Shown here piece by piece: positions 1 through 64,000 of a stretch of DNA of 64,000 nucleotides. The position numbers and the translations under genes were made by a program. How positions within the stretch are numbered: the stretch's first letter is position 1; the number at the start of each line of letters is the position of its first letter. The DNA comes from Devosia beringensis (GTDB lineage Bacteria; Pseudomonadota; Alphaproteobacteria; Rhizobiales; Devosiaceae). The stretch spans positions 3,192,001 to 3,256,000 of the forward strand of contig NZ_CP045422.1 in the NCBI RefSeq assembly GCF_014926585.1, written 5' to 3'. The notes under the pieces were generated by a model. The model was not told the DNA's origin. It saw nothing but the letters and a program-made list of their open reading frames with translations, and made no database searches.

Positions 1-516
1 GGGGGCCTGATAGACCTCGTGCTCGATGACCTTGCCATCTTCGCCGGTGAACTTGATGGTCAGGGTGCCCTTGCCGGGGAACAGGAAGTCGGTGGCCTTG
101 TACTGGTCACCAAAGGCATGGCGGCCGACGATGATGGGCTGGGTCCAGCCGGGCACCAGGCGCGGCACGTTCTTGCAGATGATGGGCTCGCGGAAGATCA
201 CGCCGCCCAGGATGTTGCGGATGGTGCCATTGGGCGACTTCCACATCTTCTTGAGCTTGAACTCTTCGACGCGCTGCTCATCGGGGGTAATGGTGGCGCA
301 CTTGATGCCCACGCCATGCTTCTGGATGGCATGGGCAGCGTCTATGGTGATCTGATCGTTGGTGGCGTCGCGGCTTTCGACGCTGAGATCGTAATATTCA
401 ATGGGCAGATCGAGATAGGGATGGATGAGTTTGTCCTTGATCGCCTGCCAGATGATCCGGGTCATCTCATCGCCGTCGAGATCGACGACCGGGTTGGCGA
501 CTTTGATTTTGCTCAT
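1..516 (-). CDS. icd: NADP-dependent isocitrate dehydrogenase, N-terminal part (cut by window edge)
   Basis: Oxidatively decarboxylates isocitrate to 2-oxoglutarate in the TCA cycle, in the cytoplasm. The visible 172 codons begin [20 protein letters not shown], the N terminus of the homodimeric eukaryote-like NADP-IDH family, and continue through the conserved segments [17 protein letters not shown] and [17 protein letters not shown]. The serine-asparagine part (SPNGTIRN) is the substrate-binding loop. The ATG at 516 has a purine-rich GGGAGAT about 8 nt upstream. The gene runs off the left edge, so the C-terminal half and cofactor residues cannot be judged. It is transcribed divergently from the MarR gene. 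Confidence 0.95.
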
Positions 517-634
517 CGGAAATATCTCCCTGAAATCCGTACCTTGACCCGCGGGCCGTGTTCCCCGCCCCTATAGCATTGGGTTTGGCACGGCGCAAAG
601 GTGGCATGGGCAAGGGGCCATGCCAGTTGACACC

Positions 635-646
635 GTGCATATGCAC
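635..646. promoter_or_regulatory. Perfect palindrome, probable MarR operator within a promoter
   Basis: GTGCATATGCAC is a 12-bp perfect palindrome. It lies just downstream of a TTGACA hexamer (627-632). A weak -10 (TACCTG, 650-655) 17 bp further on would place transcription initiation close to the ATG at 662. MarR-family dimers bind short palindromes of this kind and usually regulate themselves, so autorepression is the likely role. The binding partner is inferred from position. Confidence 0.55.
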
Positions 647-661
647 GCCTACCTGTCGGGC

Positions 662-1078
662 ATGAATAGCGAGTTTGATTTGTGTGTCGTGCTCAATGCG
701 CGTATGGCGGCGCGGGCCGTCACGCGACTGGCGGACCGCAATCTGCGGCCCTATGGGATCACCGCGGCGCAGTTCAGTATCCTGACCTCGCTGCTCGATC
801 ACCCGGGGCGCTCGGTCACCCAATTGGCCAGCGCCATCGCCATGGACCGCAGTACGCTGTCGCGCAACCTGACGCTGCTGGAGCGGCGGGGCCTGGTGAC
901 GACAGCGCCTGCAGAACGCGGCAATGGCCGGGTGAGCGCGCTGAGCGCGGCGGGGAACAAGGTGCTGGCGGCGGCTATTCCGCAATGGCGGGCCCAGCAG
1001 GCCACGCTACGGGGCGCGCTCGACGACCCGGAATTTACGACCGTGATTGCCTCCCTGCGGCAGTTGGCACGGCTTTGA
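662..1078 (+). CDS. MarR family transcriptional regulator
   Basis: A 138-residue winged helix-turn-helix regulator of MarR length. The segment LRPYGITAAQFSIL (about residues 29-42) is the helix that precedes the DNA-binding domain. SVTQLASAIAMDRSTLSRNL is the recognition helix-turn-helix, followed by the wing (LVTTAPAERGNGR, about residues 80-92). ATG 662 is chosen because the protein then starts at the usual position before the first dimerisation helix and because the upstream palindrome overlaps the earlier in-frame starts (620, 641). No Shine-Dalgarno is obvious, so the message may be leaderless. It precedes the ketosynthase gene on the same strand with a 51-nt gap and could regulate it. 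The ligand is unknown. Confidence 0.85.
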   Translation: MNSEFDLCVVLNARMAARAVTRLADRNLRPYGITAAQFSILTSLLDHPGRSVTQLASAIAMDRSTLSRNLTLLERRGLVTTAPAERGNGRVSALSAAGNKVLAAAIPQWRAQQATLRGALDDPEFTTVIASLRQLARL

Positions 1079-1129
1079 GACGATCCCGGCCTGCCGGGAC
1101 ACAGATTTGAATTGAACAGGAGCAAGTGC

Positions 1130-2410
1130 ATGCTGAAGCCAGATCCAAGCGATCCCATCGTTGTCACCGGCATGGGCGTTGTCAGCCCCCTGGGCGTGGG
1201 CGTGCCGGTCATGTGGGGCCGGCTGATCGCGGGCCGCAGCGGCGTGGTGCAGAACGATCGCTTCGACACTGAGGGCTTTGGCGCCAGCATTGCCGGGCTG
1301 GTGCCGGCCAAGGCCAATGACCCCGAGGGTTTTGATCCGGTCGATTTCATCGATGGCAAGGACATCAAGAAGATGGACCTGTTCATCCAGTATGGCATTG
1401 CCGCGGCGGCCGAGGCGCTGAACCAGGCCAACTGGCACCCGACCGAACTGGCCGACCAGATGGCCACAGCCACCATTATCGGCTCGGGCGTGGGCGGTTC
1501 GCCGGTCATGGGCCGGGCGGTGGAGACCATTCAGACCAAGGGCGCGCGGCGTCTGTCGCCCTTCACCATCCCCTCGTTCCTGGCCAATCTGGCGGCCGGC
1601 TGGCTGTCCATCCTGCACAGTTTCCGCGGTCCCATCGGCACGCCCGTCACGGCCTGCGCCGCCTCGGCCCAGGCCATTGGCGACGGCATGCGGCTGATCA
1701 TGACTGGCGAAGCCGAAGTCGCCGTGGTCGGCGGGGCCGAAGGCTCGGTCGATCCGATCTCAGTGGGTGGCTTTGCCGCCTCGCGGGCGCTGGCCACCTC
1801 GTTCAACGACCGGCCGCAGGAGGCCTCGCGCCCCTTCGACAAAGGTCATGATGGGTTTGTTTTGGCCGAAGGCGCTGCCGTGCTGGTGATCGAAAAGCTC
1901 AGCCATGCCAAGGCACGCGGCGCGACGCCACTGGCGATCCTGGCCGGCTACGGCACCTCGGCCGATGCCTATCACCTGACCTCGGGCTCGCCCGATGGCG
2001 CCGGCGCCCAGGTGGCGATGCGCAATGCGCTTGAAATGGCCGGCATCGACCAGTCGCAGATTGGCTATGTCAACGCCCACGCCACCTCGACCGCCGTTGG
2101 CGATGCGGCCGAAATCGCCGGCCTGTCGGCCGTCTTTACCGGCCGCGGCAAGGATCTGGCCGTGTCATCGACCAAGTCGGCCACGGGGCACATGCTGGGC
2201 GCTGCAGGGGCGTTCGAGGCCGTGGTATCGGTCATGGCGCTGCGCGAAGGCGTGCTGCCGCCCACCATCAACCTCAATGATCCAGAAGAACTGGCCGACA
2301 AGTTCGACCTGGTGCCCAATGTGGCCAAGGAAAAGCGCGTCGACTATGCACTGTCGAACTCGTTCGGTTTCGGCGGCGTCAATGCGGCGCTGGTGTTCGG
2401 CCGGATCTGA
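1130..2410 (+). CDS. fabF: Beta-ketoacyl-ACP synthase II-like (FabF family)
   Basis: Condenses malonyl-ACP with an acyl primer in fatty-acid elongation, in the cytosol. The 426 residues carry the full thiolase-fold catalytic set: nucleophile Cys176 in VTACAAS, His317 in NAHATST, Lys349 and His354 in STKSATGHMLG, and the glycine-rich C terminus NSFGFGGVNAALVF. AGGAG lies about 8 nt before ATG 1130. It stands alone after a MarR regulator, not in a fab operon with acpP, so it may be a second FabF-type paralogue that serves a specialised lipid. The family assignment is firm but the specific role is not. It converges on the TfoX-domain gene with a gap of about 10 nt. Confidence 0.88.
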   Translation: MLKPDPSDPIVVTGMGVVSPLGVGVPVMWGRLIAGRSGVVQNDRFDTEGFGASIAGLVPAKANDPEGFDPVDFIDGKDIKKMDLFIQYGIAAAAEALNQANWHPTELADQMATATIIGSGVGGSPVMGRAVETIQTKGARRLSPFTIPSFLANLAAGWLSILHSFRGPIGTPVTACAASAQAIGDGMRLIMTGEAEVAVVGGAEGSVDPISVGGFAASRALATSFNDRPQEASRPFDKGHDGFVLAEGAAVLVIEKLSHAKARGATPLAILAGYGTSADAYHLTSGSPDGAGAQVAMRNALEMAGIDQSQIGYVNAHATSTAVGDAAEIAGLSAVFTGRGKDLAVSSTKSATGHMLGAAGAFEAVVSVMALREGVLPPTINLNDPEELADKFDLVPNVAKEKRVDYALSNSFGFGGVNAALVFGRI

Positions 2411-2420
2411 CCCGCTCGCC

Positions 2421-2756
2421 CTATTTGGGCGGCAGGGTTTTGACAAAGGCGCGGGCGATCTCGACCCATTGAGCCAGACGATCATCGTCCTCAATGGCGT
2501 CGCCCGCGACCAAAACGAAGCCCGACATGGTGCGGCCGGTGAAATCCATCGGCTCGGCGCCGGGCAAAGCCAGCGTTGCGGCATAAGCCTGCTTGCCGCA
2601 GCGCACCAGCAGGCCGCCATCCTTCATCGGCCCCACCAGCATATTGCCATGCCACATGAAGGCAGTGCCGCCGAACATGCGGCGCTCGCTGATATGGGGG
2701 TCGTGGGCCAGCAGCAGGCGAATGCGGTCGGCCAGTTCCTGAGACGCCATGCTCAT
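2421..2756 (-). CDS. TfoX N-terminal domain protein
   Basis: A 111-residue protein consisting of one TfoX_N domain, recognisable from the segments ISERRMFGGTAFMWHGNMLVG and FVLVAGDAIEDD. In gammaproteobacteria this domain is part of the competence regulator Sxy/TfoX. Stand-alone copies in alphaproteobacteria have no established role, and a regulatory function here would be speculation. The start overlaps the stop of the upstream GFA-family gene by 4 nt (ATGA), so the two are probably translationally coupled. A second in-frame ATG two codons in (2750) is an alternative start. Confidence 0.85.
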   Translation of the reverse strand: MSMASQELADRIRLLLAHDPHISERRMFGGTAFMWHGNMLVGPMKDGGLLVRCGKQAYAATLALPGAEPMDFTGRTMSGFVLVAGDAIEDDDRLAQWVEIARAFVKTLPPK

Positions 2757-3193
2757 GGGCGGACAGCCTCGCGATAGGTGGCGTGCCGGGGCAGGTGGTC
2801 AGCCACCAGATCCCATGCCTGCTGGCTGCGGGCAAAGATCAGCTGACCGGGCGCAAACCAGGCATTCTGGCCGGCAAAGAAGCCGACCGGGATCATGCGG
2901 ATATCGGGCGCGCGCGAGGACTGACCAAAGAGCGGCGTGCCACAGTCCGGGCAGAAGTTGCGGGTGAAGATCGCCCCCGAATCGGCTGGGCGGGCAAAGG
3001 ATTTTGCCGTTCCGGTCAGCGTGAGGGCTGTTGCCGGCACCAGGGCGACGCTGGCATGGCCGGAGCCGGTGGCGCGCTGGCAGTCGAGGCACGCGCATAG
3101 CAGCATCGACACCACCGGGCCCTGCACGGCCATGCCGACGGCGCCACAGGCGCAGGCGGCGGTCACATCGATGCTGGGGCGTGGGGTGCTCAT
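2753..3193 (-). CDS. GFA (glutathione-dependent formaldehyde-activating) family zinc protein
   Basis: 146 residues with the zinc-ligand cysteines of the GFA/Mss4-like fold: an N-terminal ACACGAVG, a central CACLDCQRATGSGHA and a C-terminal RNFCPDCGTPLF. The name-giving family member accelerates formaldehyde-glutathione adduct formation, but most single-domain homologues are uncharacterised. ATG 3193 (MSTPRPS) is preferred because upstream in-frame codons extend into sequence with no family similarity. It is coupled to the downstream TfoX-domain gene by a 4-nt overlap, which suggests a two-gene transcript. Confidence 0.85.
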   Translation of the reverse strand: MSTPRPSIDVTAACACGAVGMAVQGPVVSMLLCACLDCQRATGSGHASVALVPATALTLTGTAKSFARPADSGAIFTRNFCPDCGTPLFGQSSRAPDIRMIPVGFFAGQNAWFAPGQLIFARSQQAWDLVADHLPRHATYREAVRP

Positions 3194-3292
3194 GCATGGA
3201 AGCTGCCACGGGGCGCCGCGCCGGGCAAGCGCAAGGGTTCTTGCCTTTGGCGGCCACAGTGGCAAGAGTGCGGGCGCCCAGAAGAGGACGGC

Positions 3293-3874
3293 ATGGCGCT
3301 TTTTCCCAATCTACCCATCGTCACCGAGCGGCTGCGGCTGCGTCCCTTCACCCGGGGCGACGTGGACGGGGTATTCGCCTATCGGCGACGCGAGGATGTG
3401 GCGCGCTATCTGTTCGACGTGCCACTCAGCCGGGACGACTGCGCCGAGGCTATCCAGCAGCGCATCGGCGAGGTGGCGCTGCAGGCCGAGGGCGACAAGA
3501 TCGTGCTCGGTGTCGAACTGGCCGACAGCAGCACGCTGATCGGCGAGGTGTCGCTGATCTGGCGCAGCATGGATGCCCGGCAGGGGGAAGTCGGCTGGAT
3601 CTTTGATCCGGCCTATCACGGCCATGGCTATGCCACCGAGGCTGCCAATGCGCTGCTCGACCTCGGCTTCGGGCCTGGCGACATGCATCGGGTGTCGGCG
3701 CGCTGTGATGTGCGCAATGCGGCGTCGTGGCGGCTGATGGCGCGGCTGGGCATGCGGCGGGAGGCGCATTTTCGCGAGCACGCCTTGTTCAAGAGCGAGT
3801 GGGACGAGGAGTTCATCTACGCCATGCTGTGGCAGGAGTGGCACGCCCTGCGGCAGGGCAATGGCGCGGCCTAG
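3293..3874 (+). CDS. GNAT family N-acetyltransferase (RimJ/RimL type), copy 1
   Basis: 193-residue acetyltransferase of the Acetyltransf_3 (RimJ/RimL-like) branch, which moves acetyl from acetyl-CoA to an amine. It starts with TERLRLRPFTRGD, has the beta-strand/CoA region GEVGWIFDPAYHGHGYATEAA (pantetheine-binding loop with the G-x-G-x-A arrangement), and ends with the subgroup's RxEAHFREH...EWDEEF block. GAGG lies upstream of ATG 3293. The next gene (4002) is a clear paralogue in tandem. The substrate is unknown; homologues acetylate protein N termini, antibiotics or small amines. Confidence 0.88.
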   Translation: MALFPNLPIVTERLRLRPFTRGDVDGVFAYRRREDVARYLFDVPLSRDDCAEAIQQRIGEVALQAEGDKIVLGVELADSSTLIGEVSLIWRSMDARQGEVGWIFDPAYHGHGYATEAANALLDLGFGPGDMHRVSARCDVRNAASWRLMARLGMRREAHFREHALFKSEWDEEFIYAMLWQEWHALRQGNGAA

Positions 3875-4001
3875 GGGGCTGCCGGGCCGGGGTCGCGATT
3901 GGGCAAGTTATTCGTGCCGAACAAGGAACCGGGCGAATGGCGCCGACGTTATTGGGCTCATAGGGCGGGTATTGCGCCCGTCGTGCGGGGAGCGCAGCGC
4001 C

Positions 4002-4604
4002 ATGTCAAAATCGTCTCGTTCATTGCCCATCGAAACCGACCGCCTGGTCCTGCGCTGCTTTGAGCGGCGCGATCTCGAGGCGCTCAGCGATTATCACGTG
4101 CTGCCCGCGGTGCAGCGCTATGCCTTTACCCGGACGCGCGATCGCGACCAGGTGGCCGAAGCGCTCAAGGTGATGGCCGGTCATGTCAGCCTGCAGCGCG
4201 CCGGCGATACGCTGACCCTGGCGATGATCCGCAAGAGCGACCAGCAGCTGCTCGGCCATGTCTCGCTGCACTGGACCGATTCCACCGCAAGCCAGGGCGA
4301 GGTGCGCTTCATCATCAATCCGGTGCATGCCGGCTTCGGCTTTGCCCGCGAAGCGCTGTCGGCGCTGTTCGACCTGGCCTTCGGGCACTTCCACATTCAT
4401 CGCCTGATGGTGCGGTCGGACGGGCGCAACCATCACTCGATCAAGCTGATGCAGGGCCTGGGCATGCGTCTGGAAGCCCATTATCGCGAGCATGCCCTGT
4501 TCCAGGGCGAGTGGGACGAAGAGCTGCATTTTGCCATTCTCGACCGGGAGTGGCAGCAGTCGAGCAAGGTGCGGGAACTGCCGCCGCGCCATCGCGTCGC
4601 CTGA
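4002..4604 (+). CDS. GNAT family N-acetyltransferase (RimJ/RimL type), copy 2
   Basis: 200 residues, same family and architecture as the gene at 3293. Shared blocks in the same order are TDRLVLRCF, LGHVSLHW, QGEVRFIINP, GFAREALSALFDLAF, the HRLMVRSDGRN helix and LGMRLEAHYREHALFQGEWDEE. The pair therefore looks like an old tandem duplication, diverged in the N-terminal substrate-facing half and conserved in the C-terminal half. The 127-nt gap holds no other gene. ATG 4002 is chosen because the family starts right there (MSKSSRSLPIETDRL). The substrate is unknown. Confidence 0.87.
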   Translation: MSKSSRSLPIETDRLVLRCFERRDLEALSDYHVLPAVQRYAFTRTRDRDQVAEALKVMAGHVSLQRAGDTLTLAMIRKSDQQLLGHVSLHWTDSTASQGEVRFIINPVHAGFGFAREALSALFDLAFGHFHIHRLMVRSDGRNHHSIKLMQGLGMRLEAHYREHALFQGEWDEELHFAILDREWQQSSKVRELPPRHRVA

Positions 4605-4659
4605 TTTGCCTCTGAACGGCAAAACACGCTATGTGCGCCCCATCTGAGGGTGGGGCACC

Positions 4660-5466
4660 ATGGCCGGAACGGATTCTTCCATCGCAATCGAGCTGCTGCC
4701 AACGCCAGCGGTGATCCTGTGTGAACCCCAATTGGGGGAGAACATCGGCACCGCAGCGCGCGCCATGGCCAATTTCGGGCTGTGGGACCTGCGCCTGGTG
4801 CGGCCGCGCGATGGCTGGCCCAATGAAAAGGCCATCGCCACCGCCTCGCGCGCCGACCATGTCATCGAGCAGGTGCGGGTATTCGAAACGCTCGAGGAAG
4901 CCATTGCCGACTTGACGCTGGTCTATGCCACCACGGCGCGGCTGCGCGGCATGCAGAAGGACGTCATTGGCCCCGACGAAGCGGCCACGCGGCTGGTGGC
5001 CCATATCGGCGGCGGGCAGAAGGCCGGACTGCTGTTCGGCCGGGAAAAGTGGGGCCTGCTCAACGAGGAGGTGGCGCTGGCCGACATGATCGTCACCCTG
5101 CCGGTGGAGCCGGCCTTTGCCTCGCTCAACATCGCCCAGGCCGTGCTGATCCTGGCCTATGAGTGGCGGCGACAGTCGGGCCAGGCGGCCAGCCTGCCCT
5201 TTGGGAGTCTCTTGCACGAGGTGGCGCCGCGCAGCGAGTTGGTGGGCATGTTCGAGCAGCTTGAAGGTACGCTGGACGAAAGCGGCTTCTTCACCTCGCC
5301 GGAAAAGCGGCCCGGCATGATCGACAATCTGCGCACGGCGCTGACGCGCGGCCAGTTCTCCAGCCAGGAAATCCGCACCCTGCGTGGCGTGATCTCCTCG
5401 ATCGACCGCCGCCACCAGCGCCCCAATCCCAACCGGCAGAAGCCGGCGCCCAAGACGGACGAGTAG
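4660..5466 (+). CDS. trmJ: tRNA (cytidine/uridine-2'-O-)methyltransferase TrmJ-like (SpoU/SPOUT)
   Basis: 268-residue SPOUT methyltransferase with all three SpoU motifs: PQLGENIGTAARAMANFG (motif 1, about residues 23-40), LLFGREKWGLLNEE (motif 2) and SLNIAQAVLILAYE (motif 3, knotted SAM site). Length and the C-terminal extension match TrmJ, which 2'-O-methylates position 32 of several tRNAs with S-adenosylmethionine. GAGG precedes ATG 4660. A shorter SpoU paralogue acting on other RNA positions is possible, but the PQLGENIG start is typical of TrmJ. Confidence 0.9.
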   Translation: MAGTDSSIAIELLPTPAVILCEPQLGENIGTAARAMANFGLWDLRLVRPRDGWPNEKAIATASRADHVIEQVRVFETLEEAIADLTLVYATTARLRGMQKDVIGPDEAATRLVAHIGGGQKAGLLFGREKWGLLNEEVALADMIVTLPVEPAFASLNIAQAVLILAYEWRRQSGQAASLPFGSLLHEVAPRSELVGMFEQLEGTLDESGFFTSPEKRPGMIDNLRTALTRGQFSSQEIRTLRGVISSIDRRHQRPNPNRQKPAPKTDE

Positions 5467-5573
5467 GGGAATCGGCATCACTTTGGTCCGGTGCCGCCAA
5501 GAAAGCGCGCCGCTGAACGGTTTGCCGACATTCCGCCTTTGACCGCGACATATTGGCATGGCATGGCCAGTTC

Positions 5574-6842
5574 ATGAGCACGCCCCAACCCACCGACAAG
5601 TCCCGCCTCGCCTTCAGCTATATCGGCTTTCGCTATTTCTGGCTGACCACGCTTTTGGTCAGCTTTGCCGTGCAGATCATGTCGGTGTCGATCGCCTGGC
5701 AGATCTATGACGTGACCGGCAATGTGTTCCTGCTCGGGCTGGTGGGGCTGAGCCTGTTCCTGCCCGCTTTGCTGCTGATGTTGATCACCGGCCTCACGGC
5801 CGACCGGTTCAACCGGCGCGGCATCATGGCGATCTGCCTGGGGGTCGAGCTGGCCTGTGCGCTGGGCTTTCTGGCTTTCGTCAATGCGCAGGCGCATGAG
5901 GTCTGGCCAATCTTCGGGATTCTGGTCGTGCTGGGCACGGCGCGGGCCTTCTGGGGGCCGGCAGCGCAGTCGCTGGCGCCCAATCTGGTGCCGCCCAATG
6001 CGCTGAGCAATGCCATTACCGTCAACGCCTCGGCCTGGCAGTTTGCCTCGATCATGGGGCCGGCCGCCGGCGGCCTGCTCTATGGCCTGGCGCCCACAAT
6101 CGCCTTTGGCACGGGTGCGGCGCTGCTGCTGGTCGCCATGGTCTGCGTGCTGCTGATCCCCAAGCCCGAGCAGAAAAGCGCCGGGCAGGCCACGAGTCTG
6201 GAAACCATCTTTGGCGGCTTCCGCTATATCTTTTCCAACAAAGTGGTGCTGGGTGCCATTTCGCTCGACATGTTTGCCGTGCTGATGGGCGGCGCAGTGG
6301 CGCTGCTGCCGGTCTATACCAAGGATATCCTGCATGCCGGGCCGCAGGAACTGGGCCTGCTGCGCGCCGCGCCGGGCATTGGCGCCATTGTCATGGCGCT
6401 GGTGCTGACGCGCTTTCCCATTCGCGACCATGCCGGCAAGCTGCTTTTTGTCTTTGTCGCCTGTTTCGGGCTGTTCACGCTGATCTTCGGGCTCTCGACC
6501 ACCGTCTGGGTCTCCATTCCGGCGCTGGCGCTGGTGGGCGCCTCGGACATGGTGAGCGTGACGATTCGCGAGACCATCATGCAGCTGTGGACCCCAGAAG
6601 AGGTGCGCGGCCGCGTCAATGCCGTGAATTCTGTCTTCATCGGGGCCTCCAATGAGCTCGGCGAATTCCGCGCCGGCACGGTGGCACACTTCATCGGCCC
6701 GGTGGCGGCGGTGGCCGTGGGCGGGGTTGGGGCCATCGCTGTGGCCATTATCTGGGCGGTGATCTTCCCCGACCTGCGCCGGCAGCGCAATCTCGACAAG
6801 AAGATGGTAGCCGATGGGTCGAGCGACCCCGAGGCTGCTTGA
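5574..6842 (+). CDS. MFS transporter (drug/siderophore exporter-like)
   Basis: 422-residue inner-membrane protein of about 12 hydrophobic segments, major facilitator superfamily. The loop between helices 2 and 3 has TADRFNRRGIM (motif A variant) and the first half contains ARAFWGPAAQSLAPNLV, typical of the MFS_3 branch that includes enterobactin exporter EntS and macrolide exporters. ATG 5574 is preferred to the in-frame TTG at 5553. The C terminus is short and charged. Substrate unknown; proton-driven export is inferred from family. Confidence 0.85.
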   Translation: MSTPQPTDKSRLAFSYIGFRYFWLTTLLVSFAVQIMSVSIAWQIYDVTGNVFLLGLVGLSLFLPALLLMLITGLTADRFNRRGIMAICLGVELACALGFLAFVNAQAHEVWPIFGILVVLGTARAFWGPAAQSLAPNLVPPNALSNAITVNASAWQFASIMGPAAGGLLYGLAPTIAFGTGAALLLVAMVCVLLIPKPEQKSAGQATSLETIFGGFRYIFSNKVVLGAISLDMFAVLMGGAVALLPVYTKDILHAGPQELGLLRAAPGIGAIVMALVLTRFPIRDHAGKLLFVFVACFGLFTLIFGLSTTVWVSIPALALVGASDMVSVTIRETIMQLWTPEEVRGRVNAVNSVFIGASNELGEFRAGTVAHFIGPVAAVAVGGVGAIAVAIIWAVIFPDLRRQRNLDKKMVADGSSDPEAA

Positions 6843-6870
6843 CGAAAGCGTCGCAATTGCCTAAGACGCG

Positions 6871-6905
6871 CCCACCTATTGGGACCTTCGGGTCCATAGG
6901 CGCAC
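6871..6905 (+). promoter_or_regulatory. Bulged UUCG hairpin between MFS gene and rpsD
   Basis: GGACC-TTCG-GGTCC forms a 5-bp stem with a stable tetraloop. After a two-base bulge the stem extends by CCTAT/ATAGG. No T-run follows, so it is either a processed 3' end for the MFS transcript or a structured leader of rpsD. Ribosomal protein S4 regulates its own operon in several bacteria, but this hairpin is not the known S4 element and the regulatory reading is a guess. Confidence 0.35.
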
Positions 6906-6994
6906 CCGGGATCTCCTGAATATTGGGGTCTGTCGGTCATCCGCAAGGATGGCAGAGGAGGGCGCGATCCATTCAACGTTAAGAAGGATACGCG

Positions 6995-7612
6995 ATGTCG
7001 AAGCGTCATTCAGCCAAGTATAAAATCGATCGCCGTCTCGGTGAAAACATCTGGGGCCGTCCAAAGTCCCCGCTCAACGCCCGTGCTTATGGCCCCGGCC
7101 AGCATGGTCAGCGCCGCAAGGGCAAGCTGAGCGACTATGGTCTGCAGCTCCGCGCCAAGCAGAAGCTCAAGGGCTATTACGGTTCGGTCACGGAAAAGGC
7201 GTTCAAGCGCCTCTACACCGAAGCTGCCCGCGTCAAGGGCGACACCGGCGAGAACCTGATCGGCCTGCTCGAGAGCCGTCTCGACGCCATCGTCTATCGT
7301 GCGAAGTTCGTGGCGACCGTGTTTGCGGCCCGCCAGTTCGTCAGCCATGGTCACATCATGATCAATGGCAAGCGCGTCAACATCCCGTCCTACCAGGTTC
7401 AGGTTGGCGACAAGATCGAGGTGCGTGATCGCTCCAAGCAGCTGACCGTGCTGCTCGAAGCCGTCCAGCTGGCCGAGCGCGATGTGCCTGACTATGTCGA
7501 AGTCGACCACAACAAGATGACGGCAACCTATGTGCGCGTTCCCGCGCTGTCGGATGTGCCTTATCCGGTCCAGATGGAACCGAACCTGGTCGTCGAATTC
7601 TACTCGCGCTAG
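6995..7612 (+). CDS. rpsD: 30S ribosomal protein S4
   Basis: 205 residues, full length for S4, a primary 16S rRNA binder that nucleates small-subunit assembly and takes part in translational fidelity. It starts [26 protein letters not shown] and carries the S4 RNA-binding domain ([31 protein letters not shown], about residues 90-130). A GAAGGA Shine-Dalgarno precedes ATG 6995. It is monocistronic here, bounded downstream by a strong terminator, which is normal in alphaproteobacteria, where rpsD lies outside the large ribosomal operons. Confidence 0.98.
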
Positions 7613-7634
7613 TCGCAGTCGAAATTCAGAATTG

Positions 7635-7666
7635 AAAAGGGCCGCTCTTCGGAGCGGCCCTTTTTG
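7635..7666 (+). terminator. Rho-independent terminator of rpsD
   Basis: A perfect 9-bp stem GGGCCGCTC / GAGCGGCCC closed by a TTCG tetraloop, preceded by AAAA and followed by TTTTTG. It begins about 20 nt after the rpsD stop. Confidence 0.95.
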
Positions 7667-7844
7667 TTTGCCGAATTGGTCTGGTTTGCTAGACTGGGCC
7701 GGTCAGAAAAGGAGAGGTCGGTGCGGTTAGCCCGACCCTGCGGCAACCGTGACGGTCCCGCAGTCCTGGCCTTCGCTCCGGCAATTGAGTCCCATGGCCT
7801 TGAACGCCTGTGCATGTCGCCGGGCGATAGAAAGGTCTTGGAAA

Positions 7845-8267
7845 ATGCAACAATCGATGTCTGTCATCACCCTGGCCGTCGCCGATCTGGCCCGCTCGCG
7901 CCGCTTCTATGCCGAAGGCTTCGGCTGGGTGCCGGTCTTCGACAATCCGGAAATCATCTTCTATCAGATGAATGGCTTCGTGCTGGGCACCTTCCTCCGC
8001 CCAGCGCTGGAGGCCGATATGAACCGCCCCTCACCAGCGGGGCCGGGCGCCTATGCGCTGGCGCATAATGTGGCGGGCAGGGACCAGGTGGAGCCGGTGA
8101 TGGCGCAATTGCTGGCCGCGGGCGGCACCCTGCTGCGGGCGGCCGATGCGCCCGAACATGGTGGCTATCGCGGCTATGTCGCCGATCCCGATGACCACGC
8201 CTGGGAGATTGCCTGGAACCCGTCCTGGCCGATCGATGCAGAAGGCCACGTCACCTTCGCGGTGTGA
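7845..8267 (+). CDS. VOC (glyoxalase/bleomycin-resistance fold) family protein
   Basis: 140-residue vicinal-oxygen-chelate fold protein. The N-terminal MSVITLAVADLARSRRFYA is the first beta-alpha unit of the fold, and YVADPDDHAWEIAWNP is the second-module metal-ligand strand, where Glu in WEIAWNP is the usual ligand. Members include glyoxalases, ring-cleavage dioxygenases and antibiotic-binding proteins; the substrate cannot be told from sequence. ATG 7845 is supported by AAAGG upstream, and a second ATG (7857) is possible. It is convergent with the sbmA-like gene. Confidence 0.85.
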   Translation: MQQSMSVITLAVADLARSRRFYAEGFGWVPVFDNPEIIFYQMNGFVLGTFLRPALEADMNRPSPAGPGAYALAHNVAGRDQVEPVMAQLLAAGGTLLRAADAPEHGGYRGYVADPDDHAWEIAWNPSWPIDAEGHVTFAV

Positions 8268-8279
8268 CCAGATAAAGCA

Positions 8280-8308
8280 GGGCCGCGCCGAGGAGCGGCC
8301 CTTATCAT
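8280..8308. terminator. Short hairpin between convergent genes
   Basis: GGGCCGC (8280-8286) pairs with GCGGCCC (8295-8301), loop of 8 nt, followed on the plus strand by TTATCATT. The T-run is weak. On the minus strand the hairpin lies downstream of the stop of the sbmA-like gene, so it may end both convergent transcripts. Confidence 0.5.
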
Positions 8309-8314
8309 TCGACG

Positions 8315-9616
8315 TCAGAACTGCGCCGGCTGCTGCGGCACGGCATCGCTGGTGGGTGGCGCGGCCATTTCGCGCAAGAAGATGGGGTCGTCATAGTCGT
8401 TTGCCGCTATGGCCGTGTCGGGGATGTTGGCCTCGAAAGCCCGCAGGCGCTTGAACACCGAAATCAGCGAGATGATGGTGGTCCATGATGTGGCGAGGAA
8501 CTTGAATGAATCCTCCACCTGGCCGAAGGCGTTGTTGACCTGCTGGAACAAGCCAAGCGTCATGCTGCCGGCCACAATGGAGGGGCCCATGGCGATCAGC
8601 GGCACGAAGTTGGACCCCTGGAGATAGGCATAGCGGGCGATGTTGAAGTAGAGATAGTGGCGGTAGAGCCGGAAGTAATTGTGCTGCATGTTGATGAACA
8701 GCTGCCGCACGGTCACCGGCTCGGCGCGGTCGCCATGATCTTCGCCATAGACCAGCTCCTTGCGGAATGCCGCCTCGACGCGCTGGTTCTCGAATTCCAG
8801 CCCCGGCAGCTTCCAGCCCACCGCGGCCAGCAGCACGGTGCCGAAGGCCGATGATACCAGCGCCACCCAGACCAGGCTGCCATTGACCGCCCCGAAAAAG
8901 GGCAATTCAGTAATATTGTTGGACAGGTCCCAGAGCAGGGGCAGGAACACCACCAGGGTCATCACCGAAGCCACCAGCGAGACGGCCAGGCCCTCGACGA
9001 TGCTGGCAAAACGCTGGGTATCTTCCTGGATACGCTGGGACGCGCCTTCGATATGACGCAGGTGCTGCCAGTGGCTCTGGTAGAAGAAGGTCATGGCCCG
9101 GCGCCAGCGGAACAGGAAATGGGCGATGAAGAAGGCGTTGATGACCAGCACGGTGATATTGGGAATCAGCACATAGGCGACGGTCCAGATTTCGCCGAGG
9201 AACTGGTCGAGCGTCACGCTGCCGGGCGTGGTGAGCGCCGACTGGATCAGATTGTAGAACGCGCCATACCAGTCGTTCAGCCAGGCGCTGATCTGGACGT
9301 TGAAATAGACGATCTCGATGATGGTGACGCTGCCCACCACGCTCCACCAGTACCAGCGGCGATTGCCGCCGATCCAGTACCAGGGAATGCAGAACAGATA
9401 GCCGGCCAGCACCACATATTGGTAGAGCCACACCTTGTCGGATGAAAAGAACGGCTCTGGATTTGCCTCGGTGGGGGCGATCCCCAGCCAGGGGCCCAGG
9501 CTGAGCAAGGATTGCAGCTGGCCGCCGACCGTGTACCAGGCAGCCATGGCCACCGCGATCCAACAGAGGGCGGCAGTGAAGAACAGACGGGGATTGGGAA
9601 AGAACGAGCGAAACAC
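8315..9616 (-). CDS. sbmA: SbmA/BacA family peptide transporter
   Basis: 433-residue inner-membrane protein of the SbmA/BacA family, which imports proline-rich and other antimicrobial peptides using the proton gradient, and in rhizobia is essential for survival against host NCR peptides. Family marks include FRWRRAMTFFYQSHW and the following amphipathic segment HIEGASQRIQEDTQRFA, the membrane block YLQGSNFVPLIAMGPS, and the C-terminal INMQHNYFRLYRHYLYFN. The start is GTG at 9616 with AGGAG 7 nt upstream. About 7-8 hydrophobic segments are visible. The ABC-type ATPase fusion found in related BacA-like proteins is absent, so this is the SbmA-type stand-alone permease. Confidence 0.92.
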   Translation of the reverse strand: MFRSFFPNPRLFFTAALCWIAVAMAAWYTVGGQLQSLLSLGPWLGIAPTEANPEPFFSSDKVWLYQYVVLAGYLFCIPWYWIGGNRRWYWWSVVGSVTIIEIVYFNVQISAWLNDWYGAFYNLIQSALTTPGSVTLDQFLGEIWTVAYVLIPNITVLVINAFFIAHFLFRWRRAMTFFYQSHWQHLRHIEGASQRIQEDTQRFASIVEGLAVSLVASVMTLVVFLPLLWDLSNNITELPFFGAVNGSLVWVALVSSAFGTVLLAAVGWKLPGLEFENQRVEAAFRKELVYGEDHGDRAEPVTVRQLFINMQHNYFRLYRHYLYFNIARYAYLQGSNFVPLIAMGPSIVAGSMTLGLFQQVNNAFGQVEDSFKFLATSWTTIISLISVFKRLRAFEANIPDTAIAANDYDDPIFLREMAAPPTSDAVPQQPAQF

Positions 9617-9782
9617 CGCGAGACTCCTGGGTGTCGTGACGACGGGTCATCTAGCCGTCACATTTGGACTTAAGCAAGCCGCAGAAGTTAAGCTTTGGTA
9701 AGGTTGGCACCTGTCGGTTTTGCTTTCCCTCGGGGGCGGGGGGCGTTATCAGCTACGCAACCCACAGAAAGAGAGTTTCGGC

Positions 9783-10652
9783 ATGAGCGAGGTCATGGAG
9801 CCAGCACTGGCTGATACCGACGGCGCCGAAAGCGGCTTCCACCCCATCTATGCCCAGGCGCCGGGCAGCGGCGAGTTCAACAAGCTGCGCAAGAGGCTGA
9901 TCCGGCACACGCGCGAGGCGCTGGACAAGTTCGAGATGGTGCGGCCGGGCGAGAAATGGCTGGTGGCGCTGAGTGGCGGCAAGGACAGCTATTCCATGCT
10001 GGCGCTGCTGCTCGACCTCAAATGGCGCGGCCTGCTGCCGGTCGAGCTTCTGGTCTGCAATCTCGACCAGGGGCAGCCCAATTTCCCCAAGCATATCCTG
10101 CCTGAATTCCTCACCGGCATCGGGGTGCCGCATCGCATCGAATACAAGGACACCTATTCGATCGTCACCAGCAAGATGCCGGCGGGAGCGACCTATTGCT
10201 CGCTATGCAGCCGGCTGCGGCGCGGCAATCTCTATCGCATTGCGCGCGAGGAGGGCTGCACCGCGCTGGTGCTGGGCCATCACCGCGACGACAGCCTCGA
10301 AACCTTTTTCATGAACCTGTTCCATGGCGGCAAGCTGGCCGCCATGCCGCCGCGCCTGCTCAATGACGAGGGCGATATCGAGGTGCTGCGGCCGCTGATC
10401 TATTGCGGCGAGGAAGACCTGCAGCGCTTCTCGGATGCCATGGGCTTTCCCATCATCCCCTGTGACCTGTGCGGTAGCCAGGACGGGCTCGAGCGCAATG
10501 CCATGAAGGCCATGCTCAGCGATATCGAAAAGCGCATGCCCGGTCGCAAGGATGTCATGATCCGTGCGCTAGGCAACATCAATGCCAGCCATATGCTGGA
10601 TACCAAGCTGTTCGATTTTTCCGCGCTGTTCGACAAAAGGACGCAACCGTGA
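9783..10652 (+). CDS. ttcA: tRNA 2-thiocytidine(32) synthetase TtcA
   Basis: 289-residue PP-loop ATPase that thiolates C32 of certain tRNAs using an iron-sulfur cluster. The ATP pyrophosphatase loop SGGKDS is at residues 64-69, CSLC (Cys139/Cys142) and CDLC (Cys227/Cys230) are the cluster and catalytic cysteines, and [16 protein letters not shown] is the conserved substrate-binding block. The family is oxygen-sensitive and needs ATP, cysteine-derived sulfur and IscS. The 4-nt GTGA overlap with the next gene indicates co-translation. Confidence 0.95.
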
Positions 10653-11467
10653 ATTTTGACGTGATGGAACTGGCCGCGATCCTGCGCGATGCGGCCCGGG
10701 CCGAGGCCCTGCCGCGCTTCCGCCGGCTCGATGCCTCTATGGTCAGCACCAAGACCGAGGCCATTGACCTAGTCACCGAAGCCGACGTGGCCACTGAAGA
10801 GGTGATCAAGGCCGCCATCGCGCAATGGATGCCCGAGGCGCTGTTCGTGGGCGAGGAATCGGTGGCCGCTGATCCGGCTTTGCTGCTGGCTTTGGCCGAG
10901 GCCGACTTGGCCGTGGTGGTCGATCCGATCGATGGCACCGCCAATTACGCCGCCGGCCTGCCGCTGTTTGCCACCATGGCTGCGGTGGTGTCCAAGGGCG
11001 AGACCATTGCCGGCATCATCTATGACCCGATGGGCGATGACTGGGTGATGGCCGAAAAGGGCGGTGGCGCGTGGCTGCGCCGGCCCAATGGCGAGGCCGT
11101 GCGCCTGCAGGTGGCGGCGCCGCTGCCGCTGGCTGAAATGGTGGGCACGTCGTCGGTTGCCTTCATGCCGGCCGGGTCGCGGTCGGCGGTGCTGGCCAAT
11201 TTCGACAAGCTGCGCATGGTCGCCAACTTTCGCTGCGCCGGGCACGAATACCGCACCTTCGCCTCCGGCCATGGGCAGTTCGCCTGCTACAACAAGCTGA
11301 TGCCCTGGGACCACCTGGGCGGCACGCTGATCAGCCAGGAGGCCGGCGCCTTTGCCGCCCGGCTCGATGGCCAGCCCTATCTGCCGCACCATGTCGATGG
11401 CGGCCTGCTGCTGGCGGTGGACAAGGACAGCTGGGATGAATTGCGGCGGACCGTGTTTACGTTCTGA
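10649..11467 (+). CDS. Inositol monophosphatase family phosphatase
   Basis: 272-residue Mg-dependent phosphatase of the IMPase/FBPase-like fold. Motif 1 is GEES (about residue 72), motif 2 is [10 protein letters not shown] (about residues 91-100), and the C-terminal metal motif is [14 protein letters not shown], a WDxxGG variant of the usual WDxAAG. It starts with GTG at 10649, overlapping the ttcA stop by 4 nt. In this family enzymes act on inositol-1-phosphate, histidinol phosphate, 3'-phosphoadenosine phosphate or fructose bisphosphate. The ttcA neighbour does not decide which. Confidence 0.87.
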
Positions 11468-11474
11468 GACTCGA

Positions 11475-11507
11475 CCCCCACCTAGCCTCCCCCTGAGGGG
11501 GAGGGAC
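11475..11507. repeat. Left (intact) arm of an intergenic inverted repeat
   Basis: A 33-bp arm containing the inner palindrome CCTCCCCCTGAGGGGGAGG. Its reverse complement matches, with only two adjacent mismatched positions, the right arm that is reconstructed by joining 11548-11559 to 12730-12750. The 40-bp spacer (11508-11547) between arms looks non-coding. Such C/G-rich palindromic units between genes are common repetitive elements in related genomes; copy number elsewhere cannot be seen here. Confidence 0.85.
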
Positions 11508-11573
11508 CGCACAGTGGATTGGTGTGATTGCGCTTCAAACTCGATCTGTCCCTCCCCCTTGTATGTTTGCTTG

Positions 11574-11748
11574 GAGGCCGTGATTGGCGATGATCGGCCT
11601 GGGAGCTTTGGGTTTACCGGGCTCCCGGGCTGGATAGCGTGTGTCCCCCAAGAGCCAGCAAGCTCGCCCCTGAGCAGACGCGTCCGGCCCATCTTGACTG
11701 TCTCGAACGGTTGGTTGGGCGACATGCCCGCATACAAGGCAGAGCGAT
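11574..11748 (+). ncRNA. Predicted bridge RNA of the IS110 element
   Basis: IS110 recombinases use a structured RNA from the leader to hold target and donor DNA. Here a 5' hairpin is visible (GGGAGC 11601-11606 with GCTCCC 11621-11626). A first loop is closed by GGGCTGGA (11627-11634) with TCCGGCCC (11683-11690) and GCGT/ACGC. It contains TCCCCC (11644-11649), the same as the left target flank, and CCCCTGAG (11667-11674), complementary to core plus right flank CTCAGGGG. A second loop around hairpin GGGC/GCCC (11717-11729) contains ACGGTTG (11707-11713), identical to the right end 12721-12727, and CATACAAG (11731-11738), complementary to core plus left end CTTGTATG. The ends of the RNA are approximate, set from the predicted junction promoter and the recombinase start. 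Confidence 0.85.
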
Positions 11749-11749
11749 C

Positions 11750-12712
11750 ATGATTTTTTCCCCAGACTATGTTGGTGTCGACGTCTCCAAGAAGCACCTG
11801 GATCTGGCCATCACCGGCTCGAGCAGGTTGCGCGTGTCCAATAATCCGGCTGGCATGGCTCGGTTGGTGCAAAAGATCTCCAGCCTGACCCGGCCCCATC
11901 TGGTCTGTGAGGCCACCGGCAGCTATACGCGGCTGATGGCCCGCTCGCTCAGCCAGCATGGCATCGCGCTGAGCACGATTAACCCGCGCCGGGTGCGCGA
12001 TCTGGCTCGGGCCGACGGGCTGCTGGCCAAGACCGATGCGATTGACGCCGCGGCGATCCTGCGCTTCGCTCACCTGATGCACCCAGATCCCGACCCCCTC
12101 TACGATCCAAATGCCGTGGAAATGGCCGATCTGGTGCGCCGGCGCCGCCAGATGGTGGATATGCTGGCCATGGAAAAGCAGCGTCGCGAGCACCCTGAAG
12201 CTGCGCTGGCGCAAGCCAGCATCGATGCTCATATAGGCTTCTTGAGCAGCCAGATCGGCGAGATGGATCGGGCCATTACCCGCCAGATCGATAGCGATGC
12301 GACGCTACGGCGCCGGGCCGAACTACTCACCACCATCCCCGGCATCGGCCAGACTACGGCCGCCGTGCTGCTGGCCGAAATGCCCGAGCTGGGCGGCATC
12401 GGCAACAAGCAGGCGGCCGCCTTGGCCGGAGTCGCCCCCTTCAACCGCGATAGTGGTGAGATGCGCGGCCAGGCCCATATCGCCGGCGGACGCCTCTCGG
12501 TGCGCTGCGCTCTCTATATGGCCACCCTGTCGGCCATCCGTGCTAACCCGCCCATCCGCGACTTCTACAAAAGGCTGCGCGCCCAGGGCAAACCGGGAAA
12601 GCTCGCCATCGTCGCCGCCATGCGCAAACTCATCACGACAGCCAATGCCGTCCTTGCCAACAACACCCCCTGGCACACCAACAACACCCCCTGGCACACC
12701 AACACAGCTTGA
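11750..12712 (+). CDS. IS110 family RNA-guided recombinase (transposase)
   Basis: 320-residue DEDD recombinase. The RuvC-like domain has Asp11 (VGVDVSKKHLD), Glu54 (CEATGSYT) and Asp96/Asp99 (KTDAID). A middle helical region contains the helix-hairpin-helix TIPGIGQTTAAVL. The C-terminal Tnp domain has GVAPFNRDSGEMRG and GGRLSVRCALYMATL, with Ser250 as candidate nucleophile. All catalytic residues are intact, so activity is plausible. The last 20 residues carry a duplicated heptapeptide NNTPWHT from a 21-bp tandem repeat. ATG 11750 immediately follows the predicted bridge RNA. Confidence 0.95.
   Translation: MIFSPDYVGVDVSKKHLDLAITGSSRLRVSNNPAGMARLVQKISSLTRPHLVCEATGSYTRLMARSLSQHGIALSTINPRRVRDLARADGLLAKTDAIDAAAILRFAHLMHPDPDPLYDPNAVEMADLVRRRRQMVDMLAMEKQRREHPEAALAQASIDAHIGFLSSQIGEMDRAITRQIDSDATLRRRAELLTTIPGIGQTTAAVLLAEMPELGGIGNKQAAALAGVAPFNRDSGEMRGQAHIAGGRLSVRCALYMATLSAIRANPPIRDFYKRLRAQGKPGKLAIVAAMRKLITTANAVLANNTPWHTNNTPWHTNTA
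12659..12700 (+). repeat. 21-bp perfect tandem duplication in the transposase 3' end
   Basis: Two identical 21-bp units (12659-12679 and 12680-12700), starting AACAACACCCCCTGG, encode NNTPWHT twice in frame. The duplication adds seven residues to the disordered tail without touching the catalytic domain. Confidence 0.95.
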
Positions 12713-12739
12713 CCGCAAACACGGTTGCTCAGGGGGAGG

Positions 12740-13936
12740 TCAGGTGGGGGATGCAATCGCCCTTGCCGCCGCCTCGACCGCGCCCGGCCCGTGGGTAATG
12801 CCCAGGGCCTGCAGGCCGGCTTCCATACTGGCCAGGACGCCCAGCGTCATATGGGCATTCACATGGCCCATATGGCCGACGCGCAGAAAGTCCTGATAGG
12901 CCGGCTCGCTGGGCGCAGCCATGCCCAGGCCAATGCCCAGGGTTACGCCGGCCTCGGCTTCCAGCCAGCGCCGCAGGGCGCCGGCGCCACCATGGGGAAT
13001 GGTCGCGGCGGTGACGGAGTGGCCGCGGTCGGTCGGGTTGGCCATGTTGAGCGCGATGGCGCTGCCGGCGCCCCAGGCGTCGAAGGCGGCCCAGACGGCG
13101 CTGGCCAGGCGCTGGTGGCGGGCCCAGACGGCTTCGAGCCCTTCCTCGTCGAGGATCATGGTCAGCGCCTCCCGCAGGCCATAGAGGTGGTGGGTCGGGG
13201 CGGTGCCGCCGAAATATTGCCAGAACTCGGTGCCGGTGCCGCGTGGCTTCCAGTCCCAATAGGGGGTGACGAGGTCGGCGCGGCGGGAAAGCTCCAGCGC
13301 CTTGTCGGAAAACCAGACAAAGCCCAGGCCCGGCGGCAGCATCAGCCCCTTCTGGCTGGCGCCGACCACGACATCGATGCCCCAATCGTCCATGCGCAAC
13401 TCGTCGCAGGCCAGCGAGGCGATGGCGTCGACGGCCAGCAGCGCCGGGTGGCCCGTGCTGTCGATGGCGGCGCGGATGGCGGGCAGGTCATTGCGGGCGC
13501 TCGAGGCCGTATCGACATGGGTGACCAGAACGGCCTTGATCTGGTGGGTGGTATCGGCGCGCAGGGCGTCGGCGATACGCTGCGGATCGGCGGGACTGGC
13601 CTTGCCGAAGTCGATGATCTCGACGCTGACGCCCTGTCGCGCCAGCCCCTCCGCCCAGCCATGGCCGAAGCGGCCGGTGGCGACCAGCAGGGCGCGATCA
13701 CCACGCGCGAACATGTTGCAATTGGCCGCCTCCCAGGCGCCATGACCATTGGCGATATAGATGGCGACGTGCTGGCTGGTCTGGGCGACGCGCCTGAGAT
13801 CGGGAATCAGCGCCCGCGTCATGTCGACGATCTCGCCCTCATAGATATTGGGGGCGCTGCGATGCATGGCGTTGAGCACGCGCTCGGGCGAAACCGAGGG
13901 GCCGGGAATGGCGAGATAGGTGCGGCCGGTGGTCAT
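12740..13936 (-). CDS. Class V aminotransferase (alanine/serine-glyoxylate type)
   Basis: 398-residue PLP enzyme of the alanine/serine-glyoxylate aminotransferase family. The PLP lysine lies in VGASQKGLMLPPGLGF (about residue 196). Upstream VLVTHVDTASSARND and LLAVDAIASLACDE hold the cofactor-binding Asp. The N-terminal IPGPSVSPERVLNAM is the start of the subgroup. It probably moves amino groups to glyoxylate or a related keto acid. The last codons and the TGA stop (12740-12742) lie inside the repeat arm next to the IS110 element, so the element inserted 10 bp beyond the stop codon and the protein is intact. Confidence 0.88.
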   Translation of the reverse strand: MTTGRTYLAIPGPSVSPERVLNAMHRSAPNIYEGEIVDMTRALIPDLRRVAQTSQHVAIYIANGHGAWEAANCNMFARGDRALLVATGRFGHGWAEGLARQGVSVEIIDFGKASPADPQRIADALRADTTHQIKAVLVTHVDTASSARNDLPAIRAAIDSTGHPALLAVDAIASLACDELRMDDWGIDVVVGASQKGLMLPPGLGFVWFSDKALELSRRADLVTPYWDWKPRGTGTEFWQYFGGTAPTHHLYGLREALTMILDEEGLEAVWARHQRLASAVWAAFDAWGAGSAIALNMANPTDRGHSVTAATIPHGGAGALRRWLEAEAGVTLGIGLGMAAPSEPAYQDFLRVGHMGHVNAHMTLGVLASMEAGLQALGITHGPGAVEAAARAIASPT

Positions 13937-14227
13937 GGATGTGGGGCTCGGAATGGGACAGGCAGGTCAAGCCATCAGACGGGACTCGCCGATCCGGAGC
14001 AATAGGCTTGCATGAATGGCAGGCATCAACGCGCTTGATGGGGACGTGCAAAAGCGCCGCCTGTCTGCGGTTGTCACGGGTAATGGGCGGCCTCTGACTC
14101 GAGCCAGTGTACAAACTCGGGGAGCCAGGGGCCGCCCATCACGGTATCGGCTTGCTTAGGGGGTCTGGTATCAGGCGGTACCAATGTTGCAGGCCATTCG
14201 AGCGTAGCTCTCGTGGCCTTCTTGCTT

Positions 14228-14268
14228 CAAATCTCTCCACCGGAGAGATTTGTCCGGCTACGCCGGAC
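14228..14268. repeat. Two back-to-back perfect hairpins
   Basis: CAAATCTCTCC (14228-14238) pairs over 11 bp with GGAGAGATTTG (14242-14252), loop ACC. Sharing its last G, GTCCGGC (14252-14258) pairs with GCCGGAC (14262-14268), loop TAC. There is no T-run after them, so a repetitive palindromic element is more likely than a terminator. Confidence 0.7.
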
Positions 14269-14463
14269 CAGCGGCGAAGCTGCCAAGCTTCTACCCACGC
14301 AGGAGAGCGCCCTCTCCATCCGATCCTCCCCGCCCGACCCTGCGTCGGGGCCGCGTGAATGGCGGGAATGGAGCAAGTATGCGCGCGGTTTTCGGCCCGG
14401 GGATAAGTTCGACACGGTAATCTTGCTGCCCGTGCGCCACCGCAATAGGCCTTGCGGACTCAG

Positions 14464-14479
14464 ATAAGTCTGTGCTTAT
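14464..14479. promoter_or_regulatory. Possible ArsR operator
   Basis: ATAAG-N6-CTTAT (14464-14468 and 14475-14479) is an inverted repeat ending 8 nt before the arsR-type start codon. ArsR-family repressors bind ATA-rich inverted repeats that overlap their own promoters. Binding is inferred. Confidence 0.45.
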
Positions 14480-14487
14480 GTGTCGGC

Positions 14488-14802
14488 ATGAGCGACACCG
14501 ATATCTTCAAAGTGCTGGCCGACCCGACCCGCCGCGCCGTGCTGGAGCGGCTGGCGGTGGCCGAGCTGACGGCCACCGACCTGCGTGCGGGCTTTGCCAT
14601 CAGCCAGCCGGCGATGAGCCAGCACCTGGCGGTGCTGCGCGAGGCGGGACTGATCGAGGAGCGCCGCGAAGGCCGCTTTGCCCATTACCGCGTGGCGCCG
14701 GAAGGACTGGCGCCGCTGCACACCTGGCTGGCGCGCTACAAGGCCTTCTGGCCCGGCCGCATCGACAGCCTCAAGGACCTGCTCAGGGAGATGGATCAAT
14801 GA
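14488..14802 (+). CDS. ArsR family transcriptional regulator
   Basis: 104-residue ArsR/SmtB winged-helix protein. It starts MSDTDIFKVLADPTRRAVLERL and has the recognition helix FAISQPAMSQHLAVLREAGL (about residues 34-53), then the wing ERREGRFAHYRV. No metal-binding CxC or CxH cluster is visible, so it belongs to the branch that regulates SRPBCC genes rather than metal resistance. It overlaps the following SRPBCC gene by 4 nt (ATGA). Autoregulation through the upstream inverted repeat is likely. Confidence 0.9.
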   Translation: MSDTDIFKVLADPTRRAVLERLAVAELTATDLRAGFAISQPAMSQHLAVLREAGLIEERREGRFAHYRVAPEGLAPLHTWLARYKAFWPGRIDSLKDLLREMDQ

Positions 14803-15140
14803 CCCAGGATGACAGCGCAGTGGTGTTCGAGTGCAGCCTCGATGCACCACCGGAAAAGGTGTGGCGGGCGCTGAGCATCCCCGCCTATCTGGAGCGCTGG
14901 CTCAGGCCCGGCGACGACGTCGAGCTCGCAGTCATGGCCGCGCAGGAGAACCGGAGCCTGACCTACCACTGGCGCGAAGCCGGGCAGGGCACAACGGGTG
15001 ACACCGAAGACAGCGTGGTCACCTTTGAACTCACCCCTACCGCCGAAGGGGGCACCTGGTTCAAACTGACCCACGCTCCGATGGCGGTGCCGGTGGCGGC
15101 CAATAGCAATATAGCCAACGCGACCTTGATGGCCGCCTAA
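14799..15140 (+). CDS. SRPBCC (AHSA1/START-like) domain protein
   Basis: 113 residues. FECSLDAPPEKVWRALSIPAYLERWL is the first strand and helices of the SRPBCC hydrophobic-pocket fold, and VVTFELTPTAEGGTWFKLTH is a later strand pair. Such proteins are the usual partners of ArsR-type regulators without metal sites; their ligands are unknown. The start codon overlaps the ArsR stop, so the two are co-translated. The protein is slightly short at the C terminus relative to full AHSA1 domains (about 140 residues), lacking the last long helix. Confidence 0.82.
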   Translation: MTQDDSAVVFECSLDAPPEKVWRALSIPAYLERWLRPGDDVELAVMAAQENRSLTYHWREAGQGTTGDTEDSVVTFELTPTAEGGTWFKLTHAPMAVPVAANSNIANATLMAA

Positions 15141-15177
15141 AACCTGAATCACTTCAATGCTGAACGGAGGTTCGCCG

Positions 15178-15807
15178 ATGCGCGACATGATGCAACTCGT
15201 CCCTATGGTGGTGGAACAGTCGAGCCGGGGCGAGCGGAGTTTCGATATCTATTCGCGGCTGCTGCGCGAGCGGATCATCTTCGTCAATGGCGAGATCGAG
15301 GACACTATGGCGGCGCTCGTCTGTGCGCAGCTGCTGTTCCTGGAATCGGAAAATCCGGGCAAGGAAATCTCGCTCTATATCAATTCGCCGGGCGGCGTGG
15401 TGACGGCGGCTTTGGCCATGTACGACACCATGCAGTTCATCAAGGCGCCGGTGGGCACGCTGTGCATGGGCATGGCGATGTCGGCAGGCTCGTTCCTGCT
15501 GATGGCCGGAGCGCCGGGTAGCCGCATCTGCCTGCCCAATGCCTCGATCATGCTGCACCAGCCGAGCGGCGGCTATCAGGGCAAGGTCACCGACATCATG
15601 CTGCATGCCGCCGAGAGCGAGCGGCTCAAGCGCCGCATGCACGGGCTATATGCCAAGCATTGCGGGCGCAGCTATGAAGAAGTGGAGGCAGCGCTGGAAC
15701 GGGACAATTTCATGACGCCCGAGCAGGCGCGCGACTGGGGCCTGATCGATCATGTCTATCATGACCGGGAAGATATCGGGGCGCCGATGCGCCCCGACGG
15801 AGACTAG
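15178..15807 (+). CDS. clpP: ATP-dependent Clp protease proteolytic subunit (ClpP paralogue)
   Basis: 209-residue serine peptidase forming the tetradecameric degradation chamber used with ClpA/ClpX. The triad is Ser102 ([13 protein letters not shown]), His127 ([10 protein letters not shown]) and Asp176 (LERDNFMT). The handle segment [15 protein letters not shown] differs from main ClpP (usual QGQATDIEIHA). ATG 15178 has GGAGG 7 nt upstream. There is no clpX or tig next door, so this is probably a second, divergent ClpP. Its stop overlaps the stop of the convergent MFS gene at CTAG. Confidence 0.9.
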
Positions 15808-17066
15808 TGGGCGCTGACGGCAGCCGCTGCGGCGTCGTCGCTGTGGGTGCGGTAGTCACCGACGCCGAACAGCTTGCCCTTTTCGGCGACGAGGATGCAG
15901 AGCAGCGCCAGGATGCCCATGGAGAGGTAGCCGGCAGCGACCGGAATGGTGGTGCCGTTGAAGAGCTGGCCGATATAGCCGCCGATCAACGCGCCACCAA
16001 CGGTCTGGATGAAGCCGAACACGGCCGCAGCCGTGCCGGCCACGGCGCCCAGGGGCTCCATGGACAGCGAGTTCATGTTGGATGCCGACCAGCCAAAGCT
16101 GAACATGATGATCGCCAGCAGCGAGAAGAACAGCCAGAGCGGCAGGAAGCCGGTGAGGGCAAAGGCCACCCAGATGGCGCTGAACCCGGTAAAGGTCAGC
16201 ATGGCGCCATGCGACAGGCGGCGCATGCCGAAGCGACGGACGATCTTGGAATTGGTGAAGGACGACACGCCCATCAGGCCCGCCATGGCCGCGAAGGCGA
16301 CCGGGAAGTAGACGCCAAGACCATAGATATCGACATAGATCTGCTGGCTGGAGCTGATGAAGCCAAACAGCGCGCCAAACAGAAAGGTGCCGGCCAGGCC
16401 ATAGGAGAAGGCTACGCGGTTGGTGCAGACGATAACGAAGCCATCGTATACCGACTTGAAGCTGAGCGGGCGGCGCTCGGCCACAGGCAACGTCTCGGGC
16501 AGGCGGATGAAGGTCCACAGCCAGAAAGCGCTGGCCAGCAGGCCCATGAAGATGAAGATATTGTGCCAATCGCCGATCAGCAGGATCACCTGGCCGATGC
16601 CGGGGGCGATGATCGGGATGGCCATGAACACCATGAAGACCAGCGACATGACCTCGGCCATGGCGCGGCCCTCATACCGGTCACGGATAACGGCCGTCGA
16701 AATAACCCGAACACTGGCCGCACCCATGCCCTGGATGACGCGAAGGGCGATCAGGGCGCCGAAGCTGGGGGCAAAAATGGCCGTCAGCGCGGCGACGATA
16801 TAGATGCCCATGCCGGCCAGCAGCGGGCCGCGGCGGCCGAAACGGTCGGTCAGCGGGCCGAAGGCCAGCTGGGCAACGCCCATGCCGATCATGTAGGCGG
16901 AAATGACGAACTGACGCTCGTTCTCGCTGGAGACGCCCAGGGCTTCGCCCATATAGGGCAGAGCGGGGAGCATGACGTCGATGGCCAAAGCATTGAGGGC
17001 CATCAATGCCGCCATCAGGGCAATGAATTCGGGGCGCGAGAGAACCCGCGTATAATGGTCAGACAT
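15804..17066 (-). CDS. MFS multidrug transporter, Bcr/CflA type
   Basis: 420-residue, 12-helix drug:H+ antiporter of the Bcr/CflA branch. It shows [19 protein letters not shown] in helix 1, loop 2-3 motif A ([14 protein letters not shown]), motif C region ([10 protein letters not shown]) and [12 protein letters not shown]. Homologues export chloramphenicol, bicyclomycin and other compounds. The true substrate is unknown. The stop shares the CTAG tetranucleotide with the clpP stop on the other strand. Confidence 0.88.
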
Positions 17067-17193
17067 GGAAGATTCTCAGGAAAAAGCCGCCGCAGAAACG
17101 CAGGCGCTGGAATGAGCGCAAACAATGAACCCCTCGACCTGCTTTGGCAAGGCTATATCGGCATTAAACGATGGATGGGCGACAGGCGCCGGC

Positions 17194-18411
17194 TCAGGCC
17201 GGTTTGAGCACCAAAGGCGGCGCGGCGCGCTCGTTGATGGGCAGGTGCAGTGCCGCCGAGGCGAGGCCCAGCAGGATGCCCAGATACCAGACCAGGCTAT
17301 AGGAGCCGGTCAGGTCAAAGACATAGCCGCCCAGCCAGACCCCGACAAAGGAGCCGAGCTGGTGGCTGAAAAAGGCGATGCCATAGAGCATGCCGAGATA
17401 GCGGGCGCCAAAGAACAGGCCGACGAGGCCGGCGGTCAGCGGCACGGTGGAGAGCCAGAGCACGCCCATGGCGGCGGCGAAGGTATAGGCGGTGAGTTCG
17501 CTCACCGGGAAGATCAGGAAGAGCCCGATGGCGACGGCGCGCGAGAAATAGATGGTGGCCAGCAGCAGCTGCTTGGGAAGGCGCCCGCCGAGATAGCCGG
17601 CCAGCAGCGAGCCGACGATATTGAAGAGGCCAATGACGGCAATGGCCCAGCTGCCGACCGCGGGGGACAGCCCGCACTGCACCAGGTAGGCGGGCATGTG
17701 CACATTGATGAAGGCGAGGTGGAAGCCGCAGACGAAAAAGCCGATGACCAGCAGGCGATAGGAGCCATGGCCCCAGGCCTGGGCCAGGGTCTGCATGAAA
17801 GGCAGGTCGGCCTGGCCGGTGGGATTTTCGGTGCGGCCGCGCAGGGCATAACTGAGCGGGATGATCAGCAGCAGCGCCATGGCCAGATAGAGCAGGGCCG
17901 ATTGCCAGCCAAAGGCGTTGATGAAGCCCTGGCTGATCGGGGCGAAGGCAAACTGGCCGAAGGATGAGGCCGCGGTGGCGACGCCGAAGATCATCGAGCG
18001 CTTCTCGACCGGCACGGCGCGACCGAAGGCCGCCATGACCACGCTGAACGAGCAGATGGCAATGCCGGTGCCGGTGACCACGCCGGCGGTGAGGGTCATG
18101 ATGCCGGCGTCAGGCGAAAAGGCCATGCCGAGCACGCCCAGCGCATAGATGGCAGCGCCGAGAGCAATGGTGCGGGCGGTGCCGACGCGGTCGGCATAGG
18201 CGCCGGCAAAGGGCTGGGCCACGCCCCAGGCCAGGTTCTGGATGGCCATGGCCATGCCCCAGCCTTCACGAGACAGACCCAGATCGGCCGTCATCGGCAG
18301 GGTGAAGAGGCCGAAGCTGGTGCGCACCCCATTGCCGATGGCAGCGATGATGCAGCCGGCGATGATCAGCACCAGGAGCGGCACGGCGGGGCGCAAAGCG
18401 GAGGCGGTCAT
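17194..18411 (-). CDS. MFS transporter (oxalate/formate-antiporter-like branch)
   Basis: 405-residue 12-helix MFS protein. The N-terminal half reads FGLFTLPMTADLGLSREGWGMAMAIQNL, and the second half contains VCGFHLAFINVHMPAYL, features of the MFS_1 family group that includes OxlT-like carriers (alternating glycine-rich helices). ATG 18411 (MTASALRP) is preferred because further upstream codons are Arg/Pro-rich and not helix-like. Substrate unknown. Confidence 0.82.
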   Translation of the reverse strand: MTASALRPAVPLLVLIIAGCIIAAIGNGVRTSFGLFTLPMTADLGLSREGWGMAMAIQNLAWGVAQPFAGAYADRVGTARTIALGAAIYALGVLGMAFSPDAGIMTLTAGVVTGTGIAICSFSVVMAAFGRAVPVEKRSMIFGVATAASSFGQFAFAPISQGFINAFGWQSALLYLAMALLLIIPLSYALRGRTENPTGQADLPFMQTLAQAWGHGSYRLLVIGFFVCGFHLAFINVHMPAYLVQCGLSPAVGSWAIAVIGLFNIVGSLLAGYLGGRLPKQLLLATIYFSRAVAIGLFLIFPVSELTAYTFAAAMGVLWLSTVPLTAGLVGLFFGARYLGMLYGIAFFSHQLGSFVGVWLGGYVFDLTGSYSLVWYLGILLGLASAALHLPINERAAPPLVLKPA

Positions 18412-18523
18412 GACGCTTGTCTCGGAGGGAGTCGCTTCCTGTTTACGCCGCTGTCGCGGGCTGGCAAAGCGACAAAGTAGAATGCGAGCCATCAATGCCG
18501 GTGATGGTGTTGTCCGGACAAAC

Positions 18524-18550
18524 AAAAGCGCCGGACCCAGGGTCCGGCGC
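18524..18550 (-). terminator. Rho-independent terminator of grxD
   Basis: GCGCCGGACC / GGTCCGGCGC is a perfect 10-bp stem with a 3-nt loop (18528-18550). Read on the minus strand it is followed by TTTTG. It lies 25 nt past the grxD stop. Confidence 0.9.
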
Positions 18551-18574
18551 CAAAGCATTGAAAAGGTAGGGTAA

Positions 18575-18910
18575 TCAGGCGGTCTGCTTGACCGCGATAC
18601 CGGCGGCTTCCATCTGGGCCTGCAGTTCGCCGGCCTGGAACATTTCGCGCACGATGTCAGCGCCGCCGATGAATTCACCCTTCACATAGAGCTGGGGAAT
18701 GGTCGGCCAGTTGCTATAGGTCTTGATGCCGTCGCGCAGTTCGGCGCTTTCGAGCACATTGGCACTGCCATAGTCGACGCCGAGATAGCCCAGGATCTGG
18801 ACGACCTGGCCGGAAAAGCCGCATTGCGGAAAGTCCGGCGAGCCCTTCATGAACAGGAAGACGTCGTTGTTCTTCACCTTGTCGTCGATGAAAGCGTTGA
18901 TGTCGGTCAT
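18575..18910 (-). CDS. grxD: Monothiol glutaredoxin, Grx4 family
   Basis: 111-residue CGFS-type glutaredoxin (active-site Cys30 in PQCGFSG) that binds a [2Fe-2S] cluster with glutathione and delivers it to client proteins, often together with BolA. WPTIPQLYVKGEFIGGADI is the conserved GSH/ligand segment. ATG 18910 is preceded by AAAGG. In related genomes it directly follows bolA at the end of the purine block; here about 1.1 kb of cargo (HAD gene and a small protein) lies between. Confidence 0.96.
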   Translation of the reverse strand: MTDINAFIDDKVKNNDVFLFMKGSPDFPQCGFSGQVVQILGYLGVDYGSANVLESAELRDGIKTYSNWPTIPQLYVKGEFIGGADIVREMFQAGELQAQMEAAGIAVKQTA

Positions 18911-19056
18911 GGGTGAAACCTTTCGATGGCCGGGGCTGCCCGGGAACTGTTGGCACATAAATAGGAGCTTGGTGTGGCGCTGTCGAGGGGTGCATCGGCG
19001 ATCGCCGATAAACGGCTGCCGCCCTTTGGTCAGCAGCCCGAACGCAGGATGGCTAT

Positions 19057-19683
19057 TCAGAGTCGCTGGGCGATCCAGGGATGGCTGGTGGCATCGTCGA
19101 TCGTGTTGAAGAGCACCGCTTCCCAGCCGGCGCGGCGGGCGCCGTCGATGACTCTTGGCGTGTCGTCGAAGAACAAGGGCGGTTCGGACTGCGGGCCGAT
19201 GCGCTGCTCGACGAAATCGAAGAAGCCCTTTTCCGGTTTTCTGACGCCCGCACGGGCGGAATAGAAGATATCCTCGAACAGTTCGCCAAGGCCAAGGTTA
19301 TGCCACAGCCACTGCGCGCGGCTATGGTCCTGGTTGGTCGCGATATAGAGCTTGAGGTCCGACCGTGCCTTCAACTGGCGCACGATTGCGAGCAGGTCAG
19401 TGTTGAGCACGGAGTCATGCGACAGCCAGTAGTGCAGGAAGGTCATGGACGAGCCGTGGTAGCCCAGGCCGGGCAGGCGTCGGTCGAGAGCGTCGATGAT
19501 GGCCATGTCGCCCACCACGACCTTCTTGATAAAAATGTCGAAGATGAACTCGTTGGTGAACCGCTCTGGATCCACGCCCAGATCGGCCAGCAGGTTCTCG
19601 TTCCAGCGCCGCGTCAGTTCAGGCCGCGCGTGATAGCCATGGACCAGGACGCCATCGACGTCGAAGATGAGGGCGCGGGTCAT
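19057..19683 (-). CDS. HAD superfamily hydrolase
   Basis: 208-residue haloacid-dehalogenase-fold phosphatase. Motif I is FDVDGVLVHG (nucleophile Asp8, acid Asp10), motif II IATNQ, motif III lysine in GVRKPEKGF, and motif IV FFDDTPR. The helical cap lies between motifs I and II, typical of small-molecule phosphatases (subfamily IA). Substrate unknown. It sits between the small protein gene and grxD on the same strand. Confidence 0.87.
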   Translation of the reverse strand: MTRALIFDVDGVLVHGYHARPELTRRWNENLLADLGVDPERFTNEFIFDIFIKKVVVGDMAIIDALDRRLPGLGYHGSSMTFLHYWLSHDSVLNTDLLAIVRQLKARSDLKLYIATNQDHSRAQWLWHNLGLGELFEDIFYSARAGVRKPEKGFFDFVEQRIGPQSEPPLFFDDTPRVIDGARRAGWEAVLFNTIDDATSHPWIAQRL

Positions 19684-19696
19684 CTGGCGAGAGCCA

Positions 19697-20008
19697 TCAG
19701 CGCTTCTCGATTGCGCCAAGCCCGGCAAGGACTTGCGGCGGGATGCTCAGGGCCTGAATCACGTCATTGTGCTTGCGGAAGCCGATCAGTTCGCGCTGGA
19801 CGAAATAGGCCCAGACGGCGTTGCGGGCCTGGGTGAGGCTGGCGGGATCGTCCGGCGTGGTGGTCAAGGCGGCGAGGGCCGCGATGACCTTGTGCTCGGC
19901 GGCGCCGAGCGAGGAGGCGCGTTCGGCCATGATTTCGTGGTCGAGGGCGGTGGTGCCGGCCTCGGGCTTGACCATGCGGATCAGATCGAGTGATTCCCGC
20001 AGTGACAC
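19697..20008 (-). CDS. Small conserved protein, possibly DUF6665 family
   Basis: 103 residues, all-helical by composition, with DHEIMAERASSLGAAEHKVIAALAAL in the first half and ARNAVWAYFVQRELIGFRKHND in the second. It resembles small rhizobial proteins grouped as DUF6665, an assignment made from memory and not certain. It starts with GTG at 20008 with TAAGGT upstream, the AAGG overlapping the bolA stop. No function known. Confidence 0.7.
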   Translation of the reverse strand: MSLRESLDLIRMVKPEAGTTALDHEIMAERASSLGAAEHKVIAALAALTTTPDDPASLTQARNAVWAYFVQRELIGFRKHNDVIQALSIPPQVLAGLGAIEKR

Positions 20009-20013
20009 CGACC

Positions 20014-20247
20014 TTAGTCCGGCACGACGGTCTGCAGGGCCAAGGCGTGCAGAGCGCCGCCCATGTCGGGCTGCAGGGCGGCATAGACCAGCTGGTGCTG
20101 CTGCACGCGTGACTTGCCGCGGAACTGCTCGGAAATTACGGTGGCGGCCCAGTGGTCACCATCGCCGGCCAGATCGCGGATCTCGATATTGGCGTCGGGA
20201 ATGGCGGCCTTGATGCGACGCTCGATCTCGGTGGCTTCCATCGGCAT
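20014..20247 (-). CDS. bolA: BolA family protein
   Basis: 77-residue BolA-like protein. IERRIKAAIPDANIEIRDLAGDGDHWAATV is the class II KH-like fold, and the conserved His in GDHW with RVQQHQLVYAAL form the [2Fe-2S]-sharing surface with monothiol glutaredoxin. AAGGAG precedes ATG 20247 by about 8 nt. The partner grxD lies two genes downstream. Roles in iron-sulfur trafficking and cell shape are known from relatives. Confidence 0.95.
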   Translation of the reverse strand: MPMEATEIERRIKAAIPDANIEIRDLAGDGDHWAATVISEQFRGKSRVQQHQLVYAALQPDMGGALHALALQTVVPD

Positions 20248-20330
20248 GGCTCAACTCCTTGTCGCAATCGGCAGGTGCCGGTTGCGTCCTGATATGGCAT
20301 GCGAATGGCGCCCCTTCAATAAGCGATGGA

Positions 20331-20897
20331 CTATTGGGCGGGCGGGAGCGGCTCGGCCTCGGCGCTGGTGGAGAAGTTGGCGATGATGAAATCGACGATC
20401 GGCCGGGCCTGCTCGGCCTGGGTGGTATCGAAGAAGCAATCGAGGGTGTAGCCGAGGCCGTTGGCGACGGTTTCGGTGTGCACGATGGTCAGCGGCATGC
20501 CCATGGGCGAGTCGGTGCTGGTGCCCTCGTAGATCAGTGCCGGATCGCTCTGATAGGCGGTGGTGCCCTTGGTGCCCAGAGTGAAGCCGGGAAAGGTTTC
20601 GCGCCAGCCGGCCTCGACGTCGGCATCGACCAGCGAGGCCAGGGCGCTTTGCGGCGTCCAGTCGGTTTCTTCCACGGGCACATAGGTCATGCTGCATTGC
20701 AGGGGCGCGCTGGCGTGGTTGATGACCAGGGGCCGGTCCACGCCGCCCGAGGCCTGCATGGTGTCGGGATAGATCAGTGTGAAGGGCTGATCGGGCAGGG
20801 CGGAGCGCGTCACCGTGATCGACTGCGCCAGGACGGCACCCGGCGCCAGGACCAGCGACAGAAGGAACAGGGAGCCTAAAACCGGCCGAATAGTCAT
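20331..20897 (-). CDS. Secreted hypothetical protein
   Basis: 188-residue protein with a clear N-terminal signal peptide (MTIRPVLGSLFLLSLVLAPGAVLAQS, cleavage likely after VLAQ or ALA). The mature part contains SALPDQPFTLIYPDTMQASGG and two cysteines (LQCSM, LDCFFD) that may form a disulfide in the periplasm. No domain is recognised. It sits between purL and bolA, where the standard cluster has nothing, so it is likely an insertion. Confidence 0.7.
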   Translation of the reverse strand: MTIRPVLGSLFLLSLVLAPGAVLAQSITVTRSALPDQPFTLIYPDTMQASGGVDRPLVINHASAPLQCSMTYVPVEETDWTPQSALASLVDADVEAGWRETFPGFTLGTKGTTAYQSDPALIYEGTSTDSPMGMPLTIVHTETVANGLGYTLDCFFDTTQAEQARPIVDFIIANFSTSAEAEPLPPAQ

Positions 20898-20978
20898 TGT
20901 CGTCTCCAGAAAATGCGATCGCCGCCCTTGAGGTCCCAAAGCACCCCAAAGAGCGGCGATCATAAGGCGAAAATTAGA

Positions 20979-23213
20979 TCAGGCGGCGGCGCCGTCCATG
21001 TAGCTGGGGAACCAGCCGTCATGGGCTGCCTTGAGCGCGGCAACCGGAACGGGCCGGGCGGCGCCCAATACCAGATCAGCGCCACCGGTGGTGCCGATCC
21101 AAGGGCAGAAGACGCCCCGTTTCTTGGCATCTTCCCACAGCGCCAGCATGGCATCGCCCTGCGGGTCGAGGTTGAGGGTGACGAGGTAGCGGCCTTGGTC
21201 CTCGCCGAAATATTGCAGGACGGGGTCCTGACCTTCGAGATCAACAATCTGTGCGCCGATGCCACCGGCAATGGCCATTTCGGCCAGGGCCACGCCCAGG
21301 CCACCATCGGAGAGATCGTGGCAGGCGGTGACAATGCCCGAGCGGATCAGCTGGCGGACGAAATCGCCGGTGCGGCGCTCGTGGGGGAGCTCGACATGTG
21401 GGGCCGAGCCATCACGACGGTTGAACAGGTCGCGCAGATAGATGGACTGACCCAGATGGGTGCCGCGCAGATCGGGGGCGCCGACCAGCAGGATGGGCTG
21501 GTTCTCGGCGGCAAAGGCAATCGAGGCCATGCCGGTCCAGTCGGGCAGCAGGCCGACGCCGCCAATGGTGGGGGTGGGCAGGATGCCCTGGCCATTGGTC
21601 TCGTTGTAGAGGCTGACATTGCCCGAGACGATGGGAAAATCGAGCGCCAGGCAGGCTTCGCCGATGCCCTTGATGGCATGAACCAGCTGGCTCATGATTT
21701 CGGGGCGTTCGGGATTGCCGAAATTGAGGTTGTCGGTGGCGGCCAGCGGCTCGGCGCCGGTTGCCGTCAGGTTGCGCCAAGCTTCGGCGACGGCCTGCTT
21801 GCCGCCCTCATAGGGGTCGGCCTGGCAGTAGCGCGGGTTGACGTCGGAGGTGAAGGCGAGGCCCTTGGTGGGGTGGCCATCGACGCGGATGACGCCGGCA
21901 TCGCCGCCGGGGCGCTGCACGGAATTGCCCTGGATCAGCGTATCATATTGCTCATAGACCCAGCGCCGCGAGGCGATCTGGTGGCCGCCCATCAGCTTGA
22001 GCAGGGCGTCGGCCACATCCATCTGCGGGACGTCGCCGGCAGCCAGCGCCGGCAGCGGCGCAGCAGGGGTCCACGGACGGTCATATTCGGGGGCTTCGTC
22101 ACCCAGTTCCTTGATCGGCAGGTTGGCGACCTCGTCGCCCTGCCACAACACGCGGAAGCGCAGGTCGTCGGTGGTCTTGCCGACGGTGGCGAAATCGAGC
22201 TCCCACTTGACGAAGACGGCCCGGGCCACGGCTTCCTTTTCGGGATGCAGCACCATGAGCATGCGCTCCTGGGATTCGCTCAGCATCATCTCGTAGGGGG
22301 TCATGTTGGTTTCGCGGACCGGCACCATGTCGAGGTTGAGCTCTATGCCGAGATCGCCCTTGGCACCCATTTCGACGGCCGAACAGGTGAGGCCCGCCGC
22401 GCCCATGTCCTGGATGGCGATGACGGCGCCAGTGGCCATCAGTTCAAGGCAGGCTTCGAGCAGGCGCTTTTCGGTGAAGGGGTCGCCGACCTGCACGGTG
22501 GGGCGCTTCTCATCTATGTCGTCGCCGAATTCGGCCGAGGCCATGGTGGCGCCGCCGACGCCGTCGCGGCCGGTCTTGGCGCCGAGATAGACCACCGGCA
22601 GGCCGACACCCTTGGCTTCGGAGAGAAAGATCTTGTCGGTATCGGCCAGGCCGGCAGCAAAGGCGTTGACCAGGATATTGCCGTTATAGCTGGCGTCGAA
22701 TTCGACTTCGCCACCCACGGTGGGGACGCCAAAGGCATTGGCATAGCCGCCGATGCCGGCGACGACGCCGGAGACCAGATGGCGGGTCTTTTCATGGTCG
22801 GGCGCGCCAAAGCGCAGCGCGTTCATCGCTGCGACGGGGCGGGCGCCCATGGTGAAGACGTCGCGCAGAATGCCGCCCATGCCGGTACCGGCGCCCTGAT
22901 AGGGTTCGATGAAGCTGGGGTGGTTGTGCGATTCCATCTTGAAGACGATGGCCTGGCCATCGCCGATATCGACCACGCCGGCATTCTCGCCGGGGCCCTG
23001 GATGACGCGCGGCCCGGTGGTGGGCAGGGTCTTGAGCCACTTCTTGGACGACTTGTAGGAACAGTGCTCGTTCCACATGGCCGAGAAAATGCCCAGCTCG
23101 GTATAGGTGGGTACCCGCCCGATCAGATCGAGAATCTTCTGGTACTCGTCGGGCTTGAGGCCGTGGTCGGCGACGAGTTCAGGGGTAATCACGATATCAT
23201 TGGGAATGGTCAT
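20979..23213 (-). CDS. purL: Phosphoribosylformylglycinamidine synthase, subunit II
   Basis: 744-residue ATP-dependent synthetase making FGAM from FGAR, step four of purine synthesis. This is the small-type PurL that needs PurQ and Pur[33 protein letters not shown] and the AIR-synthase repeat ([33 protein letters not shown]) are present. ATG 23213 shares one base with the TGA of the upstream DJ-1-like gene (TGATG), indicating coupled translation. Codons before it would start from TTG. Confidence 0.97.
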
Positions 23214-23821
23214 CAAGCAGGGTTTCCATAGGGTGGCTCTGGAAAATATTCCATGTGTTCCTGGGTAGCGCGGCCCAGATCTGCACCGAACAGGTGGCCG
23301 ACGAGCCAGAGCGACATGTCGATGCCGGCCGAGATGCCGGCGCTGGTGACGAGGTTGCCGTCGTGCACATAGCGCTGGTCGAGAATGTAGGTATGCGGCG
23401 CGTGGGCGCGCAGGAAATCAAGTGCGCCCCGGTTCGTAGTGGCGCGGCGGCCTTCGAGGAAGCCGGCGCGGGCCAGCAGAGCCGAGCCGGTGCAGACCGA
23501 GGTCTGCCAGGTGGCCGAGGCCAGGTATTCGCGCAATTGCGCATTGAATTCATCGTCCTGCGCCAAAGCGCGGGTGCCGCGGCCGCCGGGCACCAGCACC
23601 AGATCGGCGGGGGGCTTGTCGGCGAAGGCATAGTCGGCATTGACCCTGAGGCCGCGGGCGCAGGTGATGGCGGTGTCGCGCCAGCCCACTGTCACGACTT
23701 CAAGGGGCGCGCCCAAGACCTTGGCGACCGAGAAGACTTCCCAGGGGCCGACGAAATCGAGTTCCTCGACGCCCTCGAAGAGCAGGATGGAAATTCTGGC
23801 GGGATTGTCGGCACTATGCAT
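23213..23821 (-). CDS. DJ-1/PfpI family protein (GATase1-like)
   Basis: 202 residues. The nucleophile-elbow cysteine is Cys110 ([13 protein letters not shown]) and the fold's other mark is [16 protein letters not shown] at the N terminus. Such proteins include glyoxalase III-type, isonitrile hydratase-like and AraC-fused regulators; the stand-alone DJ-1 types hydrate isocyanides or act as deglycases. It is located between purQ and purL although it has no known purine role, so it is likely an added gene. Its stop overlaps the purL start by one base. Confidence 0.87.
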
Positions 23822-23880
23822 GGTCAGGCCTCCAGATTTTCGTTACCGCGCCGACCCCTGGCCGGCTGCGGTACATCAGC

Positions 23881-24549
23881 TCAGGCCGCGACGCCCAGAA
23901 GCCCGGAAAACAGGGCCCGGCCATCGGTGCCGCCATGGGCCGCCTCGATGAGGTTTTCCGGATGCGGCATCAGGCCGAGCACGTTCTTGCGGGTATTGAG
24001 AATGCCGGCAATGTCGCGCAGCGAGCCGTTCGGGTTGGTGCCTTCGGCATAACGGAACGCGATCTGGCCTTCACCGGACAGTCGATCAAGTGTCGCCTCG
24101 TCGGCAAAATAGTTACCGTCATGATGCGCCACAGGGCAGCGGATGATCTGGCCCTGTGTGTAGCCCCGGGTAAAATCGGTATCGGCGTTGGTGACCTCGA
24201 GCTTGACCTCGCGGCAGACGAATTTGAGCGAGGTATTGCGCATCAGCGCGCCGGGCAGCATGCCGGCCTCGATCAGGATCTGGAAGCCGTTGCAGACGCC
24301 GAGCACCTTGACGCCGGCATCGGCCCGTTCGCGGACGCGATCCATGATGGGCGAGCGTGCGGCGATGGCGCCGCAGCGCAGATAGTCACCATAGGAAAAG
24401 CCGCCGGGGATGACGATGAGATCGACATCGGGCAGTTCGGTATCCTGGTGCCAGACCACGGCCGGGGCGGTGCCCGACACCTTGGTCAGGGCCGCAATCA
24501 TGTCACGGTCGCGATTGAGTCCAGGGAAGACGATGACGGCGGATTTCAT
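23881..24549 (-). CDS. purQ: Phosphoribosylformylglycinamidine synthase, glutaminase subunit
   Basis: 222-residue class I glutamine amidotransferase supplying ammonia to PurL. The nucleophile Cys86 sits in [11 protein letters not shown]. Upstream [17 protein letters not shown] is the oxyanion/hinge region, and the C-terminal [10 protein letters not shown] carries the catalytic His and Glu. It forms the complex with PurS (29415) and PurL (20979), although both lie some distance away on this chromosome. Confidence 0.97.
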
Positions 24550-24663
24550 CGGCTATTCCTCGCTATGTCAGGCGTTGCGAGGCTCTTTTGGTGAGTCTTG
24601 GCGCAAAAGGCAAGGGCCCAAACGCGCTATCCCGGCCCCGATATCGCCATGGCCGGGCGGCGG

Positions 24664-25737
24664 TTACTCGGCCGGGCTGGTCGAGAGCCGTTCGGCAGGG
24701 CGGCCTGTGCCCGGCAGGTGGGCCCAGCCGGGCCGCTCGAAGAGGAATTTGCCCAAGCCGGTGCGCTCCACCAGCCAGTACAGCACCAGCGGCGCAATGA
24801 TGGCGATGGCCATGGTGAGCAAGGTGAGCAGGGTCGGCTCGAGCAGGCCCAGCTTGATCAACAGGGTACGCGCCACGCCCATGGGCAGGACAAAGGCAAC
24901 GTAGACGATCAGCGACTTGCTGCCCAGCCAGCGCAGCCAATCCATGGCGGGCAGGCGGGTCAGTAGCGCGGCGATGGTGCAGAGGGCAGCGGTGCCGGCC
25001 AGCGCCAGCACAAGGTGAATACCGGGCAGGCCGGCCGGTCCCATGACCGGATGGACCGGGTGCATGGCAAAGCCGGGGGAGAAAACCAGAGCGGCGTTGA
25101 TGATGGCCCAGATCAGCAGCCCGACCAGGGCCAGGGGCACGCTGTCCATCGCCCAGGCCGCCAAGCGGAAGAGCTGGGGCGCCAGGACATAGCCGGCATA
25201 GAAGAAGATGAAATAGGCGGCGACCTGGTCGACGGCATAAAGCCCGCTTTCGATGGGGAGCATCTGCAGCAGCGCGCCGGCGGCAAAGACGGCCCAGACG
25301 GGCAGGCGCAGGCTGTGCAGCGCCTTGGTTGCCGCGCCCACCATGGCCAGCAGATAGATGAACCAGAGCACGCCATAGGGTTGGATCAGGGCCCAGGCCA
25401 GCTGTTCTGCAGCGCCGAGCGGATTGGTATCGAGCAGGCCGACCTTGAAGACGATGTGGATGACGGCCCAAAGCGCGTAGAAATAGAGATAGTGCACGAC
25501 ACGCCGGTCGGCAAAGCTGCGCCAGGGGCGGGTGATGACCTGGGACAGGAAGAGCCCGGAGAGCAGGAAGAATTCGGGCATGCGGAAGGGGGTGGCAAAG
25601 GCAATGGCCCAGTGGAAGGCGCCGACCCCGCCGGTATCCTCGCCGACGCTGGCGGCGGCGTACATCATGACCACCAGAAAGATCGACAGGCCCTTGGCCA
25701 TGTCCACCCAATCAAGACGCTGTTGTGCTGCCGACAT
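24664..25737 (-). CDS. Acyltransferase 3 family membrane protein
   Basis: 357 residues with about ten hydrophobic segments, family of OafA/WbwQ-type O-acetyltransferases that decorate polysaccharides or lipids with acyl groups. The N-terminal LDWVDMAKGLSIFLVVMMY contains the catalytic region's conserved start, and FRMPEFFLLSGLF holds the catalytic-type motif (F-x-x-P-x-F-F-x-x-S-G). ATG 25737 (MSAAQQRLDWV) fits family starts. It probably modifies a cell-surface glycan. The glycosyltransferase gene next to it supports that. Confidence 0.86.
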   Translation of the reverse strand: MSAAQQRLDWVDMAKGLSIFLVVMMYAAASVGEDTGGVGAFHWAIAFATPFRMPEFFLLSGLFLSQVITRPWRSFADRRVVHYLYFYALWAVIHIVFKVGLLDTNPLGAAEQLAWALIQPYGVLWFIYLLAMVGAATKALHSLRLPVWAVFAAGALLQMLPIESGLYAVDQVAAYFIFFYAGYVLAPQLFRLAAWAMDSVPLALVGLLIWAIINAALVFSPGFAMHPVHPVMGPAGLPGIHLVLALAGTAALCTIAALLTRLPAMDWLRWLGSKSLIVYVAFVLPMGVARTLLIKLGLLEPTLLTLLTMAIAIIAPLVLYWLVERTGLGKFLFERPGWAHLPGTGRPAERLSTSPAE

Positions 25738-25866
25738 CGATCCCGCTCCGCCTGTGTGCCGCGAGCATAGCGGCAGGGGCGGTGCCAGCGGGTAAACAGC
25801 GGGTGCATGGGGCGGGATAGATGCGCGCGTGGTAAGCATTTGGCTAAGCTGGCGTGGCCAAGGCGG

Positions 25867-27294
25867 TCAGTCGACCCGATAGGCGAAGATCTGGCCATTG
25901 TCAGGGTTGAACTTGTCGCCCAGCGCCGAGGTGGTGAGGCCGCCCGCCTCAAGCCTCTCCAGCAGGAACGTGCATTGCGCGCAGATGATCCAGTAGGGGC
26001 GGGGCAGCACCAGCAGGCCGGGATCAATCCTGGTCATGGCGGACTGGCGCCAGTCCACCGGGCCGAGCAGGGCGCCATTGTTGCCACCGATCAGCGTGAT
26101 GTCCTCGACGGCGGCGGTGGCCAGGCCGACAATGTCGGGCCAAGCCACCAATTGGCGTGCCGGATCAAAGCCGGGGCCGGCGTCGGTGCGGATGAGCTGG
26201 TAGAGGTCAGGCTCGGACCAGACCGGGGTCGTCAGGCGCAGCTCGGCCGAGGAAATGCCCTGGATCATGGGGACGACCAGCAGCAGCGGCATCACCCAGG
26301 CGGCAGAGCGCGGGGCGGTCAGGGTGAAGGCCATGAAGCACAGCATGGTCATGAAGGCGAAGTGCCAGGGATAGCGGCCATAGACGGCGGCCGTGGCGAG
26401 GGAAAAGACGAGCAGCAGCACCAGCAGGGTGGCCAGCAGCAGCGGCTCCTTGCGCAGGCCAAAGCCGAGCACACCAAGCGTCAGCAGGGCGACGACAGGG
26501 TGGCGCCATTCGGGCAGCATGGCGCTCCAGGCCAGATTGGAGAGGGTCGCCGCCAACAATCCGCCCGGGGGTGGCACGAGCCCGGCATTGCCCAGGCCCG
26601 AGAGAACGGCAAGGGCGCCGAAGACCGCGGCCAGCAGCGCCGGGGCCAGCAGTGTGCGCAGCGGCGTACCCTTTTTGAGCTGCCAGACGAGCCAGAAGGC
26701 GAACAAAAAGCCGGCAAAGAAATGGAAGCCGCAGGCCACAGCCAGCGCCCAGGTGGCAGCAAGGGGCCGGCCATGGCGGTCGAGCAGCAGGGCGCCCAGC
26801 GTCAGCAGCAGGACAATGCTGTAGGGCCGAAAGTGATAGCCCCAGAAATGCAGGATCGAGAAGGACAACAGCATCATGGCAAGCAGCAGAAACTGGCCCC
26901 GCAGCAGCACCATGAGCAGAAAGGCATTGAGGAAGACGATGGGCAGGACGACATAGCGCGCCTGGTTGAAATCGAGCACGCCCGACAGCGCGCGCAGCAG
27001 CCAGTACCAGAGCGGCGGGTGGCCCTCGCCGGGCAGGATGAAGAAATCGATGGGCTGCGACAGGGTGGTGGCCCAGAGCCAGGCCTGGGCCTCGTCGACC
27101 CATGGGTCGTGGGCAATGGCCAGGCTCAGCTGCAGCGCGCAATAGATGCCCACCAGGACATAGGGCGCGAGGGAATCGACGCGAGTCAGGAAGCCGGGGG
27201 GTGTGTCCGTTGAGGGATCAGGCGATGCGGCGGGGGACAAGGCGGTGCTCGATGGTGTCGGCGCCGGCCGCGCCGCCCTCGTGATAGTGGGCAT
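25867..27294 (-). CDS. Polytopic GT-C type glycosyltransferase-like protein
   Basis: About 475 residues and 10-11 membrane helices. The N-terminal periplasmic-loop motif HDPWVDEAQAWLWATTLS with D-E is the catalytic acid region typical of lipid-phosphosugar-using GT-C enzymes (ArnT/PMT-like), and EGHPPLWYWLLRAL is the conserved loop that follows it. It should transfer a sugar from an undecaprenyl- or dolichyl-type carrier. The start is uncertain: ATG 27294 overlaps the upstream oxidoreductase gene by 77 nt, ATG 27318 by more, and a TTG at 27240 would overlap by 23. Confidence 0.75.
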   Translation of the reverse strand: MPTITRAARPAPTPSSTALSPAASPDPSTDTPPGFLTRVDSLAPYVLVGIYCALQLSLAIAHDPWVDEAQAWLWATTLSQPIDFFILPGEGHPPLWYWLLRALSGVLDFNQARYVVLPIVFLNAFLLMVLLRGQFLLLAMMLLSFSILHFWGYHFRPYSIVLLLTLGALLLDRHGRPLAATWALAVACGFHFFAGFLFAFWLVWQLKKGTPLRTLLAPALLAAVFGALAVLSGLGNAGLVPPPGGLLAATLSNLAWSAMLPEWRHPVVALLTLGVLGFGLRKEPLLLATLLVLLLVFSLATAAVYGRYPWHFAFMTMLCFMAFTLTAPRSAAWVMPLLLVVPMIQGISSAELRLTTPVWSEPDLYQLIRTDAGPGFDPARQLVAWPDIVGLATAAVEDITLIGGNNGALLGPVDWRQSAMTRIDPGLLVLPRPYWIICAQCTFLLERLEAGGLTTSALGDKFNPDNGQIFAYRVD

Positions 27295-28702
27295 CCTCGT
27301 TGACGGTCCAGACATCATGGAGGGTAGTGCCGGCGATGATGTTGCGGGCGGTCAGCATGCCGGTCATCATGGCATGGTCCTGGTTGTTGTATTTGTGCAT
27401 GCCGTTGCGGCCGGCCAGGTGCAGATTGGTGAACTGCTCCGTCAGACCCTCGGTGATGGTATCGACGTTGAGCTTGTAGGTGTCGTCATAGACCGGGTAG
27501 GCCTTGGGCTGGCGCACCACCGAGCCGTCGATGATGTCCTCGGGCCGGGCCAGGCCGAGCTTGCCGATCTCGAACTTGGCGCGGGCGATCAGGTCGGCGT
27601 CACTCATGTCCCAGGTTTCGTCGCCGGCATTGCAGAAATATTCCATGCCGTAGCAGGCCGTATCGGGATCGGGCACCATGTCGGGCGACCAGGACTTGAA
27701 GTTCTGGATGCGGCCGACCTTGACGCTGGGATCGTGGATATAGATCCAGTTGTCGTCAAAGCTCTCCTGGCCGCGGGTGATGAGGCCGACGATGAGGAAA
27801 TCGCGGTAGCGCAGGCCTGCCGATGCGGAAGCGACGGCCGGATCGCGGTCAGCGCCGAGCATGCGCACCAGCTCGTTGATGGCGGCGGTGGAGACCAGGT
27901 GATCGGCGGTGATCTTGGTCTCCTTGCCGGCGGCGTCGGTGACGATGGCGACCCATTTGCCGGTGCCAGCATGCTGGCTGAGGGCGGTGATGGTGGAGCC
28001 AATCATGATGTGGCCACCCTGCTCGACGATCCTGTCGCGGGTGCGTTCCCACATCTGGCCAGGGCCAAGGCGCGGATAGCGGAAGCTGTTGATCAGGGTC
28101 TTGATGATCTCGCCGCCGTCCCTGGGCTTGCCGCCGAAACCGAAGCTCTGGATGATGGCCTGGTAGAGGTTGAGACCCTTGATGCGCTGGGCGGCCCAAT
28201 CGGCGGAGATGTCGCCGCAATCCATGCCCCAGACCTTTTCGGTATAGGTCTTGAAGAAGATCTCGAACAGGCGGCGGCCGAAATTGTTGACCACCCACTG
28301 CTCGAAGCTGACGACTTTTTTGTAGGGACGCACCTGCGCCCAGGCATAGGAGAGCACGCAGCGCAGCGCCTCGAGGGGGCCGAGCTTGGCTAGGGCGTCG
28401 CCGGCGCGCAGTGGATAGTCGAACAGCTTGCCGTTGTAATAGATGCGGCTCGAACGCGGGCGCTGCAGCATCTCGTCGCCCATGATCTCGGTCCACCAAG
28501 CCTCGACCTCGGCACTCTTGGAAAAGAATCGGTGGCCGCCAATGTCGAAGCGGTAGCCCTTGTAGTTGACGGTGCGCGATATGCCGCCGACATAGACCGG
28601 GTCACGCTCGACCATGACGACGCTGTGGCCGTCCTTGCTGAGTTCATAGGCGGTGGTGAGGCCGGCCGGGCCCGCGCCGATGACGAGGGTCTGCACATTC
28701 AT
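27218..28702 (-). CDS. FAD/NAD(P)-dependent oxidoreductase (amine-oxidase/UGM-like)
   Basis: 494-residue flavoprotein. The dinucleotide-binding motif is VIGAGPAGLTTAYELSKDGHSV at residues 7-28, followed by VGGISRTVNYKGYRFDIGGHRFF, which is typical of the UDP-galactopyranose mutase and protoporphyrinogen-oxidase-like group. The C terminus contains GRNGMHKYNNQDHAMMTG, the flavin-binding end. The substrate is unknown; between GtrA and a GT-C gene it probably alters a carbohydrate or lipid carrier. ATG 28702 overlaps the GtrA stop by 4 nt. Confidence 0.88.
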   Translation of the reverse strand: MNVQTLVIGAGPAGLTTAYELSKDGHSVVMVERDPVYVGGISRTVNYKGYRFDIGGHRFFSKSAEVEAWWTEIMGDEMLQRPRSSRIYYNGKLFDYPLRAGDALAKLGPLEALRCVLSYAWAQVRPYKKVVSFEQWVVNNFGRRLFEIFFKTYTEKVWGMDCGDISADWAAQRIKGLNLYQAIIQSFGFGGKPRDGGEIIKTLINSFRYPRLGPGQMWERTRDRIVEQGGHIMIGSTITALSQHAGTGKWVAIVTDAAGKETKITADHLVSTAAINELVRMLGADRDPAVASASAGLRYRDFLIVGLITRGQESFDDNWIYIHDPSVKVGRIQNFKSWSPDMVPDPDTACYGMEYFCNAGDETWDMSDADLIARAKFEIGKLGLARPEDIIDGSVVRQPKAYPVYDDTYKLNVDTITEGLTEQFTNLHLAGRNGMHKYNNQDHAMMTGMLTARNIIAGTTLHDVWTVNEDAHYHEGGAAGADTIEHRLVPRRIA

Positions 28703-29181
28703 GGACGCACCGCCGATTTGCCTGCGACAACTGCCAGAAGTCCGCCGGCAAAGGTGACGTGCTTGTGGGCGAAGAACGAATAGAGGGTGACCAGGGCGAT
28801 GGAGCCGATATGGGCCAGGCGTTCACCCGCCGCGTCGACCGGGAGTGCATCGAGCCCGGCAAAGAGGGGCTGGCCGAACAGGTTGAGCAGCGCGAAGGCG
28901 ACCAGCAGGCGCAGCAGCAGCGTGCTGAGACAGACCAAGGCGAAGCTGATGAATTGCTGGCTGGCGGGCCGGGGGTCGGTGGCAAAGACGAAATAGCGCG
29001 CGCCGGCAAAGTTGACCGCCATGCCGCAGAGCACGCCCAGGATGATGGCGGCGGCATAGAGCAGGGGGCTGCTGGCAAAGCCGGCGGACAGCAAAAGTTG
29101 CACGAGCGCGACATCGACCAAGGTCGCGGCGCCTGCCGACAGCAGGTAACGGGAAAAGCCTAGCACGGGTACCGCCGACAA
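28699..29181 (-). CDS. GtrA family protein (putative lipid-linked sugar flippase)
   Basis: 160 residues with four hydrophobic segments. FSRYLLSAGAATLVDVALVQLL opens the first helix, and AVNFAGARYFVFA and FAHKHVTFAG are GtrA marks. GtrA proteins are thought to flip polyprenyl-phosphate sugars across the inner membrane for later transfer in the periplasm. It heads a three-gene minus-strand cluster with the FAD enzyme and GT-C gene. The start is a TTG at 29181 with little Shine-Dalgarno; a GTG (29166) is the alternative. Confidence 0.85.
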   Translation of the reverse strand: MSAVPVLGFSRYLLSAGAATLVDVALVQLLLSAGFASSPLLYAAAIILGVLCGMAVNFAGARYFVFATDPRPASQQFISFALVCLSTLLLRLLVAFALLNLFGQPLFAGLDALPVDAAGERLAHIGSIALVTLYSFFAHKHVTFAGGLLAVVAGKSAVRP

Positions 29182-29276
29182 CAGCCTGAGATGCGCGGCA
29201 AGGCTAGCCAGAGCGGGTTAACAAACAGTCAGCGCCATAGGCGCCGAGGTTGCCCCGCCGGTGCTGGGAGGCGCGC

Positions 29277-29360
29277 CTAGACCGGTACGGAGGCGTAGGC
29301 GGCGAAGAGCAGGCCAAGGGTGGCGACGAACATGACGGAGAGGGAGATGGTTTTGAGCAT
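29277..29360 (-). CDS. Possible 27-residue single-pass membrane microprotein
   Basis: A 27-codon frame from ATG 29360 to a TAG encodes MLKTISLSVMFVATLGLLFA and a short tail: a Lys-positive N end followed by one hydrophobic helix. No Shine-Dalgarno is clear. Similar tiny membrane proteins exist, but length and weak ribosome signal leave this unproven. It lies in the gap between purS and gtrA. Confidence 0.4.
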   Translation of the reverse strand: MLKTISLSVMFVATLGLLFAAYASVPV

Positions 29361-29414
29361 AGTAAAGTGTCCGGCGCCGTGGCGTGGCGCGCCCCTAGAT
29401 ATCGCCGTCAGGCG

Positions 29415-29657
29415 TTAATTTGAGATTTCGATCGCGTAGTTTTCGATCACGGTGTTGGCGAGCAGCTTGTCGCACATGCTGGTGATCTGAGAACGCGCCG
29501 ACTCCACATCGGTTCCCACCAGCACCAGGTCAAAGACCTTGCCCTGGCGGACGGAGGAGACGCCGGGAAATCCCAGGCCCTTGAGCGAGCCTTCGATGGC
29601 CTGGCCCTGAGGGTCAAGCACACCAGCCTTGAGGGTAACCGTTACACGGGCCTTCAT
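29415..29657 (-). CDS. purS: Phosphoribosylformylglycinamidine synthase subunit PurS
   Basis: 80-residue small subunit that couples PurQ and PurL. The N-terminal MKARVTVTLKAGVLDPQGQA and VRQGKVFDLVLVG are the family's strands, and the end (IENYAIEI) is typical. It is on the same strand as purC, 16 nt downstream of its stop, so both are in one transcript. purQ and purL follow about 5-8 kb further on the same strand, past unrelated cargo. Confidence 0.96.
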   Translation of the reverse strand: MKARVTVTLKAGVLDPQGQAIEGSLKGLGFPGVSSVRQGKVFDLVLVGTDVESARSQITSMCDKLLANTVIENYAIEISN

Positions 29658-29673
29658 GATCCAAGTCTCCCGG

Positions 29674-30438
29674 CTACTGAACGAGGCGCGGACCGGTGGT
29701 CAGCGCGTTTTCGGTTTCAACCAGGATGCCCAGGCGCTGGGCAACTTCACGATAGCTTTCGATCAGGCCGCCCAGGTTCTCGCGGAAGCGATCCTTGTCC
29801 ATCTTGGCGCGGGTCTTGACGTCCCAGAGGCGGCAGCTGTCGGGGCTGATCTCGTCGGCCAGCACGATGCGCATCAGGTCGCCCTCATAGAGGCGGCCGC
29901 ACTCGATCTTGAAATCGACGAGCTGGATGCCGACACCCATGAAGAGGCCGGTCAGGAAATCGTTGACGCGGATCGCCAGGCTCATGATGTCGTCGAGTTC
30001 GGCGGGGGTGGCCCAGCCGAAAGCGGTGATATGTTCTTCACTGACCATGGGGTCGTGCAGGGCATCATCCTTGTAGCAGAACTCGATGATCGAGCGGGGC
30101 AGCTGGGTGCCGGGCTCGAGACCGAGACGCTTGACCAGCGAGCCGGCGGCAAAATTGCGCACGATGATCTCGAGCGGAATGATTTCCACTTCCTTGATCA
30201 GCTGCTCGCGCATGTTGAGGCGGCGGATGAAATGGGTGGGAATGCCCAGACCGTTGAGCTTGGTGAAAATGAACTCCGAGATTCGGTTGTTCAGCACACC
30301 CTTGCCGTCGATGATTTCCAGGCGGGCGCCATCACCAGCGGTGGTGTCATCCTTGAAATACTGAACCAGAGTGCCGGGCTCAGGACCTTCGAACAAGATC
30401 TTGGCCTTGCCCTCGTAGATTTTGCGACGACGGTTCAT
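29674..30438 (-). CDS. purC: Phosphoribosylaminoimidazole-succinocarboxamide synthase
   Basis: 254-residue SAICAR synthetase that joins CAIR and aspartate with ATP. It starts [20 protein letters not shown], with the ATP-binding loop EGKAK, and has [17 protein letters not shown] and the signature [36 protein letters not shown] 30438 is chosen as the family start. Purine step eight, followed by PurB for the next step; purB lies at 35.6 kb on the same strand. Confidence 0.97.
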
Positions 30439-30666
30439 TGGGAATCCGGACCGTTGGGAGGAGGGGAATTTGGCCGCTTCATGCGCCAGACTCATGCGGA
30501 AAAGCAAGCTCTTTTGCATCCCGGCCGGGTATGGGCGCCCTGCGCGGACCCGGCTTGAGCATAAGGTCGCAGCGCGGGTGGAGGCGTTGATTTGACCGGC
30601 TGAACCGCTTATGTCGATGGCAAGCGCCCGTGAGGCGGCAATGTCAAAGGCAAGCGGGAGAGTGGC

Positions 30667-30990
30667 ATGAGCCAGTTTGATGATCGGGCAAAGGGGCAGG
30701 AAGCCAAGTTTGCCTTCGATGCTGAAACCAAATTCAAGGCCGAGGCGCGGCGCAACAAGCTGCTGGGCATCTGGGTGGCCGAACTGCTGGGCCATACCGG
30801 CGACGCGGCCACGGCCTATGCGGCCGAAGTGGTGGCAGCCGATTTCGAGGAGGCCGGTGACGAGGACGTGTTCCGCAAGGTCTCGGGCGACATAAAGGCC
30901 AAGGGACTGAGCATTACCGACGACGTGATTCGCCAGAAAATGCTCCAGCTCAGGCAGACGGCCAATGAGCAGGTCGCCTCGGAAGGCTGA
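30667..30990 (+). CDS. ATPase inhibitor subunit zeta (DUF1476)
   Basis: 107-residue alphaproteobacterial F1-ATPase zeta subunit. [31 protein letters not shown] is the inhibitory helix that enters F1 and blocks ATP hydrolysis. The rest is a four-helix domain with [13 protein letters not shown]. Its role is established in Paracoccus; in other alphaproteobacteria it has a weaker inhibitory effect. GGGAG precedes ATG 30667. It is divergent from purC and has its own terminator. Confidence 0.95.
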
Positions 30991-31014
30991 GTGGCATTCA
31001 TCGCGACCGATTAG

Positions 31015-31043
31015 GGGCCGGCCGAGAGACCGGCCCTTTTTTT
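31015..31043 (+). terminator. Rho-independent terminator of the zeta-subunit gene
   Basis: GGGCCGG (31015-31021) pairs with CCGGCCC (31030-31036), loop of 8 nt, followed by TTTTTTT. Confidence 0.93.
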
Positions 31044-31341
31044 GCCAGTTGTGATGGTCCGGCCCACAGAACCATTTATGGGCTATACGTAGACTCGCTA
31101 CTGACGGTCTTTGCGATTTCCTGAGCACAATTTACTGAAGTCGCGGCAATGTCCAAAGCGGTGGAAAGTGAATAGCGGTTTGCGCGGGGCCACCCGCACA
31201 AGACCTTCGCCGAGACGCTTGTTCGATGAAGGCAGGGAATCCCGGCCCCTAGTGTTGCAGGTGGTCCCAGGCGGGGTGTCCCGCATTTCTGAGCTCCGGC
31301 TTTAGTATAGATCGCTTTGCACTGACGGTTTCTTCTGACAT
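31044..31341. other. Gene-free stretch at the start of a lower-GC region
   Basis: No credible coding sequence, RNA or repeat is seen in this roughly 300-bp interval. Its base composition already drops relative to the neighbouring purine genes and resembles that of the following signalling gene. Confidence 0.5.
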
Positions 31342-32235
31342 TCAGAGAGCCGACACCCGGTTACGGCCGTTCCGTTTGGACTGGTACAGTCCTTCATCGG
31401 CGCGCTCCTGTACCTCGGTGGCAAATCGATCTGACGGAACGAACTCGCTGACCCCGACGCTGATAGTGGATTCATAACGCAGGGCCTTCTTCAGGGTCGT
31501 CCGAACACGCTTGCGCAGCCGCTCAGCGATATCCAACGCATCGCCACGATGGGTGTCTGGCATCACAACCATGAACTCGTCCCCGCCAACGCGCGCTACC
31601 ACATCGCCATGGCGCAGATAATGGCGACACAAAAGTGCTATTTTAACGAGGGCCGTGTCGCCCGCCTGATGTCCCAACTCATCATTAAGGCGCTTGAAAT
31701 TGTCTACATCAAAGCAGAGTACCGAAGTCTGGGCGTTGTCTCGCTTAAAGAGCGTCAGCCTGTGATCCAAGGTCTCATTTAGCTTGCGACGATTGTATAG
31801 CCCCGTTAGAGCGTCAGTCTCGCTCAGCTGGCGTAGCTTTTGCTGTATCTCGTTCTTATCGGTGATATTGCTTGCTACCCATATAACAGCGGCCTCGCCG
31901 TTGACCTCAAAGCTCAGAGACTGGACCCGGCCTTCAAAATAGATGGCATGACTAGGGCCGTCGCCAGCGCCCTTCACGTCACTGCCGCTTAGTTCGTATT
32001 CGACGATATGCAGCCCACCGCTTTGCAGCGCCATTTCAATGACGCCAGCGAACCAACTAGCTTTCTCCTCGTTGAGCACGTCAAACATGCTGCTCCCGAT
32101 AAGGTTGCTGCCATCGTGGTAGAGCCTGACGTCATTGCCGCCGAAAATAGCCGCGTAAACGCCACTGCGAGTGAGAATGAAGACGGGATCCGGCAGGGAA
32201 TAGAGAATAGATTCCAATTGCTGCTGATTAAACAC
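31342..32235 (-). CDS. PAS-GGDEF diguanylate cyclase
   Basis: 297-residue cytosolic enzyme making cyclic di-GMP from two GTP. Residues about 1-130 form a PAS-like sensor (SLPDPVFILTRSGVYAAIFG). Residues about 137-295 are a GGDEF domain with LSETDALTGLYNRRKL, the active site RVGGDEF (217-221) and an RHGD inhibitory I-site (208-211) five residues before it, so product feedback is likely. Base composition is lower in G+C than neighbours. No phosphodiesterase is adjacent. Confidence 0.92.
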   Translation of the reverse strand: MFNQQQLESILYSLPDPVFILTRSGVYAAIFGGNDVRLYHDGSNLIGSSMFDVLNEEKASWFAGVIEMALQSGGLHIVEYELSGSDVKGAGDGPSHAIYFEGRVQSLSFEVNGEAAVIWVASNITDKNEIQQKLRQLSETDALTGLYNRRKLNETLDHRLTLFKRDNAQTSVLCFDVDNFKRLNDELGHQAGDTALVKIALLCRHYLRHGDVVARVGGDEFMVVMPDTHRGDALDIAERLRKRVRTTLKKALRYESTISVGVSEFVPSDRFATEVQERADEGLYQSKRNGRNRVSAL

Positions 32236-32678
32236 GGGACAATTTTCTCACATTACCTAATGTATGGTCCTGAAAATGCGAATTATTTCATCGATCTGGT
32301 ACGCGATTCATACGAAAACAAAGCCCTATCTATCTATTTTGTCCTAGCGACATTTCATCTTTCTAAACGGCCAGATCAGTTCAGCGATCGCCAGTGACTG
32401 ACGCCCACGAGCCCTATTGCAGGGTGAACTGATAATTTCGGTCTCACGGGCCTAGTATTTCGACGTGTATGGCATGAGGCGGGTCTTGGTTTCAGCAAGT
32501 TGATCCGAGACCGAACGCTGGACCGCCGGGTGGGCGTTTGCTCATCCGAGGTCATTAAATCCGAGCCAAAATGCCGGTTTGCGATGGCGTGACACGAGCG
32601 TTAATGATGTGTTTCACCAGTACTGGACAGACGCTGTATTTCGTCGTCTCATGACTTCAGCTTTGGGAGGAGTAGCCG
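32236..32678. other. 443-bp gene-free stretch
   Basis: No reading frame with plausible codon use or ribosome site is seen except at its right end, where GGGAGGAG starts the next gene. No repeat or RNA was recognised. Confidence 0.5.
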
Positions 32679-32876
32679 ATGTTTTCGCGAGATCTAATTC
32701 TCGAAGGTGTGCGACCCGCAGACATTCTCGCCTTGCGTCAAGTTCGAAAGGGCGGTGTCTTAAACGAGGACACTATCCGCCGGCTTGAGGCCAAAGGCTG
32801 GATAGAGGCACCAGGCGGTATTGCTTTGATCACATTGACGGGCGGGACGCTTCTGCAAGACCGCGATATCAACTAG
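32679..32876 (+). CDS. Small hypothetical protein (winged-helix-like)
   Basis: 65 residues: MFSRDLILEGVRPADILALR, then TIRRLEAKGWIE, then IALITLTGGTLLQDR. The helix-then-strand pattern of the last two parts resembles the recognition helix and wing end of MarR-type proteins (ITLTGGTLL like ITPEGRALL), but it is too short for a full domain. A strong GGGAGGAG lies before ATG 32679. Function unknown. Confidence 0.6.
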   Translation: MFSRDLILEGVRPADILALRQVRKGGVLNEDTIRRLEAKGWIEAPGGIALITLTGGTLLQDRDIN

Positions 32877-33071
32877 AATGCACTGGTCGCAGCTAGACGC
32901 TTCGGTGTCCGGCTTCCACTGATAAAATGCCCGCTGACCAAATAATATTTGGGTCAATCAACCTTTTTGGGCCGACTGCTCATTCCACAAAGCTGTGCAT
33001 TTCAAGTCTACTGTCGCCCCAAGAGCCCATCCAACATATATGTTGAAGTCGAAATTCCGCGGGGCTAACCC

Positions 33072-33332
33072 ATGGCTTTCGAAATCATGAGCTTCAAGAT
33101 CGTCTCGCTAAGAAGACATCCGGCATTGCGTAACCACGTGCGTGCAAATGTAGTGGTCGGACTGGTTGAGAATCTCGGATCGTATATGATTGACCTCAAC
33201 TTGCGAGTGATCGTTGAAGAGGACGAACAAGACGAAGCCGTTCGGCTGGCAGTCCTAACCACGGCTGCTCGTGTGATCCGCCGAATTACTTCGGCGATAG
33301 ACCAACGCGACGTTGGAGCTGCACCGGAATAA
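33072..33332 (+). CDS. Hypothetical protein
   Basis: 86 residues with no recognised domain: a basic N-terminal third (IVSLRRHPALRNHVRANVV), an acidic centre (IVEEDEQDEAV) and a helical C-terminal third. GGGG about 10 nt before ATG 33072. It lies in the low-GC region with other orphan small genes. Function unknown. Confidence 0.5.
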   Translation: MAFEIMSFKIVSLRRHPALRNHVRANVVVGLVENLGSYMIDLNLRVIVEEDEQDEAVRLAVLTTAARVIRRITSAIDQRDVGAAPE

Positions 33333-33501
33333 TGGATGATCGCGAACAGGTGGTCACGAACAGCCTCACACCCCAGTGCATCATACTTGACGTGCACTAG
33401 AGACTGGCGCGGTTTTGATCGAAGCTTGGGTTGGTTTTTCGAGGCTACTGACCGCGCTTCAAAACCCGACTTGCTGGTATTGAAACGTTTTGGAGTTTCT
33501 C

Positions 33502-33828
33502 ATGGCGCGAGTTTACGCATGGACAGAGGACGAAGATGAGGTTGCGCTTGACGCGATCACCGTAGGGATAAGAAGCGACACACGAATTTTGACGGTTGCT
33601 GGACTGCAGTTTGGGCAACGTGACGCGCTGATCTATTGGCCTGAGTGGGATACAAAAAACGGGCCGTTGCCGGCCGCAATGGAGGGGCCCATGCCAGTGC
33701 AGGAGGCACTAGAAAGGGCAGAGCATCTTCGAGCAGTTCATGGTTTCGCGCGAGTGGTAGTATGGGTCCAGCATCGGGAACTTTGGGATGACCGGTGGGG
33801 CGAACTGGCTGCTACGGAGGGGGTTTAG
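33502..33828 (+). CDS. Hypothetical protein
   Basis: 108 residues with no recognised family. A mixed alpha/beta pattern is suggested by RILTVAGLQFGQRDALIYWPEW, then EALERAEHLRAVHGFARVVVWV. The start ATG 33502 has GGAG six nt upstream, which supports translation. The gene precedes the IS256 remnant. Function unknown. Confidence 0.6.
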   Translation: MARVYAWTEDEDEVALDAITVGIRSDTRILTVAGLQFGQRDALIYWPEWDTKNGPLPAAMEGPMPVQEALERAEHLRAVHGFARVVVWVQHRELWDDRWGELAATEGV

Positions 33829-33896
33829 CGGTTGGTGAAGCTATGCGGCGTATCGGCAACGGCTCTAGCGTGAGTTCGATGTAAGACAACGATAGC

Positions 33897-34115
33897 TGTC
33901 ATTGGCTGCGTTCAAGGCGCTGGCGACCCGGCGATAGCTCTTGCCGAACTGGGCAAGAACATTGCACATGAAGTGGTATCGGCAGCGCTGACAGGTGGCG
34001 GACGGCCCTTGCTGGCGGCGGCCTTGATGCCCTCTTGTGCGTCCGAGCCCCCAGCTTCGCCTCGCGCAGACTGCGCCGCGTGAGCTTGCGCAGGAACTGG
34101 GTCCCGCTCGGCTCG
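33897..34115 (-). pseudogene. Decayed IS256 (mutator) family transposase fragment
   Basis: Three IS256 motifs are present in consecutive order but in different frames: TQFLRKLTRRSLREAKLG, then SDAQEGIKAAASKG, then SATCQRCRYHFMCNVLAQFG. They correspond to the conserved central segment FLRSLTRRGLRGVKLVISDAHEGIKAA..WQRCRFHFMRNALAHAG of active transposases. At least two frameshifts and loss of both ends make this an inactive fossil. Confidence 0.8.
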
Positions 34116-34235
34116 GCGTAGCTCCGCTGCGCGCGCAGGTTAGTGCTGGCGGCGCGCTGGCGCAGGATGGGGGGACGCTGGACGCTGACCTCCTTCGATT
34201 GCCCGGCGGGCATGAACTGTCCGTGCTAGCGAGCA

Positions 34236-34661
34236 CTAAGCGAAATCCGGGCGAATAACCTTAGTCGCCATGCCGATGGAGGCGGGCATGACGGGCTCGA
34301 AGCCGTATTGAGCATAAAGGTGGCGGGCGTCGCCGTCGGCGATCAAGCTGACATAGGCGCCGGCAGGGGCGTGGCTGTTGAGGTGGTCCATCAGCGCGGC
34401 TATGACGGCCTTGCCGAGCCCCTTGCCTTGGTGGGCCGGTTCGAGCGCGATATCGACGATCTGGAAGGCGGTGCCGCCATCGCCAATGATGCGGCCCATG
34501 CCGATCGCTTTGCCCTCGTGCAGCACGGTGACGCCGTACCAGGTGTTGGGCAAACCCATGCTGGCCTGTTCGGCGGTCTTGGGGCTGAGGCCGGCGGCGA
34601 CACGCAGGCGCCGGTAATCCTCGATGCCCGGCGTGCCGGGCTGGACGATGTAGCCGTCCAT
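34236..34661 (-). CDS. GNAT family N-acetyltransferase
   Basis: 141-residue acetyltransferase (Acetyltransf_1 fold) with WYGVTVLHEGKAIGMGRIIGDGG, then the acetyl-CoA loop EPAHQGKGLGKAVIAAL (Q-x-G-x-G) and the C-terminal YAQYGFEPV. Substrate unknown. ATG 34661 overlaps the TGA of the upstream alpha/beta hydrolase by one base (TGATG), so the two are co-translated. Confidence 0.9.
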   Translation of the reverse strand: MDGYIVQPGTPGIEDYRRLRVAAGLSPKTAEQASMGLPNTWYGVTVLHEGKAIGMGRIIGDGGTAFQIVDIALEPAHQGKGLGKAVIAALMDHLNSHAPAGAYVSLIADGDARHLYAQYGFEPVMPASIGMATKVIRPDFA

Positions 34662-35209
34662 CACAGCCGCTGCATCAATCGGGTAAACATCAGCAGGCCC
34701 TCGGGCCAGGGGCCGTGGCCGGAGTCGAGGTTGATGTGGCCGGCGTCGCCGGCCTGGTGGAAGTCAGAGCCCCAGCAATTGGCAAATTCCACCGCCCGCT
34801 CCAGCGACACATAGGGGTCGCTGCTGGAGGCGACCAGCATGGAGGGGAAGGGGAAGGGGTCGCGCGGGATGGGCCGGAAACCGTAGGTCTCTTCCGGCGC
34901 GGCGGGGCTGAGTTCAATATCGGTGGGGGCCACGAGAAAGGCGCCGCGTACATTGGCGGGCAGGCGCGGCGCGGCATGGGCCAAGGCCATGACCGACAGC
35001 GAATGGGCGACCAGCACGACGGGACGTGTGGTCAGGCGGCAGGCCTGATCGATGGTGGCGACCCAGTCGTCGAGATCGGGCTCTTCCCAATCGGCCTGTT
35101 CGACAATGGCGGCGGTGCGCATGCGCTCGGCCCAGCGCATCTGCCAGTGGCCGGGGCCGGAATTGCCCAGGCCAGGCAGGATCAGGATATCGGTATCGGC
35201 CAGCTTCAT
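34661..35209 (-). CDS. RBBP9/YdeN family alpha/beta hydrolase
   Basis: 182-residue serine hydrolase with LILPGLGNSGPGHWQMRW at the N terminus, nucleophile Ser in VAHSLSVM, Asp in SSSDPYV and His in DAGHINLDSGHGPW, the triad of the RBBP9 family. Natural substrates in bacteria are unknown. ATG 35209 (MKLADTD) is preferred. The next gene upstream is the broken GNAT gene. Confidence 0.88.
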   Translation of the reverse strand: MKLADTDILILPGLGNSGPGHWQMRWAERMRTAAIVEQADWEEPDLDDWVATIDQACRLTTRPVVLVAHSLSVMALAHAAPRLPANVRGAFLVAPTDIELSPAAPEETYGFRPIPRDPFPFPSMLVASSSDPYVSLERAVEFANCWGSDFHQAGDAGHINLDSGHGPWPEGLLMFTRLMQRL

Positions 35210-35623
35210 GAGCGATGGGTCCTGTCGCAATAGAAACCGGACTGGGTCTGGGTGAGGCCGATCTTCTGATAGAAGCCCTCAGCGCCGGGCAGAGCCAGCA
35301 GGATGATGCTGACGCCGGGGCCGAGAATTTCGGTGGCCTTGTCCATCAGCGTCTTGCCTACGCCCTGGCCCTGGCTGGCCTCGACCACCGCCATATCGGC
35401 GCAGTAGCAGACCCAGTTCCAGTCGGTCATGGCGCGGAACAGGCCGACCAGCCGACCAGCCGACCGCCCTCGTCACGCGCGGTGACGACGAGGTTGGAAT
35501 TGTCGAGCATGGCCTGGACGCGCTCGGTATTGCCGAGCGGACGGGTCGGACCCAGCGCCGACTGGCCGACACAGGCGATATATTCCTCGGCCGTGAGGCC
35601 GCTTTCCTGCGCGCAGATCAGGC

Positions 35624-35627
<4 letters not shown>
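35206..35627 (-). pseudogene. GNAT N-acetyltransferase interrupted by an 8-bp repeat frameshift
   Basis: The N-terminal part (MSLICAQESGLTAEEYIACV ... ARDEGGRLVG) and the C-terminal part (AMTDWNWVCYCADMAVVEAS, then QGQGVGKTLM and FYQKIGL) lie in different frames. The break falls in a tandem GCCGACCA repeat: two full copies (35443-35458) and a third nearly complete. Deleting one 8-bp copy brings the frames together (GGRLVGLFRAMTDW). It starts at ATG 35627, overlapping the purB stop by 4 nt. Either a mutation, a reversible slip site or a sequencing error. Confidence 0.8.
35443..35465. repeat. 8-bp tandem repeat (2.9 copies) at the frameshift
   Basis: GCCGACCA occurs at 35443-35450 and 35451-35458, followed by GCCGACC at 35459-35465. 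Copy number decides the frame of the surrounding acetyltransferase gene. Confidence 0.9.
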
Positions 35628-36952
<1,325 letters not shown>

Positions 36953-36996
36953 ATTTTTGGGCTTTCGCGTTGAAGGCTTGCAGCTAAATTATCGGG

Positions 36997-37677
36997 TCAG
37001 GCGAGGCGGGTCGAGGCAGCGTTGCGGATGGCGGCGATGCGGGGGGCGTAGGTGGCGGGATCATTACCGCCATAGACCGAGGAGCCGGCGACAAAGACAT
37101 TGGCGCCGGCCTGGGCGACGGCGCGGGCATTGTCGGCGGTGATGCCGCCATCGACCTCGAGATCGATGGGGCGGTTGCCGATCAGCGCGCGGGCCTGGGC
37201 CAGCTTGTTGAGCGTTTCGGGAATGAAGCTCTGGCCGCCAAAGCCAGGGTTGACCGACATGACCAGCAGCAGGTCGATATCGTCGAGCACATGGGCCAGG
37301 GCCGAGACGGGGGTGGCCGGATTGAGAGCGACGCCGGCCTGCTTGCCCTCGGCGCGGATGGCCTGCAGCGTGCGGTGCAGATGCGGGCCGGCCTCGGCAT
37401 GGACAGTGATGATATCGGCGCCGGCCCTGGCAAAGGCGGGAATGTAGAGATCGACCGGGGCAATCATCAGGTGCACGTCGAAGGGCAGGGTGGTGACCTT
37501 GCGGATCGAGGCCATGACGAGGGGGCCGAAGCTGATATTGGGCACGAAATGGCCGTCCATGACGTCGACATGGATGTAGTCGGCGCCTGCTGCGGCGATG
37601 GCTGCGACCTCTTCACCCAGACGGCTGAAATCGGCCGAGAGGATCGAGGGGGCAATGCGGATGGGTCGCGTGGTCAT
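36997..37677 (-). CDS. rpe: Ribulose-phosphate 3-epimerase
   Basis: 226-residue TIM-barrel enzyme interconverting ribulose- and xylulose-5-phosphate in the pentose-phosphate pathway. Metal/catalytic residues are visible in [24 protein letters not shown] (His-Asp), [11 protein letters not shown] and [14 protein letters not shown], and [11 protein letters not shown] holds the catalytic Asp. It lies 44 nt upstream of purB on the same strand and may share its transcript. Confidence 0.96.
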
Positions 37678-37863
37678 GGGGTGTTCACCTCAGCCGGGCA
37701 GGGACGAGGCTGGAATATAGCGGGCAGGGGGCGAGGGCAAGGGGAGGCAGGCGGCGACGGGGGGCCTGACCGAGTCTGGCGGTCGATTGCGATGCGTTTT
37801 TGTGCGGTTGTGGCAGCGGGCGGCGGAGGCTAGTTATCCTCAACCATCCCGTCGGAGATCCCC

Positions 37864-39216
37864 ATGACAGACCGCAAGACCCTCCCCATCATTGTCATTG
37901 CAGAAGGCAAGGTCGCCGAGGCGGCGCTGTCGCCGGCCAATCTGGCCTGGGCCATGGCCAATGGCTTTACCGGTCAGCGCGGACAGTTGCTGGCGCTGCC
38001 GGGCGATGATGGTGCGGTTTCCGGCCATCTGTTCGGCAGCGGGCCGGAAGCGGGGCGCTCGGCACTGGTGCTGGGGCTGGCCGGGGCAGCGTTGGCCGAG
38101 GGTGATTATCACCTCGAAGGCGCGTATGGCGATGCGGTGCTGGCTGCTGTCGGCTTCCGGCTGGGCGCCTATCGCTTCGACCGCTATCGCAAGGCCAAGG
38201 CCGCCCCGCGCCTGGTGGCGCCGGCGGGCGCCGATGTCGCCGAGATCGATCGGCTGGTCGAGGCAGCCGTGCTGGCGCGCGACCTGGTCAATACGCCGAC
38301 CAATGATCTGGGGCCGGATGCCTTTGCTGCCATCATCGCCGAGTTCGCCGCGGCGCGCGGCATGGACTGCACGGCCATTGTCGGCAATGACCTGATCGCC
38401 GAGAATTTCCCGATGATCCATGCGGTGGGTCGTGCGGGCAACCAGAAGCCGCGGCTGCTCGACCTGCGCTGGGGCAAGGAGAGCGACCCCAAGGTGACGC
38501 TGGTGGGCAAGGGCGTCACCTTTGATACGGGCGGTCTCGATATCAAGAACTCGGCCGGGATGCTGCTGATGAAGAAGGATATGGGCGGGGCCGCCAATGT
38601 GCTGGGCCTGACCCATGCCGTGGTCTCGGCGGGCCTGGCCGTGCGGCTGCGGGTGCTGATCCCGATTGTCGAGAATGCCATCAGCAGTGAAAGTTTCCGG
38701 CCCGGCGATGTGCTGACCTCGCGCAAGGGCCTCACGGTCGAGATCGGCAATACCGATGCGGAGGGCAGGCTGATCCTGGCCGATGCACTGGCGCTGGCCG
38801 ACGAGGAGGCGCCCGAGCTGCTGCTGGACATGGCGACGCTGACCGGCGCGGCGCGGGTGGCGCTGGGGCCGGAACTGCCGGCGCTCTATTCCACCGATGA
38901 CGGGCTTGCGCGCGAGCTGATGGCGGCGGGCCTGACGGCGGACGATCCGCTGTGGCAGATGCCGCTATGGTCGCCCTATGACGCCATGATGGCGTCCAAG
39001 ATCGCCGATGTGAACAATGCCGGCAGCGGCGGCTTTGCCGGTTCGATCACCGCGGCGCTGTTCATGCGGCGGTTTGTGGAAAAGGCCAAGGCCTGGGTGC
39101 ATCTGGACATCATGGCCTGGGCGCCCGAAGCACGGGCCGGGCGCCCGTTCGGCGGCACCGATCATGGCATCCGCGCCGTCTATGGCGTGCTCAAGCAGCG
39201 TTATCCCAAGCGCTGA
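37864..39216 (+). CDS. Leucyl aminopeptidase family protein (M17)
   Basis: 450-residue zinc aminopeptidase of family M17. The catalytic domain has KGVTFDTGGLDIKNSAGMLLMKKDMGG, then the family signature NTDAEGRLILADAL (residues about 298-311) with the metal-binding Asp/Glu and Arg, then LDMATLTGA. The N-terminal domain is short and divergent, as in alphaproteobacterial PepB-like members. Acts on N-terminal residues of peptides in the cytosol; specificity unknown. Confidence 0.93.
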   Translation: MTDRKTLPIIVIAEGKVAEAALSPANLAWAMANGFTGQRGQLLALPGDDGAVSGHLFGSGPEAGRSALVLGLAGAALAEGDYHLEGAYGDAVLAAVGFRLGAYRFDRYRKAKAAPRLVAPAGADVAEIDRLVEAAVLARDLVNTPTNDLGPDAFAAIIAEFAAARGMDCTAIVGNDLIAENFPMIHAVGRAGNQKPRLLDLRWGKESDPKVTLVGKGVTFDTGGLDIKNSAGMLLMKKDMGGAANVLGLTHAVVSAGLAVRLRVLIPIVENAISSESFRPGDVLTSRKGLTVEIGNTDAEGRLILADALALADEEAPELLLDMATLTGAARVALGPELPALYSTDDGLARELMAAGLTADDPLWQMPLWSPYDAMMASKIADVNNAGSGGFAGSITAALFMRRFVEKAKAWVHLDIMAWAPEARAGRPFGGTDHGIRAVYGVLKQRYPKR

Positions 39217-39283
39217 GGCCAGCGGGGCGCCGGGCCGGACCGGCTCGGCAAATGGCCGCGCAGGAAGCAACAGGTGTGCGGCG

Positions 39284-39514
39284 TCACAATGCGCCGATGT
39301 GGCCCTTGGTGTAGAGCCGCACCGTGATGTCCCGGCGCCCGGCGCTCTGGATATAGACCTTGGCCTGCAGGGTGCCGGGCTGACCGGTTCGGACCAGATC
39401 CAGGCCCAGGGCGCGGGTGGCGGCATCCTCGGGCGAATGGGCATCTACGACATGGCTTGGCGCATGCCCCGAGGCGTAAGGACGCAAATCCAGCACGGTA
39501 TGACTCGATAGCAT
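39284..39514 (-). CDS. Hypothetical small protein
   Basis: 76 residues: MLSSHTVLDLRPYASGHAPS, then DAATRALGLDLVRTGQPGTL and AKVYIQSAGRRDITVRLYTKG. The order helix then paired strands suggests a small alpha/beta domain. GGAGG is 7 nt upstream of ATG 39514. No family recognised. It is divergent from the response regulator. Confidence 0.65.
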   Translation of the reverse strand: MLSSHTVLDLRPYASGHAPSHVVDAHSPEDAATRALGLDLVRTGQPGTLQAKVYIQSAGRRDITVRLYTKGHIGAL

Positions 39515-39610
39515 GACTGACCTCCGGTCCGGATGACGGGCAGCCAGCGAATGCTCGTTCACGCTGCCGTTGCCAGCACTCTAAACCAGAAAGCTCAATG
39601 TAATCAGTTC

Positions 39611-39626
39611 TGTACGATATAGTACA
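39611..39626. promoter_or_regulatory. Inverted repeat in the divergent promoter region
   Basis: TGTAC-N6-GTACA lies between the small hypothetical gene and the response-regulator gene, 72 nt before the latter's start. The exact 5-bp arms spaced by six bases resemble an operator for a dimeric regulator. No binding protein can be named. Confidence 0.45.
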
Positions 39627-39698
39627 AATGCAAAACATGTGGACCTGTCGCCCCCGTCGCGTATAGATGGAGACTGGAAACCGGGAAGGCGCTGACCC

Positions 39699-40079
39699 AT
39701 GTGGGACGGTACGAGAGAGCGCGCGGCGGCCGGTTGGGTGCTGGTTGTCGAAGACGACGTGCTCATCGCCATGACGGTGGAGGACATCGTGCGCGAACTC
39801 GGCTTCCGGCATGTCACGGTGGCCTATCACCATGGCCAGGCCCTTGAGGCCATCGCCATGTTCACACCCAGCCTGGCGGTGCTCGACATTACCCTGGCGG
39901 ACGGGACCGACGATTTCTCGATTGCTGACGCGCTGTCGGCGCGTGGAGCGCCTTTCGTATTCTATAGCGGGCGTGGCGTGGCAGACCTGCCCGAACGGCA
40001 CCGCCGCCGCCCCTTTGTCGGCAAGCCGGCGCCGGGCGACGTGTTGGCCGGTACGATCAGGCGGGCTCTGTCGAACTAG
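39699..40079 (+). CDS. Single-domain response regulator
   Basis: 126-residue receiver domain without output domain. The acidic pocket is Glu18-Asp19-Asp20 (VVEDDVLIAM), the phospho-acceptor is Asp63 (AVLDITLADG), with Ser90 and Lys109 (FVGKP) completing the set, so phosphorylation should be possible. Such stand-alone regulators in alphaproteobacteria often serve phosphotransfer. No histidine kinase is nearby. The 3' end overlaps the convergent Crp-family gene by 23 nt. Confidence 0.9.
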   Translation: MWDGTRERAAAGWVLVVEDDVLIAMTVEDIVRELGFRHVTVAYHHGQALEAIAMFTPSLAVLDITLADGTDDFSIADALSARGAPFVFYSGRGVADLPERHRRRPFVGKPAPGDVLAGTIRRALSN

Positions 40080-40827
40080 ATGTCGCGCGCGGCTCTGGCG
40101 GCTGCAGCAGGCGGCGCTGTTCGCGTTCGGCAAGGCCATAGGCGCCGTTGGAGGCCTCAATCAGGCCGGGTCGATCGAGGATGATCACACTGCCCCGGCT
40201 GGAGCCGATCAGGCCACGCCCCTCCAGCACCTGCAAGGCCAGCGTCACGCCCGCCCGGCGCACGGCCAGCATGGTGGCGAGGAAGGCATGGGTGATGTTG
40301 AAGGATTCCCCAACCCGGTCGGCGACCATCAGCAACCAGCGCGCCAGGCGCTCCTCAAGCTTGGCATAGCCATTGGAGACGGAGGTTGCGGCCACCTGGA
40401 TGTGGAAGGCGCGGGAATAGCGCATCAGGGCAAAGCTGAGGGTATCGCTCTGCTCCAGCGCCAGCTGCAGGCGCGCGGCCGGGATGCGAAAGCCATCGCC
40501 CTCGACCTGCATGAAGGTTTCAAAGGGGGTGCGGTCGTCGGCGCCGAGCAGCGAAATGGCCGTCATGCCCTCCGGCCCGATGATGCCGACTTCGATCTCG
40601 CGGCGGCCGGCATTCTGCGACACGACAGACGCCACACCGCGTTCGATGAAATAGACCCATTCAATTGGCGTATCGGGCTGCTCGAGCGTCTGCCGCAAAG
40701 GCAGGTCGACGGGTACCAAATTCCCAAGCAAAGCCAAGTCTGAGGGGGAGAGAGCAGATAGGAGGTGATTTCGAAACGATTGGTCGTTTTTGGTCAATGT
40801 GCTCTCCCGCAGAGGGAAGAGCTGCAT
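40057..40827 (-). CDS. Crp/Fnr family transcriptional regulator
   Basis: 256 residues with a cNMP-binding-like barrel (ISLLGADDRTPFETFMQVEGDG) and a C-terminal HTH_Crp_2 domain (THAFLATMLAVRRAGVTLALQVLEGRGLI). The conserved cAMP-contact motif of CRP (GELA, then RSA) is not obvious and no FNR cysteine cluster is seen, so the signal is unknown. This branch often regulates stress or light responses in alphaproteobacteria. The 3' end overlaps the single-domain response regulator, so transcripts collide. Confidence 0.87.
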   Translation of the reverse strand: MQLFPLRESTLTKNDQSFRNHLLSALSPSDLALLGNLVPVDLPLRQTLEQPDTPIEWVYFIERGVASVVSQNAGRREIEVGIIGPEGMTAISLLGADDRTPFETFMQVEGDGFRIPAARLQLALEQSDTLSFALMRYSRAFHIQVAATSVSNGYAKLEERLARWLLMVADRVGESFNITHAFLATMLAVRRAGVTLALQVLEGRGLIGSSRGSVIILDRPGLIEASNGAYGLAEREQRRLLQPPEPRATSSSTEPA

Positions 40828-40929
40828 AACTCCTCACCGTCCGTGTCCGATATCCGTACAGACGGTAAGGCAGCCTAACACGGCTAAGTTGAAGTTGCGA
40901 ACTATTGGTACCAAAACGAACGCAGGGGA

Positions 40930-41172
40930 TTACCCGGTTGTTTCCGCACGATAAGCGAGTGACACGCGGGCTCTGGTGGCCCCGAGTTCGTCGCGTACCA
41001 TGATCGCCATGAGACGCTCGGCAGTGCCAATCAAGGTATCGGCAGCCAGTTCGGTCAGGGTCTGCGTGGCTTCCACGATAGCCGAAGCGACGTCAGTGAG
41101 ATCGGCGCCAATCTCGTCCCGAGCCGCCCCCGATCCTTCGCCATTATCGTAGTCGAAGTAAAAGACTGGCAT
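40930..41172 (-). CDS. DUF6894 family small protein
   Basis: 80 residues. MPVFYFDYDNGEGSGAARDEIGADL is the family start (YFD... with a conserved D-E-I-G), followed by two amphipathic helices. The family is widespread in Hyphomicrobiales and has no known function. ATG 41172 is chosen because codons further upstream are Pro-rich and unlike coding sequence. Confidence 0.85.
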   Translation of the reverse strand: MPVFYFDYDNGEGSGAARDEIGADLTDVASAIVEATQTLTELAADTLIGTAERLMAIMVRDELGATRARVSLAYRAETTG

Positions 41173-41382
41173 GGCTGACTCAACTGTCACGGGGTCCAGC
41201 TGCGCTGAATGTACCTTTTCGTACCATAGCGATATGGATTGACGTCCGCAACTATGGGTAAGCGCCATGAACGGGCGCCGGCGATCACAATATGGATGGG
41301 TGGGTGTTGTGCCGGGCTGGGCGGTATGCTGAGCGGGCGGGGAGGGCGCTCGGGTGGCACGGGCGCCTTGGGGGCCCATGCG

Positions 41383-41413
41383 CCTGGCACGGCGCCGTAG
41401 CGGCCGTGCCAGG
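41383..41413 (-). terminator. Hairpin after the chemoreceptor gene
   Basis: CCTGGCACGG (41383-41392) pairs perfectly with CCGTGCCAGG (41404-41413), 11-nt loop, 17 nt past the stop of the MCP gene (minus strand). No T-run follows, so it may be a 3'-end stabiliser rather than an intrinsic terminator. Confidence 0.5.
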
Positions 41414-41430
41414 TGATGCGAAGGCGGGTG

Positions 41431-43458
41431 CTAGAACTCGTTCCAGTCCTTGGCGATGGCAGCGCTGCCGGAGGAGAGATAGCTCCCCATGGCGGACTTG
41501 ACGCGGGCCTGCATGCCGCGAACGCCACCCTGCTGAGGCTTGGCGGCAGCGGCCGGACGGGACGCAGCCTGGCTGGTCTTGCCGACAGTGAAGATCTCGA
41601 CGATGCCGTCGACCTTTGACGCCTGGCTTTCGGTCTGCTCGATGGCAGCGTTCATCTCTTCGACCAGAGCCGCATTGTGCTGGGTCATTTCGTCCATCTG
41701 GCGCACGGCGATGGAGACTTCCTGGATGCCGCTGGCCTGTTCCTTGCTGTCGCGGGCAATGCCGTCCATCAGGCTGGTATTGGACCGGACGCTGTTGAGC
41801 ATGGAGTCGAGCTTGGCAGCGGCGCTTGCCACCAGGGTGGTGCCGCCATGCACTTCGATGGCGCTCTGGTCGATCAGGACCTTGACCTCGGAGGAGGCGC
41901 TGGCGGCTGACTGGGCGAGGCGGCGGACTTCCACGGCAACCACGGCGAAACCCTTGCCGGCATCGCCGGCACGGGCCGCTTCCACCGAGGCGTTGAGCGC
42001 CAGAAGGTTGGTCTGGAAGGCGATGTCGTCGATCAGGCCGATGATATTGGAGATCTTGGAGGAGGAGGAGGTGATCCGCTCCATGGCGCCGGTTGCCTCG
42101 ACCATGACGGCGCCGCCTTCTTCGGCGACCTTGGCGATCTGGTTGGCATTGTCGCTGGCTTCGCTGGCGCGCTGGGCGTTCTTGGTCACGGTATTGGCCA
42201 GCTGTTCCATGGCCGCCGAGGTTTCCTCGATGGTCGCGGCCTGCTTGGTGGTGCGCTCGGACAGGTCATTGGCGCCAGCCAGGATTTCGCCGGTGGCCAG
42301 CTTGAGGGCGTTGGAGGTTTCGCGCAGCTCGGAGACGATGTCACCGAGCTTGTCGGCCACGGCATTGGTATCGTTCTGCAGTTCGGCAAAGGCGCCGTGA
42401 TAGGTGCCTTCCATGCGCTCGGTCAGGTCGGCATTGGCCAAGGCACCCAGCACCCGGCCGGCTTCGGTCAGGGCGCCATTGGTGGTTTCGAGCATGGCGT
42501 TGAAATTGGCCGAGATGCGGTCGATATCGGCATCGTTGAACTTGGCGTCGATGCGTCGGGTAAAGTCACCGGCCGAGGTGGCGTCGATGACGCTGTCAAA
42601 GGCTGCCTGGAACGATTCCATCATCCGGGCACGGGCGACGGACAGGGCAGAACGGGAGTCCTTTTCGGCCTCGGCGACGCGGACGGCCTGGGCATTGGTC
42701 TGGAAGACCTGCAGCGCCCGGGCCATCTGGCCGAGTTCGTGGGTCGGCTCGGTGCCGGCGATTTCCATGTCGATATCGCCGCCGGCCAGAGCCTGCATGG
42801 CCTGGGTCATGCGGATGATGACGCCGGACAACCAGCGCCCGGTAACATAGGCGGCAGCTACGCCGATCAGGATGCCGAGGCCGCTGATCGAGAGCACGAG
42901 CATGACCTGGAACTGCGCTGAGGCCGTAGCCACTGGCCCGATGGTATCCTGAACTTCCTGAGCCCTGTCGGCCATGGCGGAATAGATGTCGCCAATCTGC
43001 GGGCCGAGGGCGCGCAGCTCTTCTGCTTTGGCCGTTGCGGTAACGGTGTCGTTGGCCGCCTTGGCTGCAACAAGCTCATTGAAGCCAGCCAGATAGCTGT
43101 TGGCCAGTTCCGTCACGGTAGCGATGTCAGCGAGGCCCTCGGGATTATTGGCGAAGACGGCGAGCCCATCGGCATCGGTGGTGGCGACATCGGTTATCCA
43201 CTCGATCATGCCCGCCTCCTCCTCCGGCGAGGAATCGATGAGATAGTTGAGGAAAGCGATGCGCGTGCTCGAAACGTCGGCGAGATAATCATTGATCTCG
43301 GAGTTTTGTTGGGCGGCGCCGCGATAGGTCTCGAACAGGCCGGCAGTGGTCTGAACGCCAACAAATCCCACGCCCCCCACTACGCCGAGCAAGAGTACCA
43401 GGGTGCCAAATGCCCCATAGATCCGGGCAGAAAGGCTGAGATTTGTCAGATTCATCAT
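41431..43458 (-). CDS. Methyl-accepting chemotaxis protein
   Basis: 675-residue inner-membrane chemoreceptor: helix 1 (ARIYGAFGTLVLLLGVVGGV), a periplasmic sensor of about 150 residues, helix 2 (MLVLSISGLGILIGVAAAYV), HAMP domain, then the cytoplasmic hairpin. The tip FQTNLLALNASVEAARAG is canonical. The C terminus ends DWNEF, which fits the xWxxF CheR/CheB docking pentapeptide, so this is probably a high-abundance type receptor. The sensed ligand is unknown. There are no che genes in the window. Confidence 0.95.
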   Translation of the reverse strand: MMNLTNLSLSARIYGAFGTLVLLLGVVGGVGFVGVQTTAGLFETYRGAAQQNSEINDYLADVSSTRIAFLNYLIDSSPEEEAGMIEWITDVATTDADGLAVFANNPEGLADIATVTELANSYLAGFNELVAAKAANDTVTATAKAEELRALGPQIGDIYSAMADRAQEVQDTIGPVATASAQFQVMLVLSISGLGILIGVAAAYVTGRWLSGVIIRMTQAMQALAGGDIDMEIAGTEPTHELGQMARALQVFQTNAQAVRVAEAEKDSRSALSVARARMMESFQAAFDSVIDATSAGDFTRRIDAKFNDADIDRISANFNAMLETTNGALTEAGRVLGALANADLTERMEGTYHGAFAELQNDTNAVADKLGDIVSELRETSNALKLATGEILAGANDLSERTTKQAATIEETSAAMEQLANTVTKNAQRASEASDNANQIAKVAEEGGAVMVEATGAMERITSSSSKISNIIGLIDDIAFQTNLLALNASVEAARAGDAGKGFAVVAVEVRRLAQSAASASSEVKVLIDQSAIEVHGGTTLVASAAAKLDSMLNSVRSNTSLMDGIARDSKEQASGIQEVSIAVRQMDEMTQHNAALVEEMNAAIEQTESQASKVDGIVEIFTVGKTSQAASRPAAAAKPQQGGVRGMQARVKSAMGSYLSSGSAAIAKDWNEF

Positions 43459-43718
43459 CGATCTCCAAAGAGTGTGTTGTCCTCAAATTACATTCCAAGG
43501 GTAAATTTAAGGTTGTGATTCGGTGATGATTGCCGCATTTGTGGGCATTTCCGGGCGGTCATGATGCCGAGGCTATGCTGTTGGTAGCGCCATAAATCCT
43601 TGCGGCCGCGCCCGGCCGGACGGTGGCTGGGCTTCACGAAGGGGCGATGCGACACCGTGTGGATTGCATTGGTGCGGAGAGCGGGTAGAACAGCAGCGCA
43701 ATCTGGAGCGGCGATCGC

Positions 43719-44453
43719 GTGGAATTTTCTCTGCCATTGGTGTTCGGCGCGGGCGTCCTGAGCTTCCTGTCGCCCTGCGTGCTGCCGCTGGTGCCGCCCT
43801 ATCTCACCTATATGAGCGGGGCGAGCTTCGACCAGCTGCGCGATGAAGGCACGACCGCTGGCGCGCTGCAGCGGCGCGTGGCCTTTACCTCGCTGTTCTT
43901 CATTCTCGGCTTTACCGTGGTGTTCGTCACGCTGGGCGCGACCGCGACCGCGTTTGGCCAGGTGTTCCGGCAGGCGCTGCCGATCCTGACGCCGCTGGCC
44001 GGCGTGCTGATCATCGCCATGGGGCTGCATTTCATCGGGGTGTACCGGATCGGGCTGCTCGACCGGCAGATGCGGCATCAGGGGCCGGGCGTGGCCAGCG
44101 GGCCGCTGGGGGGCTTCCTGCTGGGCCTGGCCTTTGCCATTGGCTGGACGCCGTGCATCGGGCCGGTGCTGGCGGCAGTGCTGTCGGTGGCGGCCAGCAA
44201 GGGCACGGCCTGGGAAGGCGCAGGGCTGCTGGGCCTTTATTCCCTGGGGTTGGGCGTGCCGTTCTTTCTGGCGGGCATCGCGGTGGGACCGTTCCTGGCG
44301 TTTTTCCAGGGGTTCAAGCGGCACCTGCACACAGTCGAGCGCGTGATGGGCGTCCTGCTGGTAGTCACCGGCGTGCTGTTCCTGACGGGCAATTTCAGCC
44401 GCCTGTCATACTGGTTCCTCGAAACCTTCCCGGCCCTGGCGAATTTCGGCTAG
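43719..44453 (+). CDS. ccdA: CcdA/DsbD-like cytochrome c biogenesis protein
   Basis: 244-residue, about six-helix membrane protein that moves reducing power from cytosolic thioredoxin to the periplasm for cytochrome c maturation. The two redox-active cysteines sit in FLSPCVLPLVPPYLTYMSG and IGWTPCIGPVLAAVL. It starts with GTG at 43719 with GGAG upstream. No thioredoxin partner (CcsX/ResA) is adjacent. Confidence 0.93.
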   Translation: MEFSLPLVFGAGVLSFLSPCVLPLVPPYLTYMSGASFDQLRDEGTTAGALQRRVAFTSLFFILGFTVVFVTLGATATAFGQVFRQALPILTPLAGVLIIAMGLHFIGVYRIGLLDRQMRHQGPGVASGPLGGFLLGLAFAIGWTPCIGPVLAAVLSVAASKGTAWEGAGLLGLYSLGLGVPFFLAGIAVGPFLAFFQGFKRHLHTVERVMGVLLVVTGVLFLTGNFSRLSYWFLETFPALANFG

Positions 44454-44541
44454 TAAGCCTGCCTTAACCCTGATCACAGAAGCGTGACATCGCCGCGCCT
44501 GGTTCAGCACTGGTTTACCCGGCAGGGGCACAGTGGTGGGC

Positions 44542-45798
44542 ATGACTGAAGCTGCTGCACCAGCGCTGAACCCGTCGACACCGCTCCCGGCCGATCCGGC
44601 CGGCGCGATGCTGGCCGCTGCCAGTCTGTCGCAAGCCATCAGCGTGAGCGTGAGCCACAGCATTGGCGAGGTCGAAGAAATCTGGCGGGCGCTGACGGTC
44701 AAGACGATCGAGTCGCCGGGTCAGAGTTTTGATTTTATCCGCGCCTGGGTCACCCAGCGCGACATTGCCCCGAGCGCCCAGCACTATGTCGTCGGCCGGG
44801 TCGACGGCGTCGTCGTGGCGCTGCTGCCGCTGCACCGCCGGCGCGTCTATGGCATGCAGGTCCTGACCTGGTTTCCTGGCGCCCATGCGGGCTGCCACGC
44901 CCCGGTGGCCGACCATGACCGGCTGGCGGCGCTGGGACCGGCCGGCCGCCGGGCCCTGTGGGCGGCCATGACGGCGGCGCTGGGGCGCGGCGACGTGATC
45001 TATCTGCGCTCCATTCCCGCCAGAGTGGGCGGGCATGATGGCCTGTTTGACGAGCTGGGCACATCGCTGGCCGTCGAGACGCTCTACCGGTCCGAATATG
45101 CAAGCTGGGCAGAATGCGACAGGCTGCAGCGCAGCAAATCGCGGCGCAAGCACGACCGGCAGCAGGGCGATCGGCTCAATGCCATGGGCACTGTCAGCTT
45201 TGAAGAAATCGGCAATGGCGGCGAAACGCGCCAGGCCATCGACACCATGTTTCTCCAGCGATCGGCGCGGTTCAAGGCGATGGGGATCCGCGACACCTTC
45301 GTGCAGGACTGCCTGACCGGGTTTTACCAGCAGCTGGCGGGGCCGAGTTCGGGCGTCGATGTGCGGCTGCATATATTGCGGCTCGACGGCGCCATCGTCG
45401 CGGTGCGCTACAATGTCGTGCATGGGAACCGGATGTTCTGCCTGATCTCGTCGATGATCGACGATCCGACGATCCAGCACGGCTCGCCGGGCAAGCAGTG
45501 CCTGTTGCGGGTGATGCAGTGCGTGTTCGACCATGGCATTGCCGTCTTTGACATGGGCAGCGGCTTTACCGACGAGAAGCGGCACTGGTGCAATGTGCAA
45601 CTGCCGCTGCGCCAGCATTATATCGGCCTGACCTGGCAGGGCATGCTGATCGTGGCGGTGCACCAGACTTTCCAGAAGACCAGGGCGCGGATCAAGGCCA
45701 ACAAGCAGCTCAAATCGGCTTTCCGCGCCAGCCGGCTGCTGTTTGACCGGCTCAGTGGCGGGGCCGAAAGGCCGGTGTCGACAAGCGACAGCTTATAG
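44542..45798 (+). CDS. GNAT family acetyltransferase (BioF2/CelD-like)
   Basis: 418-residue protein with two tandem GNAT-like halves (Acetyltransf_6, often called BioF2-like or CelD/FemAB-like). The N-terminal half has VVALLPLHRRRVYGMQVLTW, and the C-terminal half VRLHILRLDGAIVAVRYNVVHG, then FDMGSGFTDEKRHWC. Homologues in rhizobia sit in exopolysaccharide or cellulose loci and may acylate glycans. Substrate unknown. ATG 44542 is preferred to GTG 44533. Confidence 0.85.
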   Translation: MTEAAAPALNPSTPLPADPAGAMLAAASLSQAISVSVSHSIGEVEEIWRALTVKTIESPGQSFDFIRAWVTQRDIAPSAQHYVVGRVDGVVVALLPLHRRRVYGMQVLTWFPGAHAGCHAPVADHDRLAALGPAGRRALWAAMTAALGRGDVIYLRSIPARVGGHDGLFDELGTSLAVETLYRSEYASWAECDRLQRSKSRRKHDRQQGDRLNAMGTVSFEEIGNGGETRQAIDTMFLQRSARFKAMGIRDTFVQDCLTGFYQQLAGPSSGVDVRLHILRLDGAIVAVRYNVVHGNRMFCLISSMIDDPTIQHGSPGKQCLLRVMQCVFDHGIAVFDMGSGFTDEKRHWCNVQLPLRQHYIGLTWQGMLIVAVHQTFQKTRARIKANKQLKSAFRASRLLFDRLSGGAERPVSTSDSL

Positions 45799-45845
45799 CA
45801 GCTTAAGGCCGCACAGTTATGGGAGGCGGATAGCTCATTCCGTCA

Positions 45846-46871
45846 TCACACTCTCGGCCCCGGTTGCGGTTGCTGCGATGGCCAACCCCGAGAGCTGTTA
45901 CCTGGCCGAACTCTCGCCACGAGGTCTGGGTCGACATGAGGCGGTTTGGCACCCACCATCCCCTTCCACGCCAAGCGCGACGGCGCATAATGGGATTGAG
46001 CAGTCATGGCGCTGGCATGGTTCATGACGACCGCTACTTGCTCAGCCGTCATGCCCATGGCCATCATGTTCGCGCGCGCCTGATGTCGAACCGAGTATGC
46101 TGTGATCTGGCGGGAATTGCCGCCGACCGCTGGCCGGGCGAGACGAATGGCGCGTTGGCATCGGCTCAGCAGTGTGCGGTACGTTGCGCCCGCGGCGCGT
46201 TCGATCAATAGCAATTCGGCAATTCGCTTTAGCTCGGCAACGTCGAGTGCTGACAGATTATCACTTATGACCATTCTGACCCGCACCAAGCCTCTAGAAT
46301 TCGTCTCAGAATATTTTGCGGATGTGATCCAGAGACGGCCATAAGGATCTAGGCGGAGGGTCAGGAACTCGCTGGGGCGCGTCGCCAGTTCAACACCGTA
46401 TCTAAGCTGGGCTGCAGCAATACGGCGGATCGCTGTTGGGCGTTTTAACAGTTCGAAAACCAAAGAATTCAAGGTCTCCGGCTTCACTGTCTTGGCGCGA
46501 CCAGCCGATGTCCTAAGTCTGGTCCTACCCTCCGACACTTGCATGGGTATCTGCTCACGCAGAAGCGCATCAATGCGCTCAATCATGTCGAGCTCGATCG
46601 CACCATCATCCCACTGGTCGCGCAAGTGCTGTCGGAAAGCAGCGTGATATTGTTTGAGCGAGCTTTTGCGCAAGCCGTTGGCGTAACCACCGAGATCGGC
46701 GGCGAGATCTAACGCCGAGACCACATTCAGCCCATGCTTTTTGCACCAGGTTTTGGCCATCCCGACATAGCGCTTGCGGTAGGCGGCTTCCGTTTTTGCG
46801 ACGCGCGTCTGAACCCAGCCGCCCGCATCTGGCCGACGCAGGCATGCAGGGTAAGAAGCGCTTTCATACAT
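45846..46871 (-). CDS. Tyrosine recombinase/phage integrase-like protein
   Basis: 341-residue integrase with an N-terminal helical SAM-like domain (about 25-110) and a catalytic domain. Arg165 (ELATRPSEFLTL), Arg262 (AYSVRHQARANM), His285 (VVMNHASAMT) and Tyr295 (SHYAP) fit the R..R..H..Y set, but the box II His is replaced by Tyr259. An attachment site could not be found. No other mobile functions are adjacent, so it is a lone integrase. It lies between a chromosomal GNAT gene and map. Confidence 0.85.
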   Translation of the reverse strand: MYESASYPACLRRPDAGGWVQTRVAKTEAAYRKRYVGMAKTWCKKHGLNVVSALDLAADLGGYANGLRKSSLKQYHAAFRQHLRDQWDDGAIELDMIERIDALLREQIPMQVSEGRTRLRTSAGRAKTVKPETLNSLVFELLKRPTAIRRIAAAQLRYGVELATRPSEFLTLRLDPYGRLWITSAKYSETNSRGLVRVRMVISDNLSALDVAELKRIAELLLIERAAGATYRTLLSRCQRAIRLARPAVGGNSRQITAYSVRHQARANMMAMGMTAEQVAVVMNHASAMTAQSHYAPSRLAWKGMVGAKPPHVDPDLVARVRPGNSSRGWPSQQPQPGPRV

Positions 46872-47611
46872 TTTTTATCGAGCTGGCTATGTTACAGTTG
46901 AGACGAGCATAGCCGGCTAAGCAGCAAAAGTATCCCTCAATCCGACGTGCCGTGAGAGGCAGGCAGGGGCCCATTATCCGCAAGCTGCTCTCCAGACTTG
47001 CTATCGCAGCTGCGAGCTTAAGCTGCGCCATACGCAGAAATCTCGGCCACCAAATACGTGCGTTTCAGAAGCCCCAGTATCGCTGGGGCAATCAACCAAT
47101 ACTCTATCGGCTTGTGGGAAAGAGCTTGATTGGGATGAAGCTATGCATGGTGGCGGTGCCCTATGACGAGCCCGCTGCCGTCCATTCCGCGCATAGAACG
47201 CGATTGGTCCACCCTGTCACGCCGTTGAAGTGCGGCGGCGATCAGTCGGTTCTTCCTGTTGAAGAGGGGATGCTTGACCAGTTAATGCTCTTAAGGAAAC
47301 CGGTTCCTGCAGCAGTCGATCAGGAGGCTTGATACGGTGGTCAGCGTCGATGCGATGACGGTCAAAGCGACAATACCGCTCGCATGATTTTGAGCTGTGC
47401 ATTGATTGCTGCTCTCAGTCATTCGACTGTATCTGGGCGCGCCTTTGTAACGCTGCGGACGCGCCGAGAGAATTGAAAGTTGAAGCACTTCGTGCCGTTC
47501 GAACGTTACCGCTGCTCCCGATTTCAACGGTCTTGCACTCACCGTCGGTGACCGACCGGTGAAGATGCGGGGAGCTCGATCAGGCCGCGGCGAATTCGTC
47601 GGGCCATGCGC
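46872..47611. other. 740-bp gene-free stretch beside the integrase
   Basis: Several frames are open for up to 126 codons but none has a good start signal, domain or codon use. A perfect 7-bp hairpin (GCCCCAG/CTGGGGC, 47071-47089) has no T-run. The base composition differs from the flanking core genes, so it is probably eroded integrated DNA. Confidence 0.5.
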
Positions 47612-48448
<837 letters not shown>

Positions 48449-48571
48449 CAAGAACTCCGGTTGCTGCAGCGAAAATAGTCGCTGCGGCGCGCAATGGGAA
48501 GGCCAACACGCTCGCTTGACGGCGCAATCGTGCAGGGGCATTGCTGAAGCCCTTCAGAGTCAGGACATATC

Positions 48572-49342
48572 ATGCCCAGCGCAGACAGCGTAACCGCCGG
48601 CCTTCTGGTCATTGGCGACGAAATTCTCTCGGGGCGGACCAAGGACGTCAATATCGGCGCGACAGCGGATTTCTGCACCGACCTGGGCATCGAGCTCAAG
48701 GAAGTGCGCGTGGTCAGCGACGAGACCGACGAGATCGTGGACGCGATCAACGCCCTGCGGGCCCGCTATACCTATGTGTTCACCACCGGCGGCATCGGCC
48801 CGACGCATGATGACATCACCGCCGACGCCGTGGCCAAGGCGTTCGGGGTGGCGCTGCCGATCAATGCCCAGGCGCGCGAAATGCTCGAATCGCGCTGGCG
48901 GCAGACCGGCACCGAGGTCAACGAGGCGCGGCTGCGCATGGCGCGGATCCCCGAAGGGGCCGACCTGATCGTCAATTCGGTGAGCGCTGCGCCCGGTTTC
49001 CGCATCGGCAATGTGCATGTGATGGCCGGCGTGCCAGTGATCATGCGGGCCATGCTCGAAGCCCTGGTGCCCACGCTCAAGGGCGGCAAGAAGGTGCTGT
49101 CGGTCACCGTCAAGGCGGCGGTGGGCGAGGGCACGGTGGGCGGCCCGCTGGGCGCGCTGCAGGAAGAATATCCCGACGTGAAGATGGGCAGCTATCCGCA
49201 GATGGGGCATGACCGCATCATGACCGAGCTGGTGCTGCGCTCGACCGATGCGGCGCGGCTGGAAGAAGCGGCCGGCAAGGTGCGGGCCATGGTGGCGGCA
49301 GCTCATGCCAAGGCTGGCGTTGCCGCACCGGAAGAAGACTGA
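48572..49342 (+). CDS. Competence/damage-inducible protein A-like (MoCF domain)
   Basis: 256-residue protein formed by one molybdopterin-binding (MoCF) domain: [17 protein letters not shown], then [23 protein letters not shown]. This is the CinA N-terminal half; the C-terminal nicotinamide-nucleotide amidase half is absent. In rhizobia it is annotated as competence/damage-inducible protein A, but the biochemical role of the short form is unclear. Confidence 0.9.
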
Positions 49343-49422
49343 TTGGCGCGACGCCTGCGCTTTGCTACACAACGGCCTTCCAGATTAAACCGGGCGCCCG
49401 GCGTCGGGGCAGGAGAGATGAT

Positions 49423-49920
49423 TTGACCGATCCGAACCAGAAGTCGTTCCCGGTAACGTGGGACCAGTTCCACCGCGACAGCCGCGCTTTGGCCTGGCGC
49501 CTAGCGGCCCTGGGGCCATTCGATGCCGTGGTGGCGATTGCCCGCGGCGGCCTCGTGCCGGCGGCCATCGTGGCGCGCGAGCTCAATATCCGCACGGTCG
49601 AGACCGTGGCGGTCAAGAGCTATGACCACCAGAACAAGGGTGGCATCAAGGTGCTCAAGGAAATCAGCCCGTCGGTGCTCGACCTGGCCAAGACCGGCGC
49701 CAAGGTGCTGATCGTGGACGACCTGGTCGATACCGGCTCGACGGCGCGCGTGGTGCGCGACATGCTGCCGGGCGCGCATTTTGCGACCGTCTATGCCAAG
49801 CCCAAGGGCCGCGAGATGGTGGATACCTTCATCACGGAAGTCAGCCAGGATACCTGGATCTTCTTTCCGTGGGATCTGGACGTGGCCTATGTCGCCCCGA
49901 TCAGCGGCGGCACGGACTAG
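49423..49920 (+). CDS. gpt: Xanthine phosphoribosyltransferase (Gpt)
   Basis: 165-residue purine salvage enzyme that joins xanthine/guanine with PRPP. The PRPP loop [15 protein letters not shown] is at about residues 95-109. The N-terminal [19 protein letters not shown] is the XGPT start, and [18 protein letters not shown] is the dinucleotide loop region. It starts with TTG at 49423, with AGGAGAG upstream and no usable in-frame ATG. Confidence 0.95.
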
Positions 49921-49981
49921 GCTGCCGGGCCCGCACCAGGGGTGGGCGCAGGCGCTCCTCCGGGCCGGGTGGCGAGACAAT

Positions 49982-50066
49982 GCGGGCGTGGTGAAACTGG
50001 TAGACACAAGGGCCTTAAAAGCCCTCGCCGCTAGGCGTACGGGTTCGATTCCCGTCGCCCGCACCA
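49982..50066 (+). tRNA. tRNA-Leu (anticodon UAA)
   Basis: Class II tRNA: acceptor stem GCGGGCG / CGCCCGC, anticodon loop CTTAAAA (UAA) closed by AGGGC/GCCCT, long variable arm (CGCCGCTAGGCGT), T-arm GGGTTCGATTCCC and an encoded CCA. It sits in its own gap after gpt. Confidence 0.96.
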
Positions 50067-50121
50067 AGACAATGGCCGAGCGGCGTGGCCGCTCAGGCAG
50101 CGTCAGGCAGGGTTCGGTCAG

Positions 50122-50457
50122 TCAGCGACCGACCAGGCTGTCCTGCTGGTAGTCGGGCAGGGGCATGGGGGCCAGCTTGAGGCCGGCCGTCGGGGCCAGG
50201 CCGGAAATGGCGGCGCGCAGGATGGCTTCGTCAGACGGCGTCAGGTTGCCGAAATCGAGCAGATAGAGCAGCGCAGCGGCCGTGTCACGGGCAGTGCGGG
50301 CGGGCGGCGGGCTCTGCAGGGCCTCAAGGGCAGGACCATAGGAATTGCGCACCGATTCCACGCCGTCGGAGCCGTCGCGCATCAGGATCTCGTAATTGGC
50401 CACCTGGTTGCGGAATTCTGTGATGAGCGCGGCGAGGCTGGGGGTCTTGGTCTTCAT
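50122..50457 (-). CDS. Hypothetical protein
   Basis: 111-residue cytosolic protein with no recognised domain, helical throughout (SLAALITEFRNQVANYEILM), a Pro-rich linker, then TARDTAAALLYLLDF. ATG 50457 is chosen because the frame upstream is Pro/Arg-rich and lacks a plausible start. It diverges from the RidA gene. Function unknown. Confidence 0.65.
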   Translation of the reverse strand: MKTKTPSLAALITEFRNQVANYEILMRDGSDGVESVRNSYGPALEALQSPPPARTARDTAAALLYLLDFGNLTPSDEAILRAAISGLAPTAGLKLAPMPLPDYQQDSLVGR

Positions 50458-50648
50458 GTGCGTTCCACGAGTTTGCGCGTCCACGGTTTGCGCGATAATG
50501 CTCACACACATGGTCGTGCCGACGGGGTCCGGAAACAAGTCAGGAAAAACCCCCGAACCGGGTGAGCCGGGCGCCGGACGAACCGACCTCAGGGCGGGTC
50601 GTGGCGGCGCCGGAAAAATTTTGGCCGACAGCAGAAGGATAGAACAAG

Positions 50649-51026
50649 ATGATCGAGCGGATCGAGACGGGCATTGCGCCATCGGCGTCGCCAGTGAGCG
50701 ACGCCATCAAGGCCGGACAGCAGGTATGGCTGGTGGCCATTGCCGAGGATCCGCAGAGCGGCGCGATCGTAGCAGGCGGCATCGAAGAGCAGACCAGGCG
50801 GACCCTGCAGAACCTCGATATCGCGGTGCGGGCCGCCGGCGGCACGCTGGCCAATATCGTGCAGGTACAGGTGTTCCTGATCGACAGCAGTGATGCCAAG
50901 GGGATGAACACGGTCTATGCCGAGTTCTTCCAGAAGCCCTATCCGGTGCGGGCGACGGTGGTGGTCAAAGAACTGCTGGCCGCGGGGCTGAAGGTGGAGA
51001 TGCTGGCCACGGCGGTGGTGGGCTGA
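50649..51026 (+). CDS. RidA family protein
   Basis: 125-residue YjgF/YER057c/UK114 family protein, trimeric enamine/imine deaminase fold. It has IVAGGIEEQTRRTLQNLDIAVRAAGG, then VQVFLIDSSDAKGMNTVYAEFF, and the usual Arg in PVRATVVV that holds the substrate carboxylate. Removes reactive 2-aminoacrylate in relatives. It is co-translated with the next gene (TGATG overlap). Confidence 0.92.
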   Translation: MIERIETGIAPSASPVSDAIKAGQQVWLVAIAEDPQSGAIVAGGIEEQTRRTLQNLDIAVRAAGGTLANIVQVQVFLIDSSDAKGMNTVYAEFFQKPYPVRATVVVKELLAAGLKVEMLATAVVG

Positions 51027-51310
51027 TGCTGCTCAAGGCTGAACTGCTCGAACAGATCAAGGCCGGGAAGGTTGACCTGATCTTCCGCCGCTGGAGCCGA
51101 CCGACGGTCAAGGCCGGGGGCACGCTCAAGACCAAAGTCGGGCTGCTCGCCATCAAGGCGATCACCGACATGGCACCCGAAGATGTCACCGCGGCCGAGG
51201 CGCAGCGCGCCGGGTTTGCCGACGTAACCGCCTTCCGCAAGTGGCTCGACACGATGAAGCCGGGGCATCTGTTCCAGCGCATCGAGGTCGGGTATCTCGG
51301 CGACGCCTAG
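51026..51310 (+). CDS. ASCH-like conserved protein (short paralogue)
   Basis: 94 residues: LKAELLEQIKAGKVDLIFRRW, then RPTVKAGGTLKTKVGLLAI, then ITAAEAQRAGF-type (AEAQRAGFADVTAFRKWL) and a final strand. The layout (short N-terminal helix, G-D-x-R-type beta turn, Ala-Gly-rich strand) resembles ASCH domains, which are thought to bind RNA or modified nucleotides, though this assignment is tentative. A paralogue with an extra C-terminal domain occurs at 56857. It overlaps RidA by one base. Confidence 0.75.
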   Translation: MLLKAELLEQIKAGKVDLIFRRWSRPTVKAGGTLKTKVGLLAIKAITDMAPEDVTAAEAQRAGFADVTAFRKWLDTMKPGHLFQRIEVGYLGDA

Positions 51311-51966
51311 AACGGCGTCGGCGCCACGAAGGTCATGAAGATGCCGGTGGTGGGGTGGGTGAAGCCGAGTTCGGCAGCGTGCAGCTGCAGGCGGTCGGCG
51401 GCTGCGAGGGCGTCGGCGTCGGCATAAAACACATCACCCAGAATCACATGGCCGATAGCCTTCATGTGGACCCTGAGCTGGTGGGTGCGCCCGGTCAGCG
51501 GGTGCAGGCGAACGCGGGTGGCATTGGCTTCGCGCTCGATGACCGTCCATTCGGTCTGCGAGGCCCGGCCATTGTCGAAGTCGACGCGCTGGCGCGGCTT
51601 GTTGAGCCAGTCGGTGGCCAGCGGCAGATCGACGAGGCCGGAATCCTCCTGCATGACCCCGGCGACGCGGGCGATATAGGATTTGGTGGTCTGGCGATGC
51701 TCGAACTGGCTGCCGATGCGGCCATGGGCGCGCTTGTTGAGCGCCATGACCAGAACGCCCGACGTGTCCTTGTCGAGGCGGTGGCACATGCCGGCGGTCG
51801 GCCAGGTCTGGCGGGCCCGGTGTTCGAGGCAATCCCACAGTGACGGATCCTTGCCGGGCACGCTGAGCAACCCGCTCTGCTTGTCGAATACGACGATGTC
51901 GTCGTCCTGGTGCAGAACGTTGAGATAGGGCTCAAGCGGGGGGAAATAATTGGTCAATGTTGGCAT
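51307..51966 (-). CDS. rluA: Pseudouridine synthase RluA
   Basis: 219-residue enzyme converting U746 of 23S rRNA and U32 of some tRNAs to pseudouridine, length identical to E. coli RluA. The catalytic Asp65 is in HRLDKDTSG (62-70). Other family blocks are KSGLLSVPG-type (KQSGLLSVPGKD) and LTGRTHQLRVHM. ATG 51966 is preferred (MPTLTNYF). Convergent with the ASCH-like gene, overlapping it by 4 nt. Confidence 0.93.
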   Translation of the reverse strand: MPTLTNYFPPLEPYLNVLHQDDDIVVFDKQSGLLSVPGKDPSLWDCLEHRARQTWPTAGMCHRLDKDTSGVLVMALNKRAHGRIGSQFEHRQTTKSYIARVAGVMQEDSGLVDLPLATDWLNKPRQRVDFDNGRASQTEWTVIEREANATRVRLHPLTGRTHQLRVHMKAIGHVILGDVFYADADALAAADRLQLHAAELGFTHPTTGIFMTFVAPTPF

Positions 51967-52083
51967 GGGTCCGAGCATGGCGCCCTGTAGCAGAAGCGCC
52001 GGGGTTTGGGCAAATGCCGCACCAGCGGCGCCTGGCAAGCCAGGACGGCGGGTGGCGGGCGCCTGGATCACAGACATGTGTGG

Positions 52084-52108
52084 GGAACGACCAGGGCGCC
52101 AGCCCGTT
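52084..52108 (+). promoter_or_regulatory. EcfG-type (general stress) promoter ahead of csbD
   Basis: GGAAC (52084-52088), 16 nt, then CGTT (52105-52108). This matches the -35/-10 consensus of the alphaproteobacterial general stress sigma factor EcfG. It lies 30 nt before the CsbD start, with AGGAGA as ribosome site. Many CsbD-like genes belong to that regulon, which supports the call. Confidence 0.75.
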
Positions 52109-52138
52109 GTGTCTGTAGAACATTCACAGGAGACGACC

Positions 52139-52321
52139 ATGCACAAGGATGAAGTCGAAGGCGCTGGCAAGCAGGCCAAGGGTGCGGTCAAGGATGCCGT
52201 TGGCGGTCTGACCGGCAATGAAAAGCTCCAGGCCGAAGGCAAGCTTGACAAGGTCGAGGGCAAGGTTCAGTCCAAGGTCGGCGAAGTCAAAGACGACGCC
52301 CGCGACGCGCTCAAGAAGTAA
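52139..52321 (+). CDS. CsbD family stress protein
   Basis: 60 residues, almost wholly charged and helical: MHKDEVEGAGKQAKGAVKDA, then GNEKLQAEGKLDKVEGKVQSKV. The family is induced by general stress, and its molecular role is not known. The upstream EcfG-type promoter and a terminator directly after the stop make it a single-gene stress unit. Confidence 0.92.
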   Translation: MHKDEVEGAGKQAKGAVKDAVGGLTGNEKLQAEGKLDKVEGKVQSKVGEVKDDARDALKK

Positions 52322-52340
52322 ATTGCTCTCCGGCAATCAG

Positions 52341-52368
52341 AAAGCCGCCCCTTGGGGCGGCTTCTTTG
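52341..52368 (+). terminator. Rho-independent terminator of csbD
   Basis: AAGCCGCCCC (52342-52351) pairs with GGGGCGGCTT (52354-52363) over 10 bp with a two-base loop, followed by CTTTG. Confidence 0.85.
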
Positions 52369-52459
52369 CGTGCCGGCGTCGGTCATGCGCGTGTCGCAGG
52401 AGCCTGATTGTGCAGTAATTCCAGTGGAATGTGACAAGCGACATCCATATGGTCGGGCG

Positions 52460-52996
52460 ATGGAGACGAAGATCTTTGATACCGCGCTGGGCTTGTTTGG
52501 GATCGGCTGGACCGATGCCGGGGTCGCCCGCGTGCAATTGCCGGGACTGGATCGGGACGCGCTGGCCGCGCGGATCAATCGCGATGGCGCCGTGCCCGGC
52601 GTGCCGAACCGGCGCGTTGAAGCGGTAATCGAGCGGATCGAGGATTATGCCGCGGGCGAGCGCGTGGCGTTCAGTGCCGCCGATGTCGACCTGGCGGGTG
52701 TGCCGGAATTTCACCGCCGGGCCTATCAGGCTTTGCTGGCATTCGGCTGGGGGCAGACCACCAGCTATGGCGAACTGGCGCAGGCCCTGGGCGACAGGAC
52801 GCTGGCGCGGGCCGTGGGGCAGGCGATGGGCGCCAATCCTGTGCCACTGCTCGTGCCCTGTCATCGGGTTCTGGCCAGCACTGGCAAGCCGGGCGGGTTT
52901 TCGGCGCCCGGCGGCGCGGGGTCCAAAGTGCGCATGCTGGCGCTGGAGGGCGTGTCGGTAGGTGCGCCGGCCGGCCAGATGGCCTTCGGGTTTTGA
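52460..52996 (+). CDS. Methylated-DNA-protein cysteine methyltransferase
   Basis: 178-residue O6-alkylguanine transferase, a single-turnover DNA repair protein. The acceptor Cys134 lies in LVPCHRVLA, preceded by the minor-groove helix TSYGELAQAL and the Arg finger region. The N-terminal half is short and matches Ogt-like proteins. There is no Ada-type DNA-binding domain. The 3' end sits next to the CHAD gene on the same strand. Confidence 0.9.
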   Translation: METKIFDTALGLFGIGWTDAGVARVQLPGLDRDALAARINRDGAVPGVPNRRVEAVIERIEDYAAGERVAFSAADVDLAGVPEFHRRAYQALLAFGWGQTTSYGELAQALGDRTLARAVGQAMGANPVPLLVPCHRVLASTGKPGGFSAPGGAGSKVRMLALEGVSVGAPAGQMAFGF

Positions 52997-52998
52997 GC

Positions 52999-53889
52999 AT
53001 GGGATTTGGCTTCACCCATCACGCCGGTATTCAGGCGCAGGTTCGGGCGATCGCCGTCGAGCAGATCGCGGAGGCGCTGGCCGCGTGCCGCGGCGACGAC
53101 GACCTGGACAAGGTGGTGCATGGACTGCGGCGGCGCTGCAAGCGGCTGCGGGGGCTGATGCGGCTGATCGAGCCGCATTTCAAGCTGGCAAAGCGGGAGG
53201 ACCAGTGTTTCCGCGATGCCGCGCGATGCCTCTCTGGCACGCGGGACGCAGCGGTGATGGTGGAAACCTTTGCCGATCTGCTGGCGGCCGAGGGCCAGCG
53301 GGATGGCGGTGGGCGGTTCGATCCGGACCGGGGCGCGGTACTGGCGCAATGGCTTGCTGGCCGGGTTGACCAGAAGCAGACGGAAGGCGACAGGGCCGCC
53401 TTGCTCGCGCCATTCGTCGCGCTGTTCGAGGCGGCAGGGAAACGCGCCAGGCGCTGGTCGCTATCGGGGCAGGGCTTCGCGCAGATCGGCGATGGACTGC
53501 AAGACAGCTATCGGGCGATGCGCGACGAATTGCGGCGGGCCGAGGCCGAGCCGACAGCGGCCGTGCTGCATGACTGGCGCAAGCACACCAAATATCACTG
53601 GCACCATGTCAGCCTGTTGCAGGCAGCGGCACCCGATCTGCTGCGGCCGCGCAAGGAGTCACTTGACCGGTTGGGCGAAATGCTTGGCGACCACCACAAC
53701 CTTGCGGTGCTCGACGACCTGCTGGCGGGGCAGGACGATATAAAAGGGGTTCGCCAGGCCATTGCGGCGCGGCAGGATGTGCTGACGGCTGGCGCCCTGA
53801 CACTGGGGCGGCAATTGGCGGCCGAAAAACCCGTCGCGCTGCGCGATCGCTTCGAGCATTATTGGCACTTGCTGCCAGGGAAGGCCTAG
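52999..53889 (+). CDS. CHAD domain protein
   Basis: 296-residue all-helical protein with the CHAD signature: VHGLRRRCKRLRGLMRLIEPHF in the first half and LHDWRKHTKYHWHHVSLLQ, then LGEMLGDHHNLAVL in the second. Conserved basic and His residues bind polyphosphate. CHAD proteins often pair with CYTH enzymes, as here (next gene, 2 nt gap). ATG 52999 is chosen because the TTG at 52993 gives only two more codons. Confidence 0.9.
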   Translation: MGFGFTHHAGIQAQVRAIAVEQIAEALAACRGDDDLDKVVHGLRRRCKRLRGLMRLIEPHFKLAKREDQCFRDAARCLSGTRDAAVMVETFADLLAAEGQRDGGGRFDPDRGAVLAQWLAGRVDQKQTEGDRAALLAPFVALFEAAGKRARRWSLSGQGFAQIGDGLQDSYRAMRDELRRAEAEPTAAVLHDWRKHTKYHWHHVSLLQAAAPDLLRPRKESLDRLGEMLGDHHNLAVLDDLLAGQDDIKGVRQAIAARQDVLTAGALTLGRQLAAEKPVALRDRFEHYWHLLPGKA

Positions 53890-53891
53890 AC

Positions 53892-54371
53892 GTGGCAGAA
53901 GAGATTGAGCGCAAGTTCCTCGTGGTGTCGGATGGATGGAAGCCTCTGGTCACGTCCAGCTCGCTGTTGCGACAAGGCTATCTGTCATCCAATGCCAAGG
54001 CGACCGTGCGGGTGCGGACATGGGACGACCAGAAGGCCCGGCTGACGCTGAAGGGCGCGTCCCGGGGCATGGTCCGGGCCGAGTATGAGTACGACATCCC
54101 GATCAGCGATGCGCTGGAAATGCTGGCCATGGCCGAGCCGCATGTGCTGGAAAAGCGCCGCCACCTGGTGCCGTTCGGGGGGCTGCTGTGGGAGATCGAC
54201 GTGTTCGAGGGGCGGCATGAAGGACTCATCATTGCCGAGGTGGAACTCGACGATGAAAACCAGGTCGTCGTCCTACCCGACTGGGTCGGGACGGAAGTGA
54301 CCGATGACGACCGCTATTACAATGCCAGCCTGTCGCGCAGTGACGCGATCCCCGCGCCCGGGCCCGCCTGA
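53892..54371 (+). CDS. CYTH domain protein (triphosphate tunnel metalloenzyme)
   Basis: 159-residue enzyme with EIERKFLV (ExExK motif: Glu4, Glu6, Lys8) at the N terminus and VRVRTWDDQKARLTLKG. It folds as a beta-barrel tunnel hydrolysing triphosphate or related phosphoanhydrides, e.g. thiamine or inorganic triphosphate. It starts with GTG at 53892 and follows the CHAD gene by 2 nt, so the two together form a polyphosphate-linked module split into two proteins. Confidence 0.88.
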   Translation: MAEEIERKFLVVSDGWKPLVTSSSLLRQGYLSSNAKATVRVRTWDDQKARLTLKGASRGMVRAEYEYDIPISDALEMLAMAEPHVLEKRRHLVPFGGLLWEIDVFEGRHEGLIIAEVELDDENQVVVLPDWVGTEVTDDDRYYNASLSRSDAIPAPGPA

Positions 54372-54499
54372 GGCGCTGCCGGCAGGCGGAGGAGACGTCG
54401 TTCACGGCGTGATGAACGGTGTGTTCAGAGTCAGAATACCCGCCTATCCCATTGAAATTCTTCGCTTTCGTTCCCATGTGAGGGGCTGAAAAGGAGAAT

Positions 54500-55258
54500 A
54501 TGATGTCCCAGGATTTTACCGGCAAAGTGGCTTTCGTGACCGGCGGTGCTTCCGGCATCGGTGCGGCCGTGGCGCGCCAACTGGCGGCCCGCGGCGCCAA
54601 GGTGGTTGTGGCCGATCTCAAGCTGGAGCCGGCGCAGAAGCTGGTCGATGAGATTGTCGCCGCCGGCGGCCTTGCCACGGCGGTGGCGGTTGACGTCGGT
54701 CAGCCCGAGCAGGTGGAGAAGGCGATCCAATTCGCCGTGGACACCTATGGTGGTCTGCACCTGGCGGTGAACAATGCCGGCATTGGCGGCGTAGCCAAGC
54801 CGACGGCCGACTATACGCTGGAGGAGTGGCGCAACGTGGTCGAGATCGACCTCAACAGCGTGTTCTATTCGACCAAGTATGAGATCCCGGCCCTGCTGGC
54901 CAGCGGCGGGGGCGCCATCGTCAACATGGCGTCGATCCTGGGCACCAATGGCTTTGCCAGCGCGCCGGCCTATGTGTCGTCCAAGCATGGCGTGGTCGGG
55001 CTGACCAAGGCGACGGCCATCGACTATGCCAAGCAGGGCATCCGCGTGAACGCGGTTGGACCCGGCTTCATCGAGACGCCGCTGCTGGGCGACAATATGG
55101 ACAGCGAGGCCATCAAGGGGCTGCGCGGTCTGCATCCCATGGGTCGGCTGGGCACAGCCGATGAGGTTGCAGCGCTGACGCTGTTCCTGCTGTCGGACGA
55201 TGCCTCGTTCATCACCGGCAGCTATCACCTGGTGGATGGCGGCTACGCCGCGCAGTAA
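54500..55258 (+). CDS. SDR family oxidoreductase
   Basis: 252-residue Rossmann dehydrogenase with the cofactor motif VTGGASGIGAAVARQLAARGA, the NNAG motif (LAVNNAGIGG) and catalytic Ser-Tyr-Lys in NMASILGTNGFASAPAYVSSKHG. Cofactor preference is NAD-like, since Asp38 follows strand 2 (VVADLKLEPAQ). Substrate unknown. AAGGAG lies 5-6 nt before ATG 54500. Confidence 0.92.
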   Translation: MMSQDFTGKVAFVTGGASGIGAAVARQLAARGAKVVVADLKLEPAQKLVDEIVAAGGLATAVAVDVGQPEQVEKAIQFAVDTYGGLHLAVNNAGIGGVAKPTADYTLEEWRNVVEIDLNSVFYSTKYEIPALLASGGGAIVNMASILGTNGFASAPAYVSSKHGVVGLTKATAIDYAKQGIRVNAVGPGFIETPLLGDNMDSEAIKGLRGLHPMGRLGTADEVAALTLFLLSDDASFITGSYHLVDGGYAAQ

Positions 55259-55276
55259 GCGGCGGATCAAAGCAAC

Positions 55277-55304
55277 AAGGCGGGTCTTCGGGCCCGCCTT
55301 TTTT
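55277..55304 (+). terminator. Rho-independent terminator after the SDR gene
   Basis: AAGGCGGGTC / GGCCCGCCTT, a 10-bp stem with one G-U pair and a UUCG loop, followed by TTTTTT. Confidence 0.92.
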
Positions 55305-55360
55305 GTTGCCTCGTGCCCGGTTGGCATGGATAGAGGGGCGTACAGCACAAAGCCCGAGTC

Positions 55361-56263
55361 ATGACCAAAGCCAATTCCAGCGCTGCCCTGTGGCTCGCGA
55401 CATTTTCCCTGATGGTGATGGCCGGCATGTCCGCAGCCATCCACGAAGCCGCCAAGGTGGCGCCGGTGGGGCAATTGGTGTTCTGGCGCAGCTTTGTAGC
55501 GCTGCTGCCGATCGTGAGCTATGTGGCGCTGCGCGGCCAGCTGGGCCTGTCCCTGCGCACAAAGGTGCCGCACAAGCACCTGATCCGCGGGCTGCTGGGC
55601 TGCGCGGTGATGTTTTTCTCGTTCATTTCGCTGGCCTATCTGTCGGTCGGCATGGCGACGGCGCTGAGCTATCTGGCGCCGATGCTGTCGATCGTGGCGG
55701 CCATGGCGCTGCTGCGCGAGCGCCCGGGCGCGGTGATCTTTGTCGGCGTGGTGCTTGGTTTCCTGGGCATCGTGTTGATGGTCTATCCGTCCCTGGTTGG
55801 CGACAGCGTACGCGATGGCACGCTGATCGGAGTAGCGGCCGGGCTGGCCATGGCAGCGACCAATGCGTTGTCGCGGGTACAGGTGAAAGATCTGACGCGC
55901 ACCGATCCGCCGGCCAGCATCGCGCTGTCCTTTGCGGTTATCTGCAGCGTGGTGGGCCTGGCGACGATGGCTTTTGGCTGGGCCGAGCTCGACGGCAGGG
56001 CCTTTGCGCTGCTGATCGGCGCGGGGCTGCTCGGCGGCATGGGGCATGTACTGATGATGGAGGCGGTAGCCCGGGCGCCGGTGTCGCTGCTGGCCGCCTA
56101 TGAGTATAGCGGCATTGTCTGGGCGTTCCTGTTCGACGTGACGCTGCTGGGCGTGGCGCTCGACGCCTGGTCGGTGGCAGGCGCGCTGGTGGTGGTGTTG
56201 GCGGCGGCCCTGGTGGCCTATGGGCAGGGGCGGTTCAGCGCCAAGCTGGTGGCGGTTTCTTAG
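55361..56263 (+). CDS. EamA family (DMT superfamily) transporter
   Basis: 300 residues, ten hydrophobic segments in two EamA repeats. ESP-like turn in helix 1 (MSAAIHEAAKVAPVGQLVFWRS), the inter-repeat RERPGAVIFVGVVLGF, and the second-repeat VSLLAAYEYSGIVWAF. Family members export amino acids, purines or drugs. Substrate unknown. It follows the SDR terminator, so it is independent. Confidence 0.9.
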   Translation: MTKANSSAALWLATFSLMVMAGMSAAIHEAAKVAPVGQLVFWRSFVALLPIVSYVALRGQLGLSLRTKVPHKHLIRGLLGCAVMFFSFISLAYLSVGMATALSYLAPMLSIVAAMALLRERPGAVIFVGVVLGFLGIVLMVYPSLVGDSVRDGTLIGVAAGLAMAATNALSRVQVKDLTRTDPPASIALSFAVICSVVGLATMAFGWAELDGRAFALLIGAGLLGGMGHVLMMEAVARAPVSLLAAYEYSGIVWAFLFDVTLLGVALDAWSVAGALVVVLAAALVAYGQGRFSAKLVAVS

Positions 56264-56337
56264 GGACGCTGGGAGGGCCCGCAGTTTGGATCAATAGCGG
56301 CGCCGACGCGTTGCCCTGCAAAGGGGAAAACAACGCC

Positions 56338-56718
56338 ATGGATATCCTGCCGCCAGAGCTGCTACATCTTATCACCAGGACGATCGAATGGTGCGGCATC
56401 GCCATTATTGTCGGCGGGCTGGTATTCGGCACGCTGCGGTTTGCGGTGCTTGCCGTAACGGGGCAGGCCGACGCGCCCGGCTTTCGGCGCTATCGGGCCG
56501 ATATCGGCCGCGGGATACTGCTCGGCCTCGAATTTCTGGTGGCCGCCGATATCATCGCCACCGTGGCGCTTGAGCCCAGTCTTGAAAGCCTGGCGGTACT
56601 GGCCGGCATCGTCATCATCAGGACGTTTCTGAGTCTGTCGCTGGAGGTCGAGGTCTCCGGTCGCTGGCCCTGGCAGCAGCCCCCGACGGAAGTCCGGGAG
56701 CGGCAAAGCACCAAGTGA
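56338..56718 (+). CDS. DUF1622 membrane protein
   Basis: 126 residues with three hydrophobic segments (IEWCGIAIIVGGLVFGTLRF, then IGRGILLGLEFLVAADIIAT, then LAVLAGIVIIRTFLSLSLEVEV), the layout of DUF1622. The family is unstudied. A purine-rich AAAGGGGAAA precedes ATG 56338. Confidence 0.88.
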   Translation: MDILPPELLHLITRTIEWCGIAIIVGGLVFGTLRFAVLAVTGQADAPGFRRYRADIGRGILLGLEFLVAADIIATVALEPSLESLAVLAGIVIIRTFLSLSLEVEVSGRWPWQQPPTEVRERQSTK

Positions 56719-56856
56719 TGCGATTGCCCGGGCCTGATGCGCATGCGGTGCCCCGGAGGGGCGCGGCCTCGACGCTGGCCGCATTTGACTATACCTGGAT
56801 CACCTGGGCCCTATTATCGAACAGCCGGCGCGCGTGGCGCGAGCAGGAGAGAGACT

Positions 56857-57432
56857 ATGCTGATCAATGCAGCCGATTTCGAGGCCATCAAGGCGGGGCG
56901 GGTGGACACGGCGTTTCGCCGCTGGGTGCGGCCCAGCGTCAAGGCGGGCGGCACGCTGACAACAGCGGCCGGCGTGCTGGCCATCGAGGCCGTGGAGGCT
57001 GTGGCGTTGAACGGGGTGACCGAGCAGGATCTCAAGCGGGCGGGATTTGCCGACCGGGCGGCACTCGACGCCATGCTGGGCAACCGCACGGGCACGCTGC
57101 ATCGGATTCGCCTGCGCTATGTGGGGGCCGATCCGCGCGCCGCCTTGCGCGAAGCCAGTGCGCTGTCCGAGGCGGATGCAGCTGAACTGACCCAGACGAT
57201 CGAACGGATGGACGGGGCGACGCCTTGGGTGCGGGCTACGCTGGAACTGATCGGGGAGCGGCCCGGCGCGCCGGCCCAGGAGCTGGCCGAAGTGCTGGAG
57301 CGGGACAAGACCAAGTTCAAGGGCAATGTCCGCCGGCTCAAGTCGCTCGGCCTGACGGAAAGCCTTGCCGTGGGCTACAAGCTGTCGCGACGGGGCGAGG
57401 CCTGGCTGAGCCGGGCTACTGCCAGCGCTTGA
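56857..57432 (+). CDS. ASCH-like protein with C-terminal HTH domain (long paralogue)
   Basis: 191 residues. Residues about 1-95 align with the protein at 51026: IKAGRVDTAFRRWVRP, then SVKAGGTLTTAAGVLAIEAV, then DLKRAGFADRAALDAML. The rest (ALSEADAAELTQTIERMDGA, then LIGERPGAPAQELAEVLERD, LKSLGLTESLAVGYKLSRRGEAWL) is a winged-helix layout. AGGAGAG precedes ATG 56857. It may bind nucleic acid with both parts. Its 3' end overlaps the convergent gntK by 17 nt. Confidence 0.78.
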   Translation: MLINAADFEAIKAGRVDTAFRRWVRPSVKAGGTLTTAAGVLAIEAVEAVALNGVTEQDLKRAGFADRAALDAMLGNRTGTLHRIRLRYVGADPRAALREASALSEADAAELTQTIERMDGATPWVRATLELIGERPGAPAQELAEVLERDKTKFKGNVRRLKSLGLTESLAVGYKLSRRGEAWLSRATASA

Positions 57433-57958
57433 AACTCTTGAGGTGCCCCAGGGCGCCGACGGCGGTGCGCACGATCTTGTCGACGCTGTCGGTGACCGGG
57501 ACCACGAGGACGTTCTCGCTGGCCGGGTCGGGGACTTCGAGCGTGGCGAACTGGCTGTCGAGCAGGCTGGTGGGCATGTATTCGTGGCTGCGCCTGGCCA
57601 TGCGCTCGGCGATCACCTCGCGGCTGCCGTCGAGATAGACGAAGAGGACCGGCTCGCCGGCCTTTTGCGTGATGAAATCGCGATAGGCGCGCTTGAGGGC
57701 GGAGCAGGCGCCGACGGCGACGCCCTTTTTCTCAGCGGCTTCCTGCAGCGCGGCCGATAGAGCATGCAGCCAGGGCCAGCGATCGTCATCGGTCAGCGGG
57801 GTGCCGGCGCGCATTTTTTCGACATTGGCGGGGGGGTGATACTGGTCGCCATCAAGGAAGGGCGCGTGCAAAGCCCGGCCGAGCGCCGCGCCGACGGTGG
57901 ACTTGCCCGATGAGCTGACGCCCATGACGATGATGATGCGCGCGGGGGTGGTGCTCAT
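57416..57958 (-). CDS. gntK: Gluconokinase
   Basis: 180-residue P-loop kinase making 6-phosphogluconate. The Walker A loop GVSSSGKST is at residues 13-21; FLDGDQYHPPANVEKMRAGTPLTDDDRWPWL is the substrate-binding stretch, and ACSALKRAYRDFI is the Lid region. It is preceded by the SDR gene with a 3-nt gap and feeds gnd, which is divergent 960 nt away. Confidence 0.94.
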   Translation of the reverse strand: MSTTPARIIIVMGVSSSGKSTVGAALGRALHAPFLDGDQYHPPANVEKMRAGTPLTDDDRWPWLHALSAALQEAAEKKGVAVGACSALKRAYRDFITQKAGEPVLFVYLDGSREVIAERMARRSHEYMPTSLLDSQFATLEVPDPASENVLVVPVTDSVDKIVRTAVGALGHLKSFKRWQ

Positions 57959-57961
57959 GGC

Positions 57962-58726
57962 TCACACCGTCGCCGTGAAGGCGCCATCGACATAGAGGAT
58001 GTGGCCGTTGACGAAGGCCGATGCGTCCGAGGCCAGGAAGACCACGGCGCCGCCGAGTTCTTCCGGCTTGCCCCAGCGGCCCATGGGGGTGCGGGTTTCG
58101 ACCCAGTCATTGAACTTGGCGTCCTTGACCAGGGCCTCATTCAGTTCGGTGGCGAAATAACCCGGCGCAATGCCGTTGACGTTGAGGCCGTGGCGCGCCC
58201 AGTCGACGGCCATGCCGCGCGTCAGATTAGCCACGGCGGCCTTGGAGGCGGCGTAGGGGGCGATGGCCGCGCGTGAAACGCCCGACATCACCGAGCAGGT
58301 ATTGATGATGCGGCCATGGCCGCGGGCGATCATGTACCGCGACACGGGCTGGCTGACATTGAAGACCGAGGTCAGGTTGGTGGTGATCAGCTGGTCGAAC
58401 TTGTCGGGCGGAAAGGCCTCAAGGCTCGAGCGGAACTGCATGCCCGCATTGTTGACCAGGATATCGATGGGGCCGATTTCGTCTTCGATATGGGAGATGG
58501 CCTCGTTGGTGCTTTCCCGATTGGTGACATCGAAGGCCACGGCCTTGACGCTGGCGCCGGTGGCGGCGAGGTCCTGGGCAGCGGCGCCAAGTGCCACGGC
58601 GTCGCGGGCATTGAGGACGATAGCAGCACCCGCCTCGGCCAGCGCCTTGGCCATGGCGAGGCCGAGACCCCGGCTGGAGCCGGTGACCAGGGCGCGCTTG
58701 CCCGTCAGATCGAAGGGAGAGGACAT
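57962..58726 (-). CDS. SDR family oxidoreductase (gluconate 5-dehydrogenase type)
   Basis: 254-residue Rossmann enzyme with VTGSSRGLGLAMAKALAEAGA, NNAGMQFRSSLEAFP and YAASKAAVANLTRGMAVDWA (catalytic Tyr/Lys). PFDLTGKRALVTGSSRG and HILYVDGAFTATV are shared with gluconate 5-dehydrogenases (IdnO/Gno), which reduce 5-keto-gluconate with NADPH. The gntK neighbour supports this reading. It is separated by 3 nt from gntK and is in one transcript. Confidence 0.88.
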   Translation of the reverse strand: MSSPFDLTGKRALVTGSSRGLGLAMAKALAEAGAAIVLNARDAVALGAAAQDLAATGASVKAVAFDVTNRESTNEAISHIEDEIGPIDILVNNAGMQFRSSLEAFPPDKFDQLITTNLTSVFNVSQPVSRYMIARGHGRIINTCSVMSGVSRAAIAPYAASKAAVANLTRGMAVDWARHGLNVNGIAPGYFATELNEALVKDAKFNDWVETRTPMGRWGKPEELGGAVVFLASDASAFVNGHILYVDGAFTATV

Positions 58727-58921
58727 CAGGGGGTCTCCGGATAGAGGGCAAAGCGGGAAGGCTTGCCTGCCTTAGCAAGAAAAACTACCATACAAGACAG
58801 TGATTTTGGCCCAATTTTGCTTGAAGACGGCTTTCTTCAGGCGGCGTATTGTGGTCAGGTTCGCCGCCGCGCGGCAGGCGTTGCGCGCATCTTATGCGAA
58901 ATTCTCGGAAGGACTGCTAGT

Positions 58922-60340
58922 ATGTCGACAGCGGATATCGGCCTGATCGGCCTTGCTGTGATGGGCTCCAATCTGGCCCTCAACATCGCCGAAAAAGGCT
59001 ACACCATTGCTGTCCACAACCGCACGGCGTCCAAGATCGACGACTTCGTGGTCACGGCCAAGGAACAGGGTCTCGACGGCAAGGTGATCCCCAAGGCGGA
59101 TCTGACCGACTTCATCCAGGCCATCAAGGCGCCGCGCTCGATCATCATCATGGTCAAGGCCGGCAAGCCGGTCGACGAGATGATCGAGCAGCTGCTGCCG
59201 CTGCTCGATAAGGGCGACGCGATCATCGAATGCGGCAATTCCCTGTTTACCGACACGCAGCGGCGCTTTGACTATCTCAAGCCCAAGGGCATTGGCTATC
59301 TCGGCGTCGGCGTATCGGGCGGCGAAGAGGGCGCGCGCCACGGTCCCTCGATCATGGTGGGCGGCTCCAAGGAGCAGTGGCACAATGCCGAGCCCGTGCT
59401 GACGGCGATTGCCGCCAAGTTCAATGGCGAGAGCTGCTGCGCCTATCTGGGTGAGGGCGGCGCCGGCCACTTCGTCAAGACCATCCACAATGGCATCGAA
59501 TATGGCGACATGCAGATGATCGCCGAAGTCTATGGCGTGATGCGCGATGGCCTGGGCATGACCGCGGGCGAATGCGCCGACGTGTTCAAGGAATGGAACA
59601 AGGGTCCGCTCAACTCCTACCTGATCGAGATTACCGGCCATGTGCTGGCCGCAGTCGACGGCGAGAGCGGCAAGCCGCTGGTCGAGCTGATTCTGGACAA
59701 GGCAGGCCAGAAGGGCACCGGCGTCTGGTCGGCCATTGCGGCCCAGCAGATGGGCGTGCCGGCGACGGCCATCGAGGGCGCCGTGGCGGCCCGCTCGATC
59801 TCGTCGCGCAAGGATGAGCGCGTGGCGGCCGAAGCGCTCTATGGCAAGCCGAACCGCGCCAAGACCGATGTGACGCTGGCCGACCTCGAGCAGGCTTTGC
59901 TGGCCGGCAAGATCGTGTCCTATGCCCAGGGCTTTGCGGTTATCGCCAAGGCCAGCGAAGAAAATGGCTGGGCGCTGCCGCTGGCCACGATCGCCAAGAT
60001 CTGGCGCGCCGGCTGCATCATCCGCTCGCGCTTCCTCGACCAGATGTCGGAAGCCTATGCCAAGGGCGGCAATGTCAATCTGCTGGTGGTGCCGGACTTC
60101 GTGGCGCTGATGCAGGATGCGCATCCGTCGCTGCGGAAGGTCGTTGCTGCGGCTGCCGTCGGTGAATTCCCGATGATCTGCCTATCGGCGGCGCTGAGCT
60201 ATTTCGACAGCTATCGCCAGGCGCGCGGCACGGCCAACCTGATCCAGGGTCAGCGCGACTTCTTCGGCGCGCATGGCTTCGAGATCGTCGGCCGCAGCAC
60301 CGACCTGCATGGCACCTGGCCATCGACGCTGGGCAAGTAG
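58922..60340 (+). CDS. gnd: 6-phosphogluconate dehydrogenase, decarboxylating
   Basis: 472-residue NADP enzyme of the oxidative pentose phosphate path. The Rossmann motif is GLIGLAVMGSNLALN at residues 7-21 (GxAxxG). The substrate motif is HFVKTIHNGIEYGDMQMIAE, with catalytic Lys, and AYAKGGNVNLLVVP lies near the C-terminal tail. It begins at ATG 58922 with GGAAGGA upstream. Divergent from the SDR-gntK pair, whose product it uses. Confidence 0.97.
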   Translation: MSTADIGLIGLAVMGSNLALNIAEKGYTIAVHNRTASKIDDFVVTAKEQGLDGKVIPKADLTDFIQAIKAPRSIIIMVKAGKPVDEMIEQLLPLLDKGDAIIECGNSLFTDTQRRFDYLKPKGIGYLGVGVSGGEEGARHGPSIMVGGSKEQWHNAEPVLTAIAAKFNGESCCAYLGEGGAGHFVKTIHNGIEYGDMQMIAEVYGVMRDGLGMTAGECADVFKEWNKGPLNSYLIEITGHVLAAVDGESGKPLVELILDKAGQKGTGVWSAIAAQQMGVPATAIEGAVAARSISSRKDERVAAEALYGKPNRAKTDVTLADLEQALLAGKIVSYAQGFAVIAKASEENGWALPLATIAKIWRAGCIIRSRFLDQMSEAYAKGGNVNLLVVPDFVALMQDAHPSLRKVVAAAAVGEFPMICLSAALSYFDSYRQARGTANLIQGQRDFFGAHGFEIVGRSTDLHGTWPSTLGK

Positions 60341-60358
60341 GCCTGGTGATGATTTAAC

Positions 60359-60391
60359 GGGGGCGCCAATCGCAGGATCGGCGCCCCTTTT
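60359..60391 (+). terminator. Rho-independent terminator of gnd
   Basis: GGGGCGCC (60360-60367) pairs with GGCGCCCC (60380-60387), with an inner ATC/GAT pairing, followed by TTTT. Confidence 0.85.
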
Positions 60392-60405
60392 GCATTTCTA
60401 CTGGA

Positions 60406-61722
60406 ATGACCATGGCTACCCGCAGTTTCAAACAGGCGCTGAGCCTTCGTTGGCGTCGAATCTGGCTGCCGCGGTGGCGTCGCCGGGGTCTGTTTGTCAT
60501 CGGTGGCATCTTCGTGGGGCTGGCGGCGGTGGCCATGGCCTTCATGGCCGATGAAGCGCAGCGCCTGTTCTTCTTGGCGCAGCAGCAATGGCCCTATCTG
60601 CCGCTGCTGGTAACCCCGACAGGATTTGCGATCCTGGCCTGGGTCACCAAGCGCCATTTCGATGGCGCACAGGGGAGCGGCATCCCGCAGGTGATCGCGG
60701 CTCGGCAGATGACTGATATGGCCGCCAAGCAGCAACTGGTGTCGCCGAAGCTGGCGGTGGCCAAGATGTTCCTGCTGACAGCGGGTTTACTGTTTGGCGC
60801 TTCGGCAGGGCGCGAGGGGCCCACCGTGCAGATCGGCGCCTCGGTAATGTTCTTTCTGGGCCGGTTTGCGCCGCACCGGCAGCCGGGCCTACTGCTGGCC
60901 GGCGCGGCCGCCGGCGTATCAGCAGCGTTCAATGCGCCGCTGGCCGGGATCGTGTTCGGCATAGAGGAAATGAGCCGCTCGTTCGAACTGCGGACCAGCG
61001 GACTGGTGCTGGGAACGGTGATCGTGGCGGGCCTAACCTCGCTGGCAATCCTGGGGGACTACACCTATTTCGGGCGCTCCAATCAGACGCTGGCCCTTGG
61101 GGCGCAATGGTTCGCCATACCCGTGGTGGGCGTGGTGTGTGGACTGGCCGGCGGCGGGTTCAGTCGTGTCGTGATTGCCTTTGCCTTTGGTCTGCCGGGC
61201 AAGGCGGGACGCCTGATCAAGCAGCATCCAGTGCTGTTTGCGGCGACATGCGGGATGATCGTGGCCGTGTGCGGCGTGCTGACGGACGGCGTGGCCTTTG
61301 GCACCAGTGCCGAGCAGGCCAAGGCGATTCTGGCGGGCGAACAAGTTACCGGATTGTTCGGGCCGCTCAAGCTGATCGCCACCATGGTCACCGCCATCAG
61401 CGGCATTCCGGGCGGCATTTTCTCACCGTCGCTATCGGTGGGGGCAGGAATAGCCACGCTGCTGCAGGACGTATTGGGCCTTCCCATCGGCGCGCTGGCT
61501 ATCATGTGCATGGCTGCCTATCTGGCGGCAGTGCTGCAGGCGCCGATCACCGCCTTTGTCATCGTCACGGAAATGACCGGCAATCACGCGCTGATCTTTC
61601 CGGTGATGCTGTGTGCGGTGATTGCGTCGTTCGTGTCCAAGGGAATCTGCAAGGAGGGCATTTATCATGCCCTGGCCCATCAGATCCTGCACAAGGCTCA
61701 GAGCGCGCGGAACATCACATAG
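60406..61722 (+). CDS. ClC family chloride channel/antiporter
   Basis: 438-residue membrane protein with the selectivity motifs GSGIPQ (residues 90-95), GREGP (135-139, gating Glu137) and GIPGGIFSPSLSVG. GIVFGIEEMSRSF holds the proton-path Glu, so Cl-/H+ exchange is more likely than a passive channel. About ten-plus helices. It follows the gnd terminator by 14 nt. The last 25 nt overlap the convergent GNAT gene. Confidence 0.93.
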   Translation: MTMATRSFKQALSLRWRRIWLPRWRRRGLFVIGGIFVGLAAVAMAFMADEAQRLFFLAQQQWPYLPLLVTPTGFAILAWVTKRHFDGAQGSGIPQVIAARQMTDMAAKQQLVSPKLAVAKMFLLTAGLLFGASAGREGPTVQIGASVMFFLGRFAPHRQPGLLLAGAAAGVSAAFNAPLAGIVFGIEEMSRSFELRTSGLVLGTVIVAGLTSLAILGDYTYFGRSNQTLALGAQWFAIPVVGVVCGLAGGGFSRVVIAFAFGLPGKAGRLIKQHPVLFAATCGMIVAVCGVLTDGVAFGTSAEQAKAILAGEQVTGLFGPLKLIATMVTAISGIPGGIFSPSLSVGAGIATLLQDVLGLPIGALAIMCMAAYLAAVLQAPITAFVIVTEMTGNHALIFPVMLCAVIASFVSKGICKEGIYHALAHQILHKAQSARNIT

Positions 61723-62192
61723 CTGTCGACATAGCCGAGGCTGGGGTGGTTGAACGCTTCGGGCAGGGTACCGACGATGGAAAAGCCAAGCTTCTGCCAG
61801 AGATGGACGGCGGGTTCGTTGGTGGAGACCACGAAGTTGAACTGGATGCCGCGGAAGCCCTGGGCCCGGCAGTAGTCGATCGAATGCTGGCAGAGAGCGC
61901 GGGCGATGCCGCGACCGCGGGCCGCCGGGGCGGTCATGTAGCCGCAATTGGCGATATGGCTGCCGCCGCCGAGCTGATTGGCACGCACATAGCTGGCGCC
62001 CAGGATGGCACCGTCTTCTTCGGCGACAAAGTTGCGCTTTTCCGGCGAGGCGAAATAGGCGCGGGCCATGTCCTCGGTGCCGTCGCGCGGCAGGGAGAAG
62101 GTTTCGCCCGCCCGCATGATGGGTTCCATGATCGCCCAGAGTTGGGGCCAGTCGGCGTCAGTAGCGGGGCGGATTTGCATCGCGATCTTCAT
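61698..62192 (-). CDS. GNAT family N-acetyltransferase
   Basis: 164-residue acetyltransferase with IRPATDADWPQLWAIMEPIM, then NCGYMTAPAARGRGIARALC (acetyl-CoA loop RGRGIA) and a C-terminal LWQKLGFSIVGTLPEAF. This layout resembles phosphinothricin/L-amino-acid acetyltransferase-like proteins, but the substrate is unknown. Its start overlaps the end of the upstream MFS gene, by 35 nt with ATG 62192 or 23 with ATG 62180. Confidence 0.9.
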   Translation of the reverse strand: MKIAMQIRPATDADWPQLWAIMEPIMRAGETFSLPRDGTEDMARAYFASPEKRNFVAEEDGAILGASYVRANQLGGGSHIANCGYMTAPAARGRGIARALCQHSIDYCRAQGFRGIQFNFVVSTNEPAVHLWQKLGFSIVGTLPEAFNHPSLGYVDSYVMFRAL

Positions 62193-63501
62193 CTTCGTCT
62201 TCGATGGGGGCTACCCGAACCTGGCCCGGTGCCGGCATCTCGGGCACATGGGGGTGGTCTGCCAGGCTGGGGCGATAGCTCAGCTCAAATCGCCAGGCGG
62301 CCAGGCCGAAGACGACCAGCGAAATTAGCACGGCAATGGCGCAGGCGATGAACGGGGCGCCGGGGAAGTAGTGTCCGGTTTCCGGGGCGCTGGTATAGTA
62401 GGAGAAGATCTGCGTGGCGCCGAGCGGGCCGATGATGGTCGCCAGCGAACTGGCCGCGTTGACTGCGCCCTGCAGTTCGCCCTGGCTATTGTCCGGCACC
62501 TGGCGCGACAGCACGCCGTTGATGGCGGGCGGGGCCAGCCCGCTCACGGTGCCGACGGCGATGAACAGGTAGAGCTGGTAGACATCGGCCGAAAAGGCAA
62601 TGCCGGCAAAGGCGGTCGCGGCGAAAAGCAGGCCGACAATGCCGACCGCCGGCTCGCCGATGCCCTTGGACAAAGGCGCGGCCAGGACGGCCTGGCTGAA
62701 GGCGAAGCCGATGCCGAAGGCGCCCAGGGTGCGACCAATCGAGGAGGAGGTGAAGCTGAACACTTCCACGGTGAAGTAACTGAAGATGGTGGGGAGCGCC
62801 TGCGTGGCCAATTGCAGGAAAAACAGCACCACGAGCAGCCAGAGGACGGCGGGATATTTGCGCAGGGCAACGACGGCGCCAAAGGGGTTGGCGCGGCGAA
62901 TGTCGAATTTGCGCCGCGAGGCCTTGGGCAGGCTTTCGGGCAGCACCAGGAGGCCAAAAAGGAAATTGGCAAAGGCGAGGGCGGCGGCGGCATAGAAGGG
63001 CACGCGCGGGCCGAATTCGCCGAGTTCGCCGCCAATCACTGGGCCGATGATGAAGCCCAGACCGAAGGCGGCGCCGATCAGGCCGAAGCGATGGGTGCGT
63101 TTATGGGGCGGGGTGATATCGGCCATATAGGCGGTTGCCGTGGCCAGGGCTGCGCCCGCAATGCCGGCAATGATGCGGCCGATGAAGAGGTACCAGACGA
63201 AGGGGGCGATCGCCATCATCAGGTAGTCAAAGGTCAGGCCCAGCAAGGAGGCCAGCAGGACCGGACGGCGACCGAAGCGGTCGGACAGATTGCCCAGTAC
63301 CGGCGAGAAGACGAACTGCATGAAGGCATAGGTGAAAACGAGATAGCCGCCGATCACCGCCGCATTGGCCACGCTGCCGCCGGTCAGATCCTCGAGCAGT
63401 TCAGGCAGCACGGGGATGATGATACCGACACCGATCATATCAAGCAGGATCGTCACCAGGATGCAGGTGAGAGTCAGTCGTGAGCGGGTCGCTGCTTGCA
63501 T
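62158..63501 (-). CDS. TetA-like MFS transporter (TCR/Tet family)
   Basis: 447-residue 12-helix antiporter close to tetracycline exporter TetA. Helix 1 has LLDMIGVGIIIPVLPELLEDL, loop 2-3 motif A is GNLSDRFGRRPVL, and motif C is GLGFIIGPVIGGELG. The C terminus has a long acidic tail (EDEDEDRD). Whether it confers resistance cannot be told; chromosomal homologues often do not. Confidence 0.9.
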   Translation of the reverse strand: MQAATRSRLTLTCILVTILLDMIGVGIIIPVLPELLEDLTGGSVANAAVIGGYLVFTYAFMQFVFSPVLGNLSDRFGRRPVLLASLLGLTFDYLMMAIAPFVWYLFIGRIIAGIAGAALATATAYMADITPPHKRTHRFGLIGAAFGLGFIIGPVIGGELGEFGPRVPFYAAAALAFANFLFGLLVLPESLPKASRRKFDIRRANPFGAVVALRKYPAVLWLLVVLFFLQLATQALPTIFSYFTVEVFSFTSSSIGRTLGAFGIGFAFSQAVLAAPLSKGIGEPAVGIVGLLFAATAFAGIAFSADVYQLYLFIAVGTVSGLAPPAINGVLSRQVPDNSQGELQGAVNAASSLATIIGPLGATQIFSYYTSAPETGHYFPGAPFIACAIAVLISLVVFGLAAWRFELSYRPSLADHPHVPEMPAPGQVRVAPIEDEDEDRDANPPRY

Positions 63502-63624
63502 GCTCGGGGCTTAACCGTGGGTTCTGAAGGGGGACGGACGTGTCGCGCAGTTGACACAGGCGATACGCCCAAAGCAAGGCCGAAGGGCAGGGGAAGGTTG
63601 CGTGCCCGGCGCCGAAATCGGCAA

Positions 63625-64000
63625 TCAGCGAGTCCGGCCAAGGGCTTGCGGCGAGGTCCTGTCAGCCAGATTCCGCGCCAATTGGGTATGCGCAGCATAA
63701 CCATAAAGCCAATCGAGCCGGCGCATATGACCCTCGCCGCCCTGGGCAGTGATAGCCAGATCCCGCGCCAAAGTGAGCGGCCAGCTCATGTGGAAAATCC
63801 TGCCATTGGTCGCGCTGGTGCGGGCAACGCGAGCCACGCGGGCCTGACGCGCCTGCTGATAGAGGGCCAAGGCATCCTCGGCGCGGGGCGTGTTGATCAG
63901 CAGTGGCGCCAGCACGGCGGCGTCCTCGATGCCCATGGCGGCGCCCTGGGCTTGGAAGGGCACCATGGCATGGGCGGCATCGCCAATCAGGCCGATATTG
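63625..64000 (-). CDS. FAD-dependent monooxygenase (salicylate-hydroxylase-like), C-terminal part
   Basis: Only the 3' part is in the window. It opens with NIGLIGDAAHAMVPFQAQGA, the GD motif of class A flavoprotein hydroxylases that binds the FAD ribityl and pyrophosphate, then AMGIEDAAVLAPLLINT, ARQARVARVART and the C-terminal helix. The N-terminal Rossmann part is beyond the right edge. Aromatic ring hydroxylation is the family role, though the substrate is unknown. Confidence 0.9.
   Translation of the reverse strand, partial: NIGLIGDAAHAMVPFQAQGAAMGIEDAAVLAPLLINTPRAEDALALYQQARQARVARVARTSATNGRIFHMSWPLTLARDLAITAQGGEGHMRRLDWLYGYAAHTQLARNLADRTSPQALGRTR

Follow-up and report, generated by a model that had tools for sequence, protein, structure and literature searches.

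What directs an IS110 insertion sequence of Devosia beringensis into the same palindrome at each place where it is found, and does the leader of its recombinase gene hold the answer? Bridge RNAs, the covariation of their guides across thousands of IS110 elements, the CT core, REP targets and the junction promoter are described by Durrant et al. 2024 (PMC11208160) and Hiraizumi et al. 2024 (PMC11208158), the latter also describing handshake guides for IS621; seekRNAs and two natural redirections are reported by Siddiquee et al. 2024 (PMC11187229), and IS110 elements in REPs, including ISRm19 of Sinorhizobium meliloti, by Tobes and Pareja 2006 (PMC1525189). The literature already covers bridge RNAs or seekRNAs, natural redirection, promoters at the junction and REPs as insertion sites of IS110 elements, and the hint in a preliminary description of this locus that such an RNA was being read for the first time is unsupported, guides being in print for many IS110 elements (PMC11208160, PMC11187229). 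Here, we analyse a 64,000-nt stretch of D. beringensis DNA (the window) together with the other copies of its element and its relatives. We put at about 96% the probability that it carries an IS110-group insertion sequence that is active, or was until recently, and has a bridge RNA encoded in its leader; the guides, ends, target, orientation and flank covariation can be followed in the sequences compared below.

The element is intact, with CT cores at both ends. Its ends were set by comparing 11 genomic copies, independently of guide matches, and the layout is as follows.

11558–12727, + strand: IS110-group element of about 1.17 kb, starting with the left CT core and ending one base short of the right CT core (ends from comparing 11 copies)
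11558–11559, + strand: left CT core
12728–12729, + strand: right CT core
11550–11557, + strand: CCCTCCCC, left half of the target palindrome that the element interrupts
12730–12739, + strand: CAGGGGGAGG, right half of the target palindrome that the element interrupts
11486–11504, strandless: intact partner palindrome in the inverted doublet to which the target belongs, CCTCCCCCTGAGGGGGAGG
11750–12712, + strand: IS110 recombinase of 320 amino acids, with DEDD residues D11, E54, D96 and D99 plus S235 (PF01548, PF02371)

From their sequences, we take the upstream neighbour (10649–11467) to resemble inositol monophosphatase and the downstream neighbour (12740–13936, opposite strand) to resemble an aminotransferase. 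The non-coding end upstream of the recombinase gene spans 11558–11749, roughly 190 nt, versus 15 nt from the stop codon to the right core. A long non-coding end lies upstream of the gene in the IS110 group and downstream of it in the IS1111 group (PMC11208160), and the domains and upstream non-coding end of this element indicate that it belongs to the IS110 group of the IS110 family.

The predicted RNA and its guides occupy most of this leader.

11575–11748, + strand: bridge RNA with predicted ends (MFE fold, consensus fold with relatives and a covariance model match at 11629–11747)
11575–11600 and 11601–11626, + strand: two 5′ hairpins of the predicted RNA (MFE fold)
11627–11690, + strand: target loop (MFE fold)
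11644–11649, + strand: left target guide TCCCCC, equal to the last five left-target bases plus the first core base
11652–11665, + strand: central hairpin of the target loop (MFE fold)
11667–11674, + strand: right target guide CCCCTGAG, complementary to CT plus CAGGGG
11675–11676, + strand: target-side handshake bases CA, the complement of the donor dinucleotide TG that adjoins the core on its left (position by analogy with IS621)
about 11698–11742, + strand: donor loop (MFE fold)
11707–11713, + strand: left donor guide ACGGTTG, equal to the right end of the element
11731–11738, + strand: right donor guide CATACAAG, complementary to CT plus TGTATG at the left end
11739–11740, + strand: donor-side handshake bases GC, of which G pairs with the last left-target base C and the second is unpaired

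The preliminary description had located four guide strings in the leader of an intact IS110 element, and all four are present at these positions, in bridge-RNA order. Its judgement that four ordered matches are improbable by chance also holds: the observed ordered four-guide score is 29 nt, a value not attained by any of 20,000 dinucleotide-shuffled leaders with the ends kept fixed, and an ordered quadruple with at least 5 nt in each guide arose in one shuffled leader of 20,000. The predicted fold agrees with the two guide loops that had been proposed, with the target guides on either side of an internal loop around the central hairpin, followed by the donor loop; in each of the two loops the 5′ guide corresponds to the bottom strand and the 3′ guide to the top strand. 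The 5′ hairpin previously recognized at 11601–11626 is likewise predicted by the MFE fold, though not as the sole one, being preceded by a second at 11575–11600. The folding energy of the leader is ordinary (z = −1.05; 28 of 200 shuffles fold as well), and the left target guide is short, at 6 nt versus the 8–9 nt given for that side of IS621-type loops (PMC11208160). The two target guides are not independent of each other, because the target is a C/G-rich near-palindrome.

A covariance search, which had been suggested earlier, gave a divided answer: Rfam returned no match at E up to 1 in 10500–14000, whereas a model built on four leaders recovered the RNA in front of distant IS110 genes. The four leaders are those of the window, of G160 and of L029 and L030 (L numbers label loci and G numbers genomes), and, as a raw count, 13 of their 38 consensus pairs show two-sided pair-keeping changes. 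We searched the model in 45 hand-chosen sources of the 180 available (the window and 179 loci). It matched at E < 0.01 in 35 of the 45, eight of which contain an element used in the model or a further copy of such an element, and in 27 of the 37 sources without a model element, where nearly all matches lie directly upstream of a recombinase gene. The match at 11629–11747 is to be read with the window itself among the sequences of the model; five loci (L012, L032, L034, L089 and L119) gave no match at E up to 10. Beyond these sources, 2,677 plasmid records with related proteins included none at 60% identity or more, and an order-wide search of 397 genomes gave no further element at E 1e-75 or better.

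The genome, a single contig of 4.05 Mb, contains 11 full copies of the element and one 28-base match. All 11 copies lie at different places, each in the same REP-like palindrome, CCCTCCCC-CT-CAGGGGGAGG, in the same orientation and with the left end of the element always toward the second palindrome of the inverted doublet (11 of 11). The right target guide pairs at 8/8 positions in every copy, and the left target guide at 6/6 in nine copies and 4/6 in two. The preliminary description had looked to other copies for agreement with the target guides, and this is what they give: the 11 loci share the target that the guides specify, and relatives with other flanks carry other target guides that fit those flanks. 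Were both orientations equally good, the shared orientation would be expected by chance once in 1,024 cases (two-sided), and the opposite strand of the 19-bp palindrome differs by one right-guide base only. CT is found at both ends of nine copies, and TT on the left with CT on the right in the other two, L010 and L011; L010 also carries a single substitution, and L011 a frame-disrupting insertion of one base. In the window element, the CT core is common to target and donor, and the target is not duplicated. Two of the copies, L002 and L003 (G000:C1:2941459-2944435), lie 645 bp apart in the same orientation, each in its own palindrome, an arrangement that resembles a small composite element.

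The target is a REP-like repeat, that is, a short intergenic palindrome present in many copies and often as inverted pairs. A strict palindrome pattern has 27 forward matches in the genome and none in a reversed control, and many target palindromes form intergenic inverted pairs about 67 bp apart throughout the genome (11470–11504 and 12730–12750 in the window; L013–L028 elsewhere). Similar doublets occur in many genomes of the genus. Using orthologues of the upstream gene in the genus, we compared eight stretches with the joined flanks of the window element. The joined flanks align through the insertion point in five of the eight (L172, L173, L174, L175 and L179), and all of these but L179, which has a palindrome of another type at the aligned site, carry an uninterrupted related doublet. 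The centres of these four empty related doublets measure 20 or 21 bp, and the 19-bp form is absent from them. As for the remaining three, L177 has palindromes without alignment through the insertion point, L178 matches on both sides without a doublet, and the L176 stretch ends at its contig end.

Two forms of the target have to be distinguished.

19-bp target form: CCTCCCCCTCAGGGG
20-bp target form: CCTCCCCCTTCAGGGG

Intact palindromes with at most one mismatch comprise 26 of the 20-bp form (centre TTC, in one case TCC) and five of the 19-bp form, counts that include the partner palindromes of occupied doublets. The insertions are distributed the other way: nine of 11 fit the rarer 19-bp form and two, L010 and L011, the 20-bp form (Fisher P = 0.00018 versus intact sites). 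Among doublets with a partner of the 20-bp kind, irregular ones included, the hand-counted ratio of 19-bp to 20-bp forms is 6:2 when occupied and 3:16 when empty (P = 0.006). The simplest reading would be a preference of the guides for the 19-bp form; this form matches both guides in register at 14/14 positions, and the 20-bp form at 11/14. The 20-bp form speaks against a simple sum rule: its opposite strand scores 12, yet both insertions took the register that scores 11.

The junctions of L010 and L011 bear on how strands are exchanged. Top-strand cleavage in IS621 falls 3′ of the core, between T9 and base 10 (PMC11208158); with such a cut the target core stays on the left and the donor core on the right, as in L010 and L011. 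Their sites were, we infer, 20-bp palindromes, although an element variant with one more T, or T loss in the other nine copies, may instead account for the difference. Our tentative proposal, to which we give somewhat less than even odds, is that the guides read a near-symmetric repeat at single-base resolution: CTCAGG versus CTGAGG would set the orientation, 19 versus 20 bp would select the copies, and the ill-fitting 20-bp insertions would record strand exchange, with the target TT on the left and the donor CT on the right. If this is true, these natural copies are fossils of a bridge-recombination intermediate. A less likely alternative is that the nine sites that now look like the 19-bp form started out as 20-bp palindromes, each losing a T as the element inserted. 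T loss would fit the 26-to-5 excess of 20-bp sites among intact palindromes with at most one mismatch, the centres of the related empty doublets and the partner palindromes, which are of the 20-bp kind or irregular at eight of 11 insertions; against it, conservative recombination at the CT core of a 19-bp site, with 6/6 and 8/8 pairing, yields the observed junctions directly, and two copies display the look expected of a 20-bp insertion without loss.

Relatives with other targets provide evidence that the RNA specifies the target. G160, a genome of the same family and another genus, has five copies of an element whose recombinase is 72–75% identical. They lie in palindromes CTTCTCCC-CT-CAGGGGAGAAG or close to this, and the RNA reads TCTCCCCT and TCCTTGAG; left and right in-register matches, each out of eight, are 8 and 6 in three copies, 7 and 7 in one and 5 and 7 in one, full pairing with both guides being found in none of the five. 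G160 contains 106 palindromes of this frame, with various centres among the matches listed. In L029, from a Devosia sp. MAG, the target is ACCTCATC-CT-GAGATGAC and the RNA guides are CCTCATCC and ATCTCAG. Its donor side carries a compensatory change relative to the window, from TGTATG with CATACAAG to TGCATG with CATGCAAG.

Further elements were found via the literal leader motif CGAACGGTTG, giving a set of 13 elements in which we set the hairpins by eye, the hairpin shift of L118 being hand-chosen after sequence inspection. Of 20 loci read, L077 yielded no result, L125 was assigned a wrong left end, and L056 and L094, whose left ends are uncertain, were excluded from the 11-element tests; the permutation tests left out L139, L143, L145, L148, L125 and L134 as further copies of L142 or L118. 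For the left and right target guides together, the 13 elements score 10.54 on their own flanks versus 6.12 on those of others, and the 11 elements with sure ends 11.18 versus 6.57; in neither case was the score as high in any of 100,000 flank permutations, statistics that ignore kinship among related elements. The right target guide alone was equalled once in 100,000 permutations (11 elements). A score with free guide positions, and one with fixed guide windows that misplace the right guide of L040 and the left guide of L118, were each equalled in none of 200,000. Its own target is strictly the best for eight of the 13 elements, and best or tied for ten. Right donor guides of some distant elements match at 5–7 of 8 positions only. 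The target guides covary with the target between elements, and one compensatory change is seen on the donor side. In a different IS110 element (L118 and L134, from the same-genus genome G016, with 14 matches there), the target in the two copies read is the palindrome TTGCCCGG-CT-CGTCYGGGCAA, so that targeting of palindromes is either ancestral or of more than one origin.

These comparisons leave little room for recognition of the REP-like palindrome, or of a cruciform, by the recombinase protein rather than by RNA, with the leader matching the flanks through a once-captured target sequence. A near-palindromic target would suit such recognition, and other IS families target REPs without a bridge RNA, an example being ISRm22 of the IS4 family (PMC1525189). 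The non-palindromic targets of relatives such as L029, L043, L047 and L049 nevertheless match guides at the same RNA positions, and all 11 copies share one orientation though the strands differ by one right-guide base; we regard protein recognition as very improbable. In IS621 (PMC11208160) and ISEc21 (PMC11187229), guide swaps redirect the same protein. Chance matches, or a hairpin that regulates the transposase mRNA in cis and guides nothing, would accord with the ordinary fold energy, with C-rich flanks that C-rich guides match easily and with the possible regulation of translation by IS110-family leaders (ISPpu9), but the leader shuffle and flank permutation tests make this explanation negligible.

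Further support comes from the bases that follow the guides, along with the stem covariation noted above and the junction motif pair and IS621 catalytic residues described below. Each right guide is followed, according to Hiraizumi et al. (PMC11208158), by bases that pair with the other DNA once exchange has taken place. Directly after the right donor guide, the first of these bases is complementary to the final base of the left target in ten of the 11 sure-ended elements, L043 being the exception, and in 11 of all 13; pairing was as high in 210 (11 elements) and 472 (13 elements) of 100,000 permutations. This base, whose call is independent of the guide windows, follows the target, being A opposite T in L075 and C opposite G in L118. 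The second donor-side base pairs in two of the 13 only. On the target side, the handshake base is C in all 13 and pairs with a constant donor G, and it is therefore uninformative.

Joining the ends of the element in a circle brings two promoter-like motifs together.

11562–11567, + strand: −10-like TATGTT of the predicted circle-junction promoter
12709–12714, + strand: −35-like TTGACC, 17 bases from TATGTT only with the ends joined in a circle

In the window element the joined ends give TTGACC-17-TATGTT, versus a best score of 5/12 at the integrated left end, and 131 of 20,000 right-end shuffles score as well at that place. The same pair at the same offset occurs in nine of the 11 circle junctions examined, L029 and L118 lacking it, and additionally in both cyanobacterial junctions; the integrated junction also scores fairly high in several relatives (9 versus 10 in L043). 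We consider these motifs a promoter-like sequence formed across the circle junction. The transcription, binding and chemistry of the element would, we infer, proceed as follows. The recombinase would excise the element as a circle, and end joining at the CT core would put TTGACC 17 bases from TATGTT, creating a promoter that may transcribe the RNA from about 11572–11575. The target loop (TCCCCC and CCCCTGAG) would pair with the two strands of the REP-like palindrome and the donor loop (ACGGTTG and CATACAAG) with the joined ends, and the recombinase, using its RuvC DEDD site and serine 235, would then exchange strands at the CT core, leaving the target unduplicated.

This organization closely resembles published accounts of IS621 of Escherichia coli, which likewise has a leader-encoded RNA with a 5′ stem-loop, a target loop then a donor loop and the same four-guide order, as well as a CT core, a junction promoter, a DEDD and serine recombinase and insertion in REP elements. 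The two differ in their target and donor sequences, and the window element has the shorter left target guide (6 nt) and two predicted 5′ hairpins. ISEc21, as described in PMC11187229, shares the upstream non-coding region, the bottom-strand match before the top-strand match and the junction promoter, and ISEc21 and ISMch6 show a natural target change with a matching RNA change; the ISEc21 site, in contrast, lies inside IS3-family transposase genes and is not a palindrome. ISRm19, likened by description, is an IS110 element from a host in the Hyphomicrobiales; each of its four listed copies sits within a REP sequence (PMC1525189). A literature search, covering publications rather than ISfinder, gave none on this element among the matches listed. 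Less usual here are nine of 11 insertions in the rare 19-bp form that fully matches the guides, with TT on the left and CT on the right in the other two. The known mechanism is unchanged by this element, for which the natural evidence is unusually clean: it enlarges the set of bridge-RNA elements by one whose 11 natural insertions in a single genome and naturally redirected close relatives form a ready test set for guide rules concerning core mismatch, orientation, the weight of left versus right guides and the handshake bases.

It also adds a compact recombinase of 320 amino acids. An N-terminal DEDD RuvC domain and a C-terminal Transposase_20 domain with the catalytic serine are both present, PF01548 and PF02371 each scoring above cut-off (8.2e-20 for both). 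By motif and alignment, the catalytic residues D11, E60, D102, D105 and S241 of IS621 correspond to D11, E54, D96, D99 and S235. The solved chains closest in sequence are ISCro4 (PDB 9t56, E 2.5e-40), likened here on the recombinase only, and IS621 (8wt6), to which the protein is only distantly similar (phmmer E 1.4e-39). Close to its 3′ end, the recombinase gene has a 21-bp repeat (12660–12709 in the window, residues NNTPWHT) that is present as three units in four of the 11 copies and as two units in seven (L001–L011), the unit number thus varying among otherwise near-identical copies. Several related IS110 frames, L110, L112 and L115 (from G080, G088 and G034), appear to contain one in-frame TGA inside the match.
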